Assembly (NCBI GenBank): GCA_949292215.1
Contig: CASEYW010000135.1
Span: 1-64,000 of the forward strand
DNA: 64,000 nt
Source of the DNA: an uncultured bacterium
GTDB taxonomy: Bacteria; Verrucomicrobiota; Lentisphaeria; Victivallales; UBA1829
Direction of reading: 5' to 3'
Shown: piece by piece, positions 1 through 64,000 of the stretch
How positions within the stretch are numbered: the stretch's first letter is position 1
How the letters are laid out: each line of letters starts with the position of its first letter
Notes under the pieces: model-generated
The model's input: only the letters and a program-made list of their open reading frames with translations
The model's database searches: none
Told to the model about the DNA's origin: nothing
Made by a program: the position numbers and the translations under genes

Positions 1-1
1 G

Positions 2-2965
2 ATGGATCACAGAATCGAAATCGCTGTCAAGCCGGAATGGCATGACGCAAGAGGCGAGGCGGCGTTGAAGAAGATTACGGATTTTCTTCAGGAGAACGTT
101 GTTTCCGTCCGGACCAGGGATGTCTTCACCGTCTCCGCCGACATTGATCGGTCGCAGGCGGAAAAAATTGCAAAGGAACTGGCGAATCCTGTGCTCCAGT
201 ATTACAAGGTGGGAGAGACCGTTCCGGGCGAAGTCTTTGATTTCGACTGGGTTGTGGCGGTGGGATATCGTCCCGGCGTGACCGACAACGTCGGCCGTAC
301 CGCACGTGAGGCGGTCGGCGACATCATCGGCAGAAAGCTGCTCCCCGGCGAGGATGTTTACAGTTCAATCGAATATCTCTTCCAGGCTCCTGGGCTGACC
401 GCGGAAAAAATTGCCGGAATCGCCCGCGGAATCCTTGCCAACGAATTGATTGAAACGGTCAAAGTGCTCTCCCGCGCGGAGGTGGAAAAGAACGGCATGC
501 CGCTGAACAAGCCGGTTGTGAACGGAATCGGGGGAGGAGAGGTCCGGCTGATTGATCTTGAAGTCTCCGACGATGAACTCATGGAGATCTCCAGAAAAGG
601 AACTCTGGCGCTTTCTCTGGAGGAGATGAAGTCAATCCAGAACTATTTCCGCAATGCAAAGGACCGCGCAAAATTCGGACTCGACAAACCGACCGACGTC
701 GAACTGGAAATTCTTGCGCAGACCTGGTCCGAGCACTGCAAACACAAAATTTTCAGCGCCGAAGTCGAATATCTGGACCGCACCACCGGCAAAAAAGAAA
801 CCTTTACTTCTCTTTACAAAACCTTCATTCAGAAGGGGACAAAGGAGATTGCGAAGAAAGTCGACTGGCTCGTTTCCGTGTTTACGGATAACGCCGGAGT
901 CATAAAATTCAACGATAAACTTGATCTTGTGTTCAAGGTTGAGACACACAACAGTCCATCTGCGCTGGATCCCTACGGCGGTGCGATGACCGGAATTGTC
1001 GGCGTAAACCGCGACCCGCTTGGAACGGGGCAGGGCGCCGATCTGCTCATCAATGTCTGGGGGTACTGCCTCGGTTCGCCGTTTACGGATCCGAAGGATG
1101 TGCCGGAAGGACTTCTCCATCCGCGGCGTCTGCGTGACGGCGTTCACAAAGGCGTGATCGACGGCGGAAACCAGAGCGGGATTCCCTACGGAATCGGCTG
1201 GGAACGTTTCGATGAACGTTACATCGGCAAGCCGCTCGTCTACTGCGGAACGCTCGGAACTCTCCCGAAGAAAGTCGGCAAGGTTGACGGATGGACCAAA
1301 ACAATCAAACCGGGCGATCTCATTGTCATGACCGGCGGCCGCATCGGAAAGGATGGCATTCACGGCGCAACCTTCTCCAGCGAGGAGCTGCACAAAGACA
1401 GTCCCGTGCAGGCGGTGCAGATCGGAGACCCGATCACACAGAAAAAAATGTCCGATTTCATTTATGAGATCCGTGATCGCAACCTCTATCGGTTTGTGAC
1501 CGACAACGGCGCGGGCGGCCTCTCCTCCAGTGTCGGAGAAATGGCGTCGATCTCCAACGGCTGCCGCATGGATCTTGCGAAGGCTCCGCTGAAGTACGCC
1601 GGACTCAAACCCTGGGAGATACTCGTTTCCGAGGCGCAGGAACGCATGAGTTTCGCGGTACCGCCGGAGAACATCGAAGAGTTCCTCCGTGTGGCGAAGG
1701 AGCGCGATGTGGAAGCCACCGTTCTTGGAGAGTTTACCGACGACGGCAAATTCTGCATGCTGTATGGAGACAAGGTCGTTGCCTGCATTGATATCGCGTT
1801 CATGCACGAGGGACTTCCCCGGATGCACCTCCGTGCCACCTGGGAGCCGAAGAAGTTCGATAATCCCGATCTGGCAGGACGCAGCGTCAAGGCGGATGTC
1901 CTCTCCATGCTGACGCAGCTGAACGTCTGTTCCGGCGAATACAAAGCGCGCCAGTACGATCACGAAGTGAAAGGGCTCAGCGTGATCAAGCCGTATACTG
2001 GCGTGAACCGCGATGTCGCTTCCGATGCCACCGTGTTCATGGTTGAGCCGCTGACCCGTGAAGGCGTTGTCCTTTCCGCCGGCATCATGCCGCGTTACAG
2101 CGATATCGACACGTATCATATGATGGCGTCCACCATGGATGTTGCAATCCGCGAAGCGGTCGCGGTCGGTGCCGATCCGAAGCATCTTGCCGGACTCGAC
2201 AACTTCTGCTGGCCGGATCCGGTCCAGAGCGAAAAAACTCCTGACGGCGAATACAAAATGGCTCAGCTTGTCCGTGCCAATCAGGCGCTTTACGATTATG
2301 CCCTCGCCTTCACAGTTCCCTGTGTCTCCGGAAAGGACAGCATGAAGAACGACAGCACCCGCGGCGGCAGAAAGATTTCCATTCCGCCGACCGTCCTGTT
2401 CAGCGTCATGGGCAAGATCGACGATGTATCGAAAGCTGTTTCCATTGACGCCAAGCTTGCGGGAGATGCCGTCTGCGTGATCGGCGCGACAAAGCGCGAA
2501 CTCGGCGGCAGCGAATATTTCGCGATGCTCGGCAAGATCGGAACGGATGTTCCGAAAGTCGATGCCGCGATGGCGAACAAAACCTATGAAGCCTATCACA
2601 AGGCGCTGAATGCCGGACTGATTCACTCCGCGATCTCACCCGCGATCGGAGGCCTTGCAATTGCAGCTGCGCGCTCCGCAATGGGCGGACGTCTCGGTAT
2701 GACGCTTGATCTGACATCCGTTCCGGTTGATGCCCCGATGAGTGATCTGGAACTTCTGTTCTCCGAATCGAACAGCCGCTTCCTGATTACCTGCGCGAAG
2801 GCCGATGTGCCGAAGCTGAAGGAGATTTTCTCCGGAGTTCCATTTGCGGAGGTCGGTATGACCGACAACAGCGGCAACCTGAGTTTCCGCTCCGCTTCGG
2901 GAATCGTGGAAATTCCGGTGGAGGAGATGGTGGCAAAGTACAAGTCCACGCTTGCCGGAGTTTGA
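2..2965 (+). CDS. purL: Phosphoribosylformylglycinamidine synthase, long PurS-PurL form without glutaminase domain
   Basis: Catalyses the ATP-dependent amidation of FGAR to FGAM in de novo purine synthesis (cytoplasm). The first ~80 residues look like a PurS-type domain. The synthase core follows, with the WSEHCKHK motif at residues 242-249, the ETHNSPSALDPYGGA segment and a second AIRS-like half containing VSGKDSMKND. At 987 residues it is longer than the small Bacillus PurL (about 740) and shorter than E. coli PurL (about 1295). It ends right after the synthase core, so the C-terminal glutamine amidotransferase domain is absent and a separate PurQ is presumably needed. The ATG at position 2 gives a sensible PurS-like N-terminus, but the upstream region lies outside the window, so the start cannot be confirmed. 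A terminator follows 50 bases downstream. Confidence 0.93.
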   Translation: MDHRIEIAVKPEWHDARGEAALKKITDFLQENVVSVRTRDVFTVSADIDRSQAEKIAKELANPVLQYYKVGETVPGEVFDFDWVVAVGYRPGVTDNVGRTAREAVGDIIGRKLLPGEDVYSSIEYLFQAPGLTAEKIAGIARGILANELIETVKVLSRAEVEKNGMPLNKPVVNGIGGGEVRLIDLEVSDDELMEISRKGTLALSLEEMKSIQNYFRNAKDRAKFGLDKPTDVELEILAQTWSEHCKHKIFSAEVEYLDRTTGKKETFTSLYKTFIQKGTKEIAKKVDWLVSVFTDNAGVIKFNDKLDLVFKVETHNSPSALDPYGGAMTGIVGVNRDPLGTGQGADLLINVWGYCLGSPFTDPKDVPEGLLHPRRLRDGVHKGVIDGGNQSGIPYGIGWERFDERYIGKPLVYCGTLGTLPKKVGKVDGWTKTIKPGDLIVMTGGRIGKDGIHGATFSSEELHKDSPVQAVQIGDPITQKKMSDFIYEIRDRNLYRFVTDNGAGGLSSSVGEMASISNGCRMDLAKAPLKYAGLKPWEILVSEAQERMSFAVPPENIEEFLRVAKERDVEATVLGEFTDDGKFCMLYGDKVVACIDIAFMHEGLPRMHLRATWEPKKFDNPDLAGRSVKADVLSMLTQLNVCSGEYKARQYDHEVKGLSVIKPYTGVNRDVASDATVFMVEPLTREGVVLSAGIMPRYSDIDTYHMMASTMDVAIREAVAVGADPKHLAGLDNFCWPDPVQSEKTPDGEYKMAQLVRANQALYDYALAFTVPCVSGKDSMKNDSTRGGRKISIPPTVLFSVMGKIDDVSKAVSIDAKLAGDAVCVIGATKRELGGSEYFAMLGKIGTDVPKVDAAMANKTYEAYHKALNAGLIHSAISPAIGGLAIAAARSAMGGRLGMTLDLTSVPVDAPMSDLELLFSESNSRFLITCAKADVPKLKEIFSGVPFAEVGMTDNSGNLSFRSASGIVEIPVEEMVAKYKSTLAGV

Positions 2966-3015
2966 GAAGTCCTGCATTCGGGACGCGCAAGTTCCCGGAC
3001 GCGTTGTTGAAAACG

Positions 3016-3054
3016 AAAAACCGCATCGCCTGTCTTGGCCGATGCGGTTTTTTC
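3016..3054 (+). terminator. Rho-independent terminator after purL
   Basis: An 8-bp perfect stem (CCGCATCG / CGATGCGG, 3021-3028 and 3040-3047) closes an 11-base loop. It is preceded by five A and followed by six T, so it could work in both directions. It ends purL and lies just before the 3' end of the convergent glycosidase gene at 3062. Confidence 0.92.
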
Positions 3055-3061
3055 TTGAGTG

Positions 3062-5107
3062 TCAGCGGAACACCAGAATTGCCAATGCGTTTTTTTTCAG
3101 TGTCACAGAGCCATCCTGGCTGATTGTCCCGTTTCCCAGGAGCCCTTGATCGACCAGTACTTTTCCGGAAACTTCGATCTTCGCGGAGAGTTCCGGTTTG
3201 TGGGACTGTGTTGCTATGACAACCGTTTCTCCGTCTGGCGCGAGATATCCCGCCGAATCCATTTCCGGATTGTTCAGCCGGTGCAGGCGAGTGGAACGGA
3301 ACACTGCTCCGTCAAGCAGATGCGTAAAACGGCTGCGGAAGCGGTTCGCTTTGCCGAGATATTCCTGATAATGCGGTGTTTCCGCGATGGTTTTTTTACA
3401 GCGGTAAATTTCAACGTCGGAAATGAGATTGTTCAGGAGTACCCGGTTGACCCGGCGTTCGATATCGGTGTCGTCACGGATCTCACGATCGGAAAGAATG
3501 ATCTCCGGGAAGGTATAGCGGAACCATTCAAAATTCGTGGCGATCCGGGGTTTTTCCTGTTTCTTCTCCCAGTCGGGATTGAGCGGAACGGCGCCGCCGA
3601 TCAGATTATGCACATAGTCCGCATACCGGGCGGAAAGATCGGAGATCAGTTCGATTCCGAAGCTCATGAAAGGATACTTTTCTTTGACGTACTTCCTCAG
3701 ATTCCGGATCATTTCGCTGCGGGCGCGGGTGGATTCCGTGAACGGGACCCGGTGGCCGTGCGATGGATCGCAGCAGACATTGCTGCAAGCTCCGAGCTGA
3801 TCGTAAAAGACTCCATTGCAGCCGAGTTCCGCAGCGGTATCCGCAACTTGTTTGAGAACCTCCAGCCATTCCGGACAGGCCGGACAGGCGGTAACGAACG
3901 TCCGGTTTCCGTACAGGTTCTGTGCGGTTCCGCGTCCGCTGAACCCGTAGAATTGCTGCTGTTCATTGCCGTGGAGATCTTTTGTAGAAATCCGATGGCC
4001 CGTTGTCCGGTAGAAATCCGTGTTCTTGTCGATCAGCTGTCCGTTGCTGTAAAGAATGACATTTCCGCCGTTTCTGCGGAATTCCGCAATGTTTTCCCGG
4101 AGGCATTCCTTTCCTCCAAGATCCGGGCTCGGAATGTAGTTCGGGTAATCGCAGTCATGTCCGCCGCGATGCCAGCCGAAAAGGAACAACGTATCAATTC
4201 CCGCTTTTTTCCCATCCTCCAGAATGAGAGGGAACGTATTGTAAGGATAGAGATTTTCTCCGTACTGTGTGCGTGCGATGATTCTCTGCCATCCGCGCAT
4301 CCGCTTGACATGCGCCGGTGGCGGTTCGTGATGGAACCAGGTCTCCGCCCATGCCCGGTACCGATCCGCCGCAGCCTGCCAGGGACCACGGTAAAGGGAG
4401 ATTGCATAGCCATTGATCACCGTTGATTCTCCCGGGCCGAGGAATGGATATTTCACAATCAGCGCATTCAGGATATTCCGTTTTTCAAGCTCAAAAACAT
4501 GCAAGGTGTCCTGAAATGTAAGGTCGTGGCTGCCAACATAAATTCCTTCCGTACCGGAATTGAAGGTATAGCAGTTGGTCGCGAGCGGGAAGGGATAATG
4601 AGCACAATGACGGCGATAGAGCTCATCCATTCCTTTGTAGCTGGCTGTGGAGGAGAGTATTTTTTCCCGGATGCCGGAGATGACTTCTCCACCAAACATG
4701 GAGTGGTGAAGGGGCATGTTTTCCACGGTGGAAGAGAGATGGAGGATGGGAAACATAATCTCCCTGATTTGAATGTCACGCGTATGATTGGCGATCCGGA
4801 GATCCCAGTCGATGACATTGTCGTGGAGGAGTCCATGGATTTCCAGTTCGATTTTCAGCGGATGTCCCGATCCTGACGTAAGTTCCTGATAGCGAATGAT
4901 TAGCTCGTTTCCGGAAACTTTCATTTCCGGAACGGCGTTTTCCGGAAGCAGTTCCACCTCCAGATTTTCCTGTTCTTTGACGATCATGCGCCACAATCCG
5001 TGGGGTTGGGCAAATCCGGTTCCCGTATGGCGGTTCGTCAGTTCCTGGAGTTCGGCGCGATCGCTGAAGACCGCTCTGACAGCTTCGTTTTCAAGAAGAC
5101 AGCTCAT
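3062..5107 (-). CDS. Probable TIM-barrel glycoside hydrolase (DUF6259-like)
   Basis: A 681-residue protein without an obvious signal peptide. The N-terminal ~260 residues look like a beta-sandwich, and the middle like a TIM barrel: the GWHRGGHDCDYPNYIPSPDLGG segment near 310-330, then GGNVILYSNGQL, GVFYDQLGA and FGIELIS on successive strands. The C-terminus (about 600-681) looks like the small beta domain that often ends clan-D-like glycosidases. Similarity to DUF6259-type proteins is from memory. Candidate acidic residues are the Asp of FYDQ and the Glu of FGIEL. The IclR regulator lies 20 bases upstream on the same strand and a GH172 gene is divergent, so a sugar-utilisation role is likely. 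The substrate cannot be named. Confidence 0.65.
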   Translation of the reverse strand: MSCLLENEAVRAVFSDRAELQELTNRHTGTGFAQPHGLWRMIVKEQENLEVELLPENAVPEMKVSGNELIIRYQELTSGSGHPLKIELEIHGLLHDNVIDWDLRIANHTRDIQIREIMFPILHLSSTVENMPLHHSMFGGEVISGIREKILSSTASYKGMDELYRRHCAHYPFPLATNCYTFNSGTEGIYVGSHDLTFQDTLHVFELEKRNILNALIVKYPFLGPGESTVINGYAISLYRGPWQAAADRYRAWAETWFHHEPPPAHVKRMRGWQRIIARTQYGENLYPYNTFPLILEDGKKAGIDTLFLFGWHRGGHDCDYPNYIPSPDLGGKECLRENIAEFRRNGGNVILYSNGQLIDKNTDFYRTTGHRISTKDLHGNEQQQFYGFSGRGTAQNLYGNRTFVTACPACPEWLEVLKQVADTAAELGCNGVFYDQLGACSNVCCDPSHGHRVPFTESTRARSEMIRNLRKYVKEKYPFMSFGIELISDLSARYADYVHNLIGGAVPLNPDWEKKQEKPRIATNFEWFRYTFPEIILSDREIRDDTDIERRVNRVLLNNLISDVEIYRCKKTIAETPHYQEYLGKANRFRSRFTHLLDGAVFRSTRLHRLNNPEMDSAGYLAPDGETVVIATQSHKPELSAKIEVSGKVLVDQGLLGNGTISQDGSVTLKKNALAILVFR

Positions 5108-5127
5108 GGTTCTATACTCCTTAGGAT

Positions 5128-5877
5128 TTAGAAAGATTGCAGTTGAGTCAGGATGTTGTCTCGTATGAGAAGCGCCGCGTTCCGCAGTGCCTCGGGAATT
5201 CCGGAGGCATCCCGGTTTGCATTGATTCTTGTGCCGATGGCGCAGACCGGCTTTCCGGGAACAATGACTGCCGCACCGAAGACCCGGTTGGGAATTTCAC
5301 CGTCCTTTGCCGGAAATGACGTCTGACCGGTTTTGCGGATTCGGGCAAGCTGAAGAGCGAGGTCCCGGCGGCTTCGAACTTCCGGCCAGAGTTCACCGGG
5401 CAGTCCAATTCGCTCGATGATTCGGATGACTGTCGCTTGATCCGCATACGCCAGAAGGATGCGGGCGGTCCCCTGAATATAAAAGTGATCCGGATGCGCC
5501 GTTTTACGGGCAATCGGATATTCCCTGGCAGCCGCATAATGGTAGAGAATGTAGCGCTTCGTTCCATGCAGAACGGAGATGTTCAACTGGAGATCAAAGC
5601 GGATCGCCAGATCTTTCAGAATTTCCGATGCCGCGTGGGCGGCACATCCGTAAAAACTGCGTCGGTCGGCCAGTGCATAAATGACCGGTCCCGGAGCGTA
5701 GCCGTCATGACGGGAGATTTTTCTCAGATAATCCCGTTTCGTCAGTTCTCCAAGGATTCTGACGCAGGTTACCGGATTGAGTCCGCAGGCATCCGCGACC
5801 GCGGCGGGAGTAACCGGCTTGTCTTCGTTATTCATAACGAATTCCAGAATATCCAGTGATTTCAATAAGGATTTCAT
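5128..5877 (-). CDS. IclR-family transcriptional regulator
   Basis: A 249-residue DNA-binding regulator. The N-terminal winged helix-turn-helix (about residues 1-65) includes VTPAAVADACGLNPVTCVRILGELTKRDYL. The C-terminal effector domain (about 75-249) has the family pattern IQGTARILLAYA and ends in the FGAAVIVPGKPVCAIGTRI strand region, typical of IclR proteins. The ATG has a GGAG seven bases upstream. A perfect 8+2+8 inverted repeat (5893-5910) lies just upstream and overlaps a plausible promoter, suggesting autoregulation. It is probably co-transcribed with the glycosidase that follows 20 bases downstream and may also control the divergent GH172 gene. Confidence 0.9.
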   Translation of the reverse strand: MKSLLKSLDILEFVMNNEDKPVTPAAVADACGLNPVTCVRILGELTKRDYLRKISRHDGYAPGPVIYALADRRSFYGCAAHAASEILKDLAIRFDLQLNISVLHGTKRYILYHYAAAREYPIARKTAHPDHFYIQGTARILLAYADQATVIRIIERIGLPGELWPEVRSRRDLALQLARIRKTGQTSFPAKDGEIPNRVFGAAVIVPGKPVCAIGTRINANRDASGIPEALRNAALLIRDNILTQLQSF

Positions 5878-5886
5878 TTATAACTC

Positions 5887-5915
5887 CATAATATAAAGTT
5901 TTAACTTTATTATTT
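5887..5915 (-). promoter_or_regulatory. Operator-like palindrome overlapping the iclR-type gene promoter
   Basis: An inverted repeat ATAAAGTT-TT-AACTTTAT occupies 5893-5910, ending 16 bases before the regulator start codon. Read on the minus strand, a TTCAAA box, a 17-base spacer and TATATT can be drawn through it, so a bound protein would block the promoter. IclR proteins bind short palindromes, so this is the best candidate operator. Binding is inferred. Confidence 0.5.
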
Positions 5916-6018
5916 GAAAATGAATATATGCTGTTTTTCCGAAATGTCAAGGTGCAGAGAAAGGGAAAATATTCCTGGATTTCATTTTCCTGTTTTTCAC
6001 ATTTTCTGATGTCCCCGG

Positions 6019-6047
6019 TTGACAAGAAGAGGGGGAACGCCTATATT
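6019..6047 (+). promoter_or_regulatory. Sigma70-type promoter for the GH172 gene
   Basis: A perfect -35 box TTGACA (6019-6024), a 17-base spacer and a -10 box TATATT (6042-6047) sit about 80 bases upstream of the ATG at 6129. Confidence 0.8.
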
Positions 6048-6128
6048 GCTGACATTGCTTTTCCTGTGCAGATTATTCGGTTTTCGTTGAGGATAGGATT
6101 GGTAAACGAGAAAAACAAGGAGTTGAAA

Positions 6129-7205
6129 ATGAATCGTCTCGCGTCGTCGTCCTGGAGTTCCATTTCCCGTTTGTCAGAAGCGCGATCCCGCTCCATCAGT
6201 CCGGAGAATCGGACGGGTGCGCCCGGAGAAGGGGGCCGTGCTGCGGAAGGGACCGGAGCCGGGTGTGCACGCGATCTGGGCGTCGGATGGAAGGTCTCTC
6301 CCAGTGTCGTCATTCCTGCCGGATCGGTGTTCACCCTTGCGGACATCGAAGGAGAAGGAGTCATTCAGCAGATCTGGATGACCTTGTCGGGACACTGGCG
6401 GTTTCTGATTCTGCGTTTTTACTGGGACAACGAGGAGGTCCCCGCGATTGAATGTCCGGCGGGAGATTTTTTCTGCTGCGGATGGGGCAGTTACACTCCG
6501 GTTTCCAGTCTTCCTGTCTGTGTGAATCCGGGAAGTGCGTTCAACTGCTACTGGGAGATGCCGTTTCATACCCATGCGCGTATTACGCTGGAGAATATTT
6601 CGACGGAGGATATTGTCGCGTATTACCAGATTAATTATTCACTGGGAGAGGTGCCGGTCGATTCGGCATATTTTCATGCGCAGTTCCGGCGGGTCAATCC
6701 GCTGCCGTACAAAGAGGTTTATACGATTCTCGACGGGATTGAAGGATGCGGACACTATGTCGGGACCTATCTGGCGTGGGGCGTGAACAACTCCGGCTGG
6801 TGGGGTGAGGGGGAGATCAAGTTCTATCTTGATGATGATGAAGAATTTCCGACAATCTGCGGAACCGGAACCGAAGACTATTTCGGCGGTTCCTACAATT
6901 TTGAAAACAAGGAGACAAAGCGCTATCAGGAGTTTTCCTCTCCATACAGCGGACTGGCACAGGTCCTCTGTCCGGATGGTCTCTATCGTTCGCAGCAGCG
7001 CTTCGGGCTTTACCGCTGGCATCTCTGCGATCCGATCCGTTTCCGGGAGAGAATCCGAGTGACCATTCAGGCTCTTGGATGGCGGTCCGGCGGACGCTAC
7101 CTGCCGCTCCAGGATGATATTGCCTCCGTGGCGTTTTGGTATCAGGATACTCCTGCCCATAAACCGCATCCTCTGCCAGACAAGGATCAGCTCGAAGTGA
7201 TCTGA
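6129..7205 (+). CDS. GH172 family (DUF2961) glycoside hydrolase
   Basis: A 358-residue enzyme of the DUF2961 family, now classed as GH172. Characterised members act on alpha-D-fructofuranosides/difructose anhydrides or D-arabinofuranosides, so the substrate here is open. Diagnostic stretches are the early VIPAGSVFTLADIEGEGVIQ, GWWGEGEIKFYLDDD and the highly conserved GTGTEDYFGGSYNF, with the likely catalytic Glu at residue 249. No signal peptide is seen, which suggests cytoplasmic action on imported oligosaccharides. The frame is open from 5928, but the ATG at 6129 is chosen because AAGGAG lies six bases upstream and the family similarity begins after it. A strong terminator follows. Confidence 0.88.
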   Translation: MNRLASSSWSSISRLSEARSRSISPENRTGAPGEGGRAAEGTGAGCARDLGVGWKVSPSVVIPAGSVFTLADIEGEGVIQQIWMTLSGHWRFLILRFYWDNEEVPAIECPAGDFFCCGWGSYTPVSSLPVCVNPGSAFNCYWEMPFHTHARITLENISTEDIVAYYQINYSLGEVPVDSAYFHAQFRRVNPLPYKEVYTILDGIEGCGHYVGTYLAWGVNNSGWWGEGEIKFYLDDDEEFPTICGTGTEDYFGGSYNFENKETKRYQEFSSPYSGLAQVLCPDGLYRSQQRFGLYRWHLCDPIRFRERIRVTIQALGWRSGGRYLPLQDDIASVAFWYQDTPAHKPHPLPDKDQLEVI

Positions 7206-7237
7206 CCCGGAAATCTGTTCCGGAGAAAGAAATTCCG

Positions 7238-7277
7238 CCGCAGACGTGTGCATAGTACCCGTCTGCGGTATTTTTTT
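7238..7277 (+). terminator. Rho-independent terminator after the GH172 gene
   Basis: A 9-bp perfect stem (CCGCAGACG 7238-7246 with CGTCTGCGG 7260-7268) is followed by a run of seven T at 7271-7277. It separates the sugar locus from the mraZ cluster. Confidence 0.92.
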
Positions 7278-7423
7278 GTCTTTTTTCCGGACTTCTGGAT
7301 TTTGACGCTGTCCTTTTTTCCGGCTTTTCGAAATTCGGAACTTTTCTTTCTGCTGCTGGGTAAAACAACCGTCGATGGCCGCCGGTTTCTGCTCTGAAAA
7401 ATTTTTTTGATTTTTTTCTTTTT

Positions 7424-7482
7424 TTGCACTTGAAAGAAAGGGAAAAAAGGATAAGTTAGGGTTCTATAGGGGGAAAAAGGTG
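7424..7482 (+). promoter_or_regulatory. mraZ upstream region with 10-bp-spaced G runs (putative MraZ boxes)
   Basis: This is the informative part of the 305-base gap between the GH172 gene and mraZ. TTGCAC/TTGAAA -35-like boxes (7424-7435) are followed by G runs starting at 7440, 7449, 7459, 7469 and 7479, so one falls about every ten bases. MraZ is known to bind tandem TGGGN-type repeats with 10-bp spacing upstream of its own operon, and this array fits that geometry although not every repeat has three G. The exact -10 box is unclear. Confidence 0.5.
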
Positions 7483-7510
7483 AAAATAGTAGCGGAATGG
7501 AGCGAATGAA

Positions 7511-7969
7511 ATGGCGACAGGGGTGGAACCCACTTTTTTTCTAGGCGAGTACGAGCATACGCTCGACACGCAGCGGAGAGTTGCCATTCCGGCGGCATGG
7601 AGGGGTTGTTCGCGATTTGTTCTTCTGCCGTCACGCGACCACGCTATTCAGATGATGTCCGTAGACACTTTCCGGGAGATGGTGCTGGACAAGACTCGAA
7701 AACTTTCGCTCGGGAACGTGGAGGATGCACGGAATCTGGCGCGTCTCGGTTCCCGCGCGCAGGAATGCGTGTGCGACAAACAGGGGCGAATTCAGATCGG
7801 TCAGCAGCTCGCGGTCCATGCCGGGCTGAAAGACAAGGTGGCTCTGATCGGTTCCGTGTCGATGATTTTGCTGTATTCGCCGGAGGCTTGGAACAGGATG
7901 CAGCAGGAGAACGGCGAGGATGCCTGCTATGATGTGCTTGAGAAACTCAGCAGGGAGGTGACGGAATGA
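7511..7969 (+). CDS. mraZ: Transcriptional regulator MraZ
   Basis: A 152-residue DNA-binding protein made of two tandem AbrB-like (SpoVT/MraZ) domains: FLGEYEHTLDTQRRVAIPAAWR near residues 10-32, and CDKQGRIQIGQQLAVHAGLKDKVALIG near 88-115. It heads the division and cell-wall (dcw) cluster and normally represses it. The stop overlaps the rsmH start by four bases (ATGA), indicating translational coupling. The G-run array upstream is the likely autoregulatory site. Confidence 0.96.
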   Translation: MATGVEPTFFLGEYEHTLDTQRRVAIPAAWRGCSRFVLLPSRDHAIQMMSVDTFREMVLDKTRKLSLGNVEDARNLARLGSRAQECVCDKQGRIQIGQQLAVHAGLKDKVALIGSVSMILLYSPEAWNRMQQENGEDACYDVLEKLSREVTE

Positions 7970-8943
7970 CGGAGATGACATTCAGTCATGTTCCGGTCCT
8001 TCCCCGCCAGACGATAGAGCTGCTTCTTGACGGTGCCGGACAACCGGTGCGCAGGATCATTGATGGAACGGTCGGCTGCGGAGGACACAGCGCTCTGATC
8101 CTGGAGCGTCTGCCGGATGCGGAAGTGCTGGGAATCGACCGCGACGACGAGGCGCTTGTTCGAGCCGGAGCTCGATTGGCATTTGCCGGGAATAGGGTGC
8201 ATCTCCGGAAAGGACGTTTTTCTGACCTGGCGGAATTTGCCCGCGGGCTCGGCTGGGAGTCGGTTGATGCGATTCTGCTGGATATCGGGGTTTCTTCGCC
8301 GCAGATTGATGATCCGAAACGCGGTTTTTCGTTTCGTCTGGATGGTCCGCTGGATATGAGAATGGACAGGACTTCGGAACGTTCAGCATCCAGAATTGTG
8401 AATCAATATGATGCGGATTCTTTGCGGAATCTGTTTCGGGAATATGGAGAAATGGAACATCGGGATGCCCGGATGCTTGCGGAAGCGATTGTCGCTGCCA
8501 GGGAGAAACAGGCTTTTTCGACAACCGGAGAACTGGCGGACCTCTGTGAACGGGTTCTGCGCTCCCGGAACCGGAAAAGGAGTCTGCCTGCACCGACCCT
8601 CTGTTTTCAGGCATTGCGGATGGAAGTCAACGGAGAACTGGAGGAGTTGAAAAAGGCGCTGGCTTCCGCGGTTCCGTTGTTGAATCCGGGAGGACGGCTC
8701 TGCGTGATCAGCTTCCATTCCCTGGAAGACAGAATTGTCAAGAATTTCTTCCGGGAAATGGCGGAGACGTGCAAATGTCCGCCGGGCCTTCCGGTTTGTG
8801 TATGCGGTTGGAAACCGGTACTGAAGATCGTCACAAAGCATCCGGTGACGGCGGATGATGTGGAACTTGCGGAGAATCCAAGAGCGGCATGTGCAAAATT
8901 GAGAGCGGCGGAAAAAATACAAATGGCGGGGAGAGAATCATGA
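7966..8943 (+). CDS. rsmH: 16S rRNA (cytosine(1402)-N4)-methyltransferase
   Basis: A 325-residue SAM-dependent methyltransferase that modifies C1402 in the ribosomal P site. It shows the family signatures HVPVLPRQTIELL, IIDGTVGCGGHS (SAM-binding loop, about residues 32-43), LDIGVSSPQIDDPKRGFSFR, LDMRMD and, near the end, CVISFHSLEDRIVKNFF. It overlaps mraZ by four bases and its own stop overlaps the ftsL start, so mraZ-rsmH-ftsL is one coupled unit. Confidence 0.97.
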   Translation: MTEMTFSHVPVLPRQTIELLLDGAGQPVRRIIDGTVGCGGHSALILERLPDAEVLGIDRDDEALVRAGARLAFAGNRVHLRKGRFSDLAEFARGLGWESVDAILLDIGVSSPQIDDPKRGFSFRLDGPLDMRMDRTSERSASRIVNQYDADSLRNLFREYGEMEHRDARMLAEAIVAAREKQAFSTTGELADLCERVLRSRNRKRSLPAPTLCFQALRMEVNGELEELKKALASAVPLLNPGGRLCVISFHSLEDRIVKNFFREMAETCKCPPGLPVCVCGWKPVLKIVTKHPVTADDVELAENPRAACAKLRAAEKIQMAGRES

Positions 8944-9365
8944 CAAACGTGAAGACAATGAGAACGCAGGAAGAAATCAGACGCAGTTCCAGAGCCTCTG
9001 CGAAGAGGTCCTGGCTGGTATCCCTTGTCATCAAGCTTTCCTTTATGTTCGCTCTGATTTTTCTTGCCGTCAACGCAAGGATCATTTACAACCAGAAGGC
9101 GGAACAGATCAACCGGGAGATTGCGCGTACCAAGTCTAAAATCCATCAGTTGAATCGTGAAATTGCGAATCTGAAGGTGCGGAAGGAACAGCTCAGTTCC
9201 TGGCCGTACATCAGTTCCCGCATCAGCATGTTCAAACTCGGGCTCCGGCCCGCCGATTCCAAGCAGATTCGCAAGATCGTTCTGCTGGATCCCGACGCCC
9301 ATCCCGGAGCGATGAACAACGGTGCGTCCCTCTACAGGGAGAATCGTACCGCCGGAACGGATTGA
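8940..9365 (+). CDS. ftsL: FtsL-like cell division protein
   Basis: A 141-residue single-pass membrane protein. A basic cytoplasmic N-terminus is followed by one transmembrane segment (about residues 25-47) and then a predicted coiled coil (about 50-85, EQINREIARTKSKIHQLNREIANLKV). Size, topology and position between rsmH and ftsI identify it as FtsL, which works with FtsB/FtsQ to recruit FtsW/FtsI to the septum. Sequence identity in this family is low, so context carries much of the call. The frame is open from 8889, but the ATG at 8940 overlaps the rsmH stop as ATGA and begins the plausible protein. Confidence 0.82.
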   Translation: MTNVKTMRTQEEIRRSSRASAKRSWLVSLVIKLSFMFALIFLAVNARIIYNQKAEQINREIARTKSKIHQLNREIANLKVRKEQLSSWPYISSRISMFKLGLRPADSKQIRKIVLLDPDAHPGAMNNGASLYRENRTAGTD

Positions 9366-9385
9366 ATTCGGGAAGAGAGGTCTGA

Positions 9386-11353
9386 ATGACGAAGTTCACG
9401 CAAATGGGAAGACGAATGGTCGTGGTAACGGTCATTCTTCTTCTGCTTTTCGGTTACATCGTCTGGCAGCTATACACGGTCCAGATCCGGCGGCATGACG
9501 AGCTTTACAAAAAGGCCCGCATGAAATACACCACCGTCAAGACCATGAACGGCAAGCGCGGGGAGATCTATGATTATTCCGGTAATCTGCTGGTCGGCAA
9601 CATTCCCTGCTCGGACATCTGTGCCGATCCCTCCATCGCCGGAGATGCTGAACGGTGTCGTGAAATTGCGAAATTCCTGGCGGAAAAACTGGAAATCAGC
9701 GAAGAATCCGTCTATGAAAAACTGATGGACAAGGAGATCGTCTCCAGGAATCCCGATGGTACGAAAAAGGTTCGCCAGAGAAAATTTGTCATCATCAAAG
9801 GCAAGGTGGATTATGAAATTGCCGAACGTCTGAAACTGGAAACCGCCCGTCTGGGATACAAAACCATTTTCTATCGCGAAACCACAAAACGGTATTATCC
9901 GAAAAAACAGCTGCTGGCGAACGTGCTGGGATTTACAAATCTGGACCGTGATCAGGTCGTGGCAGTGATCGGACTTGAAAAGTTTTATGACAACAAAATG
10001 CGCAGTGTTCAGGGACTCGAACGCTATGAGCGCAGCCGCGACGGCCTTCCCATCGCCTACGGCAACTCCAGCATGAAAGAGGATAAGGACGGATTCAACG
10101 TTTATCTTACGATTCAGGAGCCGATACAGGCGATTCTGGAAGAAGAACTTGACAAGTTCATGGAGCGGTGCAATCCGAGTGCTGCCTATGCTGTCATGGC
10201 GGATCCCTACACGGGGGATATCATTGCTGTGGCGCAGCGCCCGACCTTCGATCCCAATGATCGCAACTCCATGAAGCCCAACGCCTGGCGGAATCGGATC
10301 GCGGAGGATACCTTTGAACCTGGTTCCACCATGAAGCCGCTGGTCGTGGCTGGCGCGATCGACCGGGGGATTGTCACTCCTGATACTCGCTTCGACTGTG
10401 AAAAAGGTCTCTGGTTCTACGGCGGAAAAAGTTTGAAGGATTCTCATCCGATGGGGATTCTGACCGTTTCGGAAATCATTCAGCATTCCAGCAACATCGG
10501 AACGGCGAAAATTGCGCTTGCGATGGGGGAGAAGACTCTTGACGAAGTCCTGCGCAGTTTCGGCGTAGGCTCCAGAACCGGGATTCCGCTGAAACCGGAA
10601 ACCGCCGGGATTTACCGTTCGCTGAAACGATGGGATACGCTCTCTATCACTCGTTTCCCGATTGGACAGGGGTTGGCTGTTTCGCCGCTCCAGCTGGTGC
10701 GCGGGTACTGCATCCTTGCCAATGGCGGCCATCCGGTGAAGCTGCGTCTGGTGGACCGCATTGAAAATCCGGCGACCGGAATTGAGCAGAAGATGCCTCT
10801 GGAAAAACCGGATTCGATTTTCAAGGACCCGACCACTCATAAAAAAATCGTCGAAATGATGAAAAAAGTGACAGGGGAGGGCGGAACGGCAAGAAAAGCT
10901 GCCATTCGTGGTTATTATGTTGCAGGCAAAACCGGAACGGCACAGAAGTTTGTGAACGGTGCATACTCCAAGTCGAAGTATATCGCAAATTTTGTCGGTT
11001 TTGTCCCGGCGGACAATCCCCGCTTTGTCCTGCTCGTGACCGCGGATGAGCCCAAAGGCGGTTACTATGGCGGTTCTGTCGCAGGACCGACTTTCCGGAC
11101 CATCGCGGAACGGACTTTGAAATATCTCAACGTCAAACCCGATTACGATGCCGACGCTCAGGAACAGGAACTTAAACTTGCAAAAAAGAAAAAACTGGAG
11201 GAGATGCGTCGCGAACGGGAACTCCAGAAAACAAGAAACGGAATCGTTCCGGCTCCCCCCCCGCGGAAGGAACGGATTTCCCGTCCGGCAGAGAACCGGA
11301 ACTACAAGATCAACGGACGCAAATACCGGTATATCACGTTTACAAAACGATGA
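9386..11353 (+). CDS. ftsI: Peptidoglycan transpeptidase FtsI (penicillin-binding protein 3/2B type)
   Basis: A 655-residue class B penicillin-binding protein that cross-links septal peptidoglycan. A short cytoplasmic tail and one transmembrane helix (about 10-28) are followed by the N-terminal pedestal domain (KRGEIYDYSGNLLV near 53-66) and the transpeptidase domain. All three active-site motifs are present: SxxK as S314-T-M-K317, SxN as S368-S-N370 and KTG at 515-517. There is no PASTA domain. The C-terminus is a lysine/glutamate-rich, probably disordered tail from about residue 580. It starts 20 bases after ftsL. The usual next dcw genes (murE, murF, mraY) are absent: a convergent GNAT gene follows within 35 bases. 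Confidence 0.94.
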   Translation: MTKFTQMGRRMVVVTVILLLLFGYIVWQLYTVQIRRHDELYKKARMKYTTVKTMNGKRGEIYDYSGNLLVGNIPCSDICADPSIAGDAERCREIAKFLAEKLEISEESVYEKLMDKEIVSRNPDGTKKVRQRKFVIIKGKVDYEIAERLKLETARLGYKTIFYRETTKRYYPKKQLLANVLGFTNLDRDQVVAVIGLEKFYDNKMRSVQGLERYERSRDGLPIAYGNSSMKEDKDGFNVYLTIQEPIQAILEEELDKFMERCNPSAAYAVMADPYTGDIIAVAQRPTFDPNDRNSMKPNAWRNRIAEDTFEPGSTMKPLVVAGAIDRGIVTPDTRFDCEKGLWFYGGKSLKDSHPMGILTVSEIIQHSSNIGTAKIALAMGEKTLDEVLRSFGVGSRTGIPLKPETAGIYRSLKRWDTLSITRFPIGQGLAVSPLQLVRGYCILANGGHPVKLRLVDRIENPATGIEQKMPLEKPDSIFKDPTTHKKIVEMMKKVTGEGGTARKAAIRGYYVAGKTGTAQKFVNGAYSKSKYIANFVGFVPADNPRFVLLVTADEPKGGYYGGSVAGPTFRTIAERTLKYLNVKPDYDADAQEQELKLAKKKKLEEMRRERELQKTRNGIVPAPPPRKERISRPAENRNYKINGRKYRYITFTKR

Positions 11354-11386
11354 CCGGTGAGACCATTGCTTTTGTCCGCATAAGCG

Positions 11387-11902
11387 TCAGATGGGAGACA
11401 TCGCTTTTTCAAAACGGAAAAAGTAATCCCTGCCGATTCCGTTGTCAGAATCGGGATATGAGCCCTTATGGTGGGGATTGATGAACTCCACAATTTTGAA
11501 GCCGCATTTGTTCACATAAAAATGAATGTTTCTTCTTTCAAAGTAGGGCGTTACGGTTTCCCAGACTTTTGTTTCCGGATATTTTTTCTCAATCGCTTCC
11601 CATGCGGCCCTCCCGATGCCTTTGCTGTGGGAGGAGTGCCTGATGAAAAACAGTTCCAGGGAGTTGTGCTGCGTTTCACGGTTGATGACGACAACAACAC
11701 CGCCGACAATCTCTCCGTTTGCGACAATGTGAAATGATTCCGCGCCTTCTTTGGCCAGGGACTCTTCAATATCGCATGCCGGGATGATTTCTCCGTCCTG
11801 TTCACCGTATTCTTCAATAACTGCAACGGCGAACGCTGCCTGCACATCCCGGACGAACTGCGGCTGCTCTTCTCTTTTGACGGGGATCAGTCTGATTTGC
11901 AT
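11387..11902 (-). CDS. GNAT-family N-acetyltransferase
   Basis: A 171-residue acetyl-CoA-dependent acetyltransferase. The GNAT core is visible as the beta4 strand [10 protein letters not shown], then [24 protein letters not shown] (acetyl-CoA pyrophosphate loop, HSKGIG around residue 93), and the beta6-beta7 region [22 protein letters not shown]. The acyl acceptor cannot be inferred. It is convergent with ftsI and lies about 100 bases from the uvrC stop on the same strand. Confidence 0.85.
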
Positions 11903-11998
11903 AACATTTTCTCCTTCAATGTGTTTTAGATTTTTTTGTGAGATCGGAACAAATCGGGTGAATGAATTTGAATGTTCGGTCTTTTTTTTCTGAAGTGT

Positions 11999-13462
11999 TT
12001 ATTTGTGAGTCTGGAGAAACGCGTGCACCGTTCTGGCAAATTCGCTTCCGATTCCCCGGACGCGGGCGGCGATCTCTTCCGGACTCGCCTTGCGCAGTTC
12101 AGAGACGGAGCCGAATTCCCTCAGGAGGGCGTTTCTCCGGGATTCTCCCATGCCGTCGATTTCGTCCAGCAGGGATTCCGAGATCCGTTTCAACCGGAGC
12201 TGACGGTTGTAGGAGACCGCAAACCGGTGCGCTTCATCCCGCAGAGCCTGAAGCACTTTCAACGCCGGACGGCTTCGATCCAGCACCAGCGGATCGCTGC
12301 GCCCGGGAAGATAAATTTCCTCGTTCCGTTTTGCCAGACCAATGACCGGAAACGGCGGGCAATCAATCGCAACCAGGGCTTCCAATGCGAGATGCAGCTG
12401 CCCTTTGCCGCCATCTACCATCAGCAGATCCGGAAGCGGTTTTTTTTCATTCAGCAGACGAGAAAAATGGCGGGTGACAACCTCGTGCATCATGGCAAAG
12501 TCGTTTTGTCCTTCCACAGTTTTGATCCGGAAGCGCCGATAGCCGGATTTGTCTGGCCGGCCGTTGACAAACCGGACCATGCTGGCAACAGCAAATGTCG
12601 TCCCGAGATTTGAAATGTCGAACCCTTCAATGACATTTGGAGGATGCGGCAGGCGCAGAGCTTCCCGAAGGTCGTTGACCGCCTCCATTCCGGCTTCTGC
12701 CGGCAGCTTCGCGTGTTCAAAGGAGCGGATGCGGTTTCCACAGATCGATTGCAGATTCGACAGAACATCACGGAGCGATGCCGCTTTTTCAAACTGTTTC
12801 CCCGCAGCCGCCTTCAGCATCTTTTCTTTCAGTTCGGCGGCGATTTCTCGGATATCGCCGTTCAGAACGTTGACAACCTGGTCCACCCGTTCCATGTACT
12901 CTTCTTCCGTCACTTCTCCCGTACAGGGCCGACAGCAGTCTCGGACAGTTCCCGCAAGACAGTGCTTTCTGTCCTCCTCCGTCGGACACTGCGTTTTGCA
13001 GGATCGAAGCCCGAAACGCTTTGTCAGAAATTCCATCAGGCTCCGGAGCGCTTTCCCGTGGGGGAAGGGACCAAAGTAAAGACTCGAATCCTTCTTTTTC
13101 AGACGAACCAGTTTCAGACGCGGAAATGCTTCATTTCGATCAACTTTCAACATCAGATAGCGTTTGTCGTCCCGCAGAAGAATATTGTAATGCGGTGCGT
13201 ATTCCTTGATAAAACGCGATTCCAGAATCAACGCCTCATCCTCGTTTTTAACCGTGAAAAATTCCCAGGTGTCGATCGTGTTGATCAGCGACCGCAGCTT
13301 CGGATCAGCCCGGGTCACCTGCGACGGCTGAAAATAGTGGGACATTCGCCGTCTCAGATTTGATGCCTTCCCGACATAAATCACTTTCCCGAACCGGTCC
13401 CGATAAACATAGACTCCCGGTTTGGCTGGTATTTCTCCCGGTCTGAAATCCGCTTTTGACAT
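11999..13462 (-). CDS. uvrC: Excinuclease ABC subunit C, short form
   Basis: Nuclease subunit of UvrABC nucleotide excision repair. The GIY-YIG 3' nuclease domain occupies about residues 13-95. A Cys cluster (C155, C160, C168, C176, C177, C180) matches the Fe-S-type region of UvrC. The UVR motif lies at about 222-235, and the RNase H-like 5' nuclease domain starts at FDIS (D282) with D350 in VDGGKG and H412. A helix-hairpin-helix tail runs from about 430 to 485. At 487 residues it is about 120 shorter than E. coli UvrC (610). The missing part maps between the UVR motif and FDIS, while all catalytic residues remain. It lies 107 bases downstream of rarA on the same strand. Confidence 0.94.
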   Translation of the reverse strand: MSKADFRPGEIPAKPGVYVYRDRFGKVIYVGKASNLRRRMSHYFQPSQVTRADPKLRSLINTIDTWEFFTVKNEDEALILESRFIKEYAPHYNILLRDDKRYLMLKVDRNEAFPRLKLVRLKKKDSSLYFGPFPHGKALRSLMEFLTKRFGLRSCKTQCPTEEDRKHCLAGTVRDCCRPCTGEVTEEEYMERVDQVVNVLNGDIREIAAELKEKMLKAAAGKQFEKAASLRDVLSNLQSICGNRIRSFEHAKLPAEAGMEAVNDLREALRLPHPPNVIEGFDISNLGTTFAVASMVRFVNGRPDKSGYRRFRIKTVEGQNDFAMMHEVVTRHFSRLLNEKKPLPDLLMVDGGKGQLHLALEALVAIDCPPFPVIGLAKRNEEIYLPGRSDPLVLDRSRPALKVLQALRDEAHRFAVSYNRQLRLKRISESLLDEIDGMGESRRNALLREFGSVSELRKASPEEIAARVRGIGSEFARTVHAFLQTHK

Positions 13463-13569
13463 TTTTATTTGATTCTTGTTTTGGTTTTTATTATTTGTGG
13501 TTGTGTTGAAGTTCGGGACGGTATGCCTCCAACTCCAACCGGTTGAAGCATGATAAATTCATTGCTGCA

Positions 13570-14871
13570 TTATTTCTTTTTCATTTTTTCCGTCCGCAGA
13601 CGATCCCAGTATTGAAGTCTCCGGTTGATTTCCCGTTCGAAGCCGCGTTCGACCGGATGATAGAACCGGATTCGCGGCATCTGTTCCGGGAAGTAGTTCT
13701 GTCCGGAGAATCCGTCTTCGGTATCGTGGTCATAGATATAGCCGTTTCCGTAGCCGATCTCCTTCATCAGGCGGGTGGGAGCATTGAGAATATGGTTCGG
13801 CGGATTCAGTGAGGCGAACTGCTTTGCCGCTTTGACTGCATCGTTCCATGCGGTGTAGGAGCTGTTGGATTTCGGAGCGGTTCCGAGGTAGCAGATCAGT
13901 TCTGCGATCGCGATGTCTCCTTCGGGGGAACCGAGGCGTTCGTAAGCATCCCATGCGGCGATGGCGGCGGGGAGTGCCTGGGGATCGGCAAGTCCGATGT
14001 CCTCCATAGCGAAGCGAGTCAGCCTGCGGAGAAGGTAGAGCGGGTCTTCTCCGCCTTCGATCATGCGGGCTGCCCAGTAGAGGGCGGCGTCCGTATCGGA
14101 GCCGCGGAGCGATTTATGAAGAGCGCTGATAAGATTATAGTGTCCTTCGCGGTCCTTGTCGTACATGGGGGCGCGGTGCTGGACGATTTTTTCGAGACCT
14201 TCGCGGTCAAGAAGAGAATTTTCCGGTGCAAGATCATAAATACTTTCGAGCAGATTGATGAGATATCGTCCGTCGCCGTCGGCGAGATCCTTGAGGGTTG
14301 CGGCGGCGTTATCATCGACAGGAAGTTTTCTGCCGACGGTTTTTTCGGCGCGATCAATGATCTTCTGGAGAGCATTTCCATTCAAGGGCTTCATGACAAA
14401 GACCTTGCAGCGGGAGAGCAGGGCGCTGTTCAGTTCGAAAGAGGGGTTCTCGGTGGTTGCTCCGACAAGAGTGACGGTTCCGTTTTCCACGTATGGGAGA
14501 AATCCGTCCTGCTGGGCGCGGTTGAACCGGTGAATTTCATCAACGAACAGAAGTGTTTTCTGTCCATACAGACGTCGCTTTTCCGCTTCCTCGAATGCTT
14601 TCCGCAGGTCGGCGATTCCGGAAAAGACCGCGGAAAGCGCGACAAAGTGCATATCGCTGACATGGGCAAGCAGACGGGCGATCGTTGTTTTGCCGCATCC
14701 CGGTGGCCCCCAGAGAATGAAACTGGAAATCCTGCCGCTTTCAATCATCCGGCGGACCGGTCCATCCGGCCCGATCAAATGTTCCTGGCCGACAATTTCA
14801 TCCAGCGTTTCAGGACGCAGTTTATCGGCGAGGGGGCGATCTGTGAGTTGTGTAAAAAGTCCGTCTTCCAT
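13570..14871 (-). CDS. rarA: Replication-associated recombination protein A (AAA+ ATPase)
   Basis: A 433-residue clamp-loader-like AAA+ ATPase of the RarA/MgsA/WRNIP1 family, acting at stalled replication forks. Visible are LADKLRPETLDEIVGQEHL at the start, Walker A GPPGCGKT (residues 55-62), Walker B LLFVDEIHRF (about 107-116), sensor 1 GATTENPSFELNSALLSRC, and the C-terminal tetramerisation region with YLGTAPKSNSSY and HILNAPTRLMKEIGYG. Length is normal for the family. uvrC follows downstream on the same strand, giving a DNA-repair pair. Confidence 0.95.
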   Translation of the reverse strand: MEDGLFTQLTDRPLADKLRPETLDEIVGQEHLIGPDGPVRRMIESGRISSFILWGPPGCGKTTIARLLAHVSDMHFVALSAVFSGIADLRKAFEEAEKRRLYGQKTLLFVDEIHRFNRAQQDGFLPYVENGTVTLVGATTENPSFELNSALLSRCKVFVMKPLNGNALQKIIDRAEKTVGRKLPVDDNAAATLKDLADGDGRYLINLLESIYDLAPENSLLDREGLEKIVQHRAPMYDKDREGHYNLISALHKSLRGSDTDAALYWAARMIEGGEDPLYLLRRLTRFAMEDIGLADPQALPAAIAAWDAYERLGSPEGDIAIAELICYLGTAPKSNSSYTAWNDAVKAAKQFASLNPPNHILNAPTRLMKEIGYGNGYIYDHDTEDGFSGQNYFPEQMPRIRFYHPVERGFEREINRRLQYWDRLRTEKMKKK

Positions 14872-15020
14872 AAGTCATCTGCAATCAGGCGCAGGGTTGT
14901 TTTTCAGCGTTTCAAATAAGAACGAAGAAAAAGATGCTTCCTCTTTTGCAATTTTTCAAGCACAAAGAAAAGAAAAATCCATTTTTTCCATAAAATGGTT
15001 TTTTCTTGCACTCAAGCGGC

Positions 15021-15800
15021 TCAATCCAGGATCAGATATCCCATTCTGCCGGGACTTCGGTGTGGGCGGCCATACACGGTCGGCGACCAGAAGATCGAGT
15101 GCATTTCTCCTCTGTCGTGTTTCAGTCGGACGAAATTTGCACGCAGGATCATTCCTTTGCTGAATTGCGTCTGTCCGTTGCGCCGGAGCAGGAGTTTGGC
15201 CGGAAAGACGGCCTCGATTCTCCAGCCTCTCTTTTTTCCATCGGAGGAAAGAATCGGAGACGTTTTGTGCTGAAACGCCGGAATGTCGAACGCGGGAACA
15301 TCCCACTGGTTGCGTCCATCGCGGACGATGCCGTTCCGGTCGAGTTCGACGGTGTTCCCCGTAAACAGATAATTGACATCGCGGACAAGATTCCGGGAAT
15401 TCATCTGGATTTCGAGATACTGTTTATGATCGCCGATACCGTCGATGAAGAGTTCAACGGCGTCGCCGCGGTGGAGTTCGTCATCGTGTTTTTTCCCCGA
15501 GGGCTGGTCCGTTTCGTCCTTGCAGATCACCATGACATACAGATTGTCTCTGTCATAGGTCAGAAGAATGGTGGTGGGTCTTGTTTTCCAGAGCGGATGT
15601 TTCCGCATACCGTATGCCGGTTGTTCCAGATGGATTGTGGCTGCTTTTTTCCAGGCAGGGGCTTCGCTGTCTCCAAAGGGGGAACGATTGCTGGTGACGG
15701 AAGGAACCCGGATTTGCGGAAGAGCTGTTGCTTCCGCTGCCGGAGTGTTCCAGGAGAAAAACAGAAAAAAAAGAAGGCTGAGAAAAAAGAACGGGTTCAT
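15021..15800 (-). CDS. Secreted CBM9-like (carbohydrate-binding, DOMON-type fold) protein
   Basis: A 259-residue protein with a clear signal peptide (hydrophobic residues 4-16, then AAEA). The mature part is one CBM9-like beta-sandwich of the kind found at the ends of secreted glycosidases: APAWKKAATIHL, TTILLTYDRDNLYVMVICKDE, GDAVELFIDG, YLEIQMNSRN and GWRIEAVFPAKLLL. It stands alone with no catalytic domain, so it probably binds glycans or acts as an accessory protein. The C-terminal domain of the 1341-residue glycosidase at 58395-62420 has the same pattern. A good promoter lies upstream. Confidence 0.75.
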   Translation of the reverse strand: MNPFFFLSLLFFLFFSWNTPAAEATALPQIRVPSVTSNRSPFGDSEAPAWKKAATIHLEQPAYGMRKHPLWKTRPTTILLTYDRDNLYVMVICKDETDQPSGKKHDDELHRGDAVELFIDGIGDHKQYLEIQMNSRNLVRDVNYLFTGNTVELDRNGIVRDGRNQWDVPAFDIPAFQHKTSPILSSDGKKRGWRIEAVFPAKLLLRRNGQTQFSKGMILRANFVRLKHDRGEMHSIFWSPTVYGRPHRSPGRMGYLILD

Positions 15801-15833
15801 GGAGAATCCTTTTTATTGTTGAATTCCTTATGT

Positions 15834-15862
15834 AATATTGCGTATGCCCGCGGACTTGTCAA
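15834..15862 (-). promoter_or_regulatory. Sigma70-type promoter for the CBM9-like gene
   Basis: On the minus strand TTGACA (15862-15857), a 17-base spacer and AATATT (15839-15834) lie about 35 bases upstream of the start codon at 15800. Confidence 0.65.
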
Positions 15863-15971
15863 CGATAAGGAGAAAAAAAGGAGGAACAAAAATTCACCGG
15901 TTGCGAAAATGGCGTTGGCGTGCCATATTACCGCAATGTCAGAAATGATGAATGTAAAAAAGGAGTTTGCC

Positions 15972-16889
15972 ATGAGAAACGTTGTCATTGTCGGAACCGG
16001 TCCTGCCGGATTGACCGCTGCGGTGTATGCCGGACGTGCAAATTTGAATCCTCTGCTGATTTCCGGGCCTCTGCCGGGCGGACTGCTGACGCAGACTTCC
16101 GACGTCGAAAACTTTCCCGGATTTCCCGAAGCTGTAAACGGATATGAACTTATGACGAAAATGCAGGAGCAGGCATCCCATTTCAATGTGGAGTTCCTGA
16201 GTGAGACAGTTGAATCCGCGGAACTCAAACCGGGCGGACCGCACAAACTGCATCTCTCTTCCGGTGAAACGGTGGAATGCCGGGCGCTGATCGTTGCTGT
16301 CGGTTCGAGTCCCCGCTGGCTCGGACTGGAATCGGAGGAGGCGTTCAAGAATCGCGGGGTGTCCGCATGCGCCACCTGCGACGGAGCTTTTTATCGCGGT
16401 CTTCCGGTTGTTGTGATCGGAGGAGGCGACTCCGCGATGGAGGAGGCAAACTTCCTGACTCGTTTTGCCTCCGAGGTAACTGTCATCCACAGGCGCGATG
16501 CCCTTCGGGCGTCGAAGATCATGGCTGATCGCGCCATGAACAATCCGAAGATCAAATTCGTCTGGAATTCTGTCGTGACGGAAGTGTTCGGAGAGAACGA
16601 GGTCGACGGTATTAAGGTCCGCAACGTTCAGACGGGTGAGGAATCTGTCATCAACTGCAAAGGCGTGTTCGTTGCTCTGGGGCATGTTCCCAATACAAAA
16701 GCGTTTGCCGGTCAGCTTGACATGGATGAAACCGGATACATCTCGCTTGAGGGCGCCACCTCCCGCACCTCCATGGAAGGCGTATTTGCCGCCGGAGACT
16801 GTGCCGACAAGCGGTACCGTCAGGCAATTACCGCTGCAGGAATGGGCGCACGCGCCGCTATTGACGTCGAACGCTGGCTTGAGGAATAA
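15972..16889 (+). CDS. trxB: Thioredoxin-disulfide reductase
   Basis: A 305-residue FAD/NADPH flavoprotein that reduces thioredoxin. The FAD-binding GTGPAGLTAAVYAGRA lies at about residues 7-22, the redox-active C133-A-T-C136 in ACATCDGAFY, the NADPH-binding GGGDSAMEEA at about 152-161 and the C-terminal FAD motif GVFAAGDCADKRYRQAITAAG. The open frame runs far upstream (from 15006), but ATG 15972 is preceded by AAGGAG with correct spacing and yields the normal family length, so the longer starts are rejected. Confidence 0.96.
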   Translation: MRNVVIVGTGPAGLTAAVYAGRANLNPLLISGPLPGGLLTQTSDVENFPGFPEAVNGYELMTKMQEQASHFNVEFLSETVESAELKPGGPHKLHLSSGETVECRALIVAVGSSPRWLGLESEEAFKNRGVSACATCDGAFYRGLPVVVIGGGDSAMEEANFLTRFASEVTVIHRRDALRASKIMADRAMNNPKIKFVWNSVVTEVFGENEVDGIKVRNVQTGEESVINCKGVFVALGHVPNTKAFAGQLDMDETGYISLEGATSRTSMEGVFAAGDCADKRYRQAITAAGMGARAAIDVERWLEE

Positions 16890-16900
16890 TTCCCCTTTTC

Positions 16901-16946
16901 AGACGGTGCTGTTCTGTTCTTTGCAGGAGAACTCCCTGCACCGTCT
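16901..16946. terminator. Inverted repeat between the convergent trxB and trmL genes
   Basis: AGACGGTGC (16901-16909) is complementary to GCACCGTCT (16938-16946), and a shorter TGCAGG/CCTGCA hairpin nests inside. There is no adjacent T run, so it may be a structured transcript end rather than a classical terminator. Confidence 0.4.
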
Positions 16947-16968
16947 CGCCTTCGCCTGTTGTCTCCAG

Positions 16969-17445
16969 TCAATTTCCGGCGGATGTGAATTTCCGCCGGA
17001 GTCCTTCATAAACCGTGACGGCGACAGAATTTGCCAGATTCAGGCTGCGGTTGAAGTTTCCCGGCATGGGAAGGGTATAAAAGAAGTCATGAAAGCGGTC
17101 ATGGAGTTCCTGCGGCAGTCCGTGACTTTCGCTGCCGAAAACCAGAAAAGCTCCCGTTTCCATCGGACAGTCCCAGTAGAGTTTTTTTGCTTTTGTTGAG
17201 AAGAAGTAGATCGGCGTGTTTCCTGCGAACATTTCGAATTCCTCCCAGGAGGCGTGGCGCATGAAATCAACATGATGCCAGTAATCCATACCGGCGCGAC
17301 GCACATATTTGTCCTCAAGAGAGAAGGAGATCGGTTCCACGAGATGCAGTCTGCATTCCGTGCAGCAGCAGATGCGGCCGATGTTTCCGGTATTCTGCGG
17401 AATCTCCGGCGCAACCAGAGTGACATTGTACAGCGGGTCTGTCAT
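16969..17445 (-). CDS. trmL: tRNA (cytidine(34)-2'-O)-methyltransferase
   Basis: A 158-residue SPOUT-class methyltransferase that modifies the wobble base of tRNA-Leu species. The protein is almost all catalytic domain: VTLVAPEIPQNTGNIGRICCCTECRLHLVEP at the N-terminus, GAFLVFGSESHGLP in the middle, and the trefoil-knot SAM-binding end LPMPGNFNRSLNLANSVAVTVYEGLR. Length and motifs match TrmL rather than the larger TrmH/RlmB proteins. It is convergent with trxB. Confidence 0.93.
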   Translation of the reverse strand: MTDPLYNVTLVAPEIPQNTGNIGRICCCTECRLHLVEPISFSLEDKYVRRAGMDYWHHVDFMRHASWEEFEMFAGNTPIYFFSTKAKKLYWDCPMETGAFLVFGSESHGLPQELHDRFHDFFYTLPMPGNFNRSLNLANSVAVTVYEGLRRKFTSAGN

Positions 17446-17649
17446 TTTTCAATCCGATTTCCTTTCCGTTTTTTCTGAACATGATTCCGGTAAAGATATT
17501 CCCGGAACAGAAATCTTCAAGTTCCGGAGAGGAAAAAAGGAAAATTTTCCGGACCCAATCCGACAGAAATATATGGAAGGCAATGTCTGTTTTTCTGTTT
17601 TTTATCAGATTTCTGCGTAATAAATAATGAAAAAAATTTTTTTCTCCAT

Positions 17650-17678
17650 TTGAAAAGCGCGGTTTTATATTTTACATT
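17650..17678 (+). promoter_or_regulatory. Probable promoter of the PilT-type ATPase pair
   Basis: TTGAAA (17650-17655), a 17-base spacer and TACATT (17673-17678) lie about 50 bases before the ATG at 17729. The -10 match is moderate. Confidence 0.5.
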
Positions 17679-17728
17679 CCCGAAAGGGAATATTGAATCG
17701 CATGATTTTTTGAATACCGGAGTAGAAT

Positions 17729-19444
17729 ATGCAATCGGAAGTGCAGTGGTTTTTGAGCACACTCATTGACAATCAGCTCATTACGCTGGAAAAAGGCATA
17801 GAGATCAATGACGCGCTGGGAGGATCCCCGGATGTATTGACTTACGCGCAGGAGATCCTTAATCTTCTCTGCGATGGAGTTTCCGAGGAAGATGCCAAAA
17901 ACTGGGCGTCGCAGCTGGAGGATGTCATTGCTTACGCTCAGGAACAGGCGGCGATGGGAGTCGTTCCGGAACTGTTTTTACAGCAGGTGGAAGCTGCATA
18001 TCCGGAACAGGGAGAGAGGCCGGAACCTGAGCCGGAACCTGAGCCGGAACCTGAGCCGGAAAATCTCTTTGAAAAACTGCGCCGGGCAGTGGCGCATCAG
18101 CAGCAGGTGATTGATCAGCAGAAGGCACACGCTTCCGCAGGAGCATCGTCGTCATCCGGATCACGTACAGCTTCTGCATCGTCATTCTCCGGACATCGGG
18201 CTGCCGCGACGATCGACGATTCGGATTTCGATGCCTCTTCCACGGAACTGCCGGACCTGCGCAATGTTTCCTCCATGAGCGATCAGGAGGTTGCCAAAGC
18301 GATGAAACAACTGCTTGTGGGGCTCCGAGCCTATGGAGTCAGTGATTTGCACATTTCCTCGAATGCGCCTCTGTTCATCCGCCGCAATCTCATGCTGGAG
18401 CGTCTGGACCCTGAATGGGTCGTTTCCGATGAGGATTCGCAGCGGCTCAATCTGGCTCTGCTTTCCGAAGAACAGAAAGAGAGATTCCGGAAAGAGCAGG
18501 ATATCAGCTTCGGACTCGAAATCGGCAAAGCGCGCTTCCGTACTGCGCTTATGTACCACAAAGATGGGATTTCCGGGAGTTATCGTCTGGTCCCGGATCA
18601 GATTCTGACGCTGGAAGAACTCGGATTCCTTCCAAATGATGCGAAAAATATCCGTCGTCTGCTGGATTACACCAATGGCCTGATTCTCGTGACGGGCCCA
18701 CTCGGTTCCGGAAAAACCACGACTCTTGCAGCAATGGTGGAGGTTGCCAATCAGAATCGCGAAGATCACATCATTACTGTTGAGGACCCGATTGAAATCA
18801 TCCAGACTTCGAAGAACTGTCAGATCACCCAGCGCGAAATCGGCCGCTGCACCAACAGTTATCACGCCGCATTGAAAGGTGCTTTGCGCGAGGACCCGGA
18901 TATCATTGTCATCGGCGAAATGCACGACTTGGAAACAATCGAAAATGCCATTACTGCATCCGAGACAGGCCATCTTGTGATCGGAACCCTGCACACCTGC
19001 GATGCCGGCAATACATTGAATCGAGTCCTCGACGTTTTTCCTCCGACTCAGCAGCCGCAGATCCGCGCCATGACCGCAGGTTCTCTGCGCGGAATCATCT
19101 GTCAGAAGCTGATTCCCGCGGCAAACGGCGGACTCACAATCGCCTATGAAATTCTGATCAACACCATTGCGGTCGGCAACATTATCAGTGAAGGGAAAAT
19201 CTATCAGCTTCCGGCAACCATGCAGATCGGCAGTAAAGCCGGTATGTGCACCCTGGATCAGAATCTGCTGGAAAAATACAAGGCGGGACATATCACCTAC
19301 GAAACCGCTTTGTATTATATGAAGGATACTTCCATCATCGAACAGACAAAGAAACTGTATGCCATGCAGCAGGCTCAACAGTTTATGGCGGAGAAGGCTG
19401 CCCGCGATGCCGCTGCCGCAGCAGCCGCCGCGGAAAATCAATGA
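17729..19444 (+). CDS. PilT-type ATPase with long N-terminal extension
   Basis: A 571-residue type IV pilus/type II secretion-family ATPase. Residues 1-190 are an extension not usual for PilT: about 90 mainly helical residues, an EPEPEPEP linker (about 98-112) and a Ser/Ala-rich linker. The ATPase part starts near 200 (GVSDLHISSNAPLFIR) and has Walker A GPLGSGKT (323-330), Asp box VEDPIEI, Walker B DPDIIVIGEMHDLETI and His box GTLHTCDAGNTLNRVLDVFP, as in retraction ATPases. The PilT-specific AIRNLIREGK motif is degraded to NIISEGK, which the neighbour keeps better (TIREGQ). It ends in an Ala-rich tail. The second ATPase follows after 21 bases. It may be a PilU-like accessory motor, but that is inference. 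Confidence 0.85.
   Translation: MQSEVQWFLSTLIDNQLITLEKGIEINDALGGSPDVLTYAQEILNLLCDGVSEEDAKNWASQLEDVIAYAQEQAAMGVVPELFLQQVEAAYPEQGERPEPEPEPEPEPEPENLFEKLRRAVAHQQQVIDQQKAHASAGASSSSGSRTASASSFSGHRAAATIDDSDFDASSTELPDLRNVSSMSDQEVAKAMKQLLVGLRAYGVSDLHISSNAPLFIRRNLMLERLDPEWVVSDEDSQRLNLALLSEEQKERFRKEQDISFGLEIGKARFRTALMYHKDGISGSYRLVPDQILTLEELGFLPNDAKNIRRLLDYTNGLILVTGPLGSGKTTTLAAMVEVANQNREDHIITVEDPIEIIQTSKNCQITQREIGRCTNSYHAALKGALREDPDIIVIGEMHDLETIENAITASETGHLVIGTLHTCDAGNTLNRVLDVFPPTQQPQIRAMTAGSLRGIICQKLIPAANGGLTIAYEILINTIAVGNIISEGKIYQLPATMQIGSKAGMCTLDQNLLEKYKAGHITYETALYYMKDTSIIEQTKKLYAMQQAQQFMAEKAARDAAAAAAAAENQ
18020..18061 (+). repeat. 12-bp tandem repeat encoding a Pro-Glu linker
   Basis: Three perfect copies of CCGGAACCTGAG (18020-18055) plus a half copy lie inside the ATPase gene and encode the EPEP linker between its N-terminal extension and motor domain. 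Such a repeat can change length by slippage in steps of four codons without breaking the frame. Confidence 0.9.
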
Positions 19445-19465
19445 GATGCGGAGGAAACTGTTATC

Positions 19466-20524
19466 ATGGCTATCATAGATGCGTATCTGAAGGAAATGCT
19501 GAGTCTGAAAGGTTCCGACCTGCATCTTTCCATCAATTATCCCGCGAAATACCGCTTGAGCGGCAACCTGAAACCGGCAAACGACAAGATCATTACGCCG
19601 GAATTCATGGAGAAAATGTTAAAGGAGATCTGCTTTCCGCCGGACCGCTGGGATACTTATTTGAAAAACCACGATCTGGACTTCGCGTATGAAATCCCGG
19701 GATTGGCACGATTCCGCTGCAATTACATGTATAATTATTACGGTCAGGCAGCGGTTCTCCGGCAGATTCCAAGCAAAATCCTGACTGTTGCCGATTTGAA
19801 CCTTCCATCAATTCTGCTGGATATCTGCAAGATCAAAAGCGGGCTTGTCCTTGTGACGGGACCGACCGGTTCCGGAAAATCAACCACACTCGCTGCCATG
19901 ATCGACTACATCAACGATACCATGGACAAGCATATCATCACAATCGAAGACCCGATTGAGTTTGTTCACCAGAACAAACGGTGTACAATTGTACACCGGG
20001 AAGTTGGACTTCACAGCAGGTCGTTTCCGATTGCCCTGAGGGGAGCAATGCGGTCGGACCCGGATATCGTGCTCATCGGAGAGATGCGCGAGCAGGAGAC
20101 AATCCGCCTAGCTCTGACTTGCGCCGCAATGGGAATGCTTGTCTTTGCAACCCTTCACACGAACAACGCTCCGAAAACCATCGACCGCATCATTGATGCG
20201 TTTCCGGCCAATGAACAGGCGCAGATCCGCACCATGCTTGCCGAATCGCTTCAAGCGGTTGTTTCCCAGCTCCTCTGCCGGAAAATCGGCGGCGGGCGTA
20301 TCGCTGTCCACGAAATCCTGCTTTGGACGGATGGTTTGCCCAACACCATTCGTGAAGGGCAGATCTCCAATATCCGAACGATCATTGAGGCAAATCGCGG
20401 CATCGGCATGTGCAGTATGGACGGCGGTCTGAAAACGCTGATGGAAAACGGAATCATCACCGGCGAAGAAGCCTATATGAAAGCAAGCGATAAGAAACTC
20501 TTTGCAGAATATATTGAAAAATAG
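19466..20524 (+). CDS. pilT: Twitching motility / pilus retraction ATPase PilT
   Basis: A 352-residue cytoplasmic hexameric ATPase of normal PilT length. SDLHLSINYPAKYRL opens the N-terminal domain. Walker A GPTGSGKS is at residues 132-139, followed by IEDPIEFVH, Walker B DPDIVLIGEMREQETI and the His box ATLHTNNAPKTIDRIIDAFP. The C-terminal PilT motif is TIREGQISNIRTIIEANRGIGMCSMDGGL. It lies 21 bases after the first ATPase. It probably powers retraction or dynamics of the type IV pilus-like system used by the many pseudopilin-like proteins in this genome. No pilus assembly genes are nearby. Confidence 0.9.
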   Translation: MAIIDAYLKEMLSLKGSDLHLSINYPAKYRLSGNLKPANDKIITPEFMEKMLKEICFPPDRWDTYLKNHDLDFAYEIPGLARFRCNYMYNYYGQAAVLRQIPSKILTVADLNLPSILLDICKIKSGLVLVTGPTGSGKSTTLAAMIDYINDTMDKHIITIEDPIEFVHQNKRCTIVHREVGLHSRSFPIALRGAMRSDPDIVLIGEMREQETIRLALTCAAMGMLVFATLHTNNAPKTIDRIIDAFPANEQAQIRTMLAESLQAVVSQLLCRKIGGGRIAVHEILLWTDGLPNTIREGQISNIRTIIEANRGIGMCSMDGGLKTLMENGIITGEEAYMKASDKKLFAEYIEK

Positions 20525-20545
20525 AAGATTTTTCCTGATTCCTGC

Positions 20546-20575
20546 TTGACAAGAGGGGAATGTGATTTATATTAT
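20546..20575 (+). promoter_or_regulatory. Promoter of the tRNA gene
   Basis: A perfect TTGACA (20546-20551) is followed by TATATT (20568-20573, spacing 16) or TATTAT (20570-20575, spacing 18). The tRNA begins at 20591. Confidence 0.8.
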
Positions 20576-20590
20576 GGGACACAACAATAC

Positions 20591-20666
20591 GGCGGCTTAG
20601 CTCAGTCGGTAGAGCGATGGAATCATAATCCACAGGTCACTGGTTCGAGCCCGGTAGCCGCCACCA
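20591..20666 (+). tRNA. tRNA with CAT anticodon (elongator tRNA-Met, or tRNA-Ile2)
   Basis: A 76-base cloverleaf with encoded CCA: perfect acceptor stem GGCGGCT/AGCCGCC, D arm GCTC-AGTCGGTA-GAGC, anticodon loop ATCATAA with CAT at 20624-20626, five-base variable loop, T arm ACTGG-TTCGAGC-CCGGT and discriminator A. The anticodon stem ATGGA/TCCAC carries one A-C mismatch at its outer pair. A paired first base and the absence of the three G-C pairs of initiators exclude initiator tRNA. CAT could also be a lysidine-modified tRNA-Ile, which cannot be separated by eye. Confidence 0.93.
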
Positions 20667-20674
20667 GAACTTCA

Positions 20675-20703
20675 GCCTCGCATATCCTGCGAGGCTTTTT
20701 TTT
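20675..20703 (+). terminator. Rho-independent terminator of the tRNA gene
   Basis: GCCTCGC (20675-20681) pairs with GCGAGGC (20689-20695) across a seven-base loop, followed by eight T. The 250 bases after it, up to the next gene end, hold nothing recognisable. Confidence 0.92.
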
Positions 20704-20954
20704 GTTCGGAGAACGGGGGGGGGTGCGTGTCTTTGCCGGGTGGCAGGTGCGGAATGAAGCTGTCCTGCCTGCCGCCGCTTGCTGCTTTGACATCGCAGAA
20801 ACTGCGGAGGGAGAGAAGATGCCCTGGCAATCGCTCAAGACAGGTTCCCGCCGGCTGCAAGTCGGAGTTCCGGAGGGACTGGAACTCATGAATCCATCGA
20901 AACAACGGGGATTGTTCTTCCTTTTTTCACAAAGGTGTTTGTTCGGTTGCCTGT

Positions 20955-22997
20955 TCAGTGCTTTTGCTTCCCGGAATGCCGGGCAGTTTCATTTGTTGCG
21001 ATTTCAGCGGGAGCGGGGACAGGCCACCCGGTAATGACCGTGAAGAAATCCCGCAGCGACTCCTTCCGTTCTTCCAGTGCTTTTTCATGATTCCAGCCTG
21101 GTGCGGAAAGCTGCCAGCCGGGTAGGTCACGAGAAATTGTGTGACCATTGCCGTCCTCTCCAAACAGGCGGGCAAAATGGGTGAAGCGGATCGGCTCGCC
21201 GCTCAGAGCGTCCACGGGCAGCGGAATGCCGAGCTCGTCCAGCGTTCCCGGCAGATGTCCGTGTTTCCGGCGGAACTGTTCGATTTGCAGGCCGAGGTCG
21301 GTCATTTTACTTATTGTCAATATGCGTTGTAAATGTCGTTCTTCCGTGAAATAATCCGGCTGGAGCATTCTTTCCAAATAAAGCTCGCGTGTTGCAAGTT
21401 CACGTTTCAGATCAGTACGCAAAATTTCGCGTTGTGAAGTCGGATCGTCAAAATACCGTATCACCGCCCGCTGGTGACGCATGGCATAAAGCAAATAACG
21501 CTGTTGAATGGCTTCTGTCCACAGGCATGGCGGTGTTGGGAAAAAAGTTGTGTTGCCGCGGAACAGAAAACGCAACAACGGCTCCTCATATTGCCACTGT
21601 CCATCATATTGGATCTCTGACATTATTTTCGGATATGGAACAAGCAGACGCATAACGGTCTCAATCACCAGATACGCTTCAGCGCGCAAACCATATCGCA
21701 TTGCATTTCGTATTTTTGCCTCCCGGTTGTGATTCAAATCCTGTATTTCTGAAAGATTGTCATCAGACAAAAGACCGCTTCCCAGCATGGCACCGATGGT
21801 TTCGCTCCGAGTATATTCACACGAGATGGCTACCAACGCGCCGATTAAAAAATTACTTTGCAATACATTTTCTTGAAATTTGTCTGCCAAACGGAAAAGC
21901 CGCATGGCTTCAGAAGGTTTTTTATCCTCCAGAGCAACAATGATCCGCGAAGAGAAATACTTCATTACAGTACGATAATAGTTCAGATGCGGCATTAAAG
22001 TCAGCGTCAGATAATCATTCGGAAAACACATTTTTTATTTGAGGATATCGGCTGTTTCAATCAGCGCGTCATTGTTTTTGTAATCCTCCTGACAGAGTCC
22101 TCCGGTAAGATATGTTTTGATTTTCCTTCGTTTGCTCTCCGGCAAATTATAATACCTGGAAGCGGATTCCAGACATTCCGAACCTTTTTTGATGTTGTAG
22201 TCGGAGTTGCGATCCACGAGTTTTCCGAATTCCGCATTGGGAGTTCTGCCTTGATAAAAATGTTGTTCCAATTCCTCCCGGTTGGTGGGAATTCCTGCAT
22301 TCCGGAGTAGCAGTTCTTCCGCTTTCCGTTCTCTTTTTCCCTGATAGAACAGAATATATCCGGCCAGCATGGAGACGAGAAAACTGCCGAGAAGCAGCTT
22401 CCAGCCGAGCCGCTCTTTTTTCTGCATCGGGACTCCCGCGATGCGCCGGGCAATTCCGAGCCAGAAACCGATGCTTGCAGCAAGCGCACAAAACGGGATC
22501 GGGCTCAACGGCCCGATGAAAACCAGACTGATCCAGAAAAACGCCGCACTTATCAGCATGACCCGCAGCCGCCAGCGCGAGATTCCGGGAAGCTCCCCGG
22601 CAAGATGGCGGTAGAGAAACCAGTAACGGATTCCCGGCAGGTACAACCAGACATCATCCCATTCTGGGAGAGGCCGATTTCGTTCTCTGGCCGCCTGCGC
22701 AAGAAAGTCATTCTGTTGAGCGGCAGTAATGAATGCAATTCCACATGCACCCCCTGCTGCAGCAAGCGGCAGGAGCAGAATAAACATCTGTAGTAAAAGA
22801 AAGGTTGCAATATTCTTTTCCTGAGGCAGCCATGATTCGAGCAGATAGCACCCGCCGGGCAGGGTCACGAATGCCAACAGCAGAAAACCAAAGGAAATGA
22901 TATTTCTGACGCAACATGGGAACATTGTTTTCAATGTCAGGACGTTCGTTTTTCTCCGCCGGAAGAGAGAAAAGAATTGTTTCCACTCAGATTTCAT
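20955..22997 (-). pseudogene. Membrane protein gene of PVC type, split by one in-frame TAA
   Basis: Two open frames, 22035-22997 (320 residues) and 20955-22031 (358 residues), lie in the same reading frame. Only the TAA at 22037-22035 and one AAA codon separate them. The first part has about five membrane helices and then RKAEELLLRNAGIPTNREELEQHFY. The second continues as soluble sequence and ends near QIEQFRRKHGHLPGTLDELGI plus a DALSGEPIRF strand. Both stretches resemble the two ends of a single family of planctomycete/Lentisphaerae proteins, so this was probably one 680-residue protein. The ATG at 22997 (AGGA upstream) is preferred over 23063. It could be a recent nonsense mutation, two real genes, or an assembly error. 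Function unknown. Confidence 0.6.
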
Positions 22998-23078
22998 AGT
23001 TTGTAATCCTGCCGGAAAAGAATGACCGGACCAAAAGAAAAAGCAGCGATCCGGATGTGGCATCCATTCTTTTCCGTT

Positions 23079-24929
23079 TCAAAACTGTTTTGATGGTGTA
23101 CCATTTCCGCTTTCGTTCTTTTTCTGTCCGGCGCGGATTCCAGAGAGTTTTTCCAGAAAACGTGTCTGACTGTCATCTTCCGCAATCAGATTCCCGTTTG
23201 CATCGTATGTCCAGAGTTTTTCCTCAATCGCTTCGGCAATTGCGGAAATGAACTGAGTCATGGAACCGAAAGGGAAATCGATTCCCGGATGTTCCAGATA
23301 GTCTGCATAGACGAACTTCCATGGTTTTTCCAATCCGTAGAAAAATCCATCTCCGCTTCCGTCATGCAGGAGCATCAGCGATTTTGCCCGATACGGGGCG
23401 GTCATCCGGACGACCGCCATTCCGGACTCTCTGCGAATCTCCAAAGCCTCTTCAATCCCGACCACTTCGCCTTCCGGAATCAGCTGATATCCCTCCCGGC
23501 CGGAAATGGTTATATACCACAGATTCACCGCCAGCGGAATTCCTCCGGGCAATGCGTTCTGCAGTTTTTTCCAAGCGGACGGCGAGGGCGGACGGCGTCT
23601 GGATGCCAGTCCCGGTGCATGAGTTTGAAGAGCCTTTTCCAAACGGTTCAATGCTTTCGTGAGTTCCTGAATTTCCTCCGGATTTTCTCCCGTGGAATCG
23701 TGAAACTCATCCTCCTGGAGAATGCTTCGGACATTGCAGTAAACCTTGTATGCCGCGACACCAAGACCAGTCGCCAGAAGCAGTGCCGCAATACAGCAGA
23801 CAAGGCAGCAGCCTCTGCGCATCTTTTTTTTCTTTTCCTCCGGCGGAAGCTCATCTTCGGGCGGAATCATTTCAACCCTGGAGGACTGACCGGCTTTCAC
23901 CGCATTCCGCACAGCATCAAAAACACGCTGGAACTCTTCTTTGGAAGAAAACGCATTGCACGGCAGAAAATATCGTTCCAGCACGGAGCACTCCAGAACA
24001 AGCCAGTTCCGGAAAATGGAACATTTGCGAATGCGCCGGAACGAGGTCTCCTCAAAACCGCAGGGCGTGGTTTCCCGCAGAATTTCCCGGGTAAGATCGA
24101 TTTCAAAGCGCAAATCTTCCGGCAGAAAAGACTCGACCTGTTTCCATTTCCTTCTCATTTTCAGCGCAAGCGATCCAGAGAGTCCCGCCAGAACATAGAC
24201 AGCCCCGATGAGCACGCCTGCTCCATACGGGATCTTGAAGTTGAGCAGCAGGACTCCGGCTCCCAATGCGGTCATCAGGATTATCAGAATGATCCGCCAG
24301 CGCTGTTCCCACAGCAAATACTGGAAAACAAGAGAATAAGCGCGCCGCGCCGGCAGATGGAATGAAATCACCAGAGACGCTCCCGGCAGAAGCTCCTCCG
24401 GCAGTTCCTTTTTCTTTCCGGATGGAGTCCGAAGTTTTTCCAGAACGGCGGTGAATGCGGCGGTGTCGGGAAAGTCGCTTTTCCGGAGAATCGGCAGGCA
24501 GGTGAGTCCTCCCAGCAACAGCAGTTCCTCGCCCGACGACGGAACATGGGTCAGATACGTTCGCGAAATTCGACTGTAATCGCAGGAGAGCCGGTAATCG
24601 GGCAGATCAATGGAAAAAGCCTCCTCTCCGAAATGAATCTGATGTTCTGCCGGAAACAGCGGCGTTCCGGAAAGAAGTTTCACGACAACCCGGTATTTTT
24701 CCTTTCCGGCAAACAGAAAAAACGGCAGCCAGAAAATGAGAAGCCAGAAAATGAGAAACCAGGGGACCCCCCGTCTATGATACAAAATATCTGCAATGAG
24801 CACGGCAAGACAGGAGATCACAACAAACCACAGACAGTAATCCAGAGTGACGAGCATCTTCTTCAACGGCGGGAACATCGCGTAGATTTCCTCCCGGTTC
24901 AACGGTTTATGGGAAATCGTCAGATCCAT
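23079..24929 (-). CDS. Membrane protein with two YcxB-like domains, function unknown
   Basis: A 616-residue protein. A helix pair (about 28-72) is followed by a YcxB-like soluble segment (about 95-170). A second helix pair (about 215-260) precedes another YcxB-like segment with FRNWLVLECSVLERYFLPCNAFSSKEEFQRVFDAV, which is the typical family ending. A basic stretch and one more helix (about 385-405) lead to a C-terminal extracytoplasmic domain of about 200 residues that is not recognised. The duplication suggests internal repetition. It lies 9 bases downstream of the zinc-ribbon gene, in a minus-strand run of membrane proteins. Confidence 0.7.
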   Translation of the reverse strand: MDLTISHKPLNREEIYAMFPPLKKMLVTLDYCLWFVVISCLAVLIADILYHRRGVPWFLIFWLLIFWLPFFLFAGKEKYRVVVKLLSGTPLFPAEHQIHFGEEAFSIDLPDYRLSCDYSRISRTYLTHVPSSGEELLLLGGLTCLPILRKSDFPDTAAFTAVLEKLRTPSGKKKELPEELLPGASLVISFHLPARRAYSLVFQYLLWEQRWRIILIILMTALGAGVLLLNFKIPYGAGVLIGAVYVLAGLSGSLALKMRRKWKQVESFLPEDLRFEIDLTREILRETTPCGFEETSFRRIRKCSIFRNWLVLECSVLERYFLPCNAFSSKEEFQRVFDAVRNAVKAGQSSRVEMIPPEDELPPEEKKKKMRRGCCLVCCIAALLLATGLGVAAYKVYCNVRSILQEDEFHDSTGENPEEIQELTKALNRLEKALQTHAPGLASRRRPPSPSAWKKLQNALPGGIPLAVNLWYITISGREGYQLIPEGEVVGIEEALEIRRESGMAVVRMTAPYRAKSLMLLHDGSGDGFFYGLEKPWKFVYADYLEHPGIDFPFGSMTQFISAIAEAIEEKLWTYDANGNLIAEDDSQTRFLEKLSGIRAGQKKNESGNGTPSKQF

Positions 24930-24938
24930 CTTTTTCCT

Positions 24939-26006
24939 TCACTTTCTCGAAGCGAGACGCTGAGCCGTTTCCGGAGTCACATAAAGTCCTTTTACAAAAG
25001 GGCGCTCCGAGGTGGAGGCGTCGCCCTTGCTGTTGAAGGAAACCGAAACATCCTTCACGGTCAGCAGAACGGTCTCCCCGCAGGGACAGCTTTCCAGCGT
25101 ATATTCTGTGTATTGATCGCCGGAATTCCGTTTGGGAAGTCTGGCAAGAACGGAAAAATTCCCGTCTGCCAGTGCGTCACGGAATTCCTCTTCCTCCTCC
25201 ACGATCTTCAGGGAGGGCGAAGTATAGAAGATTTCCGTCCAGTTTCTGCATTTTTCGCAAAACGCCATGCTCCGGTACGTTTTCAAAAAGACCCAGACTG
25301 CCAGTCCGACAATCGTCACAGCTTCCAGAATCCACAGAATCAGCAGATTGGTTCCCGTAATCCTCAGTCCTCCGCCGGAACGGGCAAAGCGTCCGATGGA
25401 CATATATCCCTCCGCCGACATGATTTCTCCGGCAATGTGGAAAATCACGCGGGGGTGCATCACCTGAAATGTGGTTACGGAAAACAGCTTCAGATCCTCT
25501 GCCAGGGTTGTCACCCAGAAGCCCCATGAAAACCACAATCCCAGAACGGCGATTAATCCGGTTCCACAGAATGCCAGAATCCGGTTGCGGTTTCGCGCAT
25601 GCCGATTCAGAATCACCGCCGTGAATCCGATGACTACCGCAAATCCAAGCGTAAACAACGCATTGAGATAGAGGAACGGAATATAGCGGACCGCATACGA
25701 GTAAACAAGCGCCAAAACAAAAACCAGCAGGATTCCCGCATTCAGAGCCAGTATGCCGCGAATGAGATCAACCCTGCCGGATGGCCGGTAAAAAGACTCA
25801 CCCCGGGGACCGGAAGCCAATGCGCCCGGAGAAGATTCCAAAGTTGTTTCCTCCACTACACCGGGATCTTCCGCCGGAGCAGCTTCCGCTGCGGCGGGAA
25901 TCACGAACTCACCCTGACACTGCGGACAGCTCGCGGTCATTCCTGCCTGAGACTCCTCCGCCTCCAGAGTTACATGGCAATGCGGACACTGAACATCCAT
26001 TTTCAC
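24939..26006 (-). CDS. Zinc-ribbon membrane protein, function unknown
   Basis: A 355-residue protein. The N-terminus is a zinc ribbon with two CxxC pairs, CPHCH (about 6-10) and CPQCQ (about 31-35), of the kind found in many PVC membrane proteins. A Pro/Ala/Glu linker follows, then about five membrane helices (about 85-270). The C-terminal domain holds a third and fourth Cys pair (FCEKC near 275 and CPCG near 320), which may form another metal site. It lies 22 bases after the 485-residue membrane protein and 9 bases before the YcxB-like gene, so co-transcription is likely. Confidence 0.72.
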   Translation of the reverse strand: MKMDVQCPHCHVTLEAEESQAGMTASCPQCQGEFVIPAAAEAAPAEDPGVVEETTLESSPGALASGPRGESFYRPSGRVDLIRGILALNAGILLVFVLALVYSYAVRYIPFLYLNALFTLGFAVVIGFTAVILNRHARNRNRILAFCGTGLIAVLGLWFSWGFWVTTLAEDLKLFSVTTFQVMHPRVIFHIAGEIMSAEGYMSIGRFARSGGGLRITGTNLLILWILEAVTIVGLAVWVFLKTYRSMAFCEKCRNWTEIFYTSPSLKIVEEEEEFRDALADGNFSVLARLPKRNSGDQYTEYTLESCPCGETVLLTVKDVSVSFNSKGDASTSERPFVKGLYVTPETAQRLASRK

Positions 26007-26028
26007 ACTCTCCTCATTCTCTTCTCTC

Positions 26029-27486
26029 TTATTGTTTCACGGCATCCGTACTCAGACGACGGATGCTTCTCCATGCTTTGACTCCGGAATAAAGCGTACA
26101 AAGAACCCAGAAATGAAAAGCAATTTCCACTAGAATTTCCCATCCACCCCCTGAAATGTATGGAAAAATCAGCAGAAAGTCCAGAAGGAAAATCACGAAT
26201 GCCGCAAGAATGAACGCCCGGTATTTTTTCGCCAGAAGCCAGCAGACGGTATATCCCAGAATCGAGAAAACGGCAAGCGCGATCCCGATCCAGGAGAAAA
26301 TCACAAGATCAGTTTCTTCTGTCAACAGCTCACCGAAGACGATCGCCAGTGTGGGGAAAAAAGCGGAAAACGGAAATGAAATATCGGCATCTGCCAGAAC
26401 CAGAACGACATTCACAGCGGAAAGCAAAACCGCTAATCCGAAACTGGTCATGGAACTCTGATAACGTTTCAACGCTGTTTCCAGTTCGGAATTCTGATCT
26501 CCCGGCAAAGACGGAATGACAGAAGCTCTTTCGGCGACTGTGGCCGAAGAAGATGCCGGAGTCACTGTTGTTTCCTGTCCTGTCTGAAGCCCTGCCTCTG
26601 GAATTTTTCCGGAATCCGCGCGATTATCCACGTCCAGTCCGGCGATGAAAAAGCCGTTGCAGATTTTCCGGTATTTTTTGATTGCGGTCTCGCTGAATCC
26701 CTCCGCTTTCAGCAGAGCGTCAGAGGGCACGTGCGAACCGGTGTTCTTGAAATAAAAATAAATTTCCAATGCATAAACCGTTTTTTGAAATGCTTCCAGC
26801 TCCAGGCTTCGAGCCGGATTGTTGCCGCCATCTTCGATGTTCTGTTTCCATTCCATTGCCGATTGGAGGAGTTCTCGCGGAGTCTGCGGCGGCAGTCCTT
26901 CCTTTTGAATACCGGGAATCGGTTTCGGAACCAGTACTTTCGCGTTGCTGACAATCAGGGCGTTCCCCTTTTCAAAAAAAATGGAAATGTCGGTCAGAGT
27001 TTGAAAATTTTGACCGAGTCCGAAGATCGTCGCAGCCCAGCGGACCAGAAGATTCGGACGTATGCGCTTTACCTCCGCCCAGACCGTGCCGTCCGGAGAG
27101 TGGAGAATCCGCTCAAAAATTTTCTTTCCAAGACCGGACTCATCCCCGGGTGAGAGAAAATCTCCTTCCACGATCATTCCGGCATTGGTCAGTTCTTCTG
27201 CGGTCCGCTCAATTTCCATGATATAGTCGGCTGGATACTCGTTCAGATCGGCTCGGGGAAAGGTTTTGTCCGTCTCTAAAAAGTTACGGAAAACATTCCG
27301 GAAAGCCGCAGCCATTTCCAATCCCGCTTTATGGAAGATTGAGACAAACAGAAGAAAAAAGATCCCCGGAACCAGCCAGCAGAAATTTGGCAGATCGATT
27401 CCCGGAATGAGTTTCACAAGAATCATCACGATGAGTGTTGTGACCGTCAAAACAATGGAAGTCAGCCAGAGATACGTCCATTTCAT
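26029..27486 (-). CDS. Large membrane protein, function unknown
   Basis: A 485-residue protein. Two N-terminal helices (about 5-50) are followed by a cytoplasmic region of about 300 residues containing PDGTVWAEVKRIRPNLLVRWAATIFGLGQNFQTLTDISIFFEKG and a Ser/Thr/Ala linker (about 300-330). Four C-terminal membrane helices span about 350-475. No family is recognised. It lies 15 bases after the 243-residue membrane protein and belongs to the same minus-strand run. Confidence 0.7.
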   Translation of the reverse strand: MKWTYLWLTSIVLTVTTLIVMILVKLIPGIDLPNFCWLVPGIFFLLFVSIFHKAGLEMAAAFRNVFRNFLETDKTFPRADLNEYPADYIMEIERTAEELTNAGMIVEGDFLSPGDESGLGKKIFERILHSPDGTVWAEVKRIRPNLLVRWAATIFGLGQNFQTLTDISIFFEKGNALIVSNAKVLVPKPIPGIQKEGLPPQTPRELLQSAMEWKQNIEDGGNNPARSLELEAFQKTVYALEIYFYFKNTGSHVPSDALLKAEGFSETAIKKYRKICNGFFIAGLDVDNRADSGKIPEAGLQTGQETTVTPASSSATVAERASVIPSLPGDQNSELETALKRYQSSMTSFGLAVLLSAVNVVLVLADADISFPFSAFFPTLAIVFGELLTEETDLVIFSWIGIALAVFSILGYTVCWLLAKKYRAFILAAFVIFLLDFLLIFPYISGGGWEILVEIAFHFWVLCTLYSGVKAWRSIRRLSTDAVKQ

Positions 27487-27501
27487 AAGAAGACTCCTTT
27501 T

Positions 27502-28233
27502 TTATTGGAATGGATCTGTTTTTTGTGTTTTTCCCTTTTCAGTCATGCTGTTTCTGTGCGGCGGATGGATTCCCCCCGCGGGTGTGACAATTCTCTCTCC
27601 CGTTTTCCAGGGATAACAGGACTCAATGGTCCCGTCCGACCAGAGGCGATGGCGCAGGTCTCCGGCATGGGTGCGGGGAGCATCCTCGTAAACAACATGG
27701 CGGCGATCTGACATTTTTGCGTTCAGCGGCAAAGGAACAACGATTCTGTCATGCGGATTCTCAATGATTACTTCTGATGGAAGAACTTCATATTTATTAA
27801 GATACAACTTTAACTCCATGCCGCTCTTTCTTAAGTCGCTCTGACACCGGATGCGTCTCCCGTATTCCTTTGCCCGGCAGAGGCAGGGAAGCAAATTACA
27901 TGTACTTGCCAGGAACAAAACAATCAGAAAGTAAAAAAATCCCGCTTGAATCTCTTTTTTTCGAGTTTGACGAACCATGTAGATCAGGATTCCGAGAGAG
28001 AACATCCAGAAAAACAGGGATGCCGGCAAGGTATTGCCGTGAGATTGGAAGGCAATGAATTCTTCGCACGAAAAGAAGTAACTATCGGGTAAAATTCCGA
28101 ACAGTTTTCCCCATAGATGAAGCAGAAGCTCATTCGCCCATAGAATTTTCCAGCCATAAGCGAAGAAAAAAAATATGATCAGGAGAAAATACCATCGATT
28201 TCTCTTGAAAAAAGAAAGATCGTCCGGTTTCAT
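27502..28233 (-). CDS. Small membrane protein, first gene of the membrane-protein run
   Basis: A 243-residue protein with about three membrane helices (about 15-35, 70-90 and 100-120). An extracytoplasmic C-terminal part follows, starting CRAKEYGRRIRCQSDLRKSGMELKLYLNKYE. This last stretch resembles the mature part of pseudopilins (short peptide after the helix, CxxNLK-like, LYLNDYD-like), which is common in this phylum, but the N-terminal FTLIE signal is absent. The frame is open from 28401. ATG 28233 is preferred because GGAGAGG lies five bases upstream. Confidence 0.6.
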   Translation of the reverse strand: MKPDDLSFFKRNRWYFLLIIFFFFAYGWKILWANELLLHLWGKLFGILPDSYFFSCEEFIAFQSHGNTLPASLFFWMFSLGILIYMVRQTRKKEIQAGFFYFLIVLFLASTCNLLPCLCRAKEYGRRIRCQSDLRKSGMELKLYLNKYEVLPSEVIIENPHDRIVVPLPLNAKMSDRRHVVYEDAPRTHAGDLRHRLWSDGTIESCYPWKTGERIVTPAGGIHPPHRNSMTEKGKTQKTDPFQ

Positions 28234-28659
28234 TCCACCTCTCCTTCCACTGTGTCTGTGATCGTGCTGCTTTTGCAATGAGAAATTCGGAAACAGGTGG
28301 ATTTCGGACAACAGATGTCCGGATGAAGAACTCTTTTTGAGGCGAAACTTTGCATTCGGCAAGTTCTCTCCGCACTTGCGCGGCTGTCCTCCAACGGTCA
28401 TGCTTTGAGAAAAACAGCCGCAGGGTTGTTTTGTCTCTGTTTAATGATACAGCTGTACATGCACGATTGCAAATGCCGATAAGCAAAATCAAATTCTTTT
28501 CCAGAAAAAAAGTTGAACACTCTTTGTTTCCAATGGATTTCCCTCTTTGGAAATGACGGTTCTCTGTATCATGTTCCGTTTGACAATCCATTTTCCTGCC
28601 GCTAAATTACACTTGTCCCGCAACTATCGTCACGGAGCGTGGAGCGGTCTGGAGGAAAC
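28234..28659. other. Intergenic region between divergent genes, nothing recognised
   Basis: 426 bases between a minus-strand membrane protein gene and a plus-strand DUF6624 gene. It must hold both promoters, but no strong -35/-10 pair was picked out. Overlapping open frames here (such as 28350-28556) lack ribosome binding sites and recognisable products. Confidence 0.5.
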
Positions 28660-29310
28660 ATGGAAAGCAAAGCAGTTGCGGAAGAACTGATCCGCATGAA
28701 ACAGCACGATCTGGAGGTTCGCCAGCGCCTCCTGGAGGAAGGAAAATTATACGATGGCTACTCATCCGAAATGGAACGGATTCATCTGGAACATTCGCGC
28801 CGTCTGGAAAAGATGATTGCGGAAACGGGATATCCGACCATTCGCAAGGTCGGAAGGGAGGCTTCGGAAGCCGCATGGTTTCTCATTCAGCACTCCATCA
28901 GCCGTCCGGACTTCATGCGGCGAATGCTTGTTCTCCTGAAAAAACTGCCACCGGACGAGATTGATCCGCGAAATCCGCTCTATCTCGAAGACCGTATCCG
29001 GATGTACGAGGGCAAACCCCAGCTCTGCGGAACCCAGTTCGAGTGGGACGACAACGGTCGTCTCTCCCCCGTCCCATACGACGATCTCCGGAAGGTCAAC
29101 GAGCGGCGGAAAAAAGCAGGGATGCGTTCTCTGGAAGAACAGACCGAGCAATTTCGCAGAGATCAGGACTTTTTCCCGGACCCTGTTTTTCTGCAGCATC
29201 ACAGGGCAAAGTACCGCAAATGGCTGATCGAAACGGGATGGAGAAAGCCGGAAACATCCCGGGAATCCGAACCGCAGAAAACGCAGGATCAATACGGGGA
29301 TGATTTGTAA
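28660..29310 (+). CDS. DUF6624 family protein
   Basis: A 216-residue soluble protein without a signal peptide. It carries the family pattern GYPTIRKVGREASEAAWFLIQHS (about 59-81), FMRRMLVLLKKL, LYLEDRIRMYEGKPQLCGTQFEWDDNGRLSPVPYDD (about 107-142) and VNERRKKAGMRSLEE. The biochemical function of DUF6624 is not known to me. Start 28660 has GGAGG four bases upstream, so the seven extra codons from 28639 are dropped. It appears to be a single-gene unit. Confidence 0.78.
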   Translation: MESKAVAEELIRMKQHDLEVRQRLLEEGKLYDGYSSEMERIHLEHSRRLEKMIAETGYPTIRKVGREASEAAWFLIQHSISRPDFMRRMLVLLKKLPPDEIDPRNPLYLEDRIRMYEGKPQLCGTQFEWDDNGRLSPVPYDDLRKVNERRKKAGMRSLEEQTEQFRRDQDFFPDPVFLQHHRAKYRKWLIETGWRKPETSRESEPQKTQDQYGDDL

Positions 29311-29681
29311 ATCCTTTCCTGTTCTGTTCCTTGCCGGCATTGTCTCTTGGAAGAGAGATGCTGCCGGAGTTCCTTGTTCTCAATCAGAAAGATCGGCATT
29401 GATCGGGAAATCCTGTGGAAAGCGCATGGGGAATCCGAATCAGAGAGATGGTTTCAAAACAATGTGCTTCATGTCGCTTTTGAATCTCTGTTTCAGGACG
29501 GAGCTTTCATTCAGAAGAGTTGCCTGAAGCTGTGCCGGGGTGCTCCTGAAAAGAATCGGATTCACGCCCTCTTCTCTCCACGGACAGACATTGTCTCTGG
29601 TTTGTACAAAGAGGATTCCCGCGGCATTGGGGTGTCGCGGGATCGCTTTTCTGTTATCCGCTTCGGTTCCGGAAATCAGTT
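29311..29681. other. Intergenic region, nothing recognised
   Basis: 371 bases between the DUF6624 gene and the 3' end of the convergent phosphatase gene. No terminator hairpin with a T run and no convincing gene was found. An open frame from 29347 runs into the phosphatase gene in antisense and is not believed. Confidence 0.5.
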
Positions 29682-31445
29682 TCAGAAATTATGATGCGGG
29701 AGGGAAATGATTTCCTTGATGTTTCCGTCGTTGCTGATTTCAATTTTTTCAAAACAGGTGCCATCGGGGCTGAATGCACTGACGATCAGTTTTCCCGCCC
29801 GGGCATCAACACGGAATGCGGATACCGGCATGGTCGAGTGTCCGCCTGGTCCGGCAACTGTCAGGACCGGATAGATGTAGTCCTTGCCGCCTTTGTGTGG
29901 TTTCCGGGGATTCGGCGGCGCGGCCAGTGTATTGGTGCCGGGGATGCTGCGAGTATAACGGTGTGCATGTCCTGCGAGCCAGAGATTCAGACGGGACTTC
30001 GGATTTCTGCCGCCAAAATAGGGATCGGTCAGCTTCTGAAGGTTGAAGGGCATCCACATGCAGCCATCAAAGGTGGAATAGGGCGCACCGTGCGCAAGTA
30101 CGATCCGGCGGGTGGCTGAGGTCCACTTCTCGGAAGCAAGGGCTTTTTTCAGAAACTCCTTCGTTTCATTCAGGAAAAGAGAGTCCAGATTGTATCTCAC
30201 ATAATGAGCTCCCCGGCTTTCCGCTGGTTTGTCTTCCCAGCAGTCCAGAATAAGGAACGCGGTATCGCCGAAGCGGAAAATTCCGTAAGAGACTCCTTCC
30301 TCATTTCCGAAATAATAAAGATAGCGATCCGCTTCTTTGCCACGGAGTTCATGGTTTCCCCGCAGCATGACAATCGGCTGTTTTTCTCCACCGAATTGTG
30401 AGAGCTGAGTCAGCACTCCACGGAAAAGATCTTCTGAAGAGAACGTGTTGCCGATATCACCACCAAGAACATAAAAATCGCAGTCAGAGGCATTTGCGGC
30501 TTTCAGCAGAAGATTCAGAAGCTGTTTTTGCCGCTGGAACGGGAATTGCAGATCCGCAGTGAAAAAGAAGCTGAATTCGTTCTGACGTTCATCCGGCACT
30601 CGGAATGTGTAGATCTTTCCATTTTTTGCATAGATCTGTTTCTCCGGTTTCTCCGGATCAAGCATGACGATCCGATATTCGTATTCAGCTCCTTTTTCCA
30701 GCCCGGAAAGGTGGACCCGGTGAAAGGTCCGGCGGAGAATTTGTCCATGGAGATGGTCCCAGCTGGTCTGCCAATTTTTGTCTCCGCGTTTGCGGAATTT
30801 GATCCCGGAGCCGATCTTGCCGCAGGTAACAAAACGAATGCTCATCTTACCCGCATCCGGGGTGCCGAGCCACGGGCCGTAGCAAAGCTGTGGCAGTTCC
30901 GGAATGACAAATGGAATGTTTCCGCAGGAGAATTGCCAGCTGTCAGAACCGCGGCGGACACGGATCGCCAGCAGATTTTCACCCTTTTTGACCGGCAGGA
31001 AAAAAGGATTGTTTGACGGAGCAAAATGATTGGTCTCATTTCCAGATTCCATGGTGGATGCGCAGAGTATACCGTTGGAATACGCTTCAAACCACCAGTC
31101 GCAGCCGATGCCGAGCTGGGCTATACCGTCACGATCTGCGCGGAAACGGTTGTAGAGCACAGCCTCGGTTCCAACCGGGGATTTCTTTCCGCACAGGGTG
31201 TCAAGATTTATGAGAGTTCCTTTCAGCGAAAACGGAATGCCTCTTCGAAACGTGGTTTTCCAGGATGTTTCTGATTTGCCCGCTACAAACTGCCATTCCT
31301 GGTTCAAAGTGACGGTTGCAAGGTCAGAAGAACGGGTAATTTTGGAGATATCCAGCCATGATTTGTTCCCCTCCGGCTCTGCCGCATTTGCCGCAGCAAG
31401 AAAAAAAACAATGCAGAAAAAAAGAGAAAAATATTTGATTTTCAT
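29682..31445 (-). CDS. Secreted calcineurin-like metallophosphoesterase
   Basis: A 587-residue exported protein (signal peptide about 1-21, FLAAANAAE). The N-terminal ~180 residues look like a jelly-roll domain (RFRADRDGIAQLGIGCDWWFEAYSNG). A fibronectin III-like domain (about 190-285) follows, as in purple acid phosphatases. The catalytic domain has FFTADLQFPF, VLGGDIGN, MLRGNHE, VLAHGAP and LWLAGHAHRY, the five metal-ligand blocks of the family. The first block reads D-L-Q where most calcineurin-like enzymes have D-x-H. The substrate is unknown. It appears monocistronic. Confidence 0.85.
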   Translation of the reverse strand: MKIKYFSLFFCIVFFLAAANAAEPEGNKSWLDISKITRSSDLATVTLNQEWQFVAGKSETSWKTTFRRGIPFSLKGTLINLDTLCGKKSPVGTEAVLYNRFRADRDGIAQLGIGCDWWFEAYSNGILCASTMESGNETNHFAPSNNPFFLPVKKGENLLAIRVRRGSDSWQFSCGNIPFVIPELPQLCYGPWLGTPDAGKMSIRFVTCGKIGSGIKFRKRGDKNWQTSWDHLHGQILRRTFHRVHLSGLEKGAEYEYRIVMLDPEKPEKQIYAKNGKIYTFRVPDERQNEFSFFFTADLQFPFQRQKQLLNLLLKAANASDCDFYVLGGDIGNTFSSEDLFRGVLTQLSQFGGEKQPIVMLRGNHELRGKEADRYLYYFGNEEGVSYGIFRFGDTAFLILDCWEDKPAESRGAHYVRYNLDSLFLNETKEFLKKALASEKWTSATRRIVLAHGAPYSTFDGCMWMPFNLQKLTDPYFGGRNPKSRLNLWLAGHAHRYTRSIPGTNTLAAPPNPRKPHKGGKDYIYPVLTVAGPGGHSTMPVSAFRVDARAGKLIVSAFSPDGTCFEKIEISNDGNIKEIISLPHHNF

Positions 31446-32305
31446 CTGAAAAACCCCTTGTTGTCTGATGAATCCTGACGAGCGGTTCTGCCGCTTCTCC
31501 CAGTTCCCTGTTTTGATTTCCGGTGTTTATCCGAGATTCCATGCACGACCTGTTTCCTCCGCCAGGTTCTGTATGGATAACAGAAGATTTATGGTGAAAT
31601 CCTCATGTCAGACATAAACACTTTTCGGATTCCGTATTCCCTTTCGAAAATAAAAATTGGAACCTGATGTACTCCCGCATTCCTCCTTCCGGATTTTGTG
31701 AACGGATTGGAGTGTTCTTGTCTCCAAAAGTTGGAGAACTGTTTATTGAAAACTCCGCGTTCATATACCGGGGTTACTATATCCCGTTCCTTGCCGATTG
31801 CAAGTCTCAGAATGACGTTCTTCTCATCTCGGCTCCTGTCGGCGCGAAGAGATTTGAGCGGTAGTATGAACATTTTTCCGATACTGCACTCCTTCCAATG
31901 GCTCTTGCGGCGAACAGGAGGATTTTCCCTGAATAGGTTTCATCGTTTTCCATTTCATTCCGGGCAGGAAAATCCCGGAGCTGTTCTGTATGAGTCTCTT
32001 TTCCCTGCGGACCTCTCTTCCGGAGAAAGCGGATGTTTCTTTCGTGAGTTCCTGCTGGTCGGCGCTGATCCACGGCGAGGAATGCTGTTTGGAACGACTT
32101 TTCTCGTTCCCGCTGGCTGAGCGATCCGCTTGTTCACTGGCTCTTGTTCGAGGAGTTCAGAGGAAGTGCAAATGGCATTGGATTTTGATATGTCCGTATT
32201 TCAAGGGAAAGACAGGGACGATGTCGAACAGTCGGCATTATCAGATCCGCAGATTTGCCCACGATCGGGTTGTGATGATTTTCTATTTTTTTTGCAATTA
32301 CCTAC
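31446..32305. other. Long non-coding stretch, no gene recognised
   Basis: About 860 bases between the divergent phosphatase and GntR-type regulator genes. Short open frames occur on both strands (for example 31589-31873 minus and 31698-32120 plus), but they overlap each other and lack ribosome binding sites or family motifs. It could be decayed genes or lineage-specific intergenic repeats. Confidence 0.5.
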
Positions 32306-32334
32306 TTGATTTATTTTACGAAATAGTTTATAAT
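32306..32334 (+). promoter_or_regulatory. Promoter of the GntR/LacI-type regulator gene
   Basis: TTGATT (32306-32311), a 17-base spacer and a consensus TATAAT (32329-32334) lie about 40 bases upstream of ATG 32373. Confidence 0.75.
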
Positions 32335-32372
32335 ATATGTACTAAAAAGTGGATAAAAAAAGAATACAAGTT

Positions 32373-33467
32373 ATGAGAAAAGATACCCTCTATCAGAAAA
32401 TTGTTGATTACCTGAAAGGGAAGATTGCTTCGGGAGAACTCAAGATCGGGGATGCAATTTATTCTGAGAATCTGTTGTGTGAACGGTTCGGGGTTTCCAG
32501 AACGTCCGTCAGGAAGGCGGTTCGTCTGATGATAGAGGAGAATCTTCTGGAGAGTCGTCAGGGAAAAGGGACTTTTATCCGCGGAAGCGGGCAGGGAGTC
32601 ATTCACAATGCGGTTTGTCTGCTGAATCACTGGGCGCGCGTACTGAGGCTCGATGTGACGGATCAGTATTATACTGATATTATTTATTCCAGTGAAAATG
32701 CCGCTCGGGAGAGAGGACTTAATTTTCAGATCTTCTCCCGCGTTGTCAATGCGCAGGAGGAGGCAGTGGCTATGATGAAGGCCCTTGCTGTCGACGGGCT
32801 ATTGATTGATGCGTACTATCAGGACTATTTCGACGACCTTTCTTTTTTACGGAAAGTCTCTCCGAATCTTGTGATTGTTGACGGGAATCCGCAAGAGACT
32901 GATCTTCCGGTAGTTGCGGCGGATGCCGAAAAAGGATTCCTGATGATTTTAAAGAATGTTGTCCGCCGGGATCGTCCTGTGGCATTTCTTTATCACGAGC
33001 AGACGACGCAGGCCCGCTGGCAGAGAGACTGTTTCCTCAAGGCAGCTTCCAGACTAGGAATCCAGGCAGACCTGCTGGATTACGGACGGAACGTTTCATT
33101 TGATACCTTTGTCGGACTGCGCAATTGCCGGGCCGATCACTATCCGCTGATTTTTCATGCGCTTGAAGGATGGCTGAAACCGAATCATCTCGGAGGAGCA
33201 ATCATTTGCTGCCGGGACTACGAGGCAGTCAAGACTCTGGGGGTTCTGCGGAAATGCAACTATCGGGTCCCCGGGGATTTTGCTGTAACAGGATTTGGTA
33301 ATTTCCTCTTCGGAACGATGACGCAACCTTCACTGACTACTGTCAAAATTGATCCAAGAGAACTTGGCGATACATCCGTTGCAATGCTTTTCCAGATCAT
33401 TCAAGGTACGTCAAAACAGAGAAGAATCCTGTTGGAACCCGGATTCCTGAAAAGAGAATCAACATGA
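32373..33467 (+). CDS. GntR-type regulator with LacI-type effector domain (AraR-like architecture)
   Basis: A 364-residue transcriptional regulator. The N-terminal GntR winged helix (about 1-68) reads [48 protein letters not shown] and ends with the family sequence [10 protein letters not shown]. The C-terminal part (about 85-364) is a periplasmic-binding-protein-like sugar sensor with FAVTGFGN and [20 protein letters not shown]. This combination is known from AraR, so the ligand is probably a sugar. GTG 32349 is possible, but ATG 32373 places the HTH at the usual distance. The stop overlaps the pseudopilin start (ATGA at 33464). Confidence 0.88.
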
Positions 33468-34444
33468 AACGAAAGGGAAAAAGTATGTTTTCGAGAGTCC
33501 AGCATGCCGGAAAATTTTTCACATTGATAGAGCTTCTTGTTGTGATTGCAATCGTTGCAGTCCTCTGTGCACTTCTTCTGCCAGCATTGAGTCGGGCGCG
33601 GGAGGCTGGTTTCATGGCCTCCTGCAAGGGAAATTTGAAACAGCTTGGAACGGTAACGACGCTTTATCTGGATACATATGATGGATATATGATTATTGCT
33701 ACACCGGGAAGCCGCATGTGGACACGGCTTGATTATGGAGAATTTTTTACATCCAATCTGATCGACAAGCCGGGACGGAAAATCCTGCTGTGCCCCTCTG
33801 ACCGCTCTCCATATCTTCATGATGCTTCCAGTATACCTGCCAGTTACGGCTTCTATTCAGTTATCGGACATCAGAAGGTGGAAAAATATACGAAGCGCCC
33901 TTCCATTCTGCCGATTTTTGTCGATACAGCCAAAGCTGATGCCGGAGATTCCGTTGCAGCCCGTTATCATGCTGTTTTGGAAAGAGTTTCCCATATTTAT
34001 AAAGGCGCGGAACGGCATAACAACAAAGTGAATCTGCTATACCTGGACATCCATGTCGGAGAGGTTCACCATCCAGGCAAACGGCTGATCCGAATCCAGA
34101 AACGGCCAGACCCATGGACAGGTGAATTTCACTCGGTCCATGTACTTGTAGGCAACCAGCCAGTAGCGCAGAATCATTGCCGCACTGACCTGTTCACCCC
34201 AGCCGAGGTCGTAGGAGGGAACATGAAGCCCGTAACGGTCCTTGGTTGTTGTATCCTGCCATGGTGCGATGCCGAGCCACTCCTTAACGATGATCGGCAC
34301 CCAGTAGGCTCCCTCTCCAAGATGGACGGGAACATTCTTGTACCCAAGTTCGGAAAGAGCATCAAGAAACGCTTTGAGATCGTATTCGGTGTCGGGCTGT
34401 TCCGGAAAAGCCCGGTAGGTGTGAATATCAAGAACCCGGAATGA
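33464..34444 (+). CDS. Prepilin-like (pseudopilin) protein, 3' end altered by a probable junction
   Basis: A 326-residue frame. The first ~25 residues carry a type IV prepilin signal (basic leader, then [24 protein letters not shown] with Glu at +5). The soluble part has the usual marks of this family: [35 protein letters not shown] and, near residue 190-200, [10 protein letters not shown]. Family members normally end shortly after that last motif. Here the frame continues for about 125 more residues that are only the antisense of the convergent glycosidase gene, so the tail is probably artificial. The start overlaps the upstream regulator stop as ATGA. Likely inner-membrane or surface pseudopilin. 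Its partner is inferred to be a secreted glycosidase now missing. Confidence 0.8.
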
Positions 34445-36643
34445 GGTCTGCGGCTCCAGTTCCCGGCACGCACGGAGATAATTCAAAACATTTTCGCGTC
34501 CGCCTTTTCCCATTCCACAGTCACCGAACGGATTGAAAACCGCATTCGGATTGGCCCGCATGATTCCCCGGTTCAGAGCAAGAATATATTTGGCAAACTC
34601 TTTGATTTTTCCGGCTTTGATGGAGGCGTGATGACCGGACGGTTCCGTATGGGCGGTCCAATAGCTGACATGCGGATGCGCTTTGGCAATCTGATACGCC
34701 GTTTCCGACACGATGTTCAGGACTTCCGGAGAAAAAACGGTCATTTGTGAAACAGGTGTGTGGATTCCCGCTTTTTGAAGGGCGTCTTCAATCGGGGTGT
34801 CCCATTTTCGCTGTTTGAAGTTGTAGTTGCCTCGTTCAAGGTAGGAGCCGAAGGAGTCCATTCCGTATTTCCGAAGCAGGGCGAAGGTCCGTGGCGACTT
34901 GTGGTTGGAAAGATAGGAGTGGGCACCGATTCCAGCAATCTGGAGAAGATGCAGTTCCCGGTCGGGAGGATCGAAGGAATGGATATAGTTGTATCCGTAA
35001 TAGGCGCTGCCGTGAATATTTTTGTTTTTTGCTGTATTGTCCGCGTATTTCATGACGGTGATCCGGAGAACGTCTGTATAGGGCCGGTGTCCGCTCGGCC
35101 GGACATCGGCACGGATTATATTCGGTCCGAGAGAAAAAACTTCCTCCGGAGCGAGGGGAAGAATGGTTTCTCCGGAATTCGGAATCCGGAAATCCAGCAC
35201 TTTCTGATGCCTGATTCGTTTGAAAAAATCCGTGACAGTCAGTTTGATTTTTCCGGAACTGCCTGCTGGACCGCGGACAGACAGACGTGCATGAATCGGT
35301 GTTCCGGCTTTGACGACACTGCGGTCAGGGCTGTCCGTCAGAACTTGAAGACCGAATGAATTGCCGGTATAGGCGGAAGCTTTTTTCCCGCATTCAAACT
35401 GAATGTCGTCCAGATAGACATCCCGGCCGGAAAACTCAAACCGGATTCCGCTGCGGGGCAGATTGACGGGTATCTCCAGACGGGTCCAGTCATTTCCGCG
35501 GATTTTGAAATAGTGCTTTTTCTGCGTATCTTTCTGATTTTCGTAACTTCGGTAGCCGATGGAAACAGGTTTCTCTGTCCCGTCAGCGCTTTTTACATAA
35601 CAGCTCAAAGTGTAGTCGCTGCGCTGGCGAATCGGAAAGGAAAAGGTCGACAGCGTTCCTTTCAGAAGGATGGATCTCCTGCCGCTGCGGGCTGTGTCCG
35701 TACTGATCCAGGAGTGAAGATCTGCATTGCGGATCACAAAATATCGCGAATCCGATTCAAAAGATGGATTGATGAAAAAATTGCGTTCCGGATCAAACAG
35801 AAAAACGTGAAAACCGTTGTTTCGTGTAAAGTTGATCCCGTTGACGATGTTTTCCGTTCCTGCCGGTTTGTGACTCTCTCCCGGATCCAGAATCAGTCGA
35901 ACCGGAGAATTCAGTCCGCATTTCGGTCGAATGGAGAAATGAGCGCCCTTCCTGCCGCGGAATATGATCAGATCCGTGGCGCCGTCCAGCTGCAGAGAAA
36001 AGGAGTCCGCCTGGTTTTCCGGGAAAAAGCGAATGGTACGGACTTTTGGAAACCAGCCGCCGTGAATCCAGGGATTTTCTTTTCCGTTGAGAATGGACCA
36101 GTCACCGCGCGATGGAAGATTCACTTCGCGTCCATCGATATTCAGAGACCGTCCGGCAATGCTCAGGAGCGGGAAGAAAAGTTCGATCGTGCGTCCCTTG
36201 ATTTTTTCTGCGTTACAGTCGTACAGAAGCTCAAGAACGATGTTTCCCTCTCGATTCAACGAAATTCGTTCCCGGAAAATGCCCGTTTCTTCGGAAGAGA
36301 GATGAAATCTGTGGGTTCGGAGAATTGTTTTTTCCGCCAGGTTGATCTGATCCTGAAAACGGGTGAACGGCGCCCATGATGGATGTGTCGGGGAGAGCCG
36401 GCAGTGCAATTCAAACATCGTCTGTCCGGCCTTTTGAAAGAGGAGTGATGCGTACGGTTCTCCATTGACCCAGATCAGGCTCTTCTCTCCTTTATAGATT
36501 CCTTCGTTTCGGAATTCCACGGCAAGCCCGTGCTCTGTTTTACGGGAATTCTCCGTAAAAGGGGCCGGCGGCGCGATAATTTCCTCCATCCCGGAGAGAA
36601 GGAAACAAACCTGGAGAACAATTCCTGTGACGACTGATTTCAT
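34037..36643 (-). CDS. Secreted clan-A-like glycoside hydrolase with CBM4/9-like module, truncated at C-terminus
   Basis: An 868-residue protein with a weak signal peptide. A beta-sandwich (about 30-280) is followed by a CBM4/9-like domain (about 305-425, [14 protein letters not shown] to [10 protein letters not shown]), a linker domain, and a TIM-barrel domain from about 560. Likely catalytic Glu residues lie in AHTEPSG and VHLGEGAYW. It is paralogous to the 1341-residue protein at 58395-62420: [30 protein letters not shown] aligns with its LSYDMGWTEKLSAAWRARAWLVALKYADRV. That paralogue continues about 430 residues further, whereas this one stops some 30 residues later, inside antisense of a pseudopilin gene. 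The substrate is not identified. Confidence 0.72.
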
Positions 36644-36667
36644 GCTCTTATCCTTTCTGAGTATCCT

Positions 36668-37411
36668 TTATCGATACTGCCATTCGCTGGTTATGCGGAA
36701 ACGGAAGGGCATTTTGACGCTGATCACATTTCCTGATTTCATCAGCATGTTGCTGCTGTTCTGATGAAGATGCCAGGAAAGACCATGAGAATTCAGACTC
36801 TGCCGTTCATAGTTCCGCGCCGGAGAGTTCCGGTTGTTCCAGTTGGCATTCTGCGAATTGTAATCCTTTTCGACCAGAATGGCGGAGCCGTCCAGAATCT
36901 GTTCCAGACGTTTTTCTCCTTCTCCGCTTTCCAGCGCGGAGGTTTCATTGCGCCATCCGCCGTGCCGATTGTGCAGTTCCTCCGCAGAACCGACCCGGAA
37001 TGACGTTTCCCGGTAGGTGCTGACGCTCCTTGCGGCTGGAGTCGTTCCTCCCGGCCACCACGGGGACTGCTCCGGTGATGTCCGGACCGGACAGAACAAA
37101 ACCCCTTTCAGCTGTTTCGAGCCGCCGTCTTCGTAAAACGGGCTTGCCACATAATCCCGGATCAGATAAGCCCATTTCGGTTCCGGGTTGTACTGTTGCT
37201 GAAGGAACGGAAGATATCCGTCGGAATCCGATACATAGATCGACAGTCCTGTATAGATTTGTTTCAAATTCCCTGTGCACCTGATCTGCAAGGCTTTGCT
37301 GCGAGTCGAGTTCAGTCCGGGCAGAAGCAGACTCACCAGAATGGCGATCACAGAAATTACAATTAGAAGCTCTAAAAGAGTAAATTTATTCAATTGCATT
37401 GTCTGATTCAT
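36668..37411 (-). CDS. Prepilin-like (pseudopilin) protein
   Basis: A 247-residue protein with a type III prepilin-like signal near the N-terminus: MNQTMQLNK then FTLLELLIVISVIAILVSLLLPGL, with Glu at +5 and Lys instead of Gly at -1. The soluble domain begins RCTGNLKQIYTGLSIYVSDSDGYLP and has LFCPVRTSPE. It ends with a His-rich SLNSHGLSWHLHQNSSNMLMKSGNVISVK block in the place of the usual DGHV motif. It lies 24 bases upstream of the secreted glycosidase gene on the same strand, so the two are probably co-transcribed. The AraC-type gene further upstream may control both. Confidence 0.87.
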   Translation of the reverse strand: MNQTMQLNKFTLLELLIVISVIAILVSLLLPGLNSTRSKALQIRCTGNLKQIYTGLSIYVSDSDGYLPFLQQQYNPEPKWAYLIRDYVASPFYEDGGSKQLKGVLFCPVRTSPEQSPWWPGGTTPAARSVSTYRETSFRVGSAEELHNRHGGWRNETSALESGEGEKRLEQILDGSAILVEKDYNSQNANWNNRNSPARNYERQSLNSHGLSWHLHQNSSNMLMKSGNVISVKMPFRFRITSEWQYR

Positions 37412-37842
37412 CTCCTTTTTTCATTTTTAGATCAATGGTAATCAGAATTTCCATTTCGAGCAATTTTCTTTTTGCACGTTTTTATGCTGTTCGTCTTATT
37501 AGGCGTATTCCGCGTCAAGATCGCTTCGCTATGCTTTCCGGGCATGAATGGAACATTTTTTCTGTAGTTGATTCGTTCTCCTCTGGTGAAGATTCCGTTC
37601 CGGAAAATCTGATTTTCTGGATTCTGAAATATTATACTATATTCTATTTTTTTTGTAAATGGACTTATTATGACTGGAGCATGGATTTTTTATAAAAAGG
37701 AGGAAATATTCTTCCTTTTCAGGAATATAAAACCATTCAAAATGAACATTTCCGGTACATGGATTTTTCTTGAAAGACAACGGATTCATTCTCCCCGCAG
37801 AGCGAAATCCATACAATCGTGATTCAGATCCGAAGAAAGGAA
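37412..37842. other. Intergenic region before the pseudopilin-glycosidase pair
   Basis: 431 bases between the AraC-type gene end and the pseudopilin start. It should hold the pseudopilin promoter. AT-rich sequence near 37630-37700 is the likeliest place, but no clear box pair was assigned. No gene is recognised. Confidence 0.45.
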
Positions 37843-38754
37843 TCAGAGTCGATCGTCTTTTTCTTCCGGAGGCCCGGGGTCCTGGAAGGTTTGCCGCCAA
37901 ATTCCCGGGGAGACATGCTTGTATTTTTTGAAGATGCGATAGAAAAAATATTCATCCTGATAGCCGATTCGTCGTGCAATTTCTGCGATTGGCAGGTTCG
38001 TTTCCTGGAGCAGAATCATTGCATGATCAAGGCGCCGTGTACAAATGAACTGTTTGGGCGGGATTGAAAATGCTTTCCGAAATGCTGCGGAGAATTCCGC
38101 TTGGCGCATTCCGGTAAGCTGATACAGTTCCCGTACTTCGATATCCCGGTGAATATTCTCGTCGATGTATTTCAGGACCTTCGAAAACGGTTTTCCATTT
38201 TTAGGGATTTCTTCGTTCTGCTTTTCAAGAACTTCGAGAAACGGTGCGAGCAGAGCGAGGATGCCGATCCGATAGTTCAAACGGATTTGAAACGGCAGAT
38301 TCGGTTCTCCCGGAAGAGTCTGAATCAAATAAAAATCGTGAAATTCCCTTCCGGTATTCACTTTCCCTTCATAGGGCATTTCACAGAGTTCCTGAAAAAG
38401 CGGATAGGCTTCTGCCGCCTGTTCCGGCGATGCAATTACGGGTTTTTGAAAACCGGGAAGATCCATCAGAAACGAGGAGTTGAAATGCAGATAATAGTGA
38501 TCGTTTTCTTCCACATCCGTGTATCCAAACGGATAGTAGGCGGGAATCAGACAGTAACTTCCCGGTCCGAGGTGATATTTGCAGTCCAGATATTGCAGGG
38601 AAAAACTGCCACGCTCCACATAATAAAGCCGGTGATACGGATATCCCTGAAAACGGGTTCTCCATCGGGAGTGACTCCGGACATGACCGATGGAGACCAC
38701 GGAAAAATCCAGATGTTCCAGAATATCCATGTTTTCCCGTTGCGAGCTGCTCAT
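37843..38754 (-). CDS. AraC-family transcriptional regulator
   Basis: A 303-residue regulator. The N-terminal cupin-type sugar-binding domain (about 25-110) has YHRLYYVERGSFSLQYLDCKYHLGPGSYCLIPAYYPFGYT. The C-terminal double helix-turn-helix (about 195-290) has the pattern YIDENIHRDIEVRELYQLTGMRQAEFSAAFRKAF and IAEIARRIGYQDEYFFYRIFKKYKHVSPGIWR. An alternative start is M9 (38730). The next genes on the strand are a pseudopilin and a secreted glycosidase, which are the likely targets. No ligand is implied by the sequence. Confidence 0.9.
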   Translation of the reverse strand: MSSSQRENMDILEHLDFSVVSIGHVRSHSRWRTRFQGYPYHRLYYVERGSFSLQYLDCKYHLGPGSYCLIPAYYPFGYTDVEENDHYYLHFNSSFLMDLPGFQKPVIASPEQAAEAYPLFQELCEMPYEGKVNTGREFHDFYLIQTLPGEPNLPFQIRLNYRIGILALLAPFLEVLEKQNEEIPKNGKPFSKVLKYIDENIHRDIEVRELYQLTGMRQAEFSAAFRKAFSIPPKQFICTRRLDHAMILLQETNLPIAEIARRIGYQDEYFFYRIFKKYKHVSPGIWRQTFQDPGPPEEKDDRL

Positions 38755-39726
38755 ATAATTTATTTTTTCTGAGAATGTTCTGTTTTATGATTGGTTTGAT
38801 CTTATGTTTGATTTGCTGAATTGTTTCCAGGAATTTTTCATCAAACGCATCCAGTCTTTCCACTGATCTGTATGAAAGGACGGTGGAAAATCTGCTGGTT
38901 TACTATATTCCGGAGCGGCCCGATTTCAAGCTGGGGAATAAAATTTCTTCTTGTATCCTCCGATGCAGGAGGGGCACTCAATGACCGCGCCGCGCGGGAA
39001 ATATTTTGTCATTTGCGTATCACAGACGATTCGTTTTCAGAGTCTGCAATGGTATATTTCATTACGCTTACAATGTATCATTTTGTCAAATTCTTTCTTC
39101 AAAATCGGATCTCTGTTCCGGTGTGCGATATATTGTAGATAACATTAGATCCATAATTCTTTTGGGTTCTGCAAATAAACAGAGTGGGAATCTTTGATTC
39201 TGGAAAACTGTTGATAAAATTGTGTTTTCATCGCGGTGTCCAGAGAACGTTTTATTTCCGGATGTATCGTCAATTCAGTTCCGGTTGTAAATCCATTCCT
39301 AAGCCTGAACGCATCAACCGGAGGCCCGATTTGTGTACAGTTGTCATGCTCCGATGTTCACTGAATCGAGCAATTTTAATATCTGTTTGATTGAACGTCC
39401 GGTAGCGACAAGACAAGCAACCGGGAACTCCTCCGCCGGGTCCCTTACCAAAGAGCGGAGCCGCTTTGAATCCATGTTTTCAGCGTGTTCGCGTTTTTTC
39501 GAAATCCTCCGGCGCAGCTCAGTTGATGACCAGCTGCGCGGAGGCAACCGACGGTCCGAAATGATATTCGGTCCGCAGACTCAAAATTTGAGTGAGGACG
39601 GTTCATTGCAAAACACGTTTGTTTCCTCTTTCACCGCGATGAAGGGCATTCCGTTCAACAAACGAAAGCAACTCTTTTTCATCGTGTGCTGTTTTTCTTA
39701 TTTTCCTGGAATTCTTTCTTCGCGGA
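38755..39726. other. Long non-coding stretch between the AraC-type gene and araA
   Basis: 972 bases without a convincing gene. The open frame 39333-39779 (plus) has no ribosome binding site or family motif and runs into araA in antisense. A perfect 15-base palindrome, ACTCAAA-A-TTTGAGT, is at 39579-39593. The segment 39400-39560 is GC-rich compared with its AT-rich surroundings and looks like a remnant or a repeat, but its origin cannot be judged here. Confidence 0.45.
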
Positions 39727-41154
39727 TCAGCGGATCACGACGAATTCAACATCGGTCATCCGGGCATAATCTTCCATGAATTCCGTTGTCAACGCCGGAG
39801 CATTCACGCTGTGATGCGCGCCGCCGGCTTCGATCCAGCGGCGGGCGCCTTCGGCAAGATTCGGTTTCGGAACCCAGAGAGTCCTTGCGACCGGGAGACG
39901 GGGGAGCGCTTCCTTCGGCTCGGTAATCTGGAGCTCGTTTACCACCAGACGGAATTTTGAGCCGAATTCCACCATTGTCGCATTGATCGCTTCTCCCGGA
40001 GCTGTGGCAAAGATCAGTCTTGCCGGATCCGCCTTGCCGCCGATTCCCAGCGGATGAACCTCCAGACTCGGTTTGCCGGATGCGATGCTCGGACAGACCT
40101 CAAGCATATGCGCCCCCAGGACACATTCCCGTCCCGGTTCAAAATGATAGGTGTAATCCTCCATGAAACTGACTCCGCCGGTTCTGCCGACAGCCATCCG
40201 TTTCATGGTACGGAGCAGAGCCGCTGTTTTCCAGTCTCCTTCCGCACCGAATCCGTATCCTTCGGCCATCAGGCGCTGTGCGGCCAGACCGGGAAGCTGT
40301 TCCAGTCCATACAGATTTTCAAATGTGGTGGTAAAGGCGGTATACCCGCCTGCTTCCAGAAAACTCCGGATCCCGATCTCCTGACGGGCCGCTTCCCGAA
40401 TCGAGTGCATCGCCCTTTCCGAACGGTCCGGGACCGTATAGAGATCCAGATACTCTTCGACCAGTCCGCTGATCTGGCTCTCCGATACGCTGGAAATATA
40501 CTTCAGAACATCACCGACTCCGAACCCGTCAACGGTATACCCGAACTGAATCTGCGCATCGACCTTGTTTCCTTCGGTTACGGCGACATCCCGCATATTG
40601 TCGCCAATTCGCGCCACCTTCATGGTCTGCGAATCCAGCCAGGCGGCAGCGGCACGCCCCCAGACATCGACCACCGCACGAACCCGCGCCGTATCGTAAT
40701 ACCCGTTGACCACCTTGCGGCGGATGCCAAGCCGGGTGCAGATATAACCGAACTCCCGGTCGCCATGAGCCGCCTGATTCAGATTCATGAAATCCATGTC
40801 GATTGTGCTCCAGGGAATGTCCCGGTTCGCCTGCGTATTCAGATGCAGCATCGGTTTCTGCAGATTTTTCAATCCGTTGATCCACATTTTTGCCGGACTG
40901 AATGTATGCATCCAGCAGATGATCCCTGCACACGCGGGATCTCCATTGGCGGCCTGCAGGACCTCCGTAATTTCGCTCTGGGTTTTCACGGTCGGTTTCC
41001 AGACGATATCAAGAGCAATTTCTCCGGAACGGTTCCAGGAATCGACAATCTGCTGCGAATGAATTCCGACCTGGCGCAGGGTTTCCTCTCCATAAAGGTG
41101 CTGGCTGCCGGTAATAAACCAGATCTGATACTGCTTCAAACTATTTTTGTCCAT
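39727..41154 (-). CDS. araA: L-arabinose isomerase
   Basis: A 475-residue enzyme that converts L-arabinose to L-ribulose (cytoplasm, Mn-dependent). Family blocks are QIWFITGSQHLYGEETLRQV, CAGIICWMHTFSPAKMWI, LHLNTQANRDIPWSTIDMDFMNLNQAAHGDREFG, GAEGDWKTAALLRTM, SFMEDYTYHFEPG and LGAHMLEVCPSI. The C-terminal AGGAHHSV has the usual metal-site His. The frame opens at 41196, but ATG 41154 has AGGA at good spacing and begins just before the conserved domain. It overlaps the araD end by 14 bases. Last gene of araB-araD-araA. Confidence 0.96.
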   Translation of the reverse strand: MDKNSLKQYQIWFITGSQHLYGEETLRQVGIHSQQIVDSWNRSGEIALDIVWKPTVKTQSEITEVLQAANGDPACAGIICWMHTFSPAKMWINGLKNLQKPMLHLNTQANRDIPWSTIDMDFMNLNQAAHGDREFGYICTRLGIRRKVVNGYYDTARVRAVVDVWGRAAAAWLDSQTMKVARIGDNMRDVAVTEGNKVDAQIQFGYTVDGFGVGDVLKYISSVSESQISGLVEEYLDLYTVPDRSERAMHSIREAARQEIGIRSFLEAGGYTAFTTTFENLYGLEQLPGLAAQRLMAEGYGFGAEGDWKTAALLRTMKRMAVGRTGGVSFMEDYTYHFEPGRECVLGAHMLEVCPSIASGKPSLEVHPLGIGGKADPARLIFATAPGEAINATMVEFGSKFRLVVNELQITEPKEALPRLPVARTLWVPKPNLAEGARRWIEAGGAHHSVNAPALTTEFMEDYARMTDVEFVVIR

Positions 41155-41839
41155 AATACGCATCCTTTCCATGTTTGCGTTGATAATGCTTTTCAATCAG
41201 GCTTTTTTTCAGGCGGATTGCTCCGGGATTGAGCTGTTCCGTAATAAGAGCCATCCGGCAAAGTTCTTCCAGAATTTTTGCGTTGTAGACCGCTTTTTCG
41301 GCGGATTCCCCCCAGGAGAACGGGCCATGCCCGGCAACCAGAACCATGGGGACTTCCTCCGGATTGAGCTGTTTTTCCCGGAAACAGTCGACAATTTGGC
41401 GTCCGGTTTCAGTTTCATAGTCGTTCTGAATGCGATCATCGGACATGAATTCCGTACAGGGAATATCCGTTGCCAGATGGTCCGCATGCGTGGTCCCGTA
41501 CAGAGGCACCGGGCGCGCCGCCTGAGCCCAGCCCGTAGCGAAGGTCGAATGCGTATGCACGATTCCGCCGATCTTCGGAAACGCCCGGTAGAGAACCGTG
41601 TGCGTGTTTGTATCGCTGGAGGGGCGCAGATTGCCTTCCACCACCTCTCCCGTTTCAAGACGGATGACTACCATATCTTCCGGCCTCATCTGTTCATAAC
41701 AGACTCCGGATGGTTTGATGGCATAAACACCGGCCTCTCGATCAACTGCACTGACATTGCCGAAGGTGTAGACCACCAGCCCCAGTTTCGGCAGTTCAAG
41801 ATTTGCTTTCCAGCAGATTTCCTTCAACGCTTCATACAT
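41141..41839 (-). CDS. araD: L-ribulose-5-phosphate 4-epimerase
   Basis: A 232-residue class II aldolase-family enzyme that turns L-ribulose 5-phosphate into D-xylulose 5-phosphate. It shows LVVYTFGNVSAVD (phosphate-binding N-S region), KPSGVCYEQM, SSDTNTHTVLYRAFP, the zinc-binding GGIVHTHSTFATGWAQA and HADHLATDIP, and VLVAGHGPFSWG. Length is typical (E. coli AraD 231). The longer frame to 42181 only reads antisense of araB. ATG 41839 overlaps the araB stop by eight bases. araA overlaps its 3' end. Confidence 0.96.
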   Translation of the reverse strand: MYEALKEICWKANLELPKLGLVVYTFGNVSAVDREAGVYAIKPSGVCYEQMRPEDMVVIRLETGEVVEGNLRPSSDTNTHTVLYRAFPKIGGIVHTHSTFATGWAQAARPVPLYGTTHADHLATDIPCTEFMSDDRIQNDYETETGRQIVDCFREKQLNPEEVPMVLVAGHGPFSWGESAEKAVYNAKILEELCRMALITEQLNPGAIRLKKSLIEKHYQRKHGKDAYYGQK

Positions 41840-43451
41840 GGCGCATAATCTCCCCTTCCACCAGTTTTCCCCAGTCGAGATACCGGCGGTACAGTTTTTC
41901 ATAAATCGGAACGAGTTCCGGATTCGGTTTGTAAATTCGGTCAGTTCCGGCACCCATCTTTCGCATCGCCGTTGCAAGATCCGGATGCACACGTGCTGCG
42001 ACCGATGCAACGATTGCCGATCCCAGAGCGCAAGTCTGATCCGCCGCAGCCGTTTTGATCGGCAGATTGAGAATGTCGGCACAGAGCTGCATAACGAACG
42101 GCGATTTGCGGCTGATGCCGCCGATTGCCGCAACGGAATGAACCGGAACGCCTCCCTGACGGAAGCAGTCGACAATCGCACGGGCTCCGAAGGCGGTACT
42201 TTCTGTCAGAGCCCGGTAAATCACCGGAGCCGTGGAACCGAGGTTCAAGCCGAGGATGGCTCCGGTCAACCGTTGATTCGCCACGGGGGTCCGGCGGCCG
42301 TTGAACCAGTCGAGCGCCATGATTCCGGTGGAACCGGGAGGAATCGACGCGGCTTCCGCTTCCAGTTCCGGCAATGAAACTTTGCCCGCATAGCCAAGCA
42401 GACGTTTGAACCAGGCGTAGACATCGCCGAAGGCGGACTGTCCGGCTTCCAGACCGACAAAACCGGGCAGAACCGAACCATCCACCTGTCCGCAGATTCC
42501 TTTCACGCACTGTGGAACGTCCGGTGCGATCAGAATATCGCAAGTTGATGTTCCGATCACTTTCACAAGCTCATACGGCTGAATCTGTGCTCCGATTGCT
42601 CCGAAATGACTGTCGAATCCGCCTCCGCCGATTACCACATCCGTGGAGAGTCCGAGCTTTGCCGCCCATTTCGGCGAGAGTGTCCCGACCGGGATATCTG
42701 CTGTATGGGTTTCTGTATAGAGTCCAGCACGGACTCCGGTCAGCAGCGGATCGATTCCGCGGAAGAATTCTTCGGGCGGCAAGCCGTTCCAATCGGTGTG
42801 CCACATTGCCTTGTGACCGGCGGCGCAGCGGCTCCGGGTCATGGTCAGCGGGTCGGTCCGTCCGGCAAGTTCGCCTGTGATCCAGTCGCAGTGTTCGACC
42901 CAGCTGAATGCGGCTTTTCGAACCTCCGGATCCACGCGCAAGATATGCAGAATTTTGCTCCAGAACCACTCGCTGGAGTAGACTCCGCCTTCATACATCC
43001 GGTAATCGGTTGAAGCGGAGAGGGCAGAGGATTCATTGATGCGGGCAGCTTCTTCGACGGCCGTATGATCTTTCCAGAGAAGAAACATCGCGTTGGGATT
43101 CTCCGCAAATTTCTCGTTCATGGCAAGGGGGGTGCCGTTGCGGTCCACGGCGCAGGGAGTCGATCCGGTCGTATCCACTGCAATCCCGGCGACACGGGAA
43201 GAATCCTGACCTTCGAGCACTCCCCGGATGACCGCTTCCATCCCTTCCAGATAGTCAAGCGGATGCTGGCGGAACTGATTGTTGACGGCATCACAATATT
43301 TGCCCTCCGCCCAGCGGGAATAGTTGTGCACGCAGCTTGCAAGCAGGGTGCCGTTTTCCGTTACCAGAACAGAGCGGACACTGTCTGTGCCGAAATCAAG
43401 ACCAATCAATAATTTTTCCATTTCCGCTCCATCTGTGTTGGAAACACTCAT
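41832..43451 (-). CDS. araB: Ribulokinase
   Basis: A 539-residue FGGY-family kinase phosphorylating L-ribulose at O5 with ATP. The N-terminal LLIGLDFGTDSVRSVLV is the first ATP/sugar-binding loop. AVDTTGSTPCAVDRNGTPL, VEHCDWITGELAG, GGGGFDSHFGAIGA and the C-terminal IGGISRKSPFVMQLCADILN (FGGY signature region) follow. The start at 43451 has a perfect GGAGGTGAAAA ribosome binding site. It is first in an overlapping araB-araD-araA operon, so catabolism from L-arabinose to xylulose 5-phosphate is complete here. Confidence 0.96.
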   Translation of the reverse strand: MSVSNTDGAEMEKLLIGLDFGTDSVRSVLVTENGTLLASCVHNYSRWAEGKYCDAVNNQFRQHPLDYLEGMEAVIRGVLEGQDSSRVAGIAVDTTGSTPCAVDRNGTPLAMNEKFAENPNAMFLLWKDHTAVEEAARINESSALSASTDYRMYEGGVYSSEWFWSKILHILRVDPEVRKAAFSWVEHCDWITGELAGRTDPLTMTRSRCAAGHKAMWHTDWNGLPPEEFFRGIDPLLTGVRAGLYTETHTADIPVGTLSPKWAAKLGLSTDVVIGGGGFDSHFGAIGAQIQPYELVKVIGTSTCDILIAPDVPQCVKGICGQVDGSVLPGFVGLEAGQSAFGDVYAWFKRLLGYAGKVSLPELEAEAASIPPGSTGIMALDWFNGRRTPVANQRLTGAILGLNLGSTAPVIYRALTESTAFGARAIVDCFRQGGVPVHSVAAIGGISRKSPFVMQLCADILNLPIKTAAADQTCALGSAIVASVAARVHPDLATAMRKMGAGTDRIYKPNPELVPIYEKLYRRYLDWGKLVEGEIMRHV

Positions 43452-43561
43452 TTTTCACCTCCGTGTTGAACGTGTTGTTTTGTTTTTTGAAGATACTCAT
43501 TGCCGTTTTTCTTTCCTCAAGTTCAGGTCAGCGGGAATAAATCCCGGAAAATGCTGGTTCT

Positions 43562-43581
43562 GGACCGTTCTTAGACGGTCC
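43562..43581. repeat. Small hairpin upstream of araB
   Basis: GGACCG (43562-43567) pairs with CGGTCC (43576-43581) and extends inward by a T-A and a G-T pair, leaving a four-base loop. There is no T run. It may be an operator half or a structured leader element. Confidence 0.4.
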
Positions 43582-43600
43582 GAAGCTCAGCTGTCCCCTG

Positions 43601-43636
43601 CATTCGATATCCCACAGCACCATTCGATACCTCACA
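43601..43636. promoter_or_regulatory. Direct repeat, candidate operator of the ara operon
   Basis: CATTCGATAYCYCACA occurs twice, at 43601-43616 and 43621-43636, with 14 of 16 bases identical and a centre-to-centre distance of 20 bases (two helical turns). Its position 150-185 bases upstream of araB suits an activator such as an AraC-type protein, which binds direct repeats. The assignment is inferred. Confidence 0.4.
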
Positions 43637-44220
43637 ATGCCGTGAATTCTCTTGCAAACGAATCTTTCCATTCATTTTCCTACACAACAAAACAGACTGA
43701 ACTTTAAGTCAGAGAAGTTCCCAGATCTGCCTCTTGACCGTGTGCGCTTCCGGAATTGCCTCAAACACCCGTTATGATTGTGCAAGAGAACGCAAGCAGC
43801 ATTCAGACCAATGCAGGAGTCTGTTGTCCGGAAAAATGCAAATTCATGACTTCTTTCCTGGAATAGAAGTTCCTCGATCGGTTGTCCATTCCGTAATTCA
43901 CGGATCATTTTGGGAATCAGATTTTGCGGAACCAAGTTGAAAATTTGCGATAATACTGCCTTCTTATGTTTTGATCCTCTTCATAATGGGCCCTTGAGTT
44001 TTGTTCCCTGAAAACACAAGCTGCATCGGAAAATGTTTCCTGTCTATTTTTCAGTTTTTCTATGGGACAGCTTTGAAATCTTTCGATTTTCCCTGCAAGC
44101 AACAGCAGGAAGAGATCCGCGTTTTCTTGCATCATGATTTGTACAGGTCGTGAAATGGACAGGGTAGATATGTCCATTCCACAGTTTTCCTTTTTTCCTT
44201 TGATCAGAGTTTTCAGAAAA

Positions 44221-45843
44221 TCATTTGATTTCAAAGTAGTCGAAATCGGCACTATTGCTGTGACAGAGCGCATCCACGCAAGCGATGCCTGCGAAGGTTC
44301 CGGTAAATTGTCCCTGGGTCACATAATCATCCGAAAGCACGGAGATATCCATCTTTTCACCATGATCGCGGAAGGCTTCTCCATTCTGAGCATAACGACA
44401 TTGCAGCAGACGCCCGGAAATCTGCATCTTCAGGAAAAGCGGTCCGGGTTCAACTACATGAGACCAGTCATAAAAATCATGTTTGATTCCATTCGTGATC
44501 TGCGTCACAAGCAGAATCTCCTTTCCGCGCTTTGTGCAGAACGTCTTGCGGAAGAAGATGTAATTCAAATTGTTATAGTAGAGGACCAGTCCTGCGCTGT
44601 GCTGATAGACCGTTGCCGTAAATTCCATTTTGCAGGAAATTGTCCGGTTCAAGGAATCGAGTTTGCGGGCGATCAGGCTGGTTTTCCGGGTGGAACAGAG
44701 CGACTCCTGTCCATAAATTCGCAGATATCCCGGTCTCTGTTTCAGATTGCAGAAGAGTTCCGGAGCACGACGTGGTGCGTAATAATAGATCGACAAATGT
44801 TCCTCGTCAAAATGATCACATTCGGGTGGGGATGGGAATTTCTGTTCCGGAAGCATACTCGGGGTAAATTCTGTCTTTGCCAGATTGCCGCCTCCTTCGA
44901 GCCTCAGCCAGCCGTCCTCTGTCCAGAACATTTTCTGCATGGCGGTTTCACGCCCCAGAACACAGCGGAGTTCCGGCAGGATCGGGCGCGAACAGAGGTG
45001 AACGAGATAGATTTCTCCGTCCGGCGTTTCGACATAACTGCCGTGTCCGCATTTTTGAAGGCGAGAATCCGGATTGAAATGCCATGGCTTGAGAAAATCA
45101 AGAACATGGCGCTCATTGACGTTGTCCGGAGAGGACGTCAGGATCGGATTGGCCGGATCTGGCGTATATGGTCCCTCTATCTGTCTGCTGCGTGCCATTG
45201 AGACACAATGGTTGTAGCCGGTTCCTCCTTCAGCGCACATCAGATAATAGTATCCGTTGTGGCGGGTGATGTGCGGAGCTTCGATGCACCCACGGTCAGT
45301 GCCGCCGCAGTAAATCCGCCGGGGCGTGCCGATGATTCTCTTCTGTTCCGGAGAATACTCCACAAGACAGATGGCGCCCGGCTGCTCATAGCCTTCCCGG
45401 GTTTCCCATTCGAGCGAAGTCAGCCACTTGCGATTGTCCTCGTCGTGGAAGAGCGATGCATCGAAACCAGCCGAATGCAAATAGACCGGTTCGCTCCATG
45501 GACCGCGGATATCCGATGCGGTAATCACAAAATTATCAATATCGAAGTAGCCGCCGTCCATAGCATTCATCACACCATAGACCAGATAGAATAAGCCGTC
45601 CTGTTCACACCATGTCAGACACGGTGCCCATACGCCGCAGCCCGATGGCAGGCCGATCAGCTGAAACTGATTTTCCGTTGTCAGAATATGAGTATACAGC
45701 TCCCAGTTTTTCAAGTCTTTGGAATGATAGACCGGGACACCGGGATACCATTCGAACGAAGAGACCGCAATAAAATAATCTCCGCCACGACGGCAGATAC
45801 AGGGATCGGCATTGAAGCCGGAGAGAATTGGATTTTGCATCAT
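44221..45843 (-). CDS. GH43 family beta-xylosidase / alpha-L-arabinofuranosidase
   Basis: A 540-residue glycosidase with no signal peptide, so probably cytoplasmic and acting on imported oligosaccharides. The five-bladed propeller occupies about residues 1-310, with the GH43 triad D13 (NADPC), D128 (GFDASLF) and E188 (GCIEAPHI). The C-terminal beta-sandwich (about 330-540) is typical of the two-domain xylosidase-type GH43 enzymes. Given the neighbouring ara operon and GH127, release of L-arabinose is the favoured role; xylosidase activity is also possible. It starts about 30 bases after the small broken ORF and is likely the last gene of the operon led by the LacI regulator. Confidence 0.9.
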   Translation of the reverse strand: MMQNPILSGFNADPCICRRGGDYFIAVSSFEWYPGVPVYHSKDLKNWELYTHILTTENQFQLIGLPSGCGVWAPCLTWCEQDGLFYLVYGVMNAMDGGYFDIDNFVITASDIRGPWSEPVYLHSAGFDASLFHDEDNRKWLTSLEWETREGYEQPGAICLVEYSPEQKRIIGTPRRIYCGGTDRGCIEAPHITRHNGYYYLMCAEGGTGYNHCVSMARSRQIEGPYTPDPANPILTSSPDNVNERHVLDFLKPWHFNPDSRLQKCGHGSYVETPDGEIYLVHLCSRPILPELRCVLGRETAMQKMFWTEDGWLRLEGGGNLAKTEFTPSMLPEQKFPSPPECDHFDEEHLSIYYYAPRRAPELFCNLKQRPGYLRIYGQESLCSTRKTSLIARKLDSLNRTISCKMEFTATVYQHSAGLVLYYNNLNYIFFRKTFCTKRGKEILLVTQITNGIKHDFYDWSHVVEPGPLFLKMQISGRLLQCRYAQNGEAFRDHGEKMDISVLSDDYVTQGQFTGTFAGIACVDALCHSNSADFDYFEIK

Positions 45844-45872
45844 GAAGGATTCCTTTTGTTTGGTTCTAACTT

Positions 45873-46132
45873 TTACAGGACGTCGCCGTCCCGGAATTTG
45901 GCAGTGATGTCGTTTCTCCCGTTTGGATCATCCTTCAATCGGAAAGGCACTCCGATTTCAGAATCTTCCGTCCGGTGGTATTGTATGCACTCTGGACAAC
46001 GGCAGTAGCGTCGCCAGAGATGTTGTGCGTTTTTTTCCGTTTCATGTCCCCGGAAGGGATTGGGTCGAGGATCTGCTCCGGAGCAGCCAGCACGAACAGC
46101 GCGGTGACGGAGGTAAGAATTGTTTCCTTCAT
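45873..46132 (-). pseudogene. Small secreted-type ORF with a frameshift
   Basis: A frame starts at ATG 46132 with AAGGAG five bases upstream and overlaps the GH127 stop as ATGA. It encodes a signal-peptide-like MKETILTSVTALFVLAAPEQ and ends after 65 residues (TGA at 45937-45935). A coding-like continuation, EIGVPFRLKDDPNGRNDITAKFRDGDVL, is present in another frame from about 45960 and stops just before the GH43 gene. A single indel near 45950-45970 would join them into about 85 residues. It could be a decayed gene, a sequencing error, or a real 65-residue protein. No family is recognised. Confidence 0.4.
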
Positions 46133-48411
46133 AAATTCTCCTTCCGGTCCGTTGGTTTTCGAATGATTGAGAGATGGAATACGCGCCCGCCGTCGCCGCC
46201 TTCAAGATGGCGTATCGTCAGACGGACTCTCTTTTTTCCCGCTGTAAGGTTCTCCGGAATCGGATAATGGATTGTACACCATTCTCCGGGACAAAGCGTA
46301 TGGGTCTGCTGCTCTGCGACTGTGATGCCGTCGACCAGAAGTGCGATTCGGGTACAGCTCCACTCCGCTCCCCAGTAAAGCAGCTCAAGTTCGAGCGGCA
46401 GAACGGGATCACTTTCCATTGCATAACTGAATTCGCCTCCCTGCATTGCCCGGCGAAACTTGCGGTGCTGGAAGTCGCCTGTGTCGGAATTGGACTCCCG
46501 CAGTGTATGTTCGACTTCGGATTGCTGAAAACCGGGGGTGACTTCGTCAACAGTAGCCCTTCTCCGCGCTTTTTCTTGTTCCGAGATGCGGCGCAGTTCT
46601 TCCGCACACTCCAGCCAGCTCCTGCGGTTCATCACACGGAAGTAGACTCCGTAATGTTCCTCGTAGACCCGGTAGAGCGGCATCCAGTCCAGTTTCATTG
46701 CTGGGAGAACCTCCGCTTCGTTCGGATTCCTGACCGGGCGGTCCGTAATCAGGTGAGGCGGGAATTCATCGGTTCTGCCCCGTGCCTTCAGATGGTCGCT
46801 GAAGCGTTCTCGGGCGGGATCTGTTTCCTCCTCTTTTACGGGAGGCAGGACTCCTGCCAGCAGTACCGGGCCTCGAAAGAATGCGTGGCGGTCGGTGCCG
46901 GGCAGTGTTTCGCTCCGGAATTCCATTGGCAGCGATACCTTAAGGCGGTCTCCGTTGCGCCAGGACCGCTCAATTGTAAAATAACCGTCCGGACCGCTGG
47001 AGACGGGGAGGGCGGCTCCGTTCAGTAGGATTCTCATCCCGGATACCCATCCGGGCCGGCGAAGTTTCAGTGTAAGGGTACGGGAGGATATCCCCGGATC
47101 AAATTTCATTTCAAACGTTACAAGTTCCGATTCCGGAAAGTTTCCGCTCGCAATCACTTTCATCCCCTGTTCCTGCCATGTGAGTTCGGATGGAAAATAG
47201 TGGTTGATCCACAAGGTGTTTTCTGAATGGGCATAGAGTGTACGTCCGTATCGCATCGGGCTTTCCATCCCGGTACCGACACAACACCAGAAGGAGTCTT
47301 CCGGAGTTGAAAACACCTTCACCGCCACTGGCGCCATCGAGAGAAAGTAACCGAATTCTCCCGGTTTACGGCCGATATTCGCGGCAATGTGATTCAGCAG
47401 GGCCCGCTCCACGAAATCCATCACACCGGCACGAGGTTCCCATTCGAAGAGATGTTCTGCCAGTTTGATCATGTTGTATGTGTTGCAGGTTTCGGTTGTG
47501 AAGGCAGTCAGATGATCCTTTTCCGTGCCGACCGCGAAGAAGTGTTCGCTCTCTCCATTGCCGCCGTTTGCGAAACTGCGGCAGTTCACAACCCGGTTGA
47601 AGAAGAATTCTGCGGCTTGCCGGGCGTTCTTATCCCCGGTAGCGTTGTAAAGTTCGGCCAGGCCGATCACCTTTGGAATCAGGGTGTTGCCGTGCATTCC
47701 GTCGAGTTCGTCTCGTCCTGCGCGCAAGGGATCAAGCGCGCTTTTCTGGCAGAATGCGCGACAGGCAAACTCAAGAATTTCCCGCTCACCGGTCGTTCCG
47801 GCAAGATCAATGAGTGTTTCAGCGATGCCTCCGTGTTCGCACTTCAGAATTTCCTGCATCTGATCATCGTTCAGGTTTTGCCAGACTTTCATCAGATAGT
47901 GTGTCTGTTTATATGCGATTTCCCGTGCTGAGACGATGCCGCAGAGCTGATCCGCGTCACGCAGTCCCGCCATCATTTTGTGGAGTGTGTAGAGCGGTAC
48001 CCAGACATTGTTCAGCATAAATCCGCTCGCATGGATTTCACCGCACCGGAGCTTTTCAAAACAACACTTGTCCACCGCTCCTGCATAGCCATCTTCATGT
48101 TTTCTCTGGCAGCGTTCAATTCCGGAAACGAACTGTTCCGCCCGTTCGAGCGCGCGCCTGTCGCCGGTTGCGGCATAACAGGCGGCCAGCGCCGACAAAT
48201 AGTGACCGCCGGAATGCCCCGCAATGTCCCGCGCTTCCCAGCCGCCGTATGGCGGCGGAGTGGGAAGGTGCGCCTGCGCATACCAGGGAGCAAGCAGCCG
48301 TTCCGGATCCAGGAGTTCCAGCAGATAGCGGCAGTCAGTTTCCTGCCGTTCCTTCAGAACTCCCGGCAGCAGCCGGACCTCTGCGAGCGAAAACAAAATG
48401 GCTTGTTTCAT
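46129..48411 (-). CDS. GH127 (DUF1680) beta-L-arabinofuranosidase
   Basis: A 760-residue alpha/alpha-toroid glycosidase. Family marks are YGGWEARDIAGHSGGHYLSALA (about 55-77), SGFMLNNVWVPLYTLHKMMAGL and GMHGNTLIPKVIG. The zinc-thiolate site is E307-T-C309 in TTETCNTYN, with C376-C377 in SFWCCVGTGMES. In the characterised enzyme HypBA1 the corresponding Cys is the nucleophile, so the catalytic apparatus is intact. No signal peptide is seen, so it may act inside the cell. It lies seven bases after the lyase gene, in one operon with GH43. The expected product is L-arabinose, which the ara operon next door would consume. Confidence 0.92.
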   Translation of the reverse strand: MKQAILFSLAEVRLLPGVLKERQETDCRYLLELLDPERLLAPWYAQAHLPTPPPYGGWEARDIAGHSGGHYLSALAACYAATGDRRALERAEQFVSGIERCQRKHEDGYAGAVDKCCFEKLRCGEIHASGFMLNNVWVPLYTLHKMMAGLRDADQLCGIVSAREIAYKQTHYLMKVWQNLNDDQMQEILKCEHGGIAETLIDLAGTTGEREILEFACRAFCQKSALDPLRAGRDELDGMHGNTLIPKVIGLAELYNATGDKNARQAAEFFFNRVVNCRSFANGGNGESEHFFAVGTEKDHLTAFTTETCNTYNMIKLAEHLFEWEPRAGVMDFVERALLNHIAANIGRKPGEFGYFLSMAPVAVKVFSTPEDSFWCCVGTGMESPMRYGRTLYAHSENTLWINHYFPSELTWQEQGMKVIASGNFPESELVTFEMKFDPGISSRTLTLKLRRPGWVSGMRILLNGAALPVSSGPDGYFTIERSWRNGDRLKVSLPMEFRSETLPGTDRHAFFRGPVLLAGVLPPVKEEETDPARERFSDHLKARGRTDEFPPHLITDRPVRNPNEAEVLPAMKLDWMPLYRVYEEHYGVYFRVMNRRSWLECAEELRRISEQEKARRRATVDEVTPGFQQSEVEHTLRESNSDTGDFQHRKFRRAMQGGEFSYAMESDPVLPLELELLYWGAEWSCTRIALLVDGITVAEQQTHTLCPGEWCTIHYPIPENLTAGKKRVRLTIRHLEGGDGGRVFHLSIIRKPTDRKENL

Positions 48412-48418
48412 TTACTCT

Positions 48419-51400
48419 TTATTCCGTTTTTTCCAGCAGGGTGCCGTTGCGGTGGAGTTCAACCGATGGTTTGGCCTGTACGTCATAGAAATTGCGGAGT
48501 TTCAGTTGGTCGACGGTTCCATCGACGAGTTTGATTTCGATGGTATTTTCATCAAGCGCGCGGGCGGATTTCACACGGGACTTTCCCTCGTGCGGCTCAA
48601 GGACGGTCAGGAACTTCGCCTCGTTTCCGACGGTGCGGACGCTCGTGACTTTCCGCAGGTTCTCCTCCTGTCCGGCAGGGAAATCGCCGCCGATCACGGC
48701 AGTCAGTCGAACCGCATTCAACTTTGAGAGATCGAACTTCAGAACAGCGGGAGTCTTGTCGTTCTTTGGTTCTGCCGGGATCGTATCGGAACAGGGCATT
48801 CCCGCAAGGCGTACCGGACCGCCATAGTAGTCTTTGCCTGATTCCGGCTGCGCTTTGAGTCCGGTCGCAACCGGCTTGAGCGACGAGAGGGGAATTGTCC
48901 TGCCGTCGGCGGTTCGCAGGACGGCGTTGCCCCAGAAAAGCGTATCTGCGGCATCGCGTCGAACCCAGTCCTTACGGGTTTCGAGCGTCAGGGTCTTGAC
49001 GCCGGTCACATCGACATCAATCGAACCGCGGCCGAGGATCCACGTATGGAACATCCCTGCGGCGAGTTCTTTCCCATCCCCGAGAACTCGGTAGTTCAGG
49101 CGCTTGTTGATTGTCTGCGATTCCGGATAGTCGCCGAGCAGCATCTGTGCTTTCCGCGGCCAGATCTGCCAGGCTTCGATGTAAAGCTCACCCGGTTCAT
49201 GATAGTAATCATCGGTCAGTTCCAGGCGTTTGCGTGTGTTTTTTCCGTCCGCCCGTTTCCGGTTGAAATGGTGACGGCTTGTGAGTTTCGCCGGAGCGGT
49301 CATGTCAAACTCCTCGACATTGACGACGAACTGGCCGGAAGAGAGCGGTGACGCATCGAACTGTTCCCGGTGACCGGTTTTCTTCAGCCCTTCGAGCGGT
49401 TTCGCGCCGCGCAGATGAAGCAGATTGTCGAAGGTGTGTTTCTTTCCGCTTTTCAGATAGTCGGCAACGAGAACGTAGTCATCGGTAACGAGCTGCATCC
49501 GGCGCGCAAAGACAGGTTCCGTATAATCAGTGGTTTCCGTGAATGGCGGATGTTTTTTGGGAACCGGAACAAAACGTTCGGTCCCTTCCTTGATTTCTTT
49601 GACCTTGTCATAACCGCCCAGGAAAGGCGGATTGCTCCAGCGGGCGGAACCATCGGCCGCGACCGCCTGAAGATAACGTCCCGTATGGAACATCAGCGGA
49701 CGGCATTCCGAGGGCTCCTGCATCTTGCCGTCAACCACGACCATGTTGTGCGAAAGGGAAGGCTGTACCCAGAACTTGTACATGAAACTCGGATACCCGT
49801 ACCAGGTCGACTCCGGATTCCAGAAGCCGCGTCCATATCGCATCAGGCTCAGGAGGCTCAGGCGGTCGAAGTGTCCATGATATCCGCCATGAGTTCCATA
49901 CTTGAATCCAAGCTGAATCTGCTCGCGGTCGGAGCCGGACTGCGAGCGCAGGAGTGCGATTCCTGCATTGTCGCTGTGGGAGGATTCCCGGTAGAATTTC
50001 GGGGTTTTCTCCGGCAGTTCGGCGACTGCGTAAACGAGGTCGCGATCCGTGTTTTTCTTCAGAATCGCCGCGTAACGGGGATCGCGATAGGCGTAGTATG
50101 CAAGTTCGAATACATCGCCGCCGACGGAGAATTCATGTCCGTCGCCCATGCCGATCATGATGCCGCGGTAGTCGGGATAATTGAGAACTCCGTCCCACAT
50201 CTCCTTGAATCCGATGCTGTTGCGTGTGATCGGTCCGTATTTTGTGAACACCATTCCCTGATAATTTTCCAGTTCGAACGGGCGGCGTCCGGAAAGATCC
50301 GAGAGCGCGATCGGGAATTGCGTGTTCAGGAGATCAATTCCGAACGGCTTCGCCATCAGCCCGAGTTTCGTGAAACACTGCGCGCAGTGCAGATTGTAGG
50401 TGACGGACATCTCGAACCACCAGCCGTCGCTCATTGTTCCGCAGACAAACTGATCAATCAATCCGGTCGGTTCGTAGACGAGCTTGTTGAACCGCACCAG
50501 GTCATGCAGGATGAGTGCACAGGCCGTCGCCGGGACCTGATTGAAAATTGTCCAGTTTGTGATCGCGCCGTCACCCATGCGGTCGATGATCGTGTCGACG
50601 TAAAGCCGCATCGTGTGTTCGACCTGGTCGCGCTCTGCCGGCGTAAGTTTGTCGCGGATGATGTCATAGGAATTCGCCACGAGTTCGAAGGTGCCGCCCT
50701 CCTGAGGTTGTCCCTGGCTGGTCGCGTGCAGCAGCACCGGATATCCGTCTTTCGGATTGCTGAACATCAGAAGAAAGTCGCGGATCTTTTTCAGGTATTT
50801 TCCTTCACCGGTCAGCTTGTACATGATCAGACAGCTGCGCAGTTTGTGTTCGTATCCGGTGCGTAGAACGCCCCGTGTTCCCTGATCGGAGTTGACTCCG
50901 GATTTTGCGGGCGGCGTCCAGCCGTCCGCGAGCGCCTTTGCTTTGGCGAATTCCTTTTTCGCCCAGTCATACTTTTTGACATTGGCGGCGATCTCTTTCC
51001 AGCCGGTTTCATCGCGCATCAGGAAGGGAGAGGGAACGCGCTGGACCGTGATGAATTCCAGTGCTTCCGGAGCCGCGCCGGGGGTGAGCGGCGAAACTTC
51101 AACCCGTGTGATTTCGTTTGCTCCCGCGGGCAGGCGGGCCGGAACCGTGACTGTCAGTTTTACGGAGGCACTTTCGCCGGGAGCGAGGCTGAGCGTTTCG
51201 TGCGAGAGCTTCGCGCTCATTCCTTCCCAGCCGCGTTTCGGCAGAGTCAGGCGGAAGGTCTGCTTCCGGACGGTCGTGTTTTTGACTGTGAACGTGTAGA
51301 CCGCGACGCCGTTTTCCGCGGCTTTCGAGCGGATTTCCGCAGCCAGCTTGAGGAACGGCGCTTCGACGAACCGCACATTCCGGATCTCCGCCCTGCCGCT

Positions 51401-51832
51401 TTTCGCCGCAAAGGAGATCCGGCCGATGAATTTCAGGGTATAATTTTCGCCGCGTGTAAAATCAAACGAGGAGATCGGCAGTTCCACGCTCTGCCATTCC
51501 GGCGAAACGGGCAGCCGGAAAGTCGCACCCGTGCGCTCAAACCGGTCACGCCGTCCTTCAAACTCAGCGACATGCAGGGTTGCGGTACCTTCAAATGGCT
51601 TCGTGCCGGTGTTGCGTACTTCGAACCGTACAGCATAGATGTCGCGCAGATCCCAGGCCGAATCGTGTTTCTGTACCAGACCGTGAAAATACCACCCTTT
51701 CGGTCCCTTCGGTGCGGTCAGCATTGCTGGTTCGTTGAGGGGGACCGCGACGGGGTCGTTCAGTTTTACTTCCGCTGCGACTCCGGTGAGACAGATTCCC
51801 AGAAGAAGAGGAAATGCAGATTGCGTGAACAT
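48419..51832 (-). CDS. Secreted heparinase II/III-like polysaccharide lyase
   Basis: An 1137-residue exported protein (signal peptide about 1-20). N-terminal beta-sandwich domains (about 25-270) precede an alpha/alpha-toroid alginate-lyase-like domain (about 280-600, with TNWTIFNQVPATACALI and SDGWWFEMSVTYNLHC). The heparinase II/III-type beta-sandwich (about 620-850) carries the signature GTHGGYHGHFDRLSLL and the HNMVVVDGK block. An extra C-terminal domain (about 950-1137) resembles sugar-binding beta modules. The family cleaves uronic-acid polysaccharides. In this operon a pectin- or gum-type acidic glycan with arabinose side chains would fit, but the substrate is inferred. It lies 14 bases after the alpha/beta-hydrolase gene. 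Confidence 0.85.
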   Translation of the reverse strand: MFTQSAFPLLLGICLTGVAAEVKLNDPVAVPLNEPAMLTAPKGPKGWYFHGLVQKHDSAWDLRDIYAVRFEVRNTGTKPFEGTATLHVAEFEGRRDRFERTGATFRLPVSPEWQSVELPISSFDFTRGENYTLKFIGRISFAAKSGRAEIRNVRFVEAPFLKLAAEIRSKAAENGVAVYTFTVKNTTVRKQTFRLTLPKRGWEGMSAKLSHETLSLAPGESASVKLTVTVPARLPAGANEITRVEVSPLTPGAAPEALEFITVQRVPSPFLMRDETGWKEIAANVKKYDWAKKEFAKAKALADGWTPPAKSGVNSDQGTRGVLRTGYEHKLRSCLIMYKLTGEGKYLKKIRDFLLMFSNPKDGYPVLLHATSQGQPQEGGTFELVANSYDIIRDKLTPAERDQVEHTMRLYVDTIIDRMGDGAITNWTIFNQVPATACALILHDLVRFNKLVYEPTGLIDQFVCGTMSDGWWFEMSVTYNLHCAQCFTKLGLMAKPFGIDLLNTQFPIALSDLSGRRPFELENYQGMVFTKYGPITRNSIGFKEMWDGVLNYPDYRGIMIGMGDGHEFSVGGDVFELAYYAYRDPRYAAILKKNTDRDLVYAVAELPEKTPKFYRESSHSDNAGIALLRSQSGSDREQIQLGFKYGTHGGYHGHFDRLSLLSLMRYGRGFWNPESTWYGYPSFMYKFWVQPSLSHNMVVVDGKMQEPSECRPLMFHTGRYLQAVAADGSARWSNPPFLGGYDKVKEIKEGTERFVPVPKKHPPFTETTDYTEPVFARRMQLVTDDYVLVADYLKSGKKHTFDNLLHLRGAKPLEGLKKTGHREQFDASPLSSGQFVVNVEEFDMTAPAKLTSRHHFNRKRADGKNTRKRLELTDDYYHEPGELYIEAWQIWPRKAQMLLGDYPESQTINKRLNYRVLGDGKELAAGMFHTWILGRGSIDVDVTGVKTLTLETRKDWVRRDAADTLFWGNAVLRTADGRTIPLSSLKPVATGLKAQPESGKDYYGGPVRLAGMPCSDTIPAEPKNDKTPAVLKFDLSKLNAVRLTAVIGGDFPAGQEENLRKVTSVRTVGNEAKFLTVLEPHEGKSRVKSARALDENTIEIKLVDGTVDQLKLRNFYDVQAKPSVELHRNGTLLEKTE

Positions 51833-51846
51833 GAGTAAGAAGTCTC

Positions 51847-54075
51847 CTATTTGACGATATGGAATGTGCGTGTAACCGGGCGTGCCGACCGGAGTTCAGG
51901 TTTGGCACCGCTGCCGCAGCCGTACTGCCACGCGGTGACTTTGACTTCGACCGGGAATTTTGAATTCGGCGGTATCTCCGTGAAAATGAGTTCCTGATCT
52001 TTCAGATAAGCGGGACCATGGTCGACGAAATACTCCACCGGCATGCCTGTATTGCAGACGGCTTTGAGGGGAATTGATTTCGTCCCCGCCTGCACGTCCG
52101 GAATTTCCGGGAACGTGATGAACTGCCGGATCCCGCGTTTGTTTTCTGCCGGGAAACCCATCGCCGACTGCAAAATGCAGCGGCGGTAGACAGCGTCTCC
52201 CGGATGGATCGCATTGAGCGTAAACGAATGGGAACGTCCACTCTTGTTGAATCCGAAGCGGTCAAACCGCACTGCGATGGTTTCGTCGTCGATCCGCACT
52301 GCAGGGCCGCTGGAGGGATAAATCCGCACGTTTCCCGGATCGTTCCCGTGGACAAGCCCGGTCACAGTTTTCCCGTTCCGATTTGTGAGGGTATCCGCGA
52401 ATCCCCCCTTGATCTTAAACGAGAGCCCATCCTTTTCCGGCTGGAAATTCGGGTGTACCTGGAAGTGGTCGCCGCGCCGGGGCAGCATTTTGCCGTTCTG
52501 CACATAGCCGAGTTCCTGACGCTTTTTGCCGCGATAGAGGGCCTCGTGCGCCTCGTGGAATTTTGCGTGTTCCTCATCGAAGACCCAGTTGTTTTCGGGA
52601 CCCCAGTGTCCGATCTTTGCCGGTTTGAAAGAGCCTGCGGGGGCGGGGGGAACACGCGGCGGATTGTCACCCTGCCAGAAGTCGATGTTCCAGCCATCGG
52701 AGACCGCAACCTTCCGCAGAGGGAGAGTGCCGACGCCGCGCGCCCTGTCCGCCTTCATGAGATATTTTCCCATGTAATCAATGATTTCATCGTTGATGTC
52801 GAAATGAGTCGAACCGGGATCGGAGATTTCTGTGAGCACAATGCCCGGCATCTTGCTGCGAACGATCAGCGGACGGTCGTTCCCGACCGGGCCGTAGCCG
52901 CCGGTGCGCTGCAGAAACGGGATTCCTTCCATGCGTTTGAGGTCGTCCGGCGTGATGGTCGGATTTTTCCCGAAGCTGCGGTCGTGGAAAACCCCGGGAG
53001 CGGTCCCGTCAAACGAGATTCCAGAGATCGTTCGTTCGGGCTTCCACGCAGCGAGCTGATAGGGAAAGTCCGCCATTGCGGAATGACCGAGTCCGATGAA
53101 CGGTGCCGTTTCCAGCTCCGGATAGCCGGTGATCTCGGCAAATTTGCGGAACATCGCTTCGAGTGGTTTTGTGTGCGCCGGATTGCGCGGATCAAGATTT
53201 CCATTCCACGGCTTGCCCGAAAAATAGGTGGGAGCAATCCAGATACAGCCATAGTTCAGTTTCTGCATGTAATCCCGGAACTTCGGGTGTTCCATGATCG
53301 GACGTTCGAGCATATTATACTGGCCGATCACGAGACCGCGTACATGCGTGGTCTTTTCCGGAATGTAGAGGAATGCTTTCGACGGTTTGCCTGTCTCATG
53401 GCTGATTGATCCGGGAATATCAATCGACCATTGCCAGACCGCCTTGTCGAGCTCCATCCCGCGAAAAGGCGATTGGATCTTCTGCGCTTCCGGAATCGGG
53501 TCAAACGCACCGGAAATGGTGCTGCCCTTGAATTTTGCGCGCTCTTTATAGTGTTCGCAATGTGCTTTCCCTTCCATGCCGTAGAAAATGAGGATTGATT
53601 TCACCCGGCCTGGAGCCGGATCATCCTTGCCGTTGATGCCAAGCGTCGGAAAATCAAGCGATACTTCCCGGTTGGAGGCGATGATTTCCCGCATTTTCTC
53701 CGTGATGTTGAGATAGTTGCCGTTGTCACCGAACCAGGCGCTGCCGAGTTGAAACTCCTGCGAGAGCGGCGTATTCGCCGCAACTCCGCCGAAGGTGCGT
53801 TCGTTGAGTTCCGCGGTTTTTTCCTTGCCGTCATTGTCCTTATAGTTCACGATGAGTTTCTTGGCAACGCCGGGAGCAGGATCCTTTCCAGCCATTCTGT
53901 TGCCTTCCAGCCACCCGAAATAAAGATTGTCATTTATTTTCAACTTCCGGAATGCGGTGGTTATGTCGGCCCAGCGGTCGCCGGAGCCGAATTTCGCACT
54001 CTGGATCTCAAGCGCCGACATTGCAAACGGAATGCAGAACGCCGTCATGATCAACAATCGATGGATTCGTTTCAT
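51847..54075 (-). CDS. Secreted alpha/beta-hydrolase-like protein, possible carbohydrate esterase
   Basis: A 742-residue exported protein (signal peptide about 1-20, FAMSALE). The first ~150 residues form a domain with SAKFGSGDRWADITTAFRKLK. The central part (about 215-450) looks like an alpha/beta hydrolase with nucleophile elbow GLGHSAMADFP (Ser near 350), a following FDGTAPG strand and a possible His in PGSTHFDIND. The C-terminal ~250 residues are unassigned beta-rich sequence. An acetyl or feruloyl esterase role would fit a polysaccharide operon, but this is inference. It lies between the symporter and lyase genes with short gaps. Confidence 0.65.
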   Translation of the reverse strand: MKRIHRLLIMTAFCIPFAMSALEIQSAKFGSGDRWADITTAFRKLKINDNLYFGWLEGNRMAGKDPAPGVAKKLIVNYKDNDGKEKTAELNERTFGGVAANTPLSQEFQLGSAWFGDNGNYLNITEKMREIIASNREVSLDFPTLGINGKDDPAPGRVKSILIFYGMEGKAHCEHYKERAKFKGSTISGAFDPIPEAQKIQSPFRGMELDKAVWQWSIDIPGSISHETGKPSKAFLYIPEKTTHVRGLVIGQYNMLERPIMEHPKFRDYMQKLNYGCIWIAPTYFSGKPWNGNLDPRNPAHTKPLEAMFRKFAEITGYPELETAPFIGLGHSAMADFPYQLAAWKPERTISGISFDGTAPGVFHDRSFGKNPTITPDDLKRMEGIPFLQRTGGYGPVGNDRPLIVRSKMPGIVLTEISDPGSTHFDINDEIIDYMGKYLMKADRARGVGTLPLRKVAVSDGWNIDFWQGDNPPRVPPAPAGSFKPAKIGHWGPENNWVFDEEHAKFHEAHEALYRGKKRQELGYVQNGKMLPRRGDHFQVHPNFQPEKDGLSFKIKGGFADTLTNRNGKTVTGLVHGNDPGNVRIYPSSGPAVRIDDETIAVRFDRFGFNKSGRSHSFTLNAIHPGDAVYRRCILQSAMGFPAENKRGIRQFITFPEIPDVQAGTKSIPLKAVCNTGMPVEYFVDHGPAYLKDQELIFTEIPPNSKFPVEVKVTAWQYGCGSGAKPELRSARPVTRTFHIVK

Positions 54076-54097
54076 TATGCTTTCTCCTCTTGAAGGT

Positions 54098-55987
54098 TCA
54101 GTTCAGGTTCGCTGTGTCTTTTTCCTTGCTGCAGCGGGATTTGCGTTTTCCGCAGTTGATCAGCCAGATCCCGAGAGCAGTGACGAAACCGCCGCAGCCG
54201 AGGATTGCAATTCTGCCTGCCGGTGCGTTGTCAAACACTAGCAGAAGCAGAATGGAGATGCCGTAAACCAGCGCCAGCATGCCCACAGTAAAGTACTGGC
54301 GCGTATCGCTGTTGTATTCCGCTGCGGCACACTCGGTTTCAGGGTCGATCGGGCGGTTCATGTCGTCGAAGAAATGCTCTACGCGTTTCTTCACTTCGGC
54401 ACTGCGCTTATCTGGGAAAAGCATCGTGGCGTAGAACCAGAGGACACAGACCGCAATCAGAATGCCAGTGGTAATTGCAAGTTTCAGATCGTTCAGTTCG
54501 CTGGCGTTGAGATGATAGGCTGAGAACCAGGCTGCCAGATTCTCTTTCGAAAGAACGAACACCAGCATCAGTGAGAAGGTGAAGCCGACTGCGAGCGTGC
54601 TCCATGCTGCCCAGTCCGGAGCCTTTTTGTGGAACATTCCGAGCATCATTGGAACTGCCTGCGGAATCCCCGTACAGGTTGCCGTGATCAGCACAAGTTC
54701 ATAGAGCGGCAGACTCTTCAGTGTTGCGAAGAAGATCGCCACGAGCGCATACAGGATTCCGAGCACCGCGGTGAACACTCTTCCGAGTTTGAGTTGCTTT
54801 TCCTCCGTGGCGTGCGGATTGATCAGCGGCAGATAGATGTTGCGGATAATTGATCCGGCAGTCGCGTTCAGTCCGGAATTCATGCTTGTAAGTGTAGCGG
54901 CGAAGATGCCACAGACCAGCAGTCCGAGCAGTCCCTGCGGCAATGCGAGCGAGGCAATATGAATGAAGCTCGCCTCCTGCGGATTCGTCATTTTCGGATA
55001 GAGTGTCTGGAGTTCCGGCAGTGTAAAGAGCACTGCGCAGGCAAGCGGCGGAATCATCACGATGAACGTGTGCGGCAGCGCTGCGAGCCAGGAGATTGCA
55101 CAGATTTTCTGAGCATCCCTGCCCGTCTTGACAAACACAAAACGCGCTGCTCCCGAGGCAAGACTGTTGGCAAGAATCGTCTGGTTCAGGATCAGCGTGA
55201 TCAGGTAGGGAATCAGAATCCACCAGCGGCTGAACTGGTTCCAGTCAACCAGTTCCGGTTTCGAACTGACCGCCTTGAAAAGCCCGGAGAATCCTCCGAT
55301 TGATTTACCGGTTCCGCCGAGATTGTCGGAATAGAGGATCAGCAGGACCGTTGCAAGTGATACGACAACCAGAATCAACATCTGGATGAAGTCTCCTGCC
55401 GTCGCCGCCCATGATCCGCCGAGCATGGTCATCACGACGATGATCGTCGTCAAGACCAGGATGAGGAACAGCATGCCGCCGTCGATTCCAAGCCCGGTCG
55501 CAAAGTCGTTGAATGCCCCCTGGTTGAGCCATTGCAGTTCATTCGGAAATACACAGCTCATGAAGAGTGCGATCGTGTAGAGCGAGATGCCCCCGAAAAT
55601 GATGTTGAACGGCATCGGAAGCCAGGTGATGACCTGTTCATTGATCCTGCCGAAGCGATTGCGCACAGCCTCCGCGCCTGTGATGACACGCATCTGCCGG
55701 AACTTGTGAGCGGTAAAGAATACCGTGAATACCGTTCCAAAGAAGTTTGCAATCGTGAGGGTCAGAAAAAAGAGTCCACTGTAGTAAATTTTTCCCGCTG
55801 CTCCAGTGTAGGTCCACGCAGAGAAGCCCGTCATGAACATGCTCGCTGCGGCAATCCACCACGCCATATTCCCGCCTCCGCGGAAGTAGTCGCTCGCATT
55901 CCGGCTGAACGATTTGAACACCGGACCGAGTGCCAGCATGAAGAGCAGATAGAAAAGAATAACCAGATAATCCGAAACGTGCAGCAT
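54098..55987 (-). CDS. Sodium:solute symporter (SSS family)
   Basis: A 629-residue inner-membrane transporter with about 13-14 helices. It starts SDYLVILFYLLFMLALGPVFKSFSRNASDYFRGGGNMAWWIAAASMFMTGFSAWTYTGAAG, the typical SSS opening with the sodium-site region. GICGIFAATLTSMNSGLNATAGSIIRN-like sequence (residues about 355-385) is the conserved helix that follows the core. Helices continue to about 610. In this operon the substrate is most likely a sugar or oligosaccharide from the polysaccharide being degraded. It lies 13 bases after the pseudopilin gene. Confidence 0.9.
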   Translation of the reverse strand: MLHVSDYLVILFYLLFMLALGPVFKSFSRNASDYFRGGGNMAWWIAAASMFMTGFSAWTYTGAAGKIYYSGLFFLTLTIANFFGTVFTVFFTAHKFRQMRVITGAEAVRNRFGRINEQVITWLPMPFNIIFGGISLYTIALFMSCVFPNELQWLNQGAFNDFATGLGIDGGMLFLILVLTTIIVVMTMLGGSWAATAGDFIQMLILVVVSLATVLLILYSDNLGGTGKSIGGFSGLFKAVSSKPELVDWNQFSRWWILIPYLITLILNQTILANSLASGAARFVFVKTGRDAQKICAISWLAALPHTFIVMIPPLACAVLFTLPELQTLYPKMTNPQEASFIHIASLALPQGLLGLLVCGIFAATLTSMNSGLNATAGSIIRNIYLPLINPHATEEKQLKLGRVFTAVLGILYALVAIFFATLKSLPLYELVLITATCTGIPQAVPMMLGMFHKKAPDWAAWSTLAVGFTFSLMLVFVLSKENLAAWFSAYHLNASELNDLKLAITTGILIAVCVLWFYATMLFPDKRSAEVKKRVEHFFDDMNRPIDPETECAAAEYNSDTRQYFTVGMLALVYGISILLLLVFDNAPAGRIAILGCGGFVTALGIWLINCGKRKSRCSKEKDTANLN

Positions 55988-56000
55988 GATTCAGTATCCT

Positions 56001-56690
56001 TTATTCTCCAATCCAGAATCCCCGCGGGTCCGAATAGTTGGAACTTGTTCCCATTGTGGACAGTAGTGTATAGGAGACAATATGCCCGTCATAAAAGCCG
56101 TAATTCTTTCTACCGTTATGTGCTATAAGGTTCGTGGCGTCATTGATGTTGGAAGGCTGGACATCGTAACAGGAGTTGGCAAAAACCAGATTGTTGTACT
56201 GAAAGCGTTCCGCGATCCAGATCGTTTTGCTGGGGGATTTCAGGTTTTCGAGCTTTCCGCCTTTACGGAAGTCGAGTCCGAATGTCCACTCCTTGTTTCT
56301 GATTGTCAGGTAGGAGTTTACGCTGTAGCTCCGGTAAAATTTATTGTTCTCATCAATGCGTCCCAGCGGATTGGATGGGCAGTTCAGCATATCCGAGGTG
56401 CGTTTCTCCGTCCGCTTCAAATTGCCGAGGTAGGAGCCAAGAGCACAATCCCAGGAATCCTTGTTATGATAGCATTCTGCTCCCATTGTCCAGTCATTAT
56501 AATCATTGAGATACATGGAATGGGCGAGTGTGATGCTTTTAATGTTATTAACACACGAAATCTTTCTGCCCGCTTCCCGAGCCTGGTTCAGCGCCGGCAG
56601 CAAGATGCTCACAAGGATGGCGATGATTGCGATTACTACCAGTAATTCGATTAATGTAAAGTTCCTGCGCTTCTTTCCCGACCGTTTCAT
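56001..56690 (-). CDS. Prepilin-like (pseudopilin) protein in the arabinan-type operon
   Basis: A 229-residue protein. The basic leader [10 protein letters not shown] is followed by [24 protein letters not shown] (Glu at +5, Asn instead of Gly at -1) and the usual [44 protein letters not shown] and the C-terminal [18 protein letters not shown] (DGHV-type motif) complete the family pattern. It starts one base after the LacI regulator stop and is followed by the symporter, so it is embedded in a sugar operon rather than in a secretion cluster. Confidence 0.9.
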
Positions 56691-56691
56691 C

Positions 56692-57717
56692 TTACTGTTC
56701 TCCTTTGATCAGTTCTGGTTTTACAAAAATTTCATTAACGGCTCCGCAGCTTTCTCCGTTGATGCGGCGGAGCAGCTGATCCACCGCCATCTGCCCGATC
56801 TGGGCGATCTTGATGTCGATGGTTGCGGGGCGCGGGGAAATATATTGCAGAGCAACTTCGTCGGCATTGCAACCGACCATGTCGAGATTTCCGGCAGGAT
56901 ATCCTGCTGCGAGCAGTTCAAGGTAGATTCCGAGCATATCGTGGTCGATGCAGAAGAATGCTCCGGTGATGCCGTCCGTATTCCGGAGGAATTCCGCTGT
57001 AAGTTTCTGGTAGTTTTTCCGGACTTCACGTTCGGCTTGTTTCACTTTGAAGATTCGCGGCTCCATGCCAAGTGTTCGTGCTCGTTCGCAGAAACTATTC
57101 TCTCTGACGATGAACGCGGTATGCTCCGGATCGGTGTTGAAGAACGCCACCTTCTTGTGTCCTCGTGCAGCCAGGTATTCAGCTGCCAGCGGCCCGACTG
57201 CCGTGTTGTCATAGAAAATGTGGTCGAAGCGGTGTTCCTCGTCCGCATGTTCGCGAAAACACCAGACTGTCGGCAGATCCGGCTGTGACTTCCGGAACCC
57301 TGCTGCCGCTTTCAACGTTGTCGGCTTTGAGAAGAAGATTACTCCGTCACACCGTCGTGAGGAGACGCATTCCGGTAATCGTCCATTTTCGTCAAGATTG
57401 CCAAGAAACAGGGAAAGCTGACGCCGCAGCAGTGTTGACTGAATGCTGCCGATTAAAATCGGGAACACTGGCAAACGCCACATCTGCTCAAGTGAAAAAT
57501 TATTGAGCGAGACCAGAGCAATCACTCCTGTCCGGATTCCAACGCGACTTGCAACCTTGGGACCTGGACGCACGATCCGCGGACGGTAATTGGTCTCAGC
57601 TACAACTTTTTCGATCCTGGCTGCAATCTGCGGCGACAGCGATTCCGGCTTATTAAAAAAGCGCGAAATCGTACTGACACTTACATTCGCAGTTCTGGCA
57701 ATTTCTGTAATTGACAT
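56692..57717 (-). CDS. LacI-family transcriptional regulator
   Basis: A 341-residue regulator. The N-terminal lac-type helix-turn-helix reads [45 protein letters not shown] (about 2-46). The sugar-binding effector domain follows, with [66 protein letters not shown] and [23 protein letters not shown]. It is the first gene of the long polysaccharide operon and has a near-perfect promoter upstream. It probably represses the operon until a sugar ligand binds. Confidence 0.94.
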
Positions 57718-57744
57718 TTACTGTTCCTTTGATTTCTGTTATTA

Positions 57745-57773
57745 ATTATAACATAAAATAAGAAAAATGTCAA
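57745..57773 (-). promoter_or_regulatory. Promoter of the LacI-led polysaccharide operon
   Basis: On the minus strand a perfect TTGACA (57773-57768), a 17-base spacer and a perfect TATAAT (57750-57745) lie about 30 bases upstream of the regulator start at 57717. The AT-rich TTATGTTATAATTAATAAC around the -10 could also serve as operator. Confidence 0.88.
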
Positions 57774-58394
57774 TCCTTTTTCTGAAAAATAATTAAATAA
57801 TTTTTTTGAAAATATTTCAGAACTCATGAATGTGACCAGGATTTCAAATAAGACGAGAGGGGGATGACCTTCCCTAAGAGGGCGAATGAAACGGGAAGCA
57901 GAAGCGCTGAAAGCTGGAATTCCTTTTTTTGTTTGAGCTGGATTCGATGAAAAATAGTAAATTTGAAAAAAATTAAGACATCAACCATGCTTGAAAAAGT
58001 AACAGCATTTCTATAAAATAATCAGAACGTGTTTCCGCATGAGGATATTCGGTGTAAGCGAATGTCCGTGAAAGGGCCAGCGTTGACGGAGCGCAGAGAG
58101 CGGTTCTCTTTCCGCAGTTCCGTGAACTTGCGGCGGAGTCCCCGCCGGATCACTGCTTTTGATCCCATACAGACATACAGAGCGCGGATGATTGCGCAGG
58201 AGCGAGGTTTGAGATTCCCCCTCTTTCCACTTGGCAGAGGTATCATTTGGAACAGTTTTCCGGCAGACAGTCTGTTGCGTTCATGACCTCCTGTTTAAGC
58301 AATCTCACATCAAACTCAAAATCATCATTTGAGAAGAACTCTGCAAAATCTGCAGAAAAGACTCTTTTTTCTGGTTCAGAGATGGAATAGAAGA
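57774..58394. other. Intergenic region, nothing recognised beyond the operon promoter
   Basis: About 620 bases between the promoter of the LacI-led operon and the 3' end of the large glycosidase gene. The first 120 bases are AT-rich and may hold UP-element or operator sequence. No gene is supported; the frames at 58022-58286 lack a ribosome binding site and a recognisable product. Confidence 0.45.
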
Positions 58395-61300
58395 TTACTT
58401 CCAGAGGAGATAGACCGGCCAGAGATGCGGTTTCTGATGGCAGTCCGTTCCATCTGTTGTGTTGGAGAGAGCCGATTTCCGGCGTTTATAGAGCGGAAGG
58501 GTGGAATCGTTGACATTATTGACTGTGATCCCGATCCCGAGGGCTTTCCCCGTGCGCAGGTCCGCCGGAAGAAGATATTTCGCTGGGAAGAAGATCCGGT
58601 AGCGGTATCCGTCCTTTGTACGGACGAAAGTGCTTGGGATATCCTTCGCGACACTCTTGTCTTTCGGCGCATAGATTCCCAGACCGAGCTGCTGGTCCGC
58701 AGTGCGGACGCGCCAGACAATCGACGAATTGCCTTCGGCGTTCGGATAGACCGCGTATTCGTAATCGTTTTCGTCATATCCGCGAACATCTCTTGAACGC
58801 GCGTCGGCGAGGGGATCAATGTAAATTTGCAGGGAGTCGTTGTCCCAGCGGTTTGCTGTAATGGGGAACTCCTGATGGACGAAGACCGGATCGGTTACAC
58901 TGATTTCAAAAAAGAGCCCCTGACGGTTCCATGCGGTCCGGGAGACGGCTCGGAATGCGGAATCGTGCCGGTTCTGATAATAATTCTCCAGAGGGATGGC
59001 GGGAATCCTGGACCAGTCGATGGTTTCCAGTTTGCTGTCTTCCGGGACAGCATGCAGGAGTGTTCCCCGGAAGGAGAGATCATAACGGTACTGCGTTTTC
59101 CGTTCAGAAACAATGGCCGGACAGATCTCCTCTTGTACAATCCGGTTGCCTGAAAGCGGACTGGGCAGCGGCAGTTCAATCTCTGAAATTCCATTGCCGG
59201 GAATTTCCAGCGCCCGGTTTTCCAGTTTACCGCGGAAAGGGACCGAAAGAAAATTTTTGAGATGGATTTTCATGCGTTCCGGAGAAACCGGATTCGCGGA
59301 AATCTGAAGAGGAGAGATTCCCTCTCCGGAAATGACAAGCGCCTCTTCCAGTGCGGCGGTCATTCGGGAGAGCGTTCCCGGTTTTCCACGCAGGAAAAGA
59401 GGCGCACTCATCAGAGGAAAGCGGAGTTTGCCCGGAGAGAAGGCGCGTTCCTGATTCATCAGATCCATGACCGATTCCAGTGAGTTGCCGAAATCGGCCT
59501 CTGCGATGGGGGCATCGGCGATTCCTTCGTCTACGGATTCCTTGTGGCACCAGACCGCAGCGACCGGACGTTTTTGTGCATCCTCAAACACATAAGCTCG
59601 GATATAGGGCGCAAAACGAATGTCTTTGCGGAACTGTGCATCGCCGAGAATATTACCAAGCGTATTGGAGACCATTTGTGATGCGCGAGGGGTGTAGAGA
59701 TAGTCCAGGGAGAAGTTGTTGGTGTTGCCCGATTGAGCACAGAGAACGCGGTCTGCATATTTCAGCGCAACCAGCCATGCACGGGCACGCCATGCTGCAC
59801 TGAGTTTTTCTGTCCATCCCATGTCATAGCTGAGAGTGCAGTGAGCGGGCCATGTGACCGGAGTACTGCGCCATGAGGAGGAACGAGTTCCCCACTGCGG
59901 AATATTATAGGGCCCCCAGTGCATCATTTCCCCCCAGTAGACGGGCGTTTCGCCGGAATATCCATGCTTTTTCATCATGTTGAAGACTTCCTGCGCATCT
60001 GCATCAAGATCAGGGTTTTCCGGGCTGAAGCGGTAGGGATGGAAGCCGATGACGTCGAATTTGAGTCCGAGTTTTCCGCAGGCGCCGAGCAGTCTGTCCG
60101 TTTCGGCAATGCCGGATTCCGGACTCATGTTGCAGGGCTGGTCCTGATAGATTTTCGCAGAAGGATTGGCATCCCGTACACCTTCTGCAAAGGCTTTCAG
60201 AATCTGTGCAAATTTGGCTGCCGCCTCTTCCGGATCGTTGGTTTTACTCCACCAGCTGACAGGAAATCCGGCGAATACCTCATAGCCGAACCCCCAGACC
60301 GGAATCCATGGATGTGCGGCAACATAGCTGGAGACAGCCTTTCGAAGTTTTTCCAGATATTCCGATGTGATTTTGCCGTCTGCATCAAGGTAGAAATCCC
60401 GGATCAGAATGTTGCCGGAGTCTTTCAGCTGAGGATAGTCGCGGAAAGGCTTCTTTTTGAGAATGGCGAATCCGACTTTTTTCCGTCCGTTCGTGTAGAG
60501 CGGATTGTAGACAGTGCCGTCGATCGGTTCGATTCCGAATGCTCGGTAGGCGTCACGGTAGAATTTCTCGTTCCGTCCGGAGTGTGTTTCAGAGCCGATG
60601 CCCACCTTGCGGAGACGATCGGCAAGACGAAGAAAGTCCGGCTGATCCAGATCGGTTCCCCCGTACTGTTTGGCAAAGATACGTTTCAGCGGATGTCTGT
60701 TTTCAAGAAAGTCGGCAACCGTCAGGCGGTGCTGATCGTAGCAGCTTCGTCCATCCGCAAGTTTATAGTCCGTTCGGATCATGAAGATTCCCTTGCCGAG
60801 TTTTCCATCCAATGGAAGAGAAAATTCGGCAATTCCTTTTTTGTCCGCACGGAACGGGAAGGTCTGCCGGAAGAGCGGTTCATTCAAAAAGTTCTTGACG
60901 GAGATGGTTGCCGTTCCCTCCGCTTCCGGGAAGGTGTGCAGACGCAGCCTTGCACCGATCGGTGACTTTGCAGAGATGAAGTTATCGGGTGCAGAACTCA
61001 GCAGTTCCCCTTCGACGAGTTTGCTCGTGAATGGTGTCATTGTTTTTCCGCGTTCAAGCTGAATCGCGTCGACATGGACACTCCCCCGCTTCGATGGCGC
61101 CACCGCATTTATGTTCAGAATCACCGGTTTCGGCAGATTAACCTCAAACGTGAAGGAAAAGCGTTTCCACTCCTTTCCCGGACGGACCGTGCACACGGCA
61201 TTCCGGAGATTTCCGTAGACAGAACCGGAGCGAAAACGGCTGGCCCAGAGATTCAGATATGCGTCTGGAACATCGCTTTTCGCATAAAAACTGCAAGTGT

Positions 61301-62420
61301 AGACGCCCGGTTCGAGAATCACTGGAGAAGCACTCAAATTCGCAGCTTTGCGGAGGGAGCGGACATCATGATCCCTGTCGTTCAAAATATGGATCTTCAG
61401 GGATTTTTCCCCCGCAAAGACTTCCTTCGTGTCGATTTCAAACGGTGGACGATTCCATTTGTCAGGGATGGGATCATATCCATAGAAAAAGAGAAAATAT
61501 TCATGAAAGCCCTGTTCGAACGACGGATTCCGGAGGAGATTCCGGGAAGAGCGATCGGGCATTTCCAGATTTTCAATCCGTTTGAAATTGATTCCTGCAA
61601 GAATATCCGGAGACTCTTTTTTTCCGACTCCGCGGCGCAAATCCAGATAAAAGCGCAGCTTGCGTGTTTTCGGAATCTCCTGCACGGAGATCCGGACATG
61701 GTCCTTGAAGCAGAATACACTGAACCCGTTGAATTCCTTTTTCCGTTCTCCGGAAATGCGGAACTCTTTTTCAGCATTGTTTTGAAATACAGTGAGAACA
61801 GACGACGATTCCCGGAGTGAACCGAGAATGAGGTTATTCATATCCGGCGTCACAGTCACGGATCGGCCGGAAAGATCAAACGTGTTTCCGTTCATTCCGG
61901 ATCGTGGAATTGTAATCCAGAAGGAATGGCCCCGCAGTTCATTTTCCGGATCGGGGGAGGGGAACCATTCACAGTCGATGCGGATCAGTCCATCCGGAAG
62001 AAGGGTGAGTTCCTGTCGATACTGCTTCCATTCATGTCCGCCGAGATTCATTACGCCTTCATAGAGAAAGGTGTTCTTCTCCCGCCGGAGAACAGATTTC
62101 AAGGCCGGATAGACATTGGCACTCCCTGATTCAATCCATTGTCCTTGTCCGGTATGACGGTTTTTCCCGGAAAAAAAATAGAAGAACCTGGCAAGGTTTT
62201 CTCCGTTCGCGTTAAGAATCAGTTGTCCATTCGGATTGATCTCAAGCGTTTTCCCGCCGCTTATGATGCTTTGTTTCTCAATTTTGGGAATGAAATGCTT
62301 CACGGGAGCGAACGACTCTGTCTGCTTCAGTTCCGCTTTCCCGGAGGGGAGGGGGAGTTTTTCCGCTGCTCCGCAGAAAACAAATACCGGAACCAGAATC
62401 AGAAAAATAAGATTTCTCAT
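58395..62420 (-). CDS. Large secreted glycoside hydrolase with CBM4/9-like and C-terminal CBM9-like modules
   Basis: A 1341-residue exported protein (signal peptide about 1-19, VFCGAAE). N-terminal beta-sandwich (about 25-285), CBM4/9-like module (about 295-455, LLRNPSFEQGFHEYF to VHVDAIQLERGK), linker, TIM-barrel (about 560-960), a beta-rich region, and a CBM9-like module (about 1120-1341, SLQIYIDPLADARS and GYRYRIFFPAKYLLPADL). Candidate catalytic Glu residues are in WGFGYEVFAG and YWGEMMHWG, as in clan A enzymes. The 868-residue protein at 34037-36643 is a truncated paralogue, and the C-terminal module resembles the stand-alone protein at 15021-15800. The pseudopilin gene lies 20 bases upstream. 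The substrate is unknown. Confidence 0.78.
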   Translation of the reverse strand: MRNLIFLILVPVFVFCGAAEKLPLPSGKAELKQTESFAPVKHFIPKIEKQSIISGGKTLEINPNGQLILNANGENLARFFYFFSGKNRHTGQGQWIESGSANVYPALKSVLRREKNTFLYEGVMNLGGHEWKQYRQELTLLPDGLIRIDCEWFPSPDPENELRGHSFWITIPRSGMNGNTFDLSGRSVTVTPDMNNLILGSLRESSSVLTVFQNNAEKEFRISGERKKEFNGFSVFCFKDHVRISVQEIPKTRKLRFYLDLRRGVGKKESPDILAGINFKRIENLEMPDRSSRNLLRNPSFEQGFHEYFLFFYGYDPIPDKWNRPPFEIDTKEVFAGEKSLKIHILNDRDHDVRSLRKAANLSASPVILEPGVYTCSFYAKSDVPDAYLNLWASRFRSGSVYGNLRNAVCTVRPGKEWKRFSFTFEVNLPKPVILNINAVAPSKRGSVHVDAIQLERGKTMTPFTSKLVEGELLSSAPDNFISAKSPIGARLRLHTFPEAEGTATISVKNFLNEPLFRQTFPFRADKKGIAEFSLPLDGKLGKGIFMIRTDYKLADGRSCYDQHRLTVADFLENRHPLKRIFAKQYGGTDLDQPDFLRLADRLRKVGIGSETHSGRNEKFYRDAYRAFGIEPIDGTVYNPLYTNGRKKVGFAILKKKPFRDYPQLKDSGNILIRDFYLDADGKITSEYLEKLRKAVSSYVAAHPWIPVWGFGYEVFAGFPVSWWSKTNDPEEAAAKFAQILKAFAEGVRDANPSAKIYQDQPCNMSPESGIAETDRLLGACGKLGLKFDVIGFHPYRFSPENPDLDADAQEVFNMMKKHGYSGETPVYWGEMMHWGPYNIPQWGTRSSSWRSTPVTWPAHCTLSYDMGWTEKLSAAWRARAWLVALKYADRVLCAQSGNTNNFSLDYLYTPRASQMVSNTLGNILGDAQFRKDIRFAPYIRAYVFEDAQKRPVAAVWCHKESVDEGIADAPIAEADFGNSLESVMDLMNQERAFSPGKLRFPLMSAPLFLRGKPGTLSRMTAALEEALVISGEGISPLQISANPVSPERMKIHLKNFLSVPFRGKLENRALEIPGNGISEIELPLPSPLSGNRIVQEEICPAIVSERKTQYRYDLSFRGTLLHAVPEDSKLETIDWSRIPAIPLENYYQNRHDSAFRAVSRTAWNRQGLFFEISVTDPVFVHQEFPITANRWDNDSLQIYIDPLADARSRDVRGYDENDYEYAVYPNAEGNSSIVWRVRTADQQLGLGIYAPKDKSVAKDIPSTFVRTKDGYRYRIFFPAKYLLPADLRTGKALGIGITVNNVNDSTLPLYKRRKSALSNTTDGTDCHQKPHLWPVYLLWK

Positions 62421-62440
62421 TTACCACTCCTTTGCCGGAT

Positions 62441-63205
62441 TTAATCAATTACCGCACAGGTTTTCTGATTGACGCGGAATTTTGTGACACTGTAACTGTT
62501 GACATGACCGTCTTTGAAGACGAAGTTGGCACTTAGAGAGGCGTGACGGTATGCAATACATTTCTCATAGTCTCCGCTTTCCATCATCTCAAAATGCTTA
62601 TTGTAATAATATGGGTTTCCTCCAAAACAGGATAAGGCAAGTCCGTTGGGCTGTACTTTGTTTTCCGTCATTATTTTTTCCACGAGAATAATGGACTGAG
62701 AATGTATTTCATTGAATTTCCTGACGGTATATTTGTTCTCTTCGTTTCTGGAATCCTGGTAAAACAGCCCTCCGTAATTTTTTCCGACAGTATTTGCATC
62801 TCCCTGCATGGGCTGATAATTCGTGCGATACCAGCTTGCGCCGGGGAGCGATTGCTGAGATGGACACATCCAGCGCCCCTTGATTCCCGGCTGATCAAAT
62901 TTCGGATTGATGGAAGTGGTTCCCGGCACGGAGTAGAAAATTCCAGGAAAACTGCGGGCGCCCGCCCAGCGGAACATCTGTTCTTCCGCCGGGCACCAGT
63001 CGTCGTTGTCGCCGACATAGATGTGAATCGTAACCCCGTATTGTTTCATGTTGTTGACACAGGAGATTTGCTGCGCCTTGTCTCTTGCCGCATACAATGC
63101 GGGCAGAAGAAGTGAAGCAAGAATCGCAATGATTGCAATAACAACAAGCAATTCTATTAAAGTGAAACATTTTCGAGTGAGAATAGCGGGTGTTCTGGCA
63201 GTCAT
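62441..63205 (-). CDS. Prepilin-like (pseudopilin) protein
   Basis: A 254-residue protein. The leader [13 protein letters not shown] is followed by [24 protein letters not shown] (Glu at +5, Cys instead of Gly at -1), then [43 protein letters not shown] and the C-terminal [20 protein letters not shown] (DGHV motif) match the family. The start codon overlaps the upstream regulator stop as ATGA, and the large glycosidase follows after 20 bases: regulator, pseudopilin, secreted enzyme in one unit. Confidence 0.92.
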
Positions 63206-64000
63206 ATCTGGTTCTCCTTGGTTGAGATGTTTTGAACGGTTTCTCCGGGAATGAGTTCGGCGGGAATCCTTCTCTGAAACACGCCGTTGCGGTTTTTCTG
63301 CCAGAAGCGCAGATCAAGCCAGTCGACGATGGCGTTCTCCAAGTTGTTTTCGATGGAGATGGTGGTTGGCTTCCTTCCACCAAAGAAGGAAGAGAATGTT
63401 TTTCCATAGACGAGATAGGAGAGATCGCGGGGGACGGAAAGACCTGCCTCCTTCAGAACCTGCATCACCGGCCGGGCAATGCTCCCTGAGGAGTAGATCA
63501 TTGTGAATTTCCGGAACTCGGGTTTCCGGATGAAGTCTCGGAGTCCGGTGAAGTGGAGAAGATGGGTGTCAGGAACCTGCCGGTTGGAGGGAAGATCGAA
63601 AAGATTTCGCATAGCCGTGGTGTAGGCGGTATTCTCTTCCAGCTGTATGTCAGGTTTGGTCCTGTAAAGAAACAGGATGTTCCGATGTCCCATTCGTTTG
63701 GCATATTCGGCGATCTGACGGCCTTCGGCTGTTTCGTCCACCATGATGCAGTCGGAGTCTTTCTCCAGATGTTTCCGGTAGATCAGCAGGAACGGAAGCG
63801 CACTTTTTTTCAGAACCTCCAGGAAAACTTCGCTCTGTTTTGTGTAATATTCCCAGATTACTCCGGAAAGTCCTTTCAGAAGTTCGGTGAACTGTTCCGC
63901 AGAGCTGGAAGCGATGTCCAGCAGGTCATAATCCATTCCGCACTGTTCGATGACCTGCGGTCCTGTACCGGAAAGCTGACTGGTGGCCTGCATTCCTCCG
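63202..64000 (-). CDS. LacI-type sugar-sensing transcriptional regulator, N-terminus outside window
   Basis: The C-terminal 265 or so residues of a regulator with a periplasmic-binding-protein-like effector domain: [80 protein letters not shown] and [22 protein letters not shown]. The frame is open to the window edge, and the first Met (63993) lies inside the effector domain, so the DNA-binding part is cut off. It could be LacI- or GntR-type, as in the 32.4-kb regulator. Its stop overlaps the pseudopilin start. Confidence 0.82.

Follow-up and report, generated by a model that had tools for sequence, protein, structure and literature searches.

Whether ATPases of type IV filaments form mixed rings is an open question: heterohexamers have been proposed in one essay (in the portion of PMC6711533 available to us), whereas PilT and PilU of Vibrio cholerae are described as separate homohexamers (in the accessible text of PMC6821130). 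The same question is raised by a tandem of two PilT-type ATPase genes, here A and B, in a 64,000-nucleotide stretch of DNA from an uncultured bacterium of the order Victivallales (the window): do the two proteins act as two motors or as subunits of one? The parts of the active site missing from A and from B are not the same, though both are otherwise invariant, a pattern suggesting that the two proteins work together. The analysis has established a conserved tandem, the co-occurrence of its members, two well-supported clades and, at active-site positions that are otherwise invariant, losses that complement each other. As these residues are divided between two chains, the mixed-ring question becomes directly testable, and the pair can be regarded as a natural experiment on the T221/T133/H230 proton relay proposed in the part of PMC6858323 at hand.

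Two Adjacent ATPases of the PilT/PilU Family

Gene A (17729..19444; all coordinates refer to the + strand) encodes a protein of 571 aa with an N-terminal extension and is followed after 21 bp by gene B (19466..20524; 352 aa). Both open reading frames exceed the curated cut-off of TIGR01420, the NCBIfam model for PilT/PilU (319.1 bits), with 359.7 bits for A and 413.2 bits for B, which bears out the tandem of PilT-type ATPases described in an earlier note on this DNA. By this score A, whose PilT-type core comprises residues 185-530 (18281..19318), and B are both assigned to the retraction-type motor family, pilus retraction itself being predicted. The nearest solved structure by sequence is Geobacter PilT 5zfq for A (285.5 bits; which we take to be from G. 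sulfurreducens) and 3jvu for B (327.1 bits; presumably P. aeruginosa).

Division of Active-Site Residues Between A and B

Across 20 PilT/PilU references, 41 alignment columns are invariant. T133 and R278 are lost from all 19 A rows, T221 and H223 from all 18 B rows, in which E220 is also gone (18/18), and none of the 41 is lost throughout both A and B. The same division has been found among distinct proteins, with T133 replaced in 79 of 81 A proteins (one keeps T, one is unmatched) and kept in 65/65 B proteins, and with the ETGH motif kept in 80/81 A (one unmatched) and lost in 65/65 B. The R206-type arginine, which we placed at GEMRD by our own mapping from E204, is lost in 60/81 A proteins, 56 of the 81 having histidine there.

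In A of the window, L325 (18701..18703) stands where Geobacter PilT4 has its P-loop threonine, T133, a residue lost in nearly all A proteins; S138 is replaced by T, and H399 (18923..18925) takes the place of the arginine of GEMRD, which corresponds to R206 in V. cholerae PilT. The Walker, Asp and His boxes of A, which had been called intact, are accordingly intact broadly but not at these three positions. Its HIS box carries the threonine and both histidines, including the T221/H223 pair at T413-G414-H415 (18965..18973); elsewhere the second histidine is Q in two A proteins (L039, L040) and Q or N in 2/19 A rows of a later alignment. B lacks this full set. Its HIS box reads AMGMLVFATLHT where the standard is ETGHLVFGTLHT, T221 and H223 both being Met (M222-G223-M224, 20129..20137), and it retains the ATP-site residues of its own chain, i.e., the P-loop threonine (T134, 19865..19867), the R206-type arginine and H230. 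The AIRNLIRE motif is absent from both proteins: A has AVGNIISEGK at residues 481-490 (19169..19198), so that the reported NIISEGK in place of an AIRNLIREGK-type motif is correct, and B has GLPNTIREGQ (20333..20362), while some distant A members are NLIRE- or NLIRD-like. With its HIS box and AIRNLIRE region both altered, B is not the standard PilT for which it had been taken.

According to the available part of PMC6858323, T221-T133 and T221-H230 are contacts between PilT packing units, and T221 of the neighboring unit is proposed to be necessary for efficient hydrolysis. In PilB the equivalent T-T contact runs between backbones (PMC5424180, as excerpted), and loss of the side chain may thus matter less. 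The sister-tier B' proteins retain T221 and have lost H223 alone, and the full complementary pattern is therefore not ancestral.

Distribution and Common Inheritance of the Pair

Of 387 Verrucomicrobiota genomes, 103 have both a top-tier A and a top-tier B, 3 have only A, 2 only B and 279 neither, where the absences are upper bounds since at most five candidates were scored per genome. Three of the five unpaired genomes have a B cut by a contig end (G003) or an A that is broken or cut (G114, G154), and five genomes carry two A and two B. Of 111 A genes, 105 are accompanied by a B gene on their contig at a distance of up to 2 kb. The pair is present in the cultured Victivallis vadensis DSM 14823, and an A'-B' tandem, mostly without the extension, is found elsewhere in the phylum. 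Over 31 pairs, A and B distances correlate with r 0.893, a value reached in 0/2000 permutations. Co-occurrence and congruence are also compatible with two separately acting motors, which we count against a single one. Three genomes (G054, G081, G175) also speak against it: the tandem has been kept, yet the P-loop, Asp, Walker B and HIS boxes are degraded in both members, and in two of the three the P-loop lysine of B is gone. The B site there cannot be the catalytic one, and either the pair has a non-catalytic role or its members decay jointly.

The N-Terminal Extension of A

The PilT match within A begins at residue 192, in agreement with the reported extension of about 190 residues. It consists of a conserved helical domain of 85-90 residues and a variable linker and is widespread in the A family. 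In the window the domain comprises residues 1-90 (17729..17998), as delimited by alignments, an AlphaFold2 model and the profile; the model is all-helical (helices at 3-14, 20-29, 36-48, 53-76 and 81-90) with a mean pLDDT of 88. The linker (residues 91-184, 17999..18280) has a pLDDT partly below 50, and its length between aligned ends ranges from 14 to 123 residues among 50 family members. Within it, a 12-bp tandem repeat (18019..18061) encodes (PEPE)n in 3.6 copies with 100% matches, so that the perfect repeat behind the EPEP linker is real; comparison with relatives has revealed an imperfect EPEP run in the nearest (L045) and none in the next (L046). Judged from these sequences, the repeat is a local, poorly conserved variant of the linker.

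The profile of the N-terminal domain matches 104/387 Verrucomicrobiota genomes, 96 of which also have a top-tier A core. In the other eight, the gene is cut or fragmented (G114, G154, G192, G374), belongs to the diverged pair with degraded motifs (G054, G081, G175) or joins the domain to a shortened, unrecognizable core (G178). Conversely, ten genomes have an A core with no initial match to the domain, and for seven of these (L219-L225) a wider profile detects it in all except L223. An extension common in ordinary PilB or PilT proteins of many phyla, which the earlier note named as the finding that would speak against it, has not been encountered in the profile survey, which covered Verrucomicrobiota.

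Regarding its ancestry, profile comparison points to a probable kinship, in degenerate form, with the helical half of the PilB/GspE N-terminal domain (MshEN/GSPII). When compared with the helical N-terminal half found in PilB of the same order, the A domain has reached a profile probability of 78.8% over 52 columns, where a column-shuffle control (n=200) gave at most 5.6%. Wide profiles have yielded 79-81% in all, a narrower profile only 13.1%. A second PilB profile (86.4%, 15 rows, inflated positive control) is not counted as independent because mis-registered segments and PilB1 relatives are among its rows. The extension-bearing A' proteins L205 and L215 score 93.6% against PilB N-termini, but only 50.8% against the A domain. 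Pfam PF05157 (MshEN) matched 0/30 A members at E≤1 among the best 25 of 40 families listed, and was not among the matches listed for five other extended A or A' proteins. The relaxed published c-di-GMP motif (RLG...Q) occurs in 0/81 A proteins and likewise in 0/33 PilB N-termini of the order. MshEN-like motif spacing was also tried as a marker and does not discriminate (18/81 A proteins, 52/358 control frames, 1/33 PilB N-termini). A Foldseek search with the domain model found no PDB match at E≤0.001, and a wide-profile sequence search of the PDB gave weak matches (best E 0.13; Thermus PilF E 1.9). The best VIA alignment, with Brucella SagA (Z 8.0, 2.4 Å, 77 residues), possibly reflects a mere common helical arrangement, as VIA itself cautions; MshEN structures are absent from the fold matches listed, which leaves the MshEN likeness standing. 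A novel fold is among the readings rejected after the fold searches.

Relation to PilU and Genomic Context

The likeness to a PilT/PilU pair, already drawn in the earlier note together with a proposed phylogeny, is apt insofar as both are conserved tandems of two retraction-family ATPases. One may postulate that A is a PilU ortholog and B a PilT ortholog, with the gene order reversed and an extension added to PilU. The tandem arrangement fits, PilU likewise misses a good AIRNLIRE motif, and with B taken as PilT-like the neighbor criterion for a PilU-type protein gives the same 105/111 A genes within 2 kb. In a first tree (84 rows) the A, B and PilU clades are each supported at 100/100, and the AU test left both A with PilU (0.388) and A with B (0.294) standing. 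A wider tree of 86 rows, with A cut to 19 and B to 18, with 13 A' and 13 B' added (18 of each fetched) and with five long references left out (Termitidicoccus, Oceanithermus, Limnohabitans, Variovorax, E. coli YggR), has recovered A + A' and B + B' as clades (each 100/99). Here a 98/95 branch parts PilU from A, B and gammaproteobacterial PilT. This best tree does not identify the pair with PilT and PilU, although a grouping of A + A' with PilU passes the AU test (p 0.138). The four PilU-type references are so named by their position after PilT, two being recorded as 'PilT/PilU family' and the rest carrying no annotation. All four have the P-loop threonine, which is found in 0/19 A rows; their HIS box ends in HA where that of A ends in HT; and at 369-408 aa they lack the extension, as had been expected of PilU. 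We consider the orthology improbable.

No other pilus gene has been recognized among the open reading frames within a few kb of the pair in the window, and clustering of neighbors has found nothing beyond the ATPases common to all groups at the sensitivity used. The second-largest neighbor cluster, with 25 loci, is exemplified by a frame that runs antisense to A. The isolation of the pair would suit a specialized motor for a pseudopilus or secretion-like filament instead of type IVa pili, with ordinary retraction left to another PilT on contig C138. The genome holds a third PilT with intact boxes (L013) and several further T2SSE-type ATPases. Prepilin-type N-termini number at least 150, a count for which 150 of 295 candidates were scored. 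However, PilT and PilU genes themselves are frequently distant from other pilus genes, and PilM is present in 60/61 genomes (59 above cut-off) with or without A and thus provides no discriminating correlation. We regard such a specialization as quite unlikely.

A Proposed Motor of Two Paralogs

The reading that we favor, tentatively and at somewhat less than even confidence, is that A and B are co-dependent paralogous subunits of one retraction-type motor of the PilT family, that their complementarity reflects joint active sites, and that this motor predates the divergence of the two tiers of Verrucomicrobiota (in the GTDB sense) in which it is found. B would contribute the ATP-site residues of its own chain, having given up those lent to the neighbor (E220, T221, H223), and A would supply the lent residues, having lost T133 (and in 60/81 proteins the R206-type arginine). 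In PilT, T133 of the P-loop and T221 of the HIS box are in contact where two subunits meet, so that the canonical residues would come together only at a B site with A as neighbor, which favors a mixed A-B ring over two rings. The helical domain on its flexible linker may serve in docking or regulation and probably goes back to the N-terminal domain of an assembly ATPase; the tether to a cargo or to a pseudopilin platform suggested in the earlier note is a further candidate role. The motor would drive the disassembly of pilin or pseudopilin. A more doubtful proposition is an obligate alternating heterohexamer in which three of the ATP interfaces would be canonical and the other three degenerate, the loss of one touching threonine from each chain (T133 from A, T221 from B) hard-wiring which interfaces fire. 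Its logic would be comparable to that of the catalytic and non-catalytic sites of the F1-ATPase.

The separate homohexamers of V. cholerae count against a mixed ring, as do the stacked PilT/PilU rings modeled in PMC13142100 (as far as its text was available). Following this behavior of PilT and PilU (PMC6821130, PMC6762196 and PMC13142100, each in part), A and B might form two homohexamers stacked on one platform protein, one driving and the other adding force or coupling, with the residue losses tuning the ATPase rate. That V. cholerae MO10 PilT with R206S needs PilU (available part of PMC6762196) fits the histidine of A at this position, but loss of E220, T221 and H223 in every B row would cripple a B homohexamer under the mechanism proposed in PMC6858323 (as excerpted), and the complementary partition would then be a coincidence; we consider the stacked arrangement unlikely. 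It is very improbable that a redundant PilT pair simply decays by drift beside a meaningless low-complexity extension. The linker does evolve fast (dN/dS about 0.09-0.81 in eight pairs, a rough estimate since dS is often >1), and drift would suit the three genomes with degraded motifs in both members and the unrecognizable core of G178. In the same pairs, however, the ATPase cores have dN/dS of 0.02-0.08 and the N-terminal domain 0.03-0.27, the pair is conserved phylum-wide, and in the lineage of the window the losses are fixed with the remaining site kept.

Comparison With Known Systems

The nearest solved relatives of A and B by sequence are PilT of Geobacter, Pseudomonas and Aquifex (5zfq, 6ojx, 3jvu, 2ewv), which have no N-terminal extension, unlike A, and an intact P-loop threonine and HIS box, unlike the A/B pair. 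The MshEN/GSPII domain of PilB, GspE and MshE, to whose helical N-terminal half the A domain is probably akin by profile, sits there on an assembly ATPase, whereas the A domain sits on an ATPase of the retraction family. In the PilT/PilU tandem of Gammaproteobacteria (V. cholerae, P. aeruginosa), two ATPases of this family likewise stand side by side, one of them without a good AIRNLIRE motif, and R206, on which the dependence of V. cholerae MO10 PilT on PilU turns (PMC6762196, in part), is the position altered in A. The A-B tandem differs in having an extended gene in the upstream place. It differs also at T133, T221, H223 and R278, which are present in every reference row of PilT and PilU, whereas their losses are divided between A and B. 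If the alternating heterohexamer is real, the A-B pair would represent a natural mixed ring among type IV filament ATPases, where PilT and PilU have been found otherwise.

Organization and Distribution of the A-B Tandem

Gene A (17729-19444, + strand, 571 aa) and gene B (19466-20524, + strand, 352 aa) are separated by 21 bp, and a purine-rich stretch has been found just ahead of the start of each, frame starts having been set mechanically. Both proteins exceed the family-model cut-off for PilT/PilU, and a tRNA-Met gene (20591-20666) lies downstream of B. The host genome is assembled into 209 contigs, and the nearest named records found for it are uncultured Victivallales. Opposite A runs an antisense open frame of 447 codons (18182-19525, - strand); long frames antisense to A also occur in relatives (e.g., locus L071), and such frames are most likely an effect of codon composition.

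In a survey of 387 species-level genomes, drawn evenly rather than exhaustively from one GTDB phylum, cut-offs were placed at score gaps after these had been seen. The A-core profile has yielded 111 matches of ≥494 bits in 106 genomes (next match, 456 bits), each lying in an open frame of 457-781 aa, and the B profile 110 matches of ≥557 bits in 105 genomes (next match, 503 bits). With up to five candidates scored per genome, 103 genomes have both top-tier A and B and 279 have neither, leaving 3 with only A and 2 with only B. Of the 111 A genes, 105 have a B gene no more than 2 kb away on their own contig and 3 have one on another contig, and for the remaining 3 none was found; among the exceptions to co-occurrence, genome G003 has its B truncated at a contig end, and G114 and G154 have a broken or cut A. 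Two A and two B genes each are carried by G091, G095, G098, G177 and G288. Below the score gap, a second tier represents other families of the phylum (A' and B'), which are likewise in tandem in all 18 loci fetched (L201-L218). An extension of the A kind is missing from 16 of these 18 A' proteins, some of which have extra N-terminal residues, while L205 and L215 bear a short one.

The tree unites A with A' and B with B' (support 100/99 each), and both groups fall with gammaproteobacterial PilT and three of five further PilT-type ("third PilT") rows of the phylum, one of the three being the copy from this genome (contig C138); the remaining two rows are placed elsewhere. PilU lies across a 98/95 branch from A, B and gammaproteobacterial PilT. 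A constraint grouping A and A' with PilU has not been rejected (p 0.138), so that the placement of the A-B pair apart from PilU is provisional. Distances within A and within B are strongly correlated (31 pairs, r 0.893; none of 2000 permutations as high), as expected for joint inheritance, which by itself is no proof of interaction. The dN/dS values are rough, synonymous change being near saturation.

Complementary Losses in the Active Site

The alignment was mapped to Geobacter PilT4 numbering, with PilT, PilU and third PilT proteins as 20 reference rows. Of the 41 reference-invariant columns, 7 differ from the references in half or more of the rows of A or of B. For 4 of these the loss is complete: A lacks T133 and R278 throughout (19/19), and B lacks T221 and H223 (18/18). 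No column of the 41 shows such complete loss in A and B alike. Counted over distinct proteins, leaving out the degraded pairs of G054, G081 and G175, 79 of 81 A have another residue in place of T133 (one T, one unmatched) and all 65 B keep it; as to the HIS-box motif ETGH, 80 of 81 A retain it (one unmatched) and 65/65 B have lost it. As the sister tier already lacks T133 in A' (12/13) and H223 in B' (13/13) while T221 is kept in B' (13/13), the alignment suggests that T133 (A) and H223 (B) were lost before T221 (B). At the GEMRD arginine position, 56 of the 81 A proteins have H and 21 have R; F is seen in 2, and S and N in one each.

The available text of PMC6858323 describes a contact in Geobacter PilT between T221 of a packing unit and both T133 and H230 of the adjacent one, proposes that efficient hydrolysis requires T221 from the neighbor, and states that most Pseudomonas aeruginosa interface mutations of a set including the E220 position abolish twitching. 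For PilB, the available text of PMC5424180 has the equivalent histidine coordinating the gamma-phosphate and the neighbor's threonine side chain, with the threonine-threonine contact running backbone to backbone. B has an intact own-chain site and no E220/T221/H223 to offer its neighbor, and A can offer these residues, its own P-loop being changed. An alternating ring would concentrate the canonical residues at interfaces of a B site with an A neighbor and leave the losses of T133, T221 and H223 to the others, and in a homohexamer of A or of B all interfaces would be changed; R278 is known only as adjoining the nucleotide site and has been placed on neither side. This complementary split between own-chain and lent residues supports a co-dependent pair and suggests, rather than shows, a mixed ring. 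The change at the R206 position (V. cholerae numbering of the GEMRD arginine) in most A proteins also points to a motor leaning on its partner, since R206S in PilT of V. cholerae MO10 is reported to make PilU essential (available text of PMC6762196).

Degraded Pairs

The N-terminal domain of A is matched without a top-tier A core in 8 genomes, 4 of which hold cut or fragmented genes; in G178 it sits on a shortened, unrecognizable core. In G054 (contig C62, L259), G081 (C2, L260) and G175 (C28, L261) the tandem and the domain are kept (A frames of 706-717 aa in the latter two), and both genes show degraded P-loop, Asp, Walker B and HIS boxes, the P-loop lysine of B being gone in two of the three. 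These are apparent pseudo-ATPase pairs in which A and B appear to degrade together, so that the tandem can persist after its catalytic motifs have decayed. Such joint degradation fits a shared fate of A and B and does not fit a universally catalytic B site; it weakens a catalytic role of B in the lineages concerned, not the residue pattern in the lineage of the window.

The N-Terminal Extension of A

The first 85-90 residues are conserved in the A family, and the linker between them and the core ranges in length from 14 to 123 residues (n = 50 members). A compact helical fold is predicted for residues 1-90 by AlphaFold2 (mean pLDDT 88 over residues 1-91); in the full-length model, confidence is low for residues 92-110 and 136-161. 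The perfect 12-bp tandem repeat described in the earlier note has proved exact; the EPEP repeat lies inside the variable linker, is imperfect in L045 and is missing from L046. One A protein (L223, G262 contig C4) has ∼80 extra N-terminal residues and no recognizable N-terminal domain, its B being on another contig, and at L059 (6321-9506) the A frame runs ∼560 residues further upstream (1061 aa in total), through either a mechanical start or a real extension.

A profile of the domain matches 104 of the 387 genomes (E up to 0.001). In the own genome A is the only significant match, and the next (E 0.735) falls on an assembly-type ATPase, at its N-terminus. Profile-profile comparison with PilB N-termini of the same order has given a probability of 78.8% (score 30.7, 52 columns) with both helix pairs in register. 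The controls remained low: among 200 column shuffles the highest score was 18.1 and the highest probability 5.6%, reversing the profile gave 0.2%, and none of 36 windows taken from the A and B cores exceeded 3.3%. A narrower profile (A2) has reached only 13.1%, which counts against the relationship. The extension-bearing A' proteins (L205 and L215) score 93.6% against PilB N-termini and 50.8% against the A domain. The N-terminal half of MshEN is described as a four-helix bundle with two 24-residue motifs (available text of PMC5013675), and its c-di-GMP motif is absent from 81/81 A proteins. From these comparisons with their controls and the missing motif we infer, with moderate strength, that the extension is related, in degenerate form, to the N-terminal domain of assembly ATPases, and that it probably does not serve as an MshE-type c-di-GMP sensor.

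Other Putative Filament Genes of the Genome

Contig C31 (L010/L012) carries a single ORF of ∼736 aa with two PilT-type domains, each retaining the P-loop T and, in the HIS box, TGH; it is a natural fused double PilT, in which fusion might force a mixed ring. PilT-matching frames of ∼720-810 aa occur in many relatives, among the matches listed. Contigs C93 and C64 (L007, L008) bear two ATPase genes (frames of 622 and 576 aa), which are putatively TadA/CpaF-like with FHA-like N-termini, with T2SSF matches nearby on both. Prepilin-type N-terminal (N_methyl) matches number at least 150 in this genome (150 of 295 candidates scored).

Comparison With Known Systems

No title or abstract among the matches listed in full-text, largely open-access literature describes the A-B pair. 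In the available text of the sources, the idea of mixed rings in this family of ATPases has been put forward (PMC6711533), and a stacked arrangement of PilT and PilU has been modeled (PMC13142100). PilT and PilU of V. cholerae are described as separate homohexamers (available text of PMC6821130).
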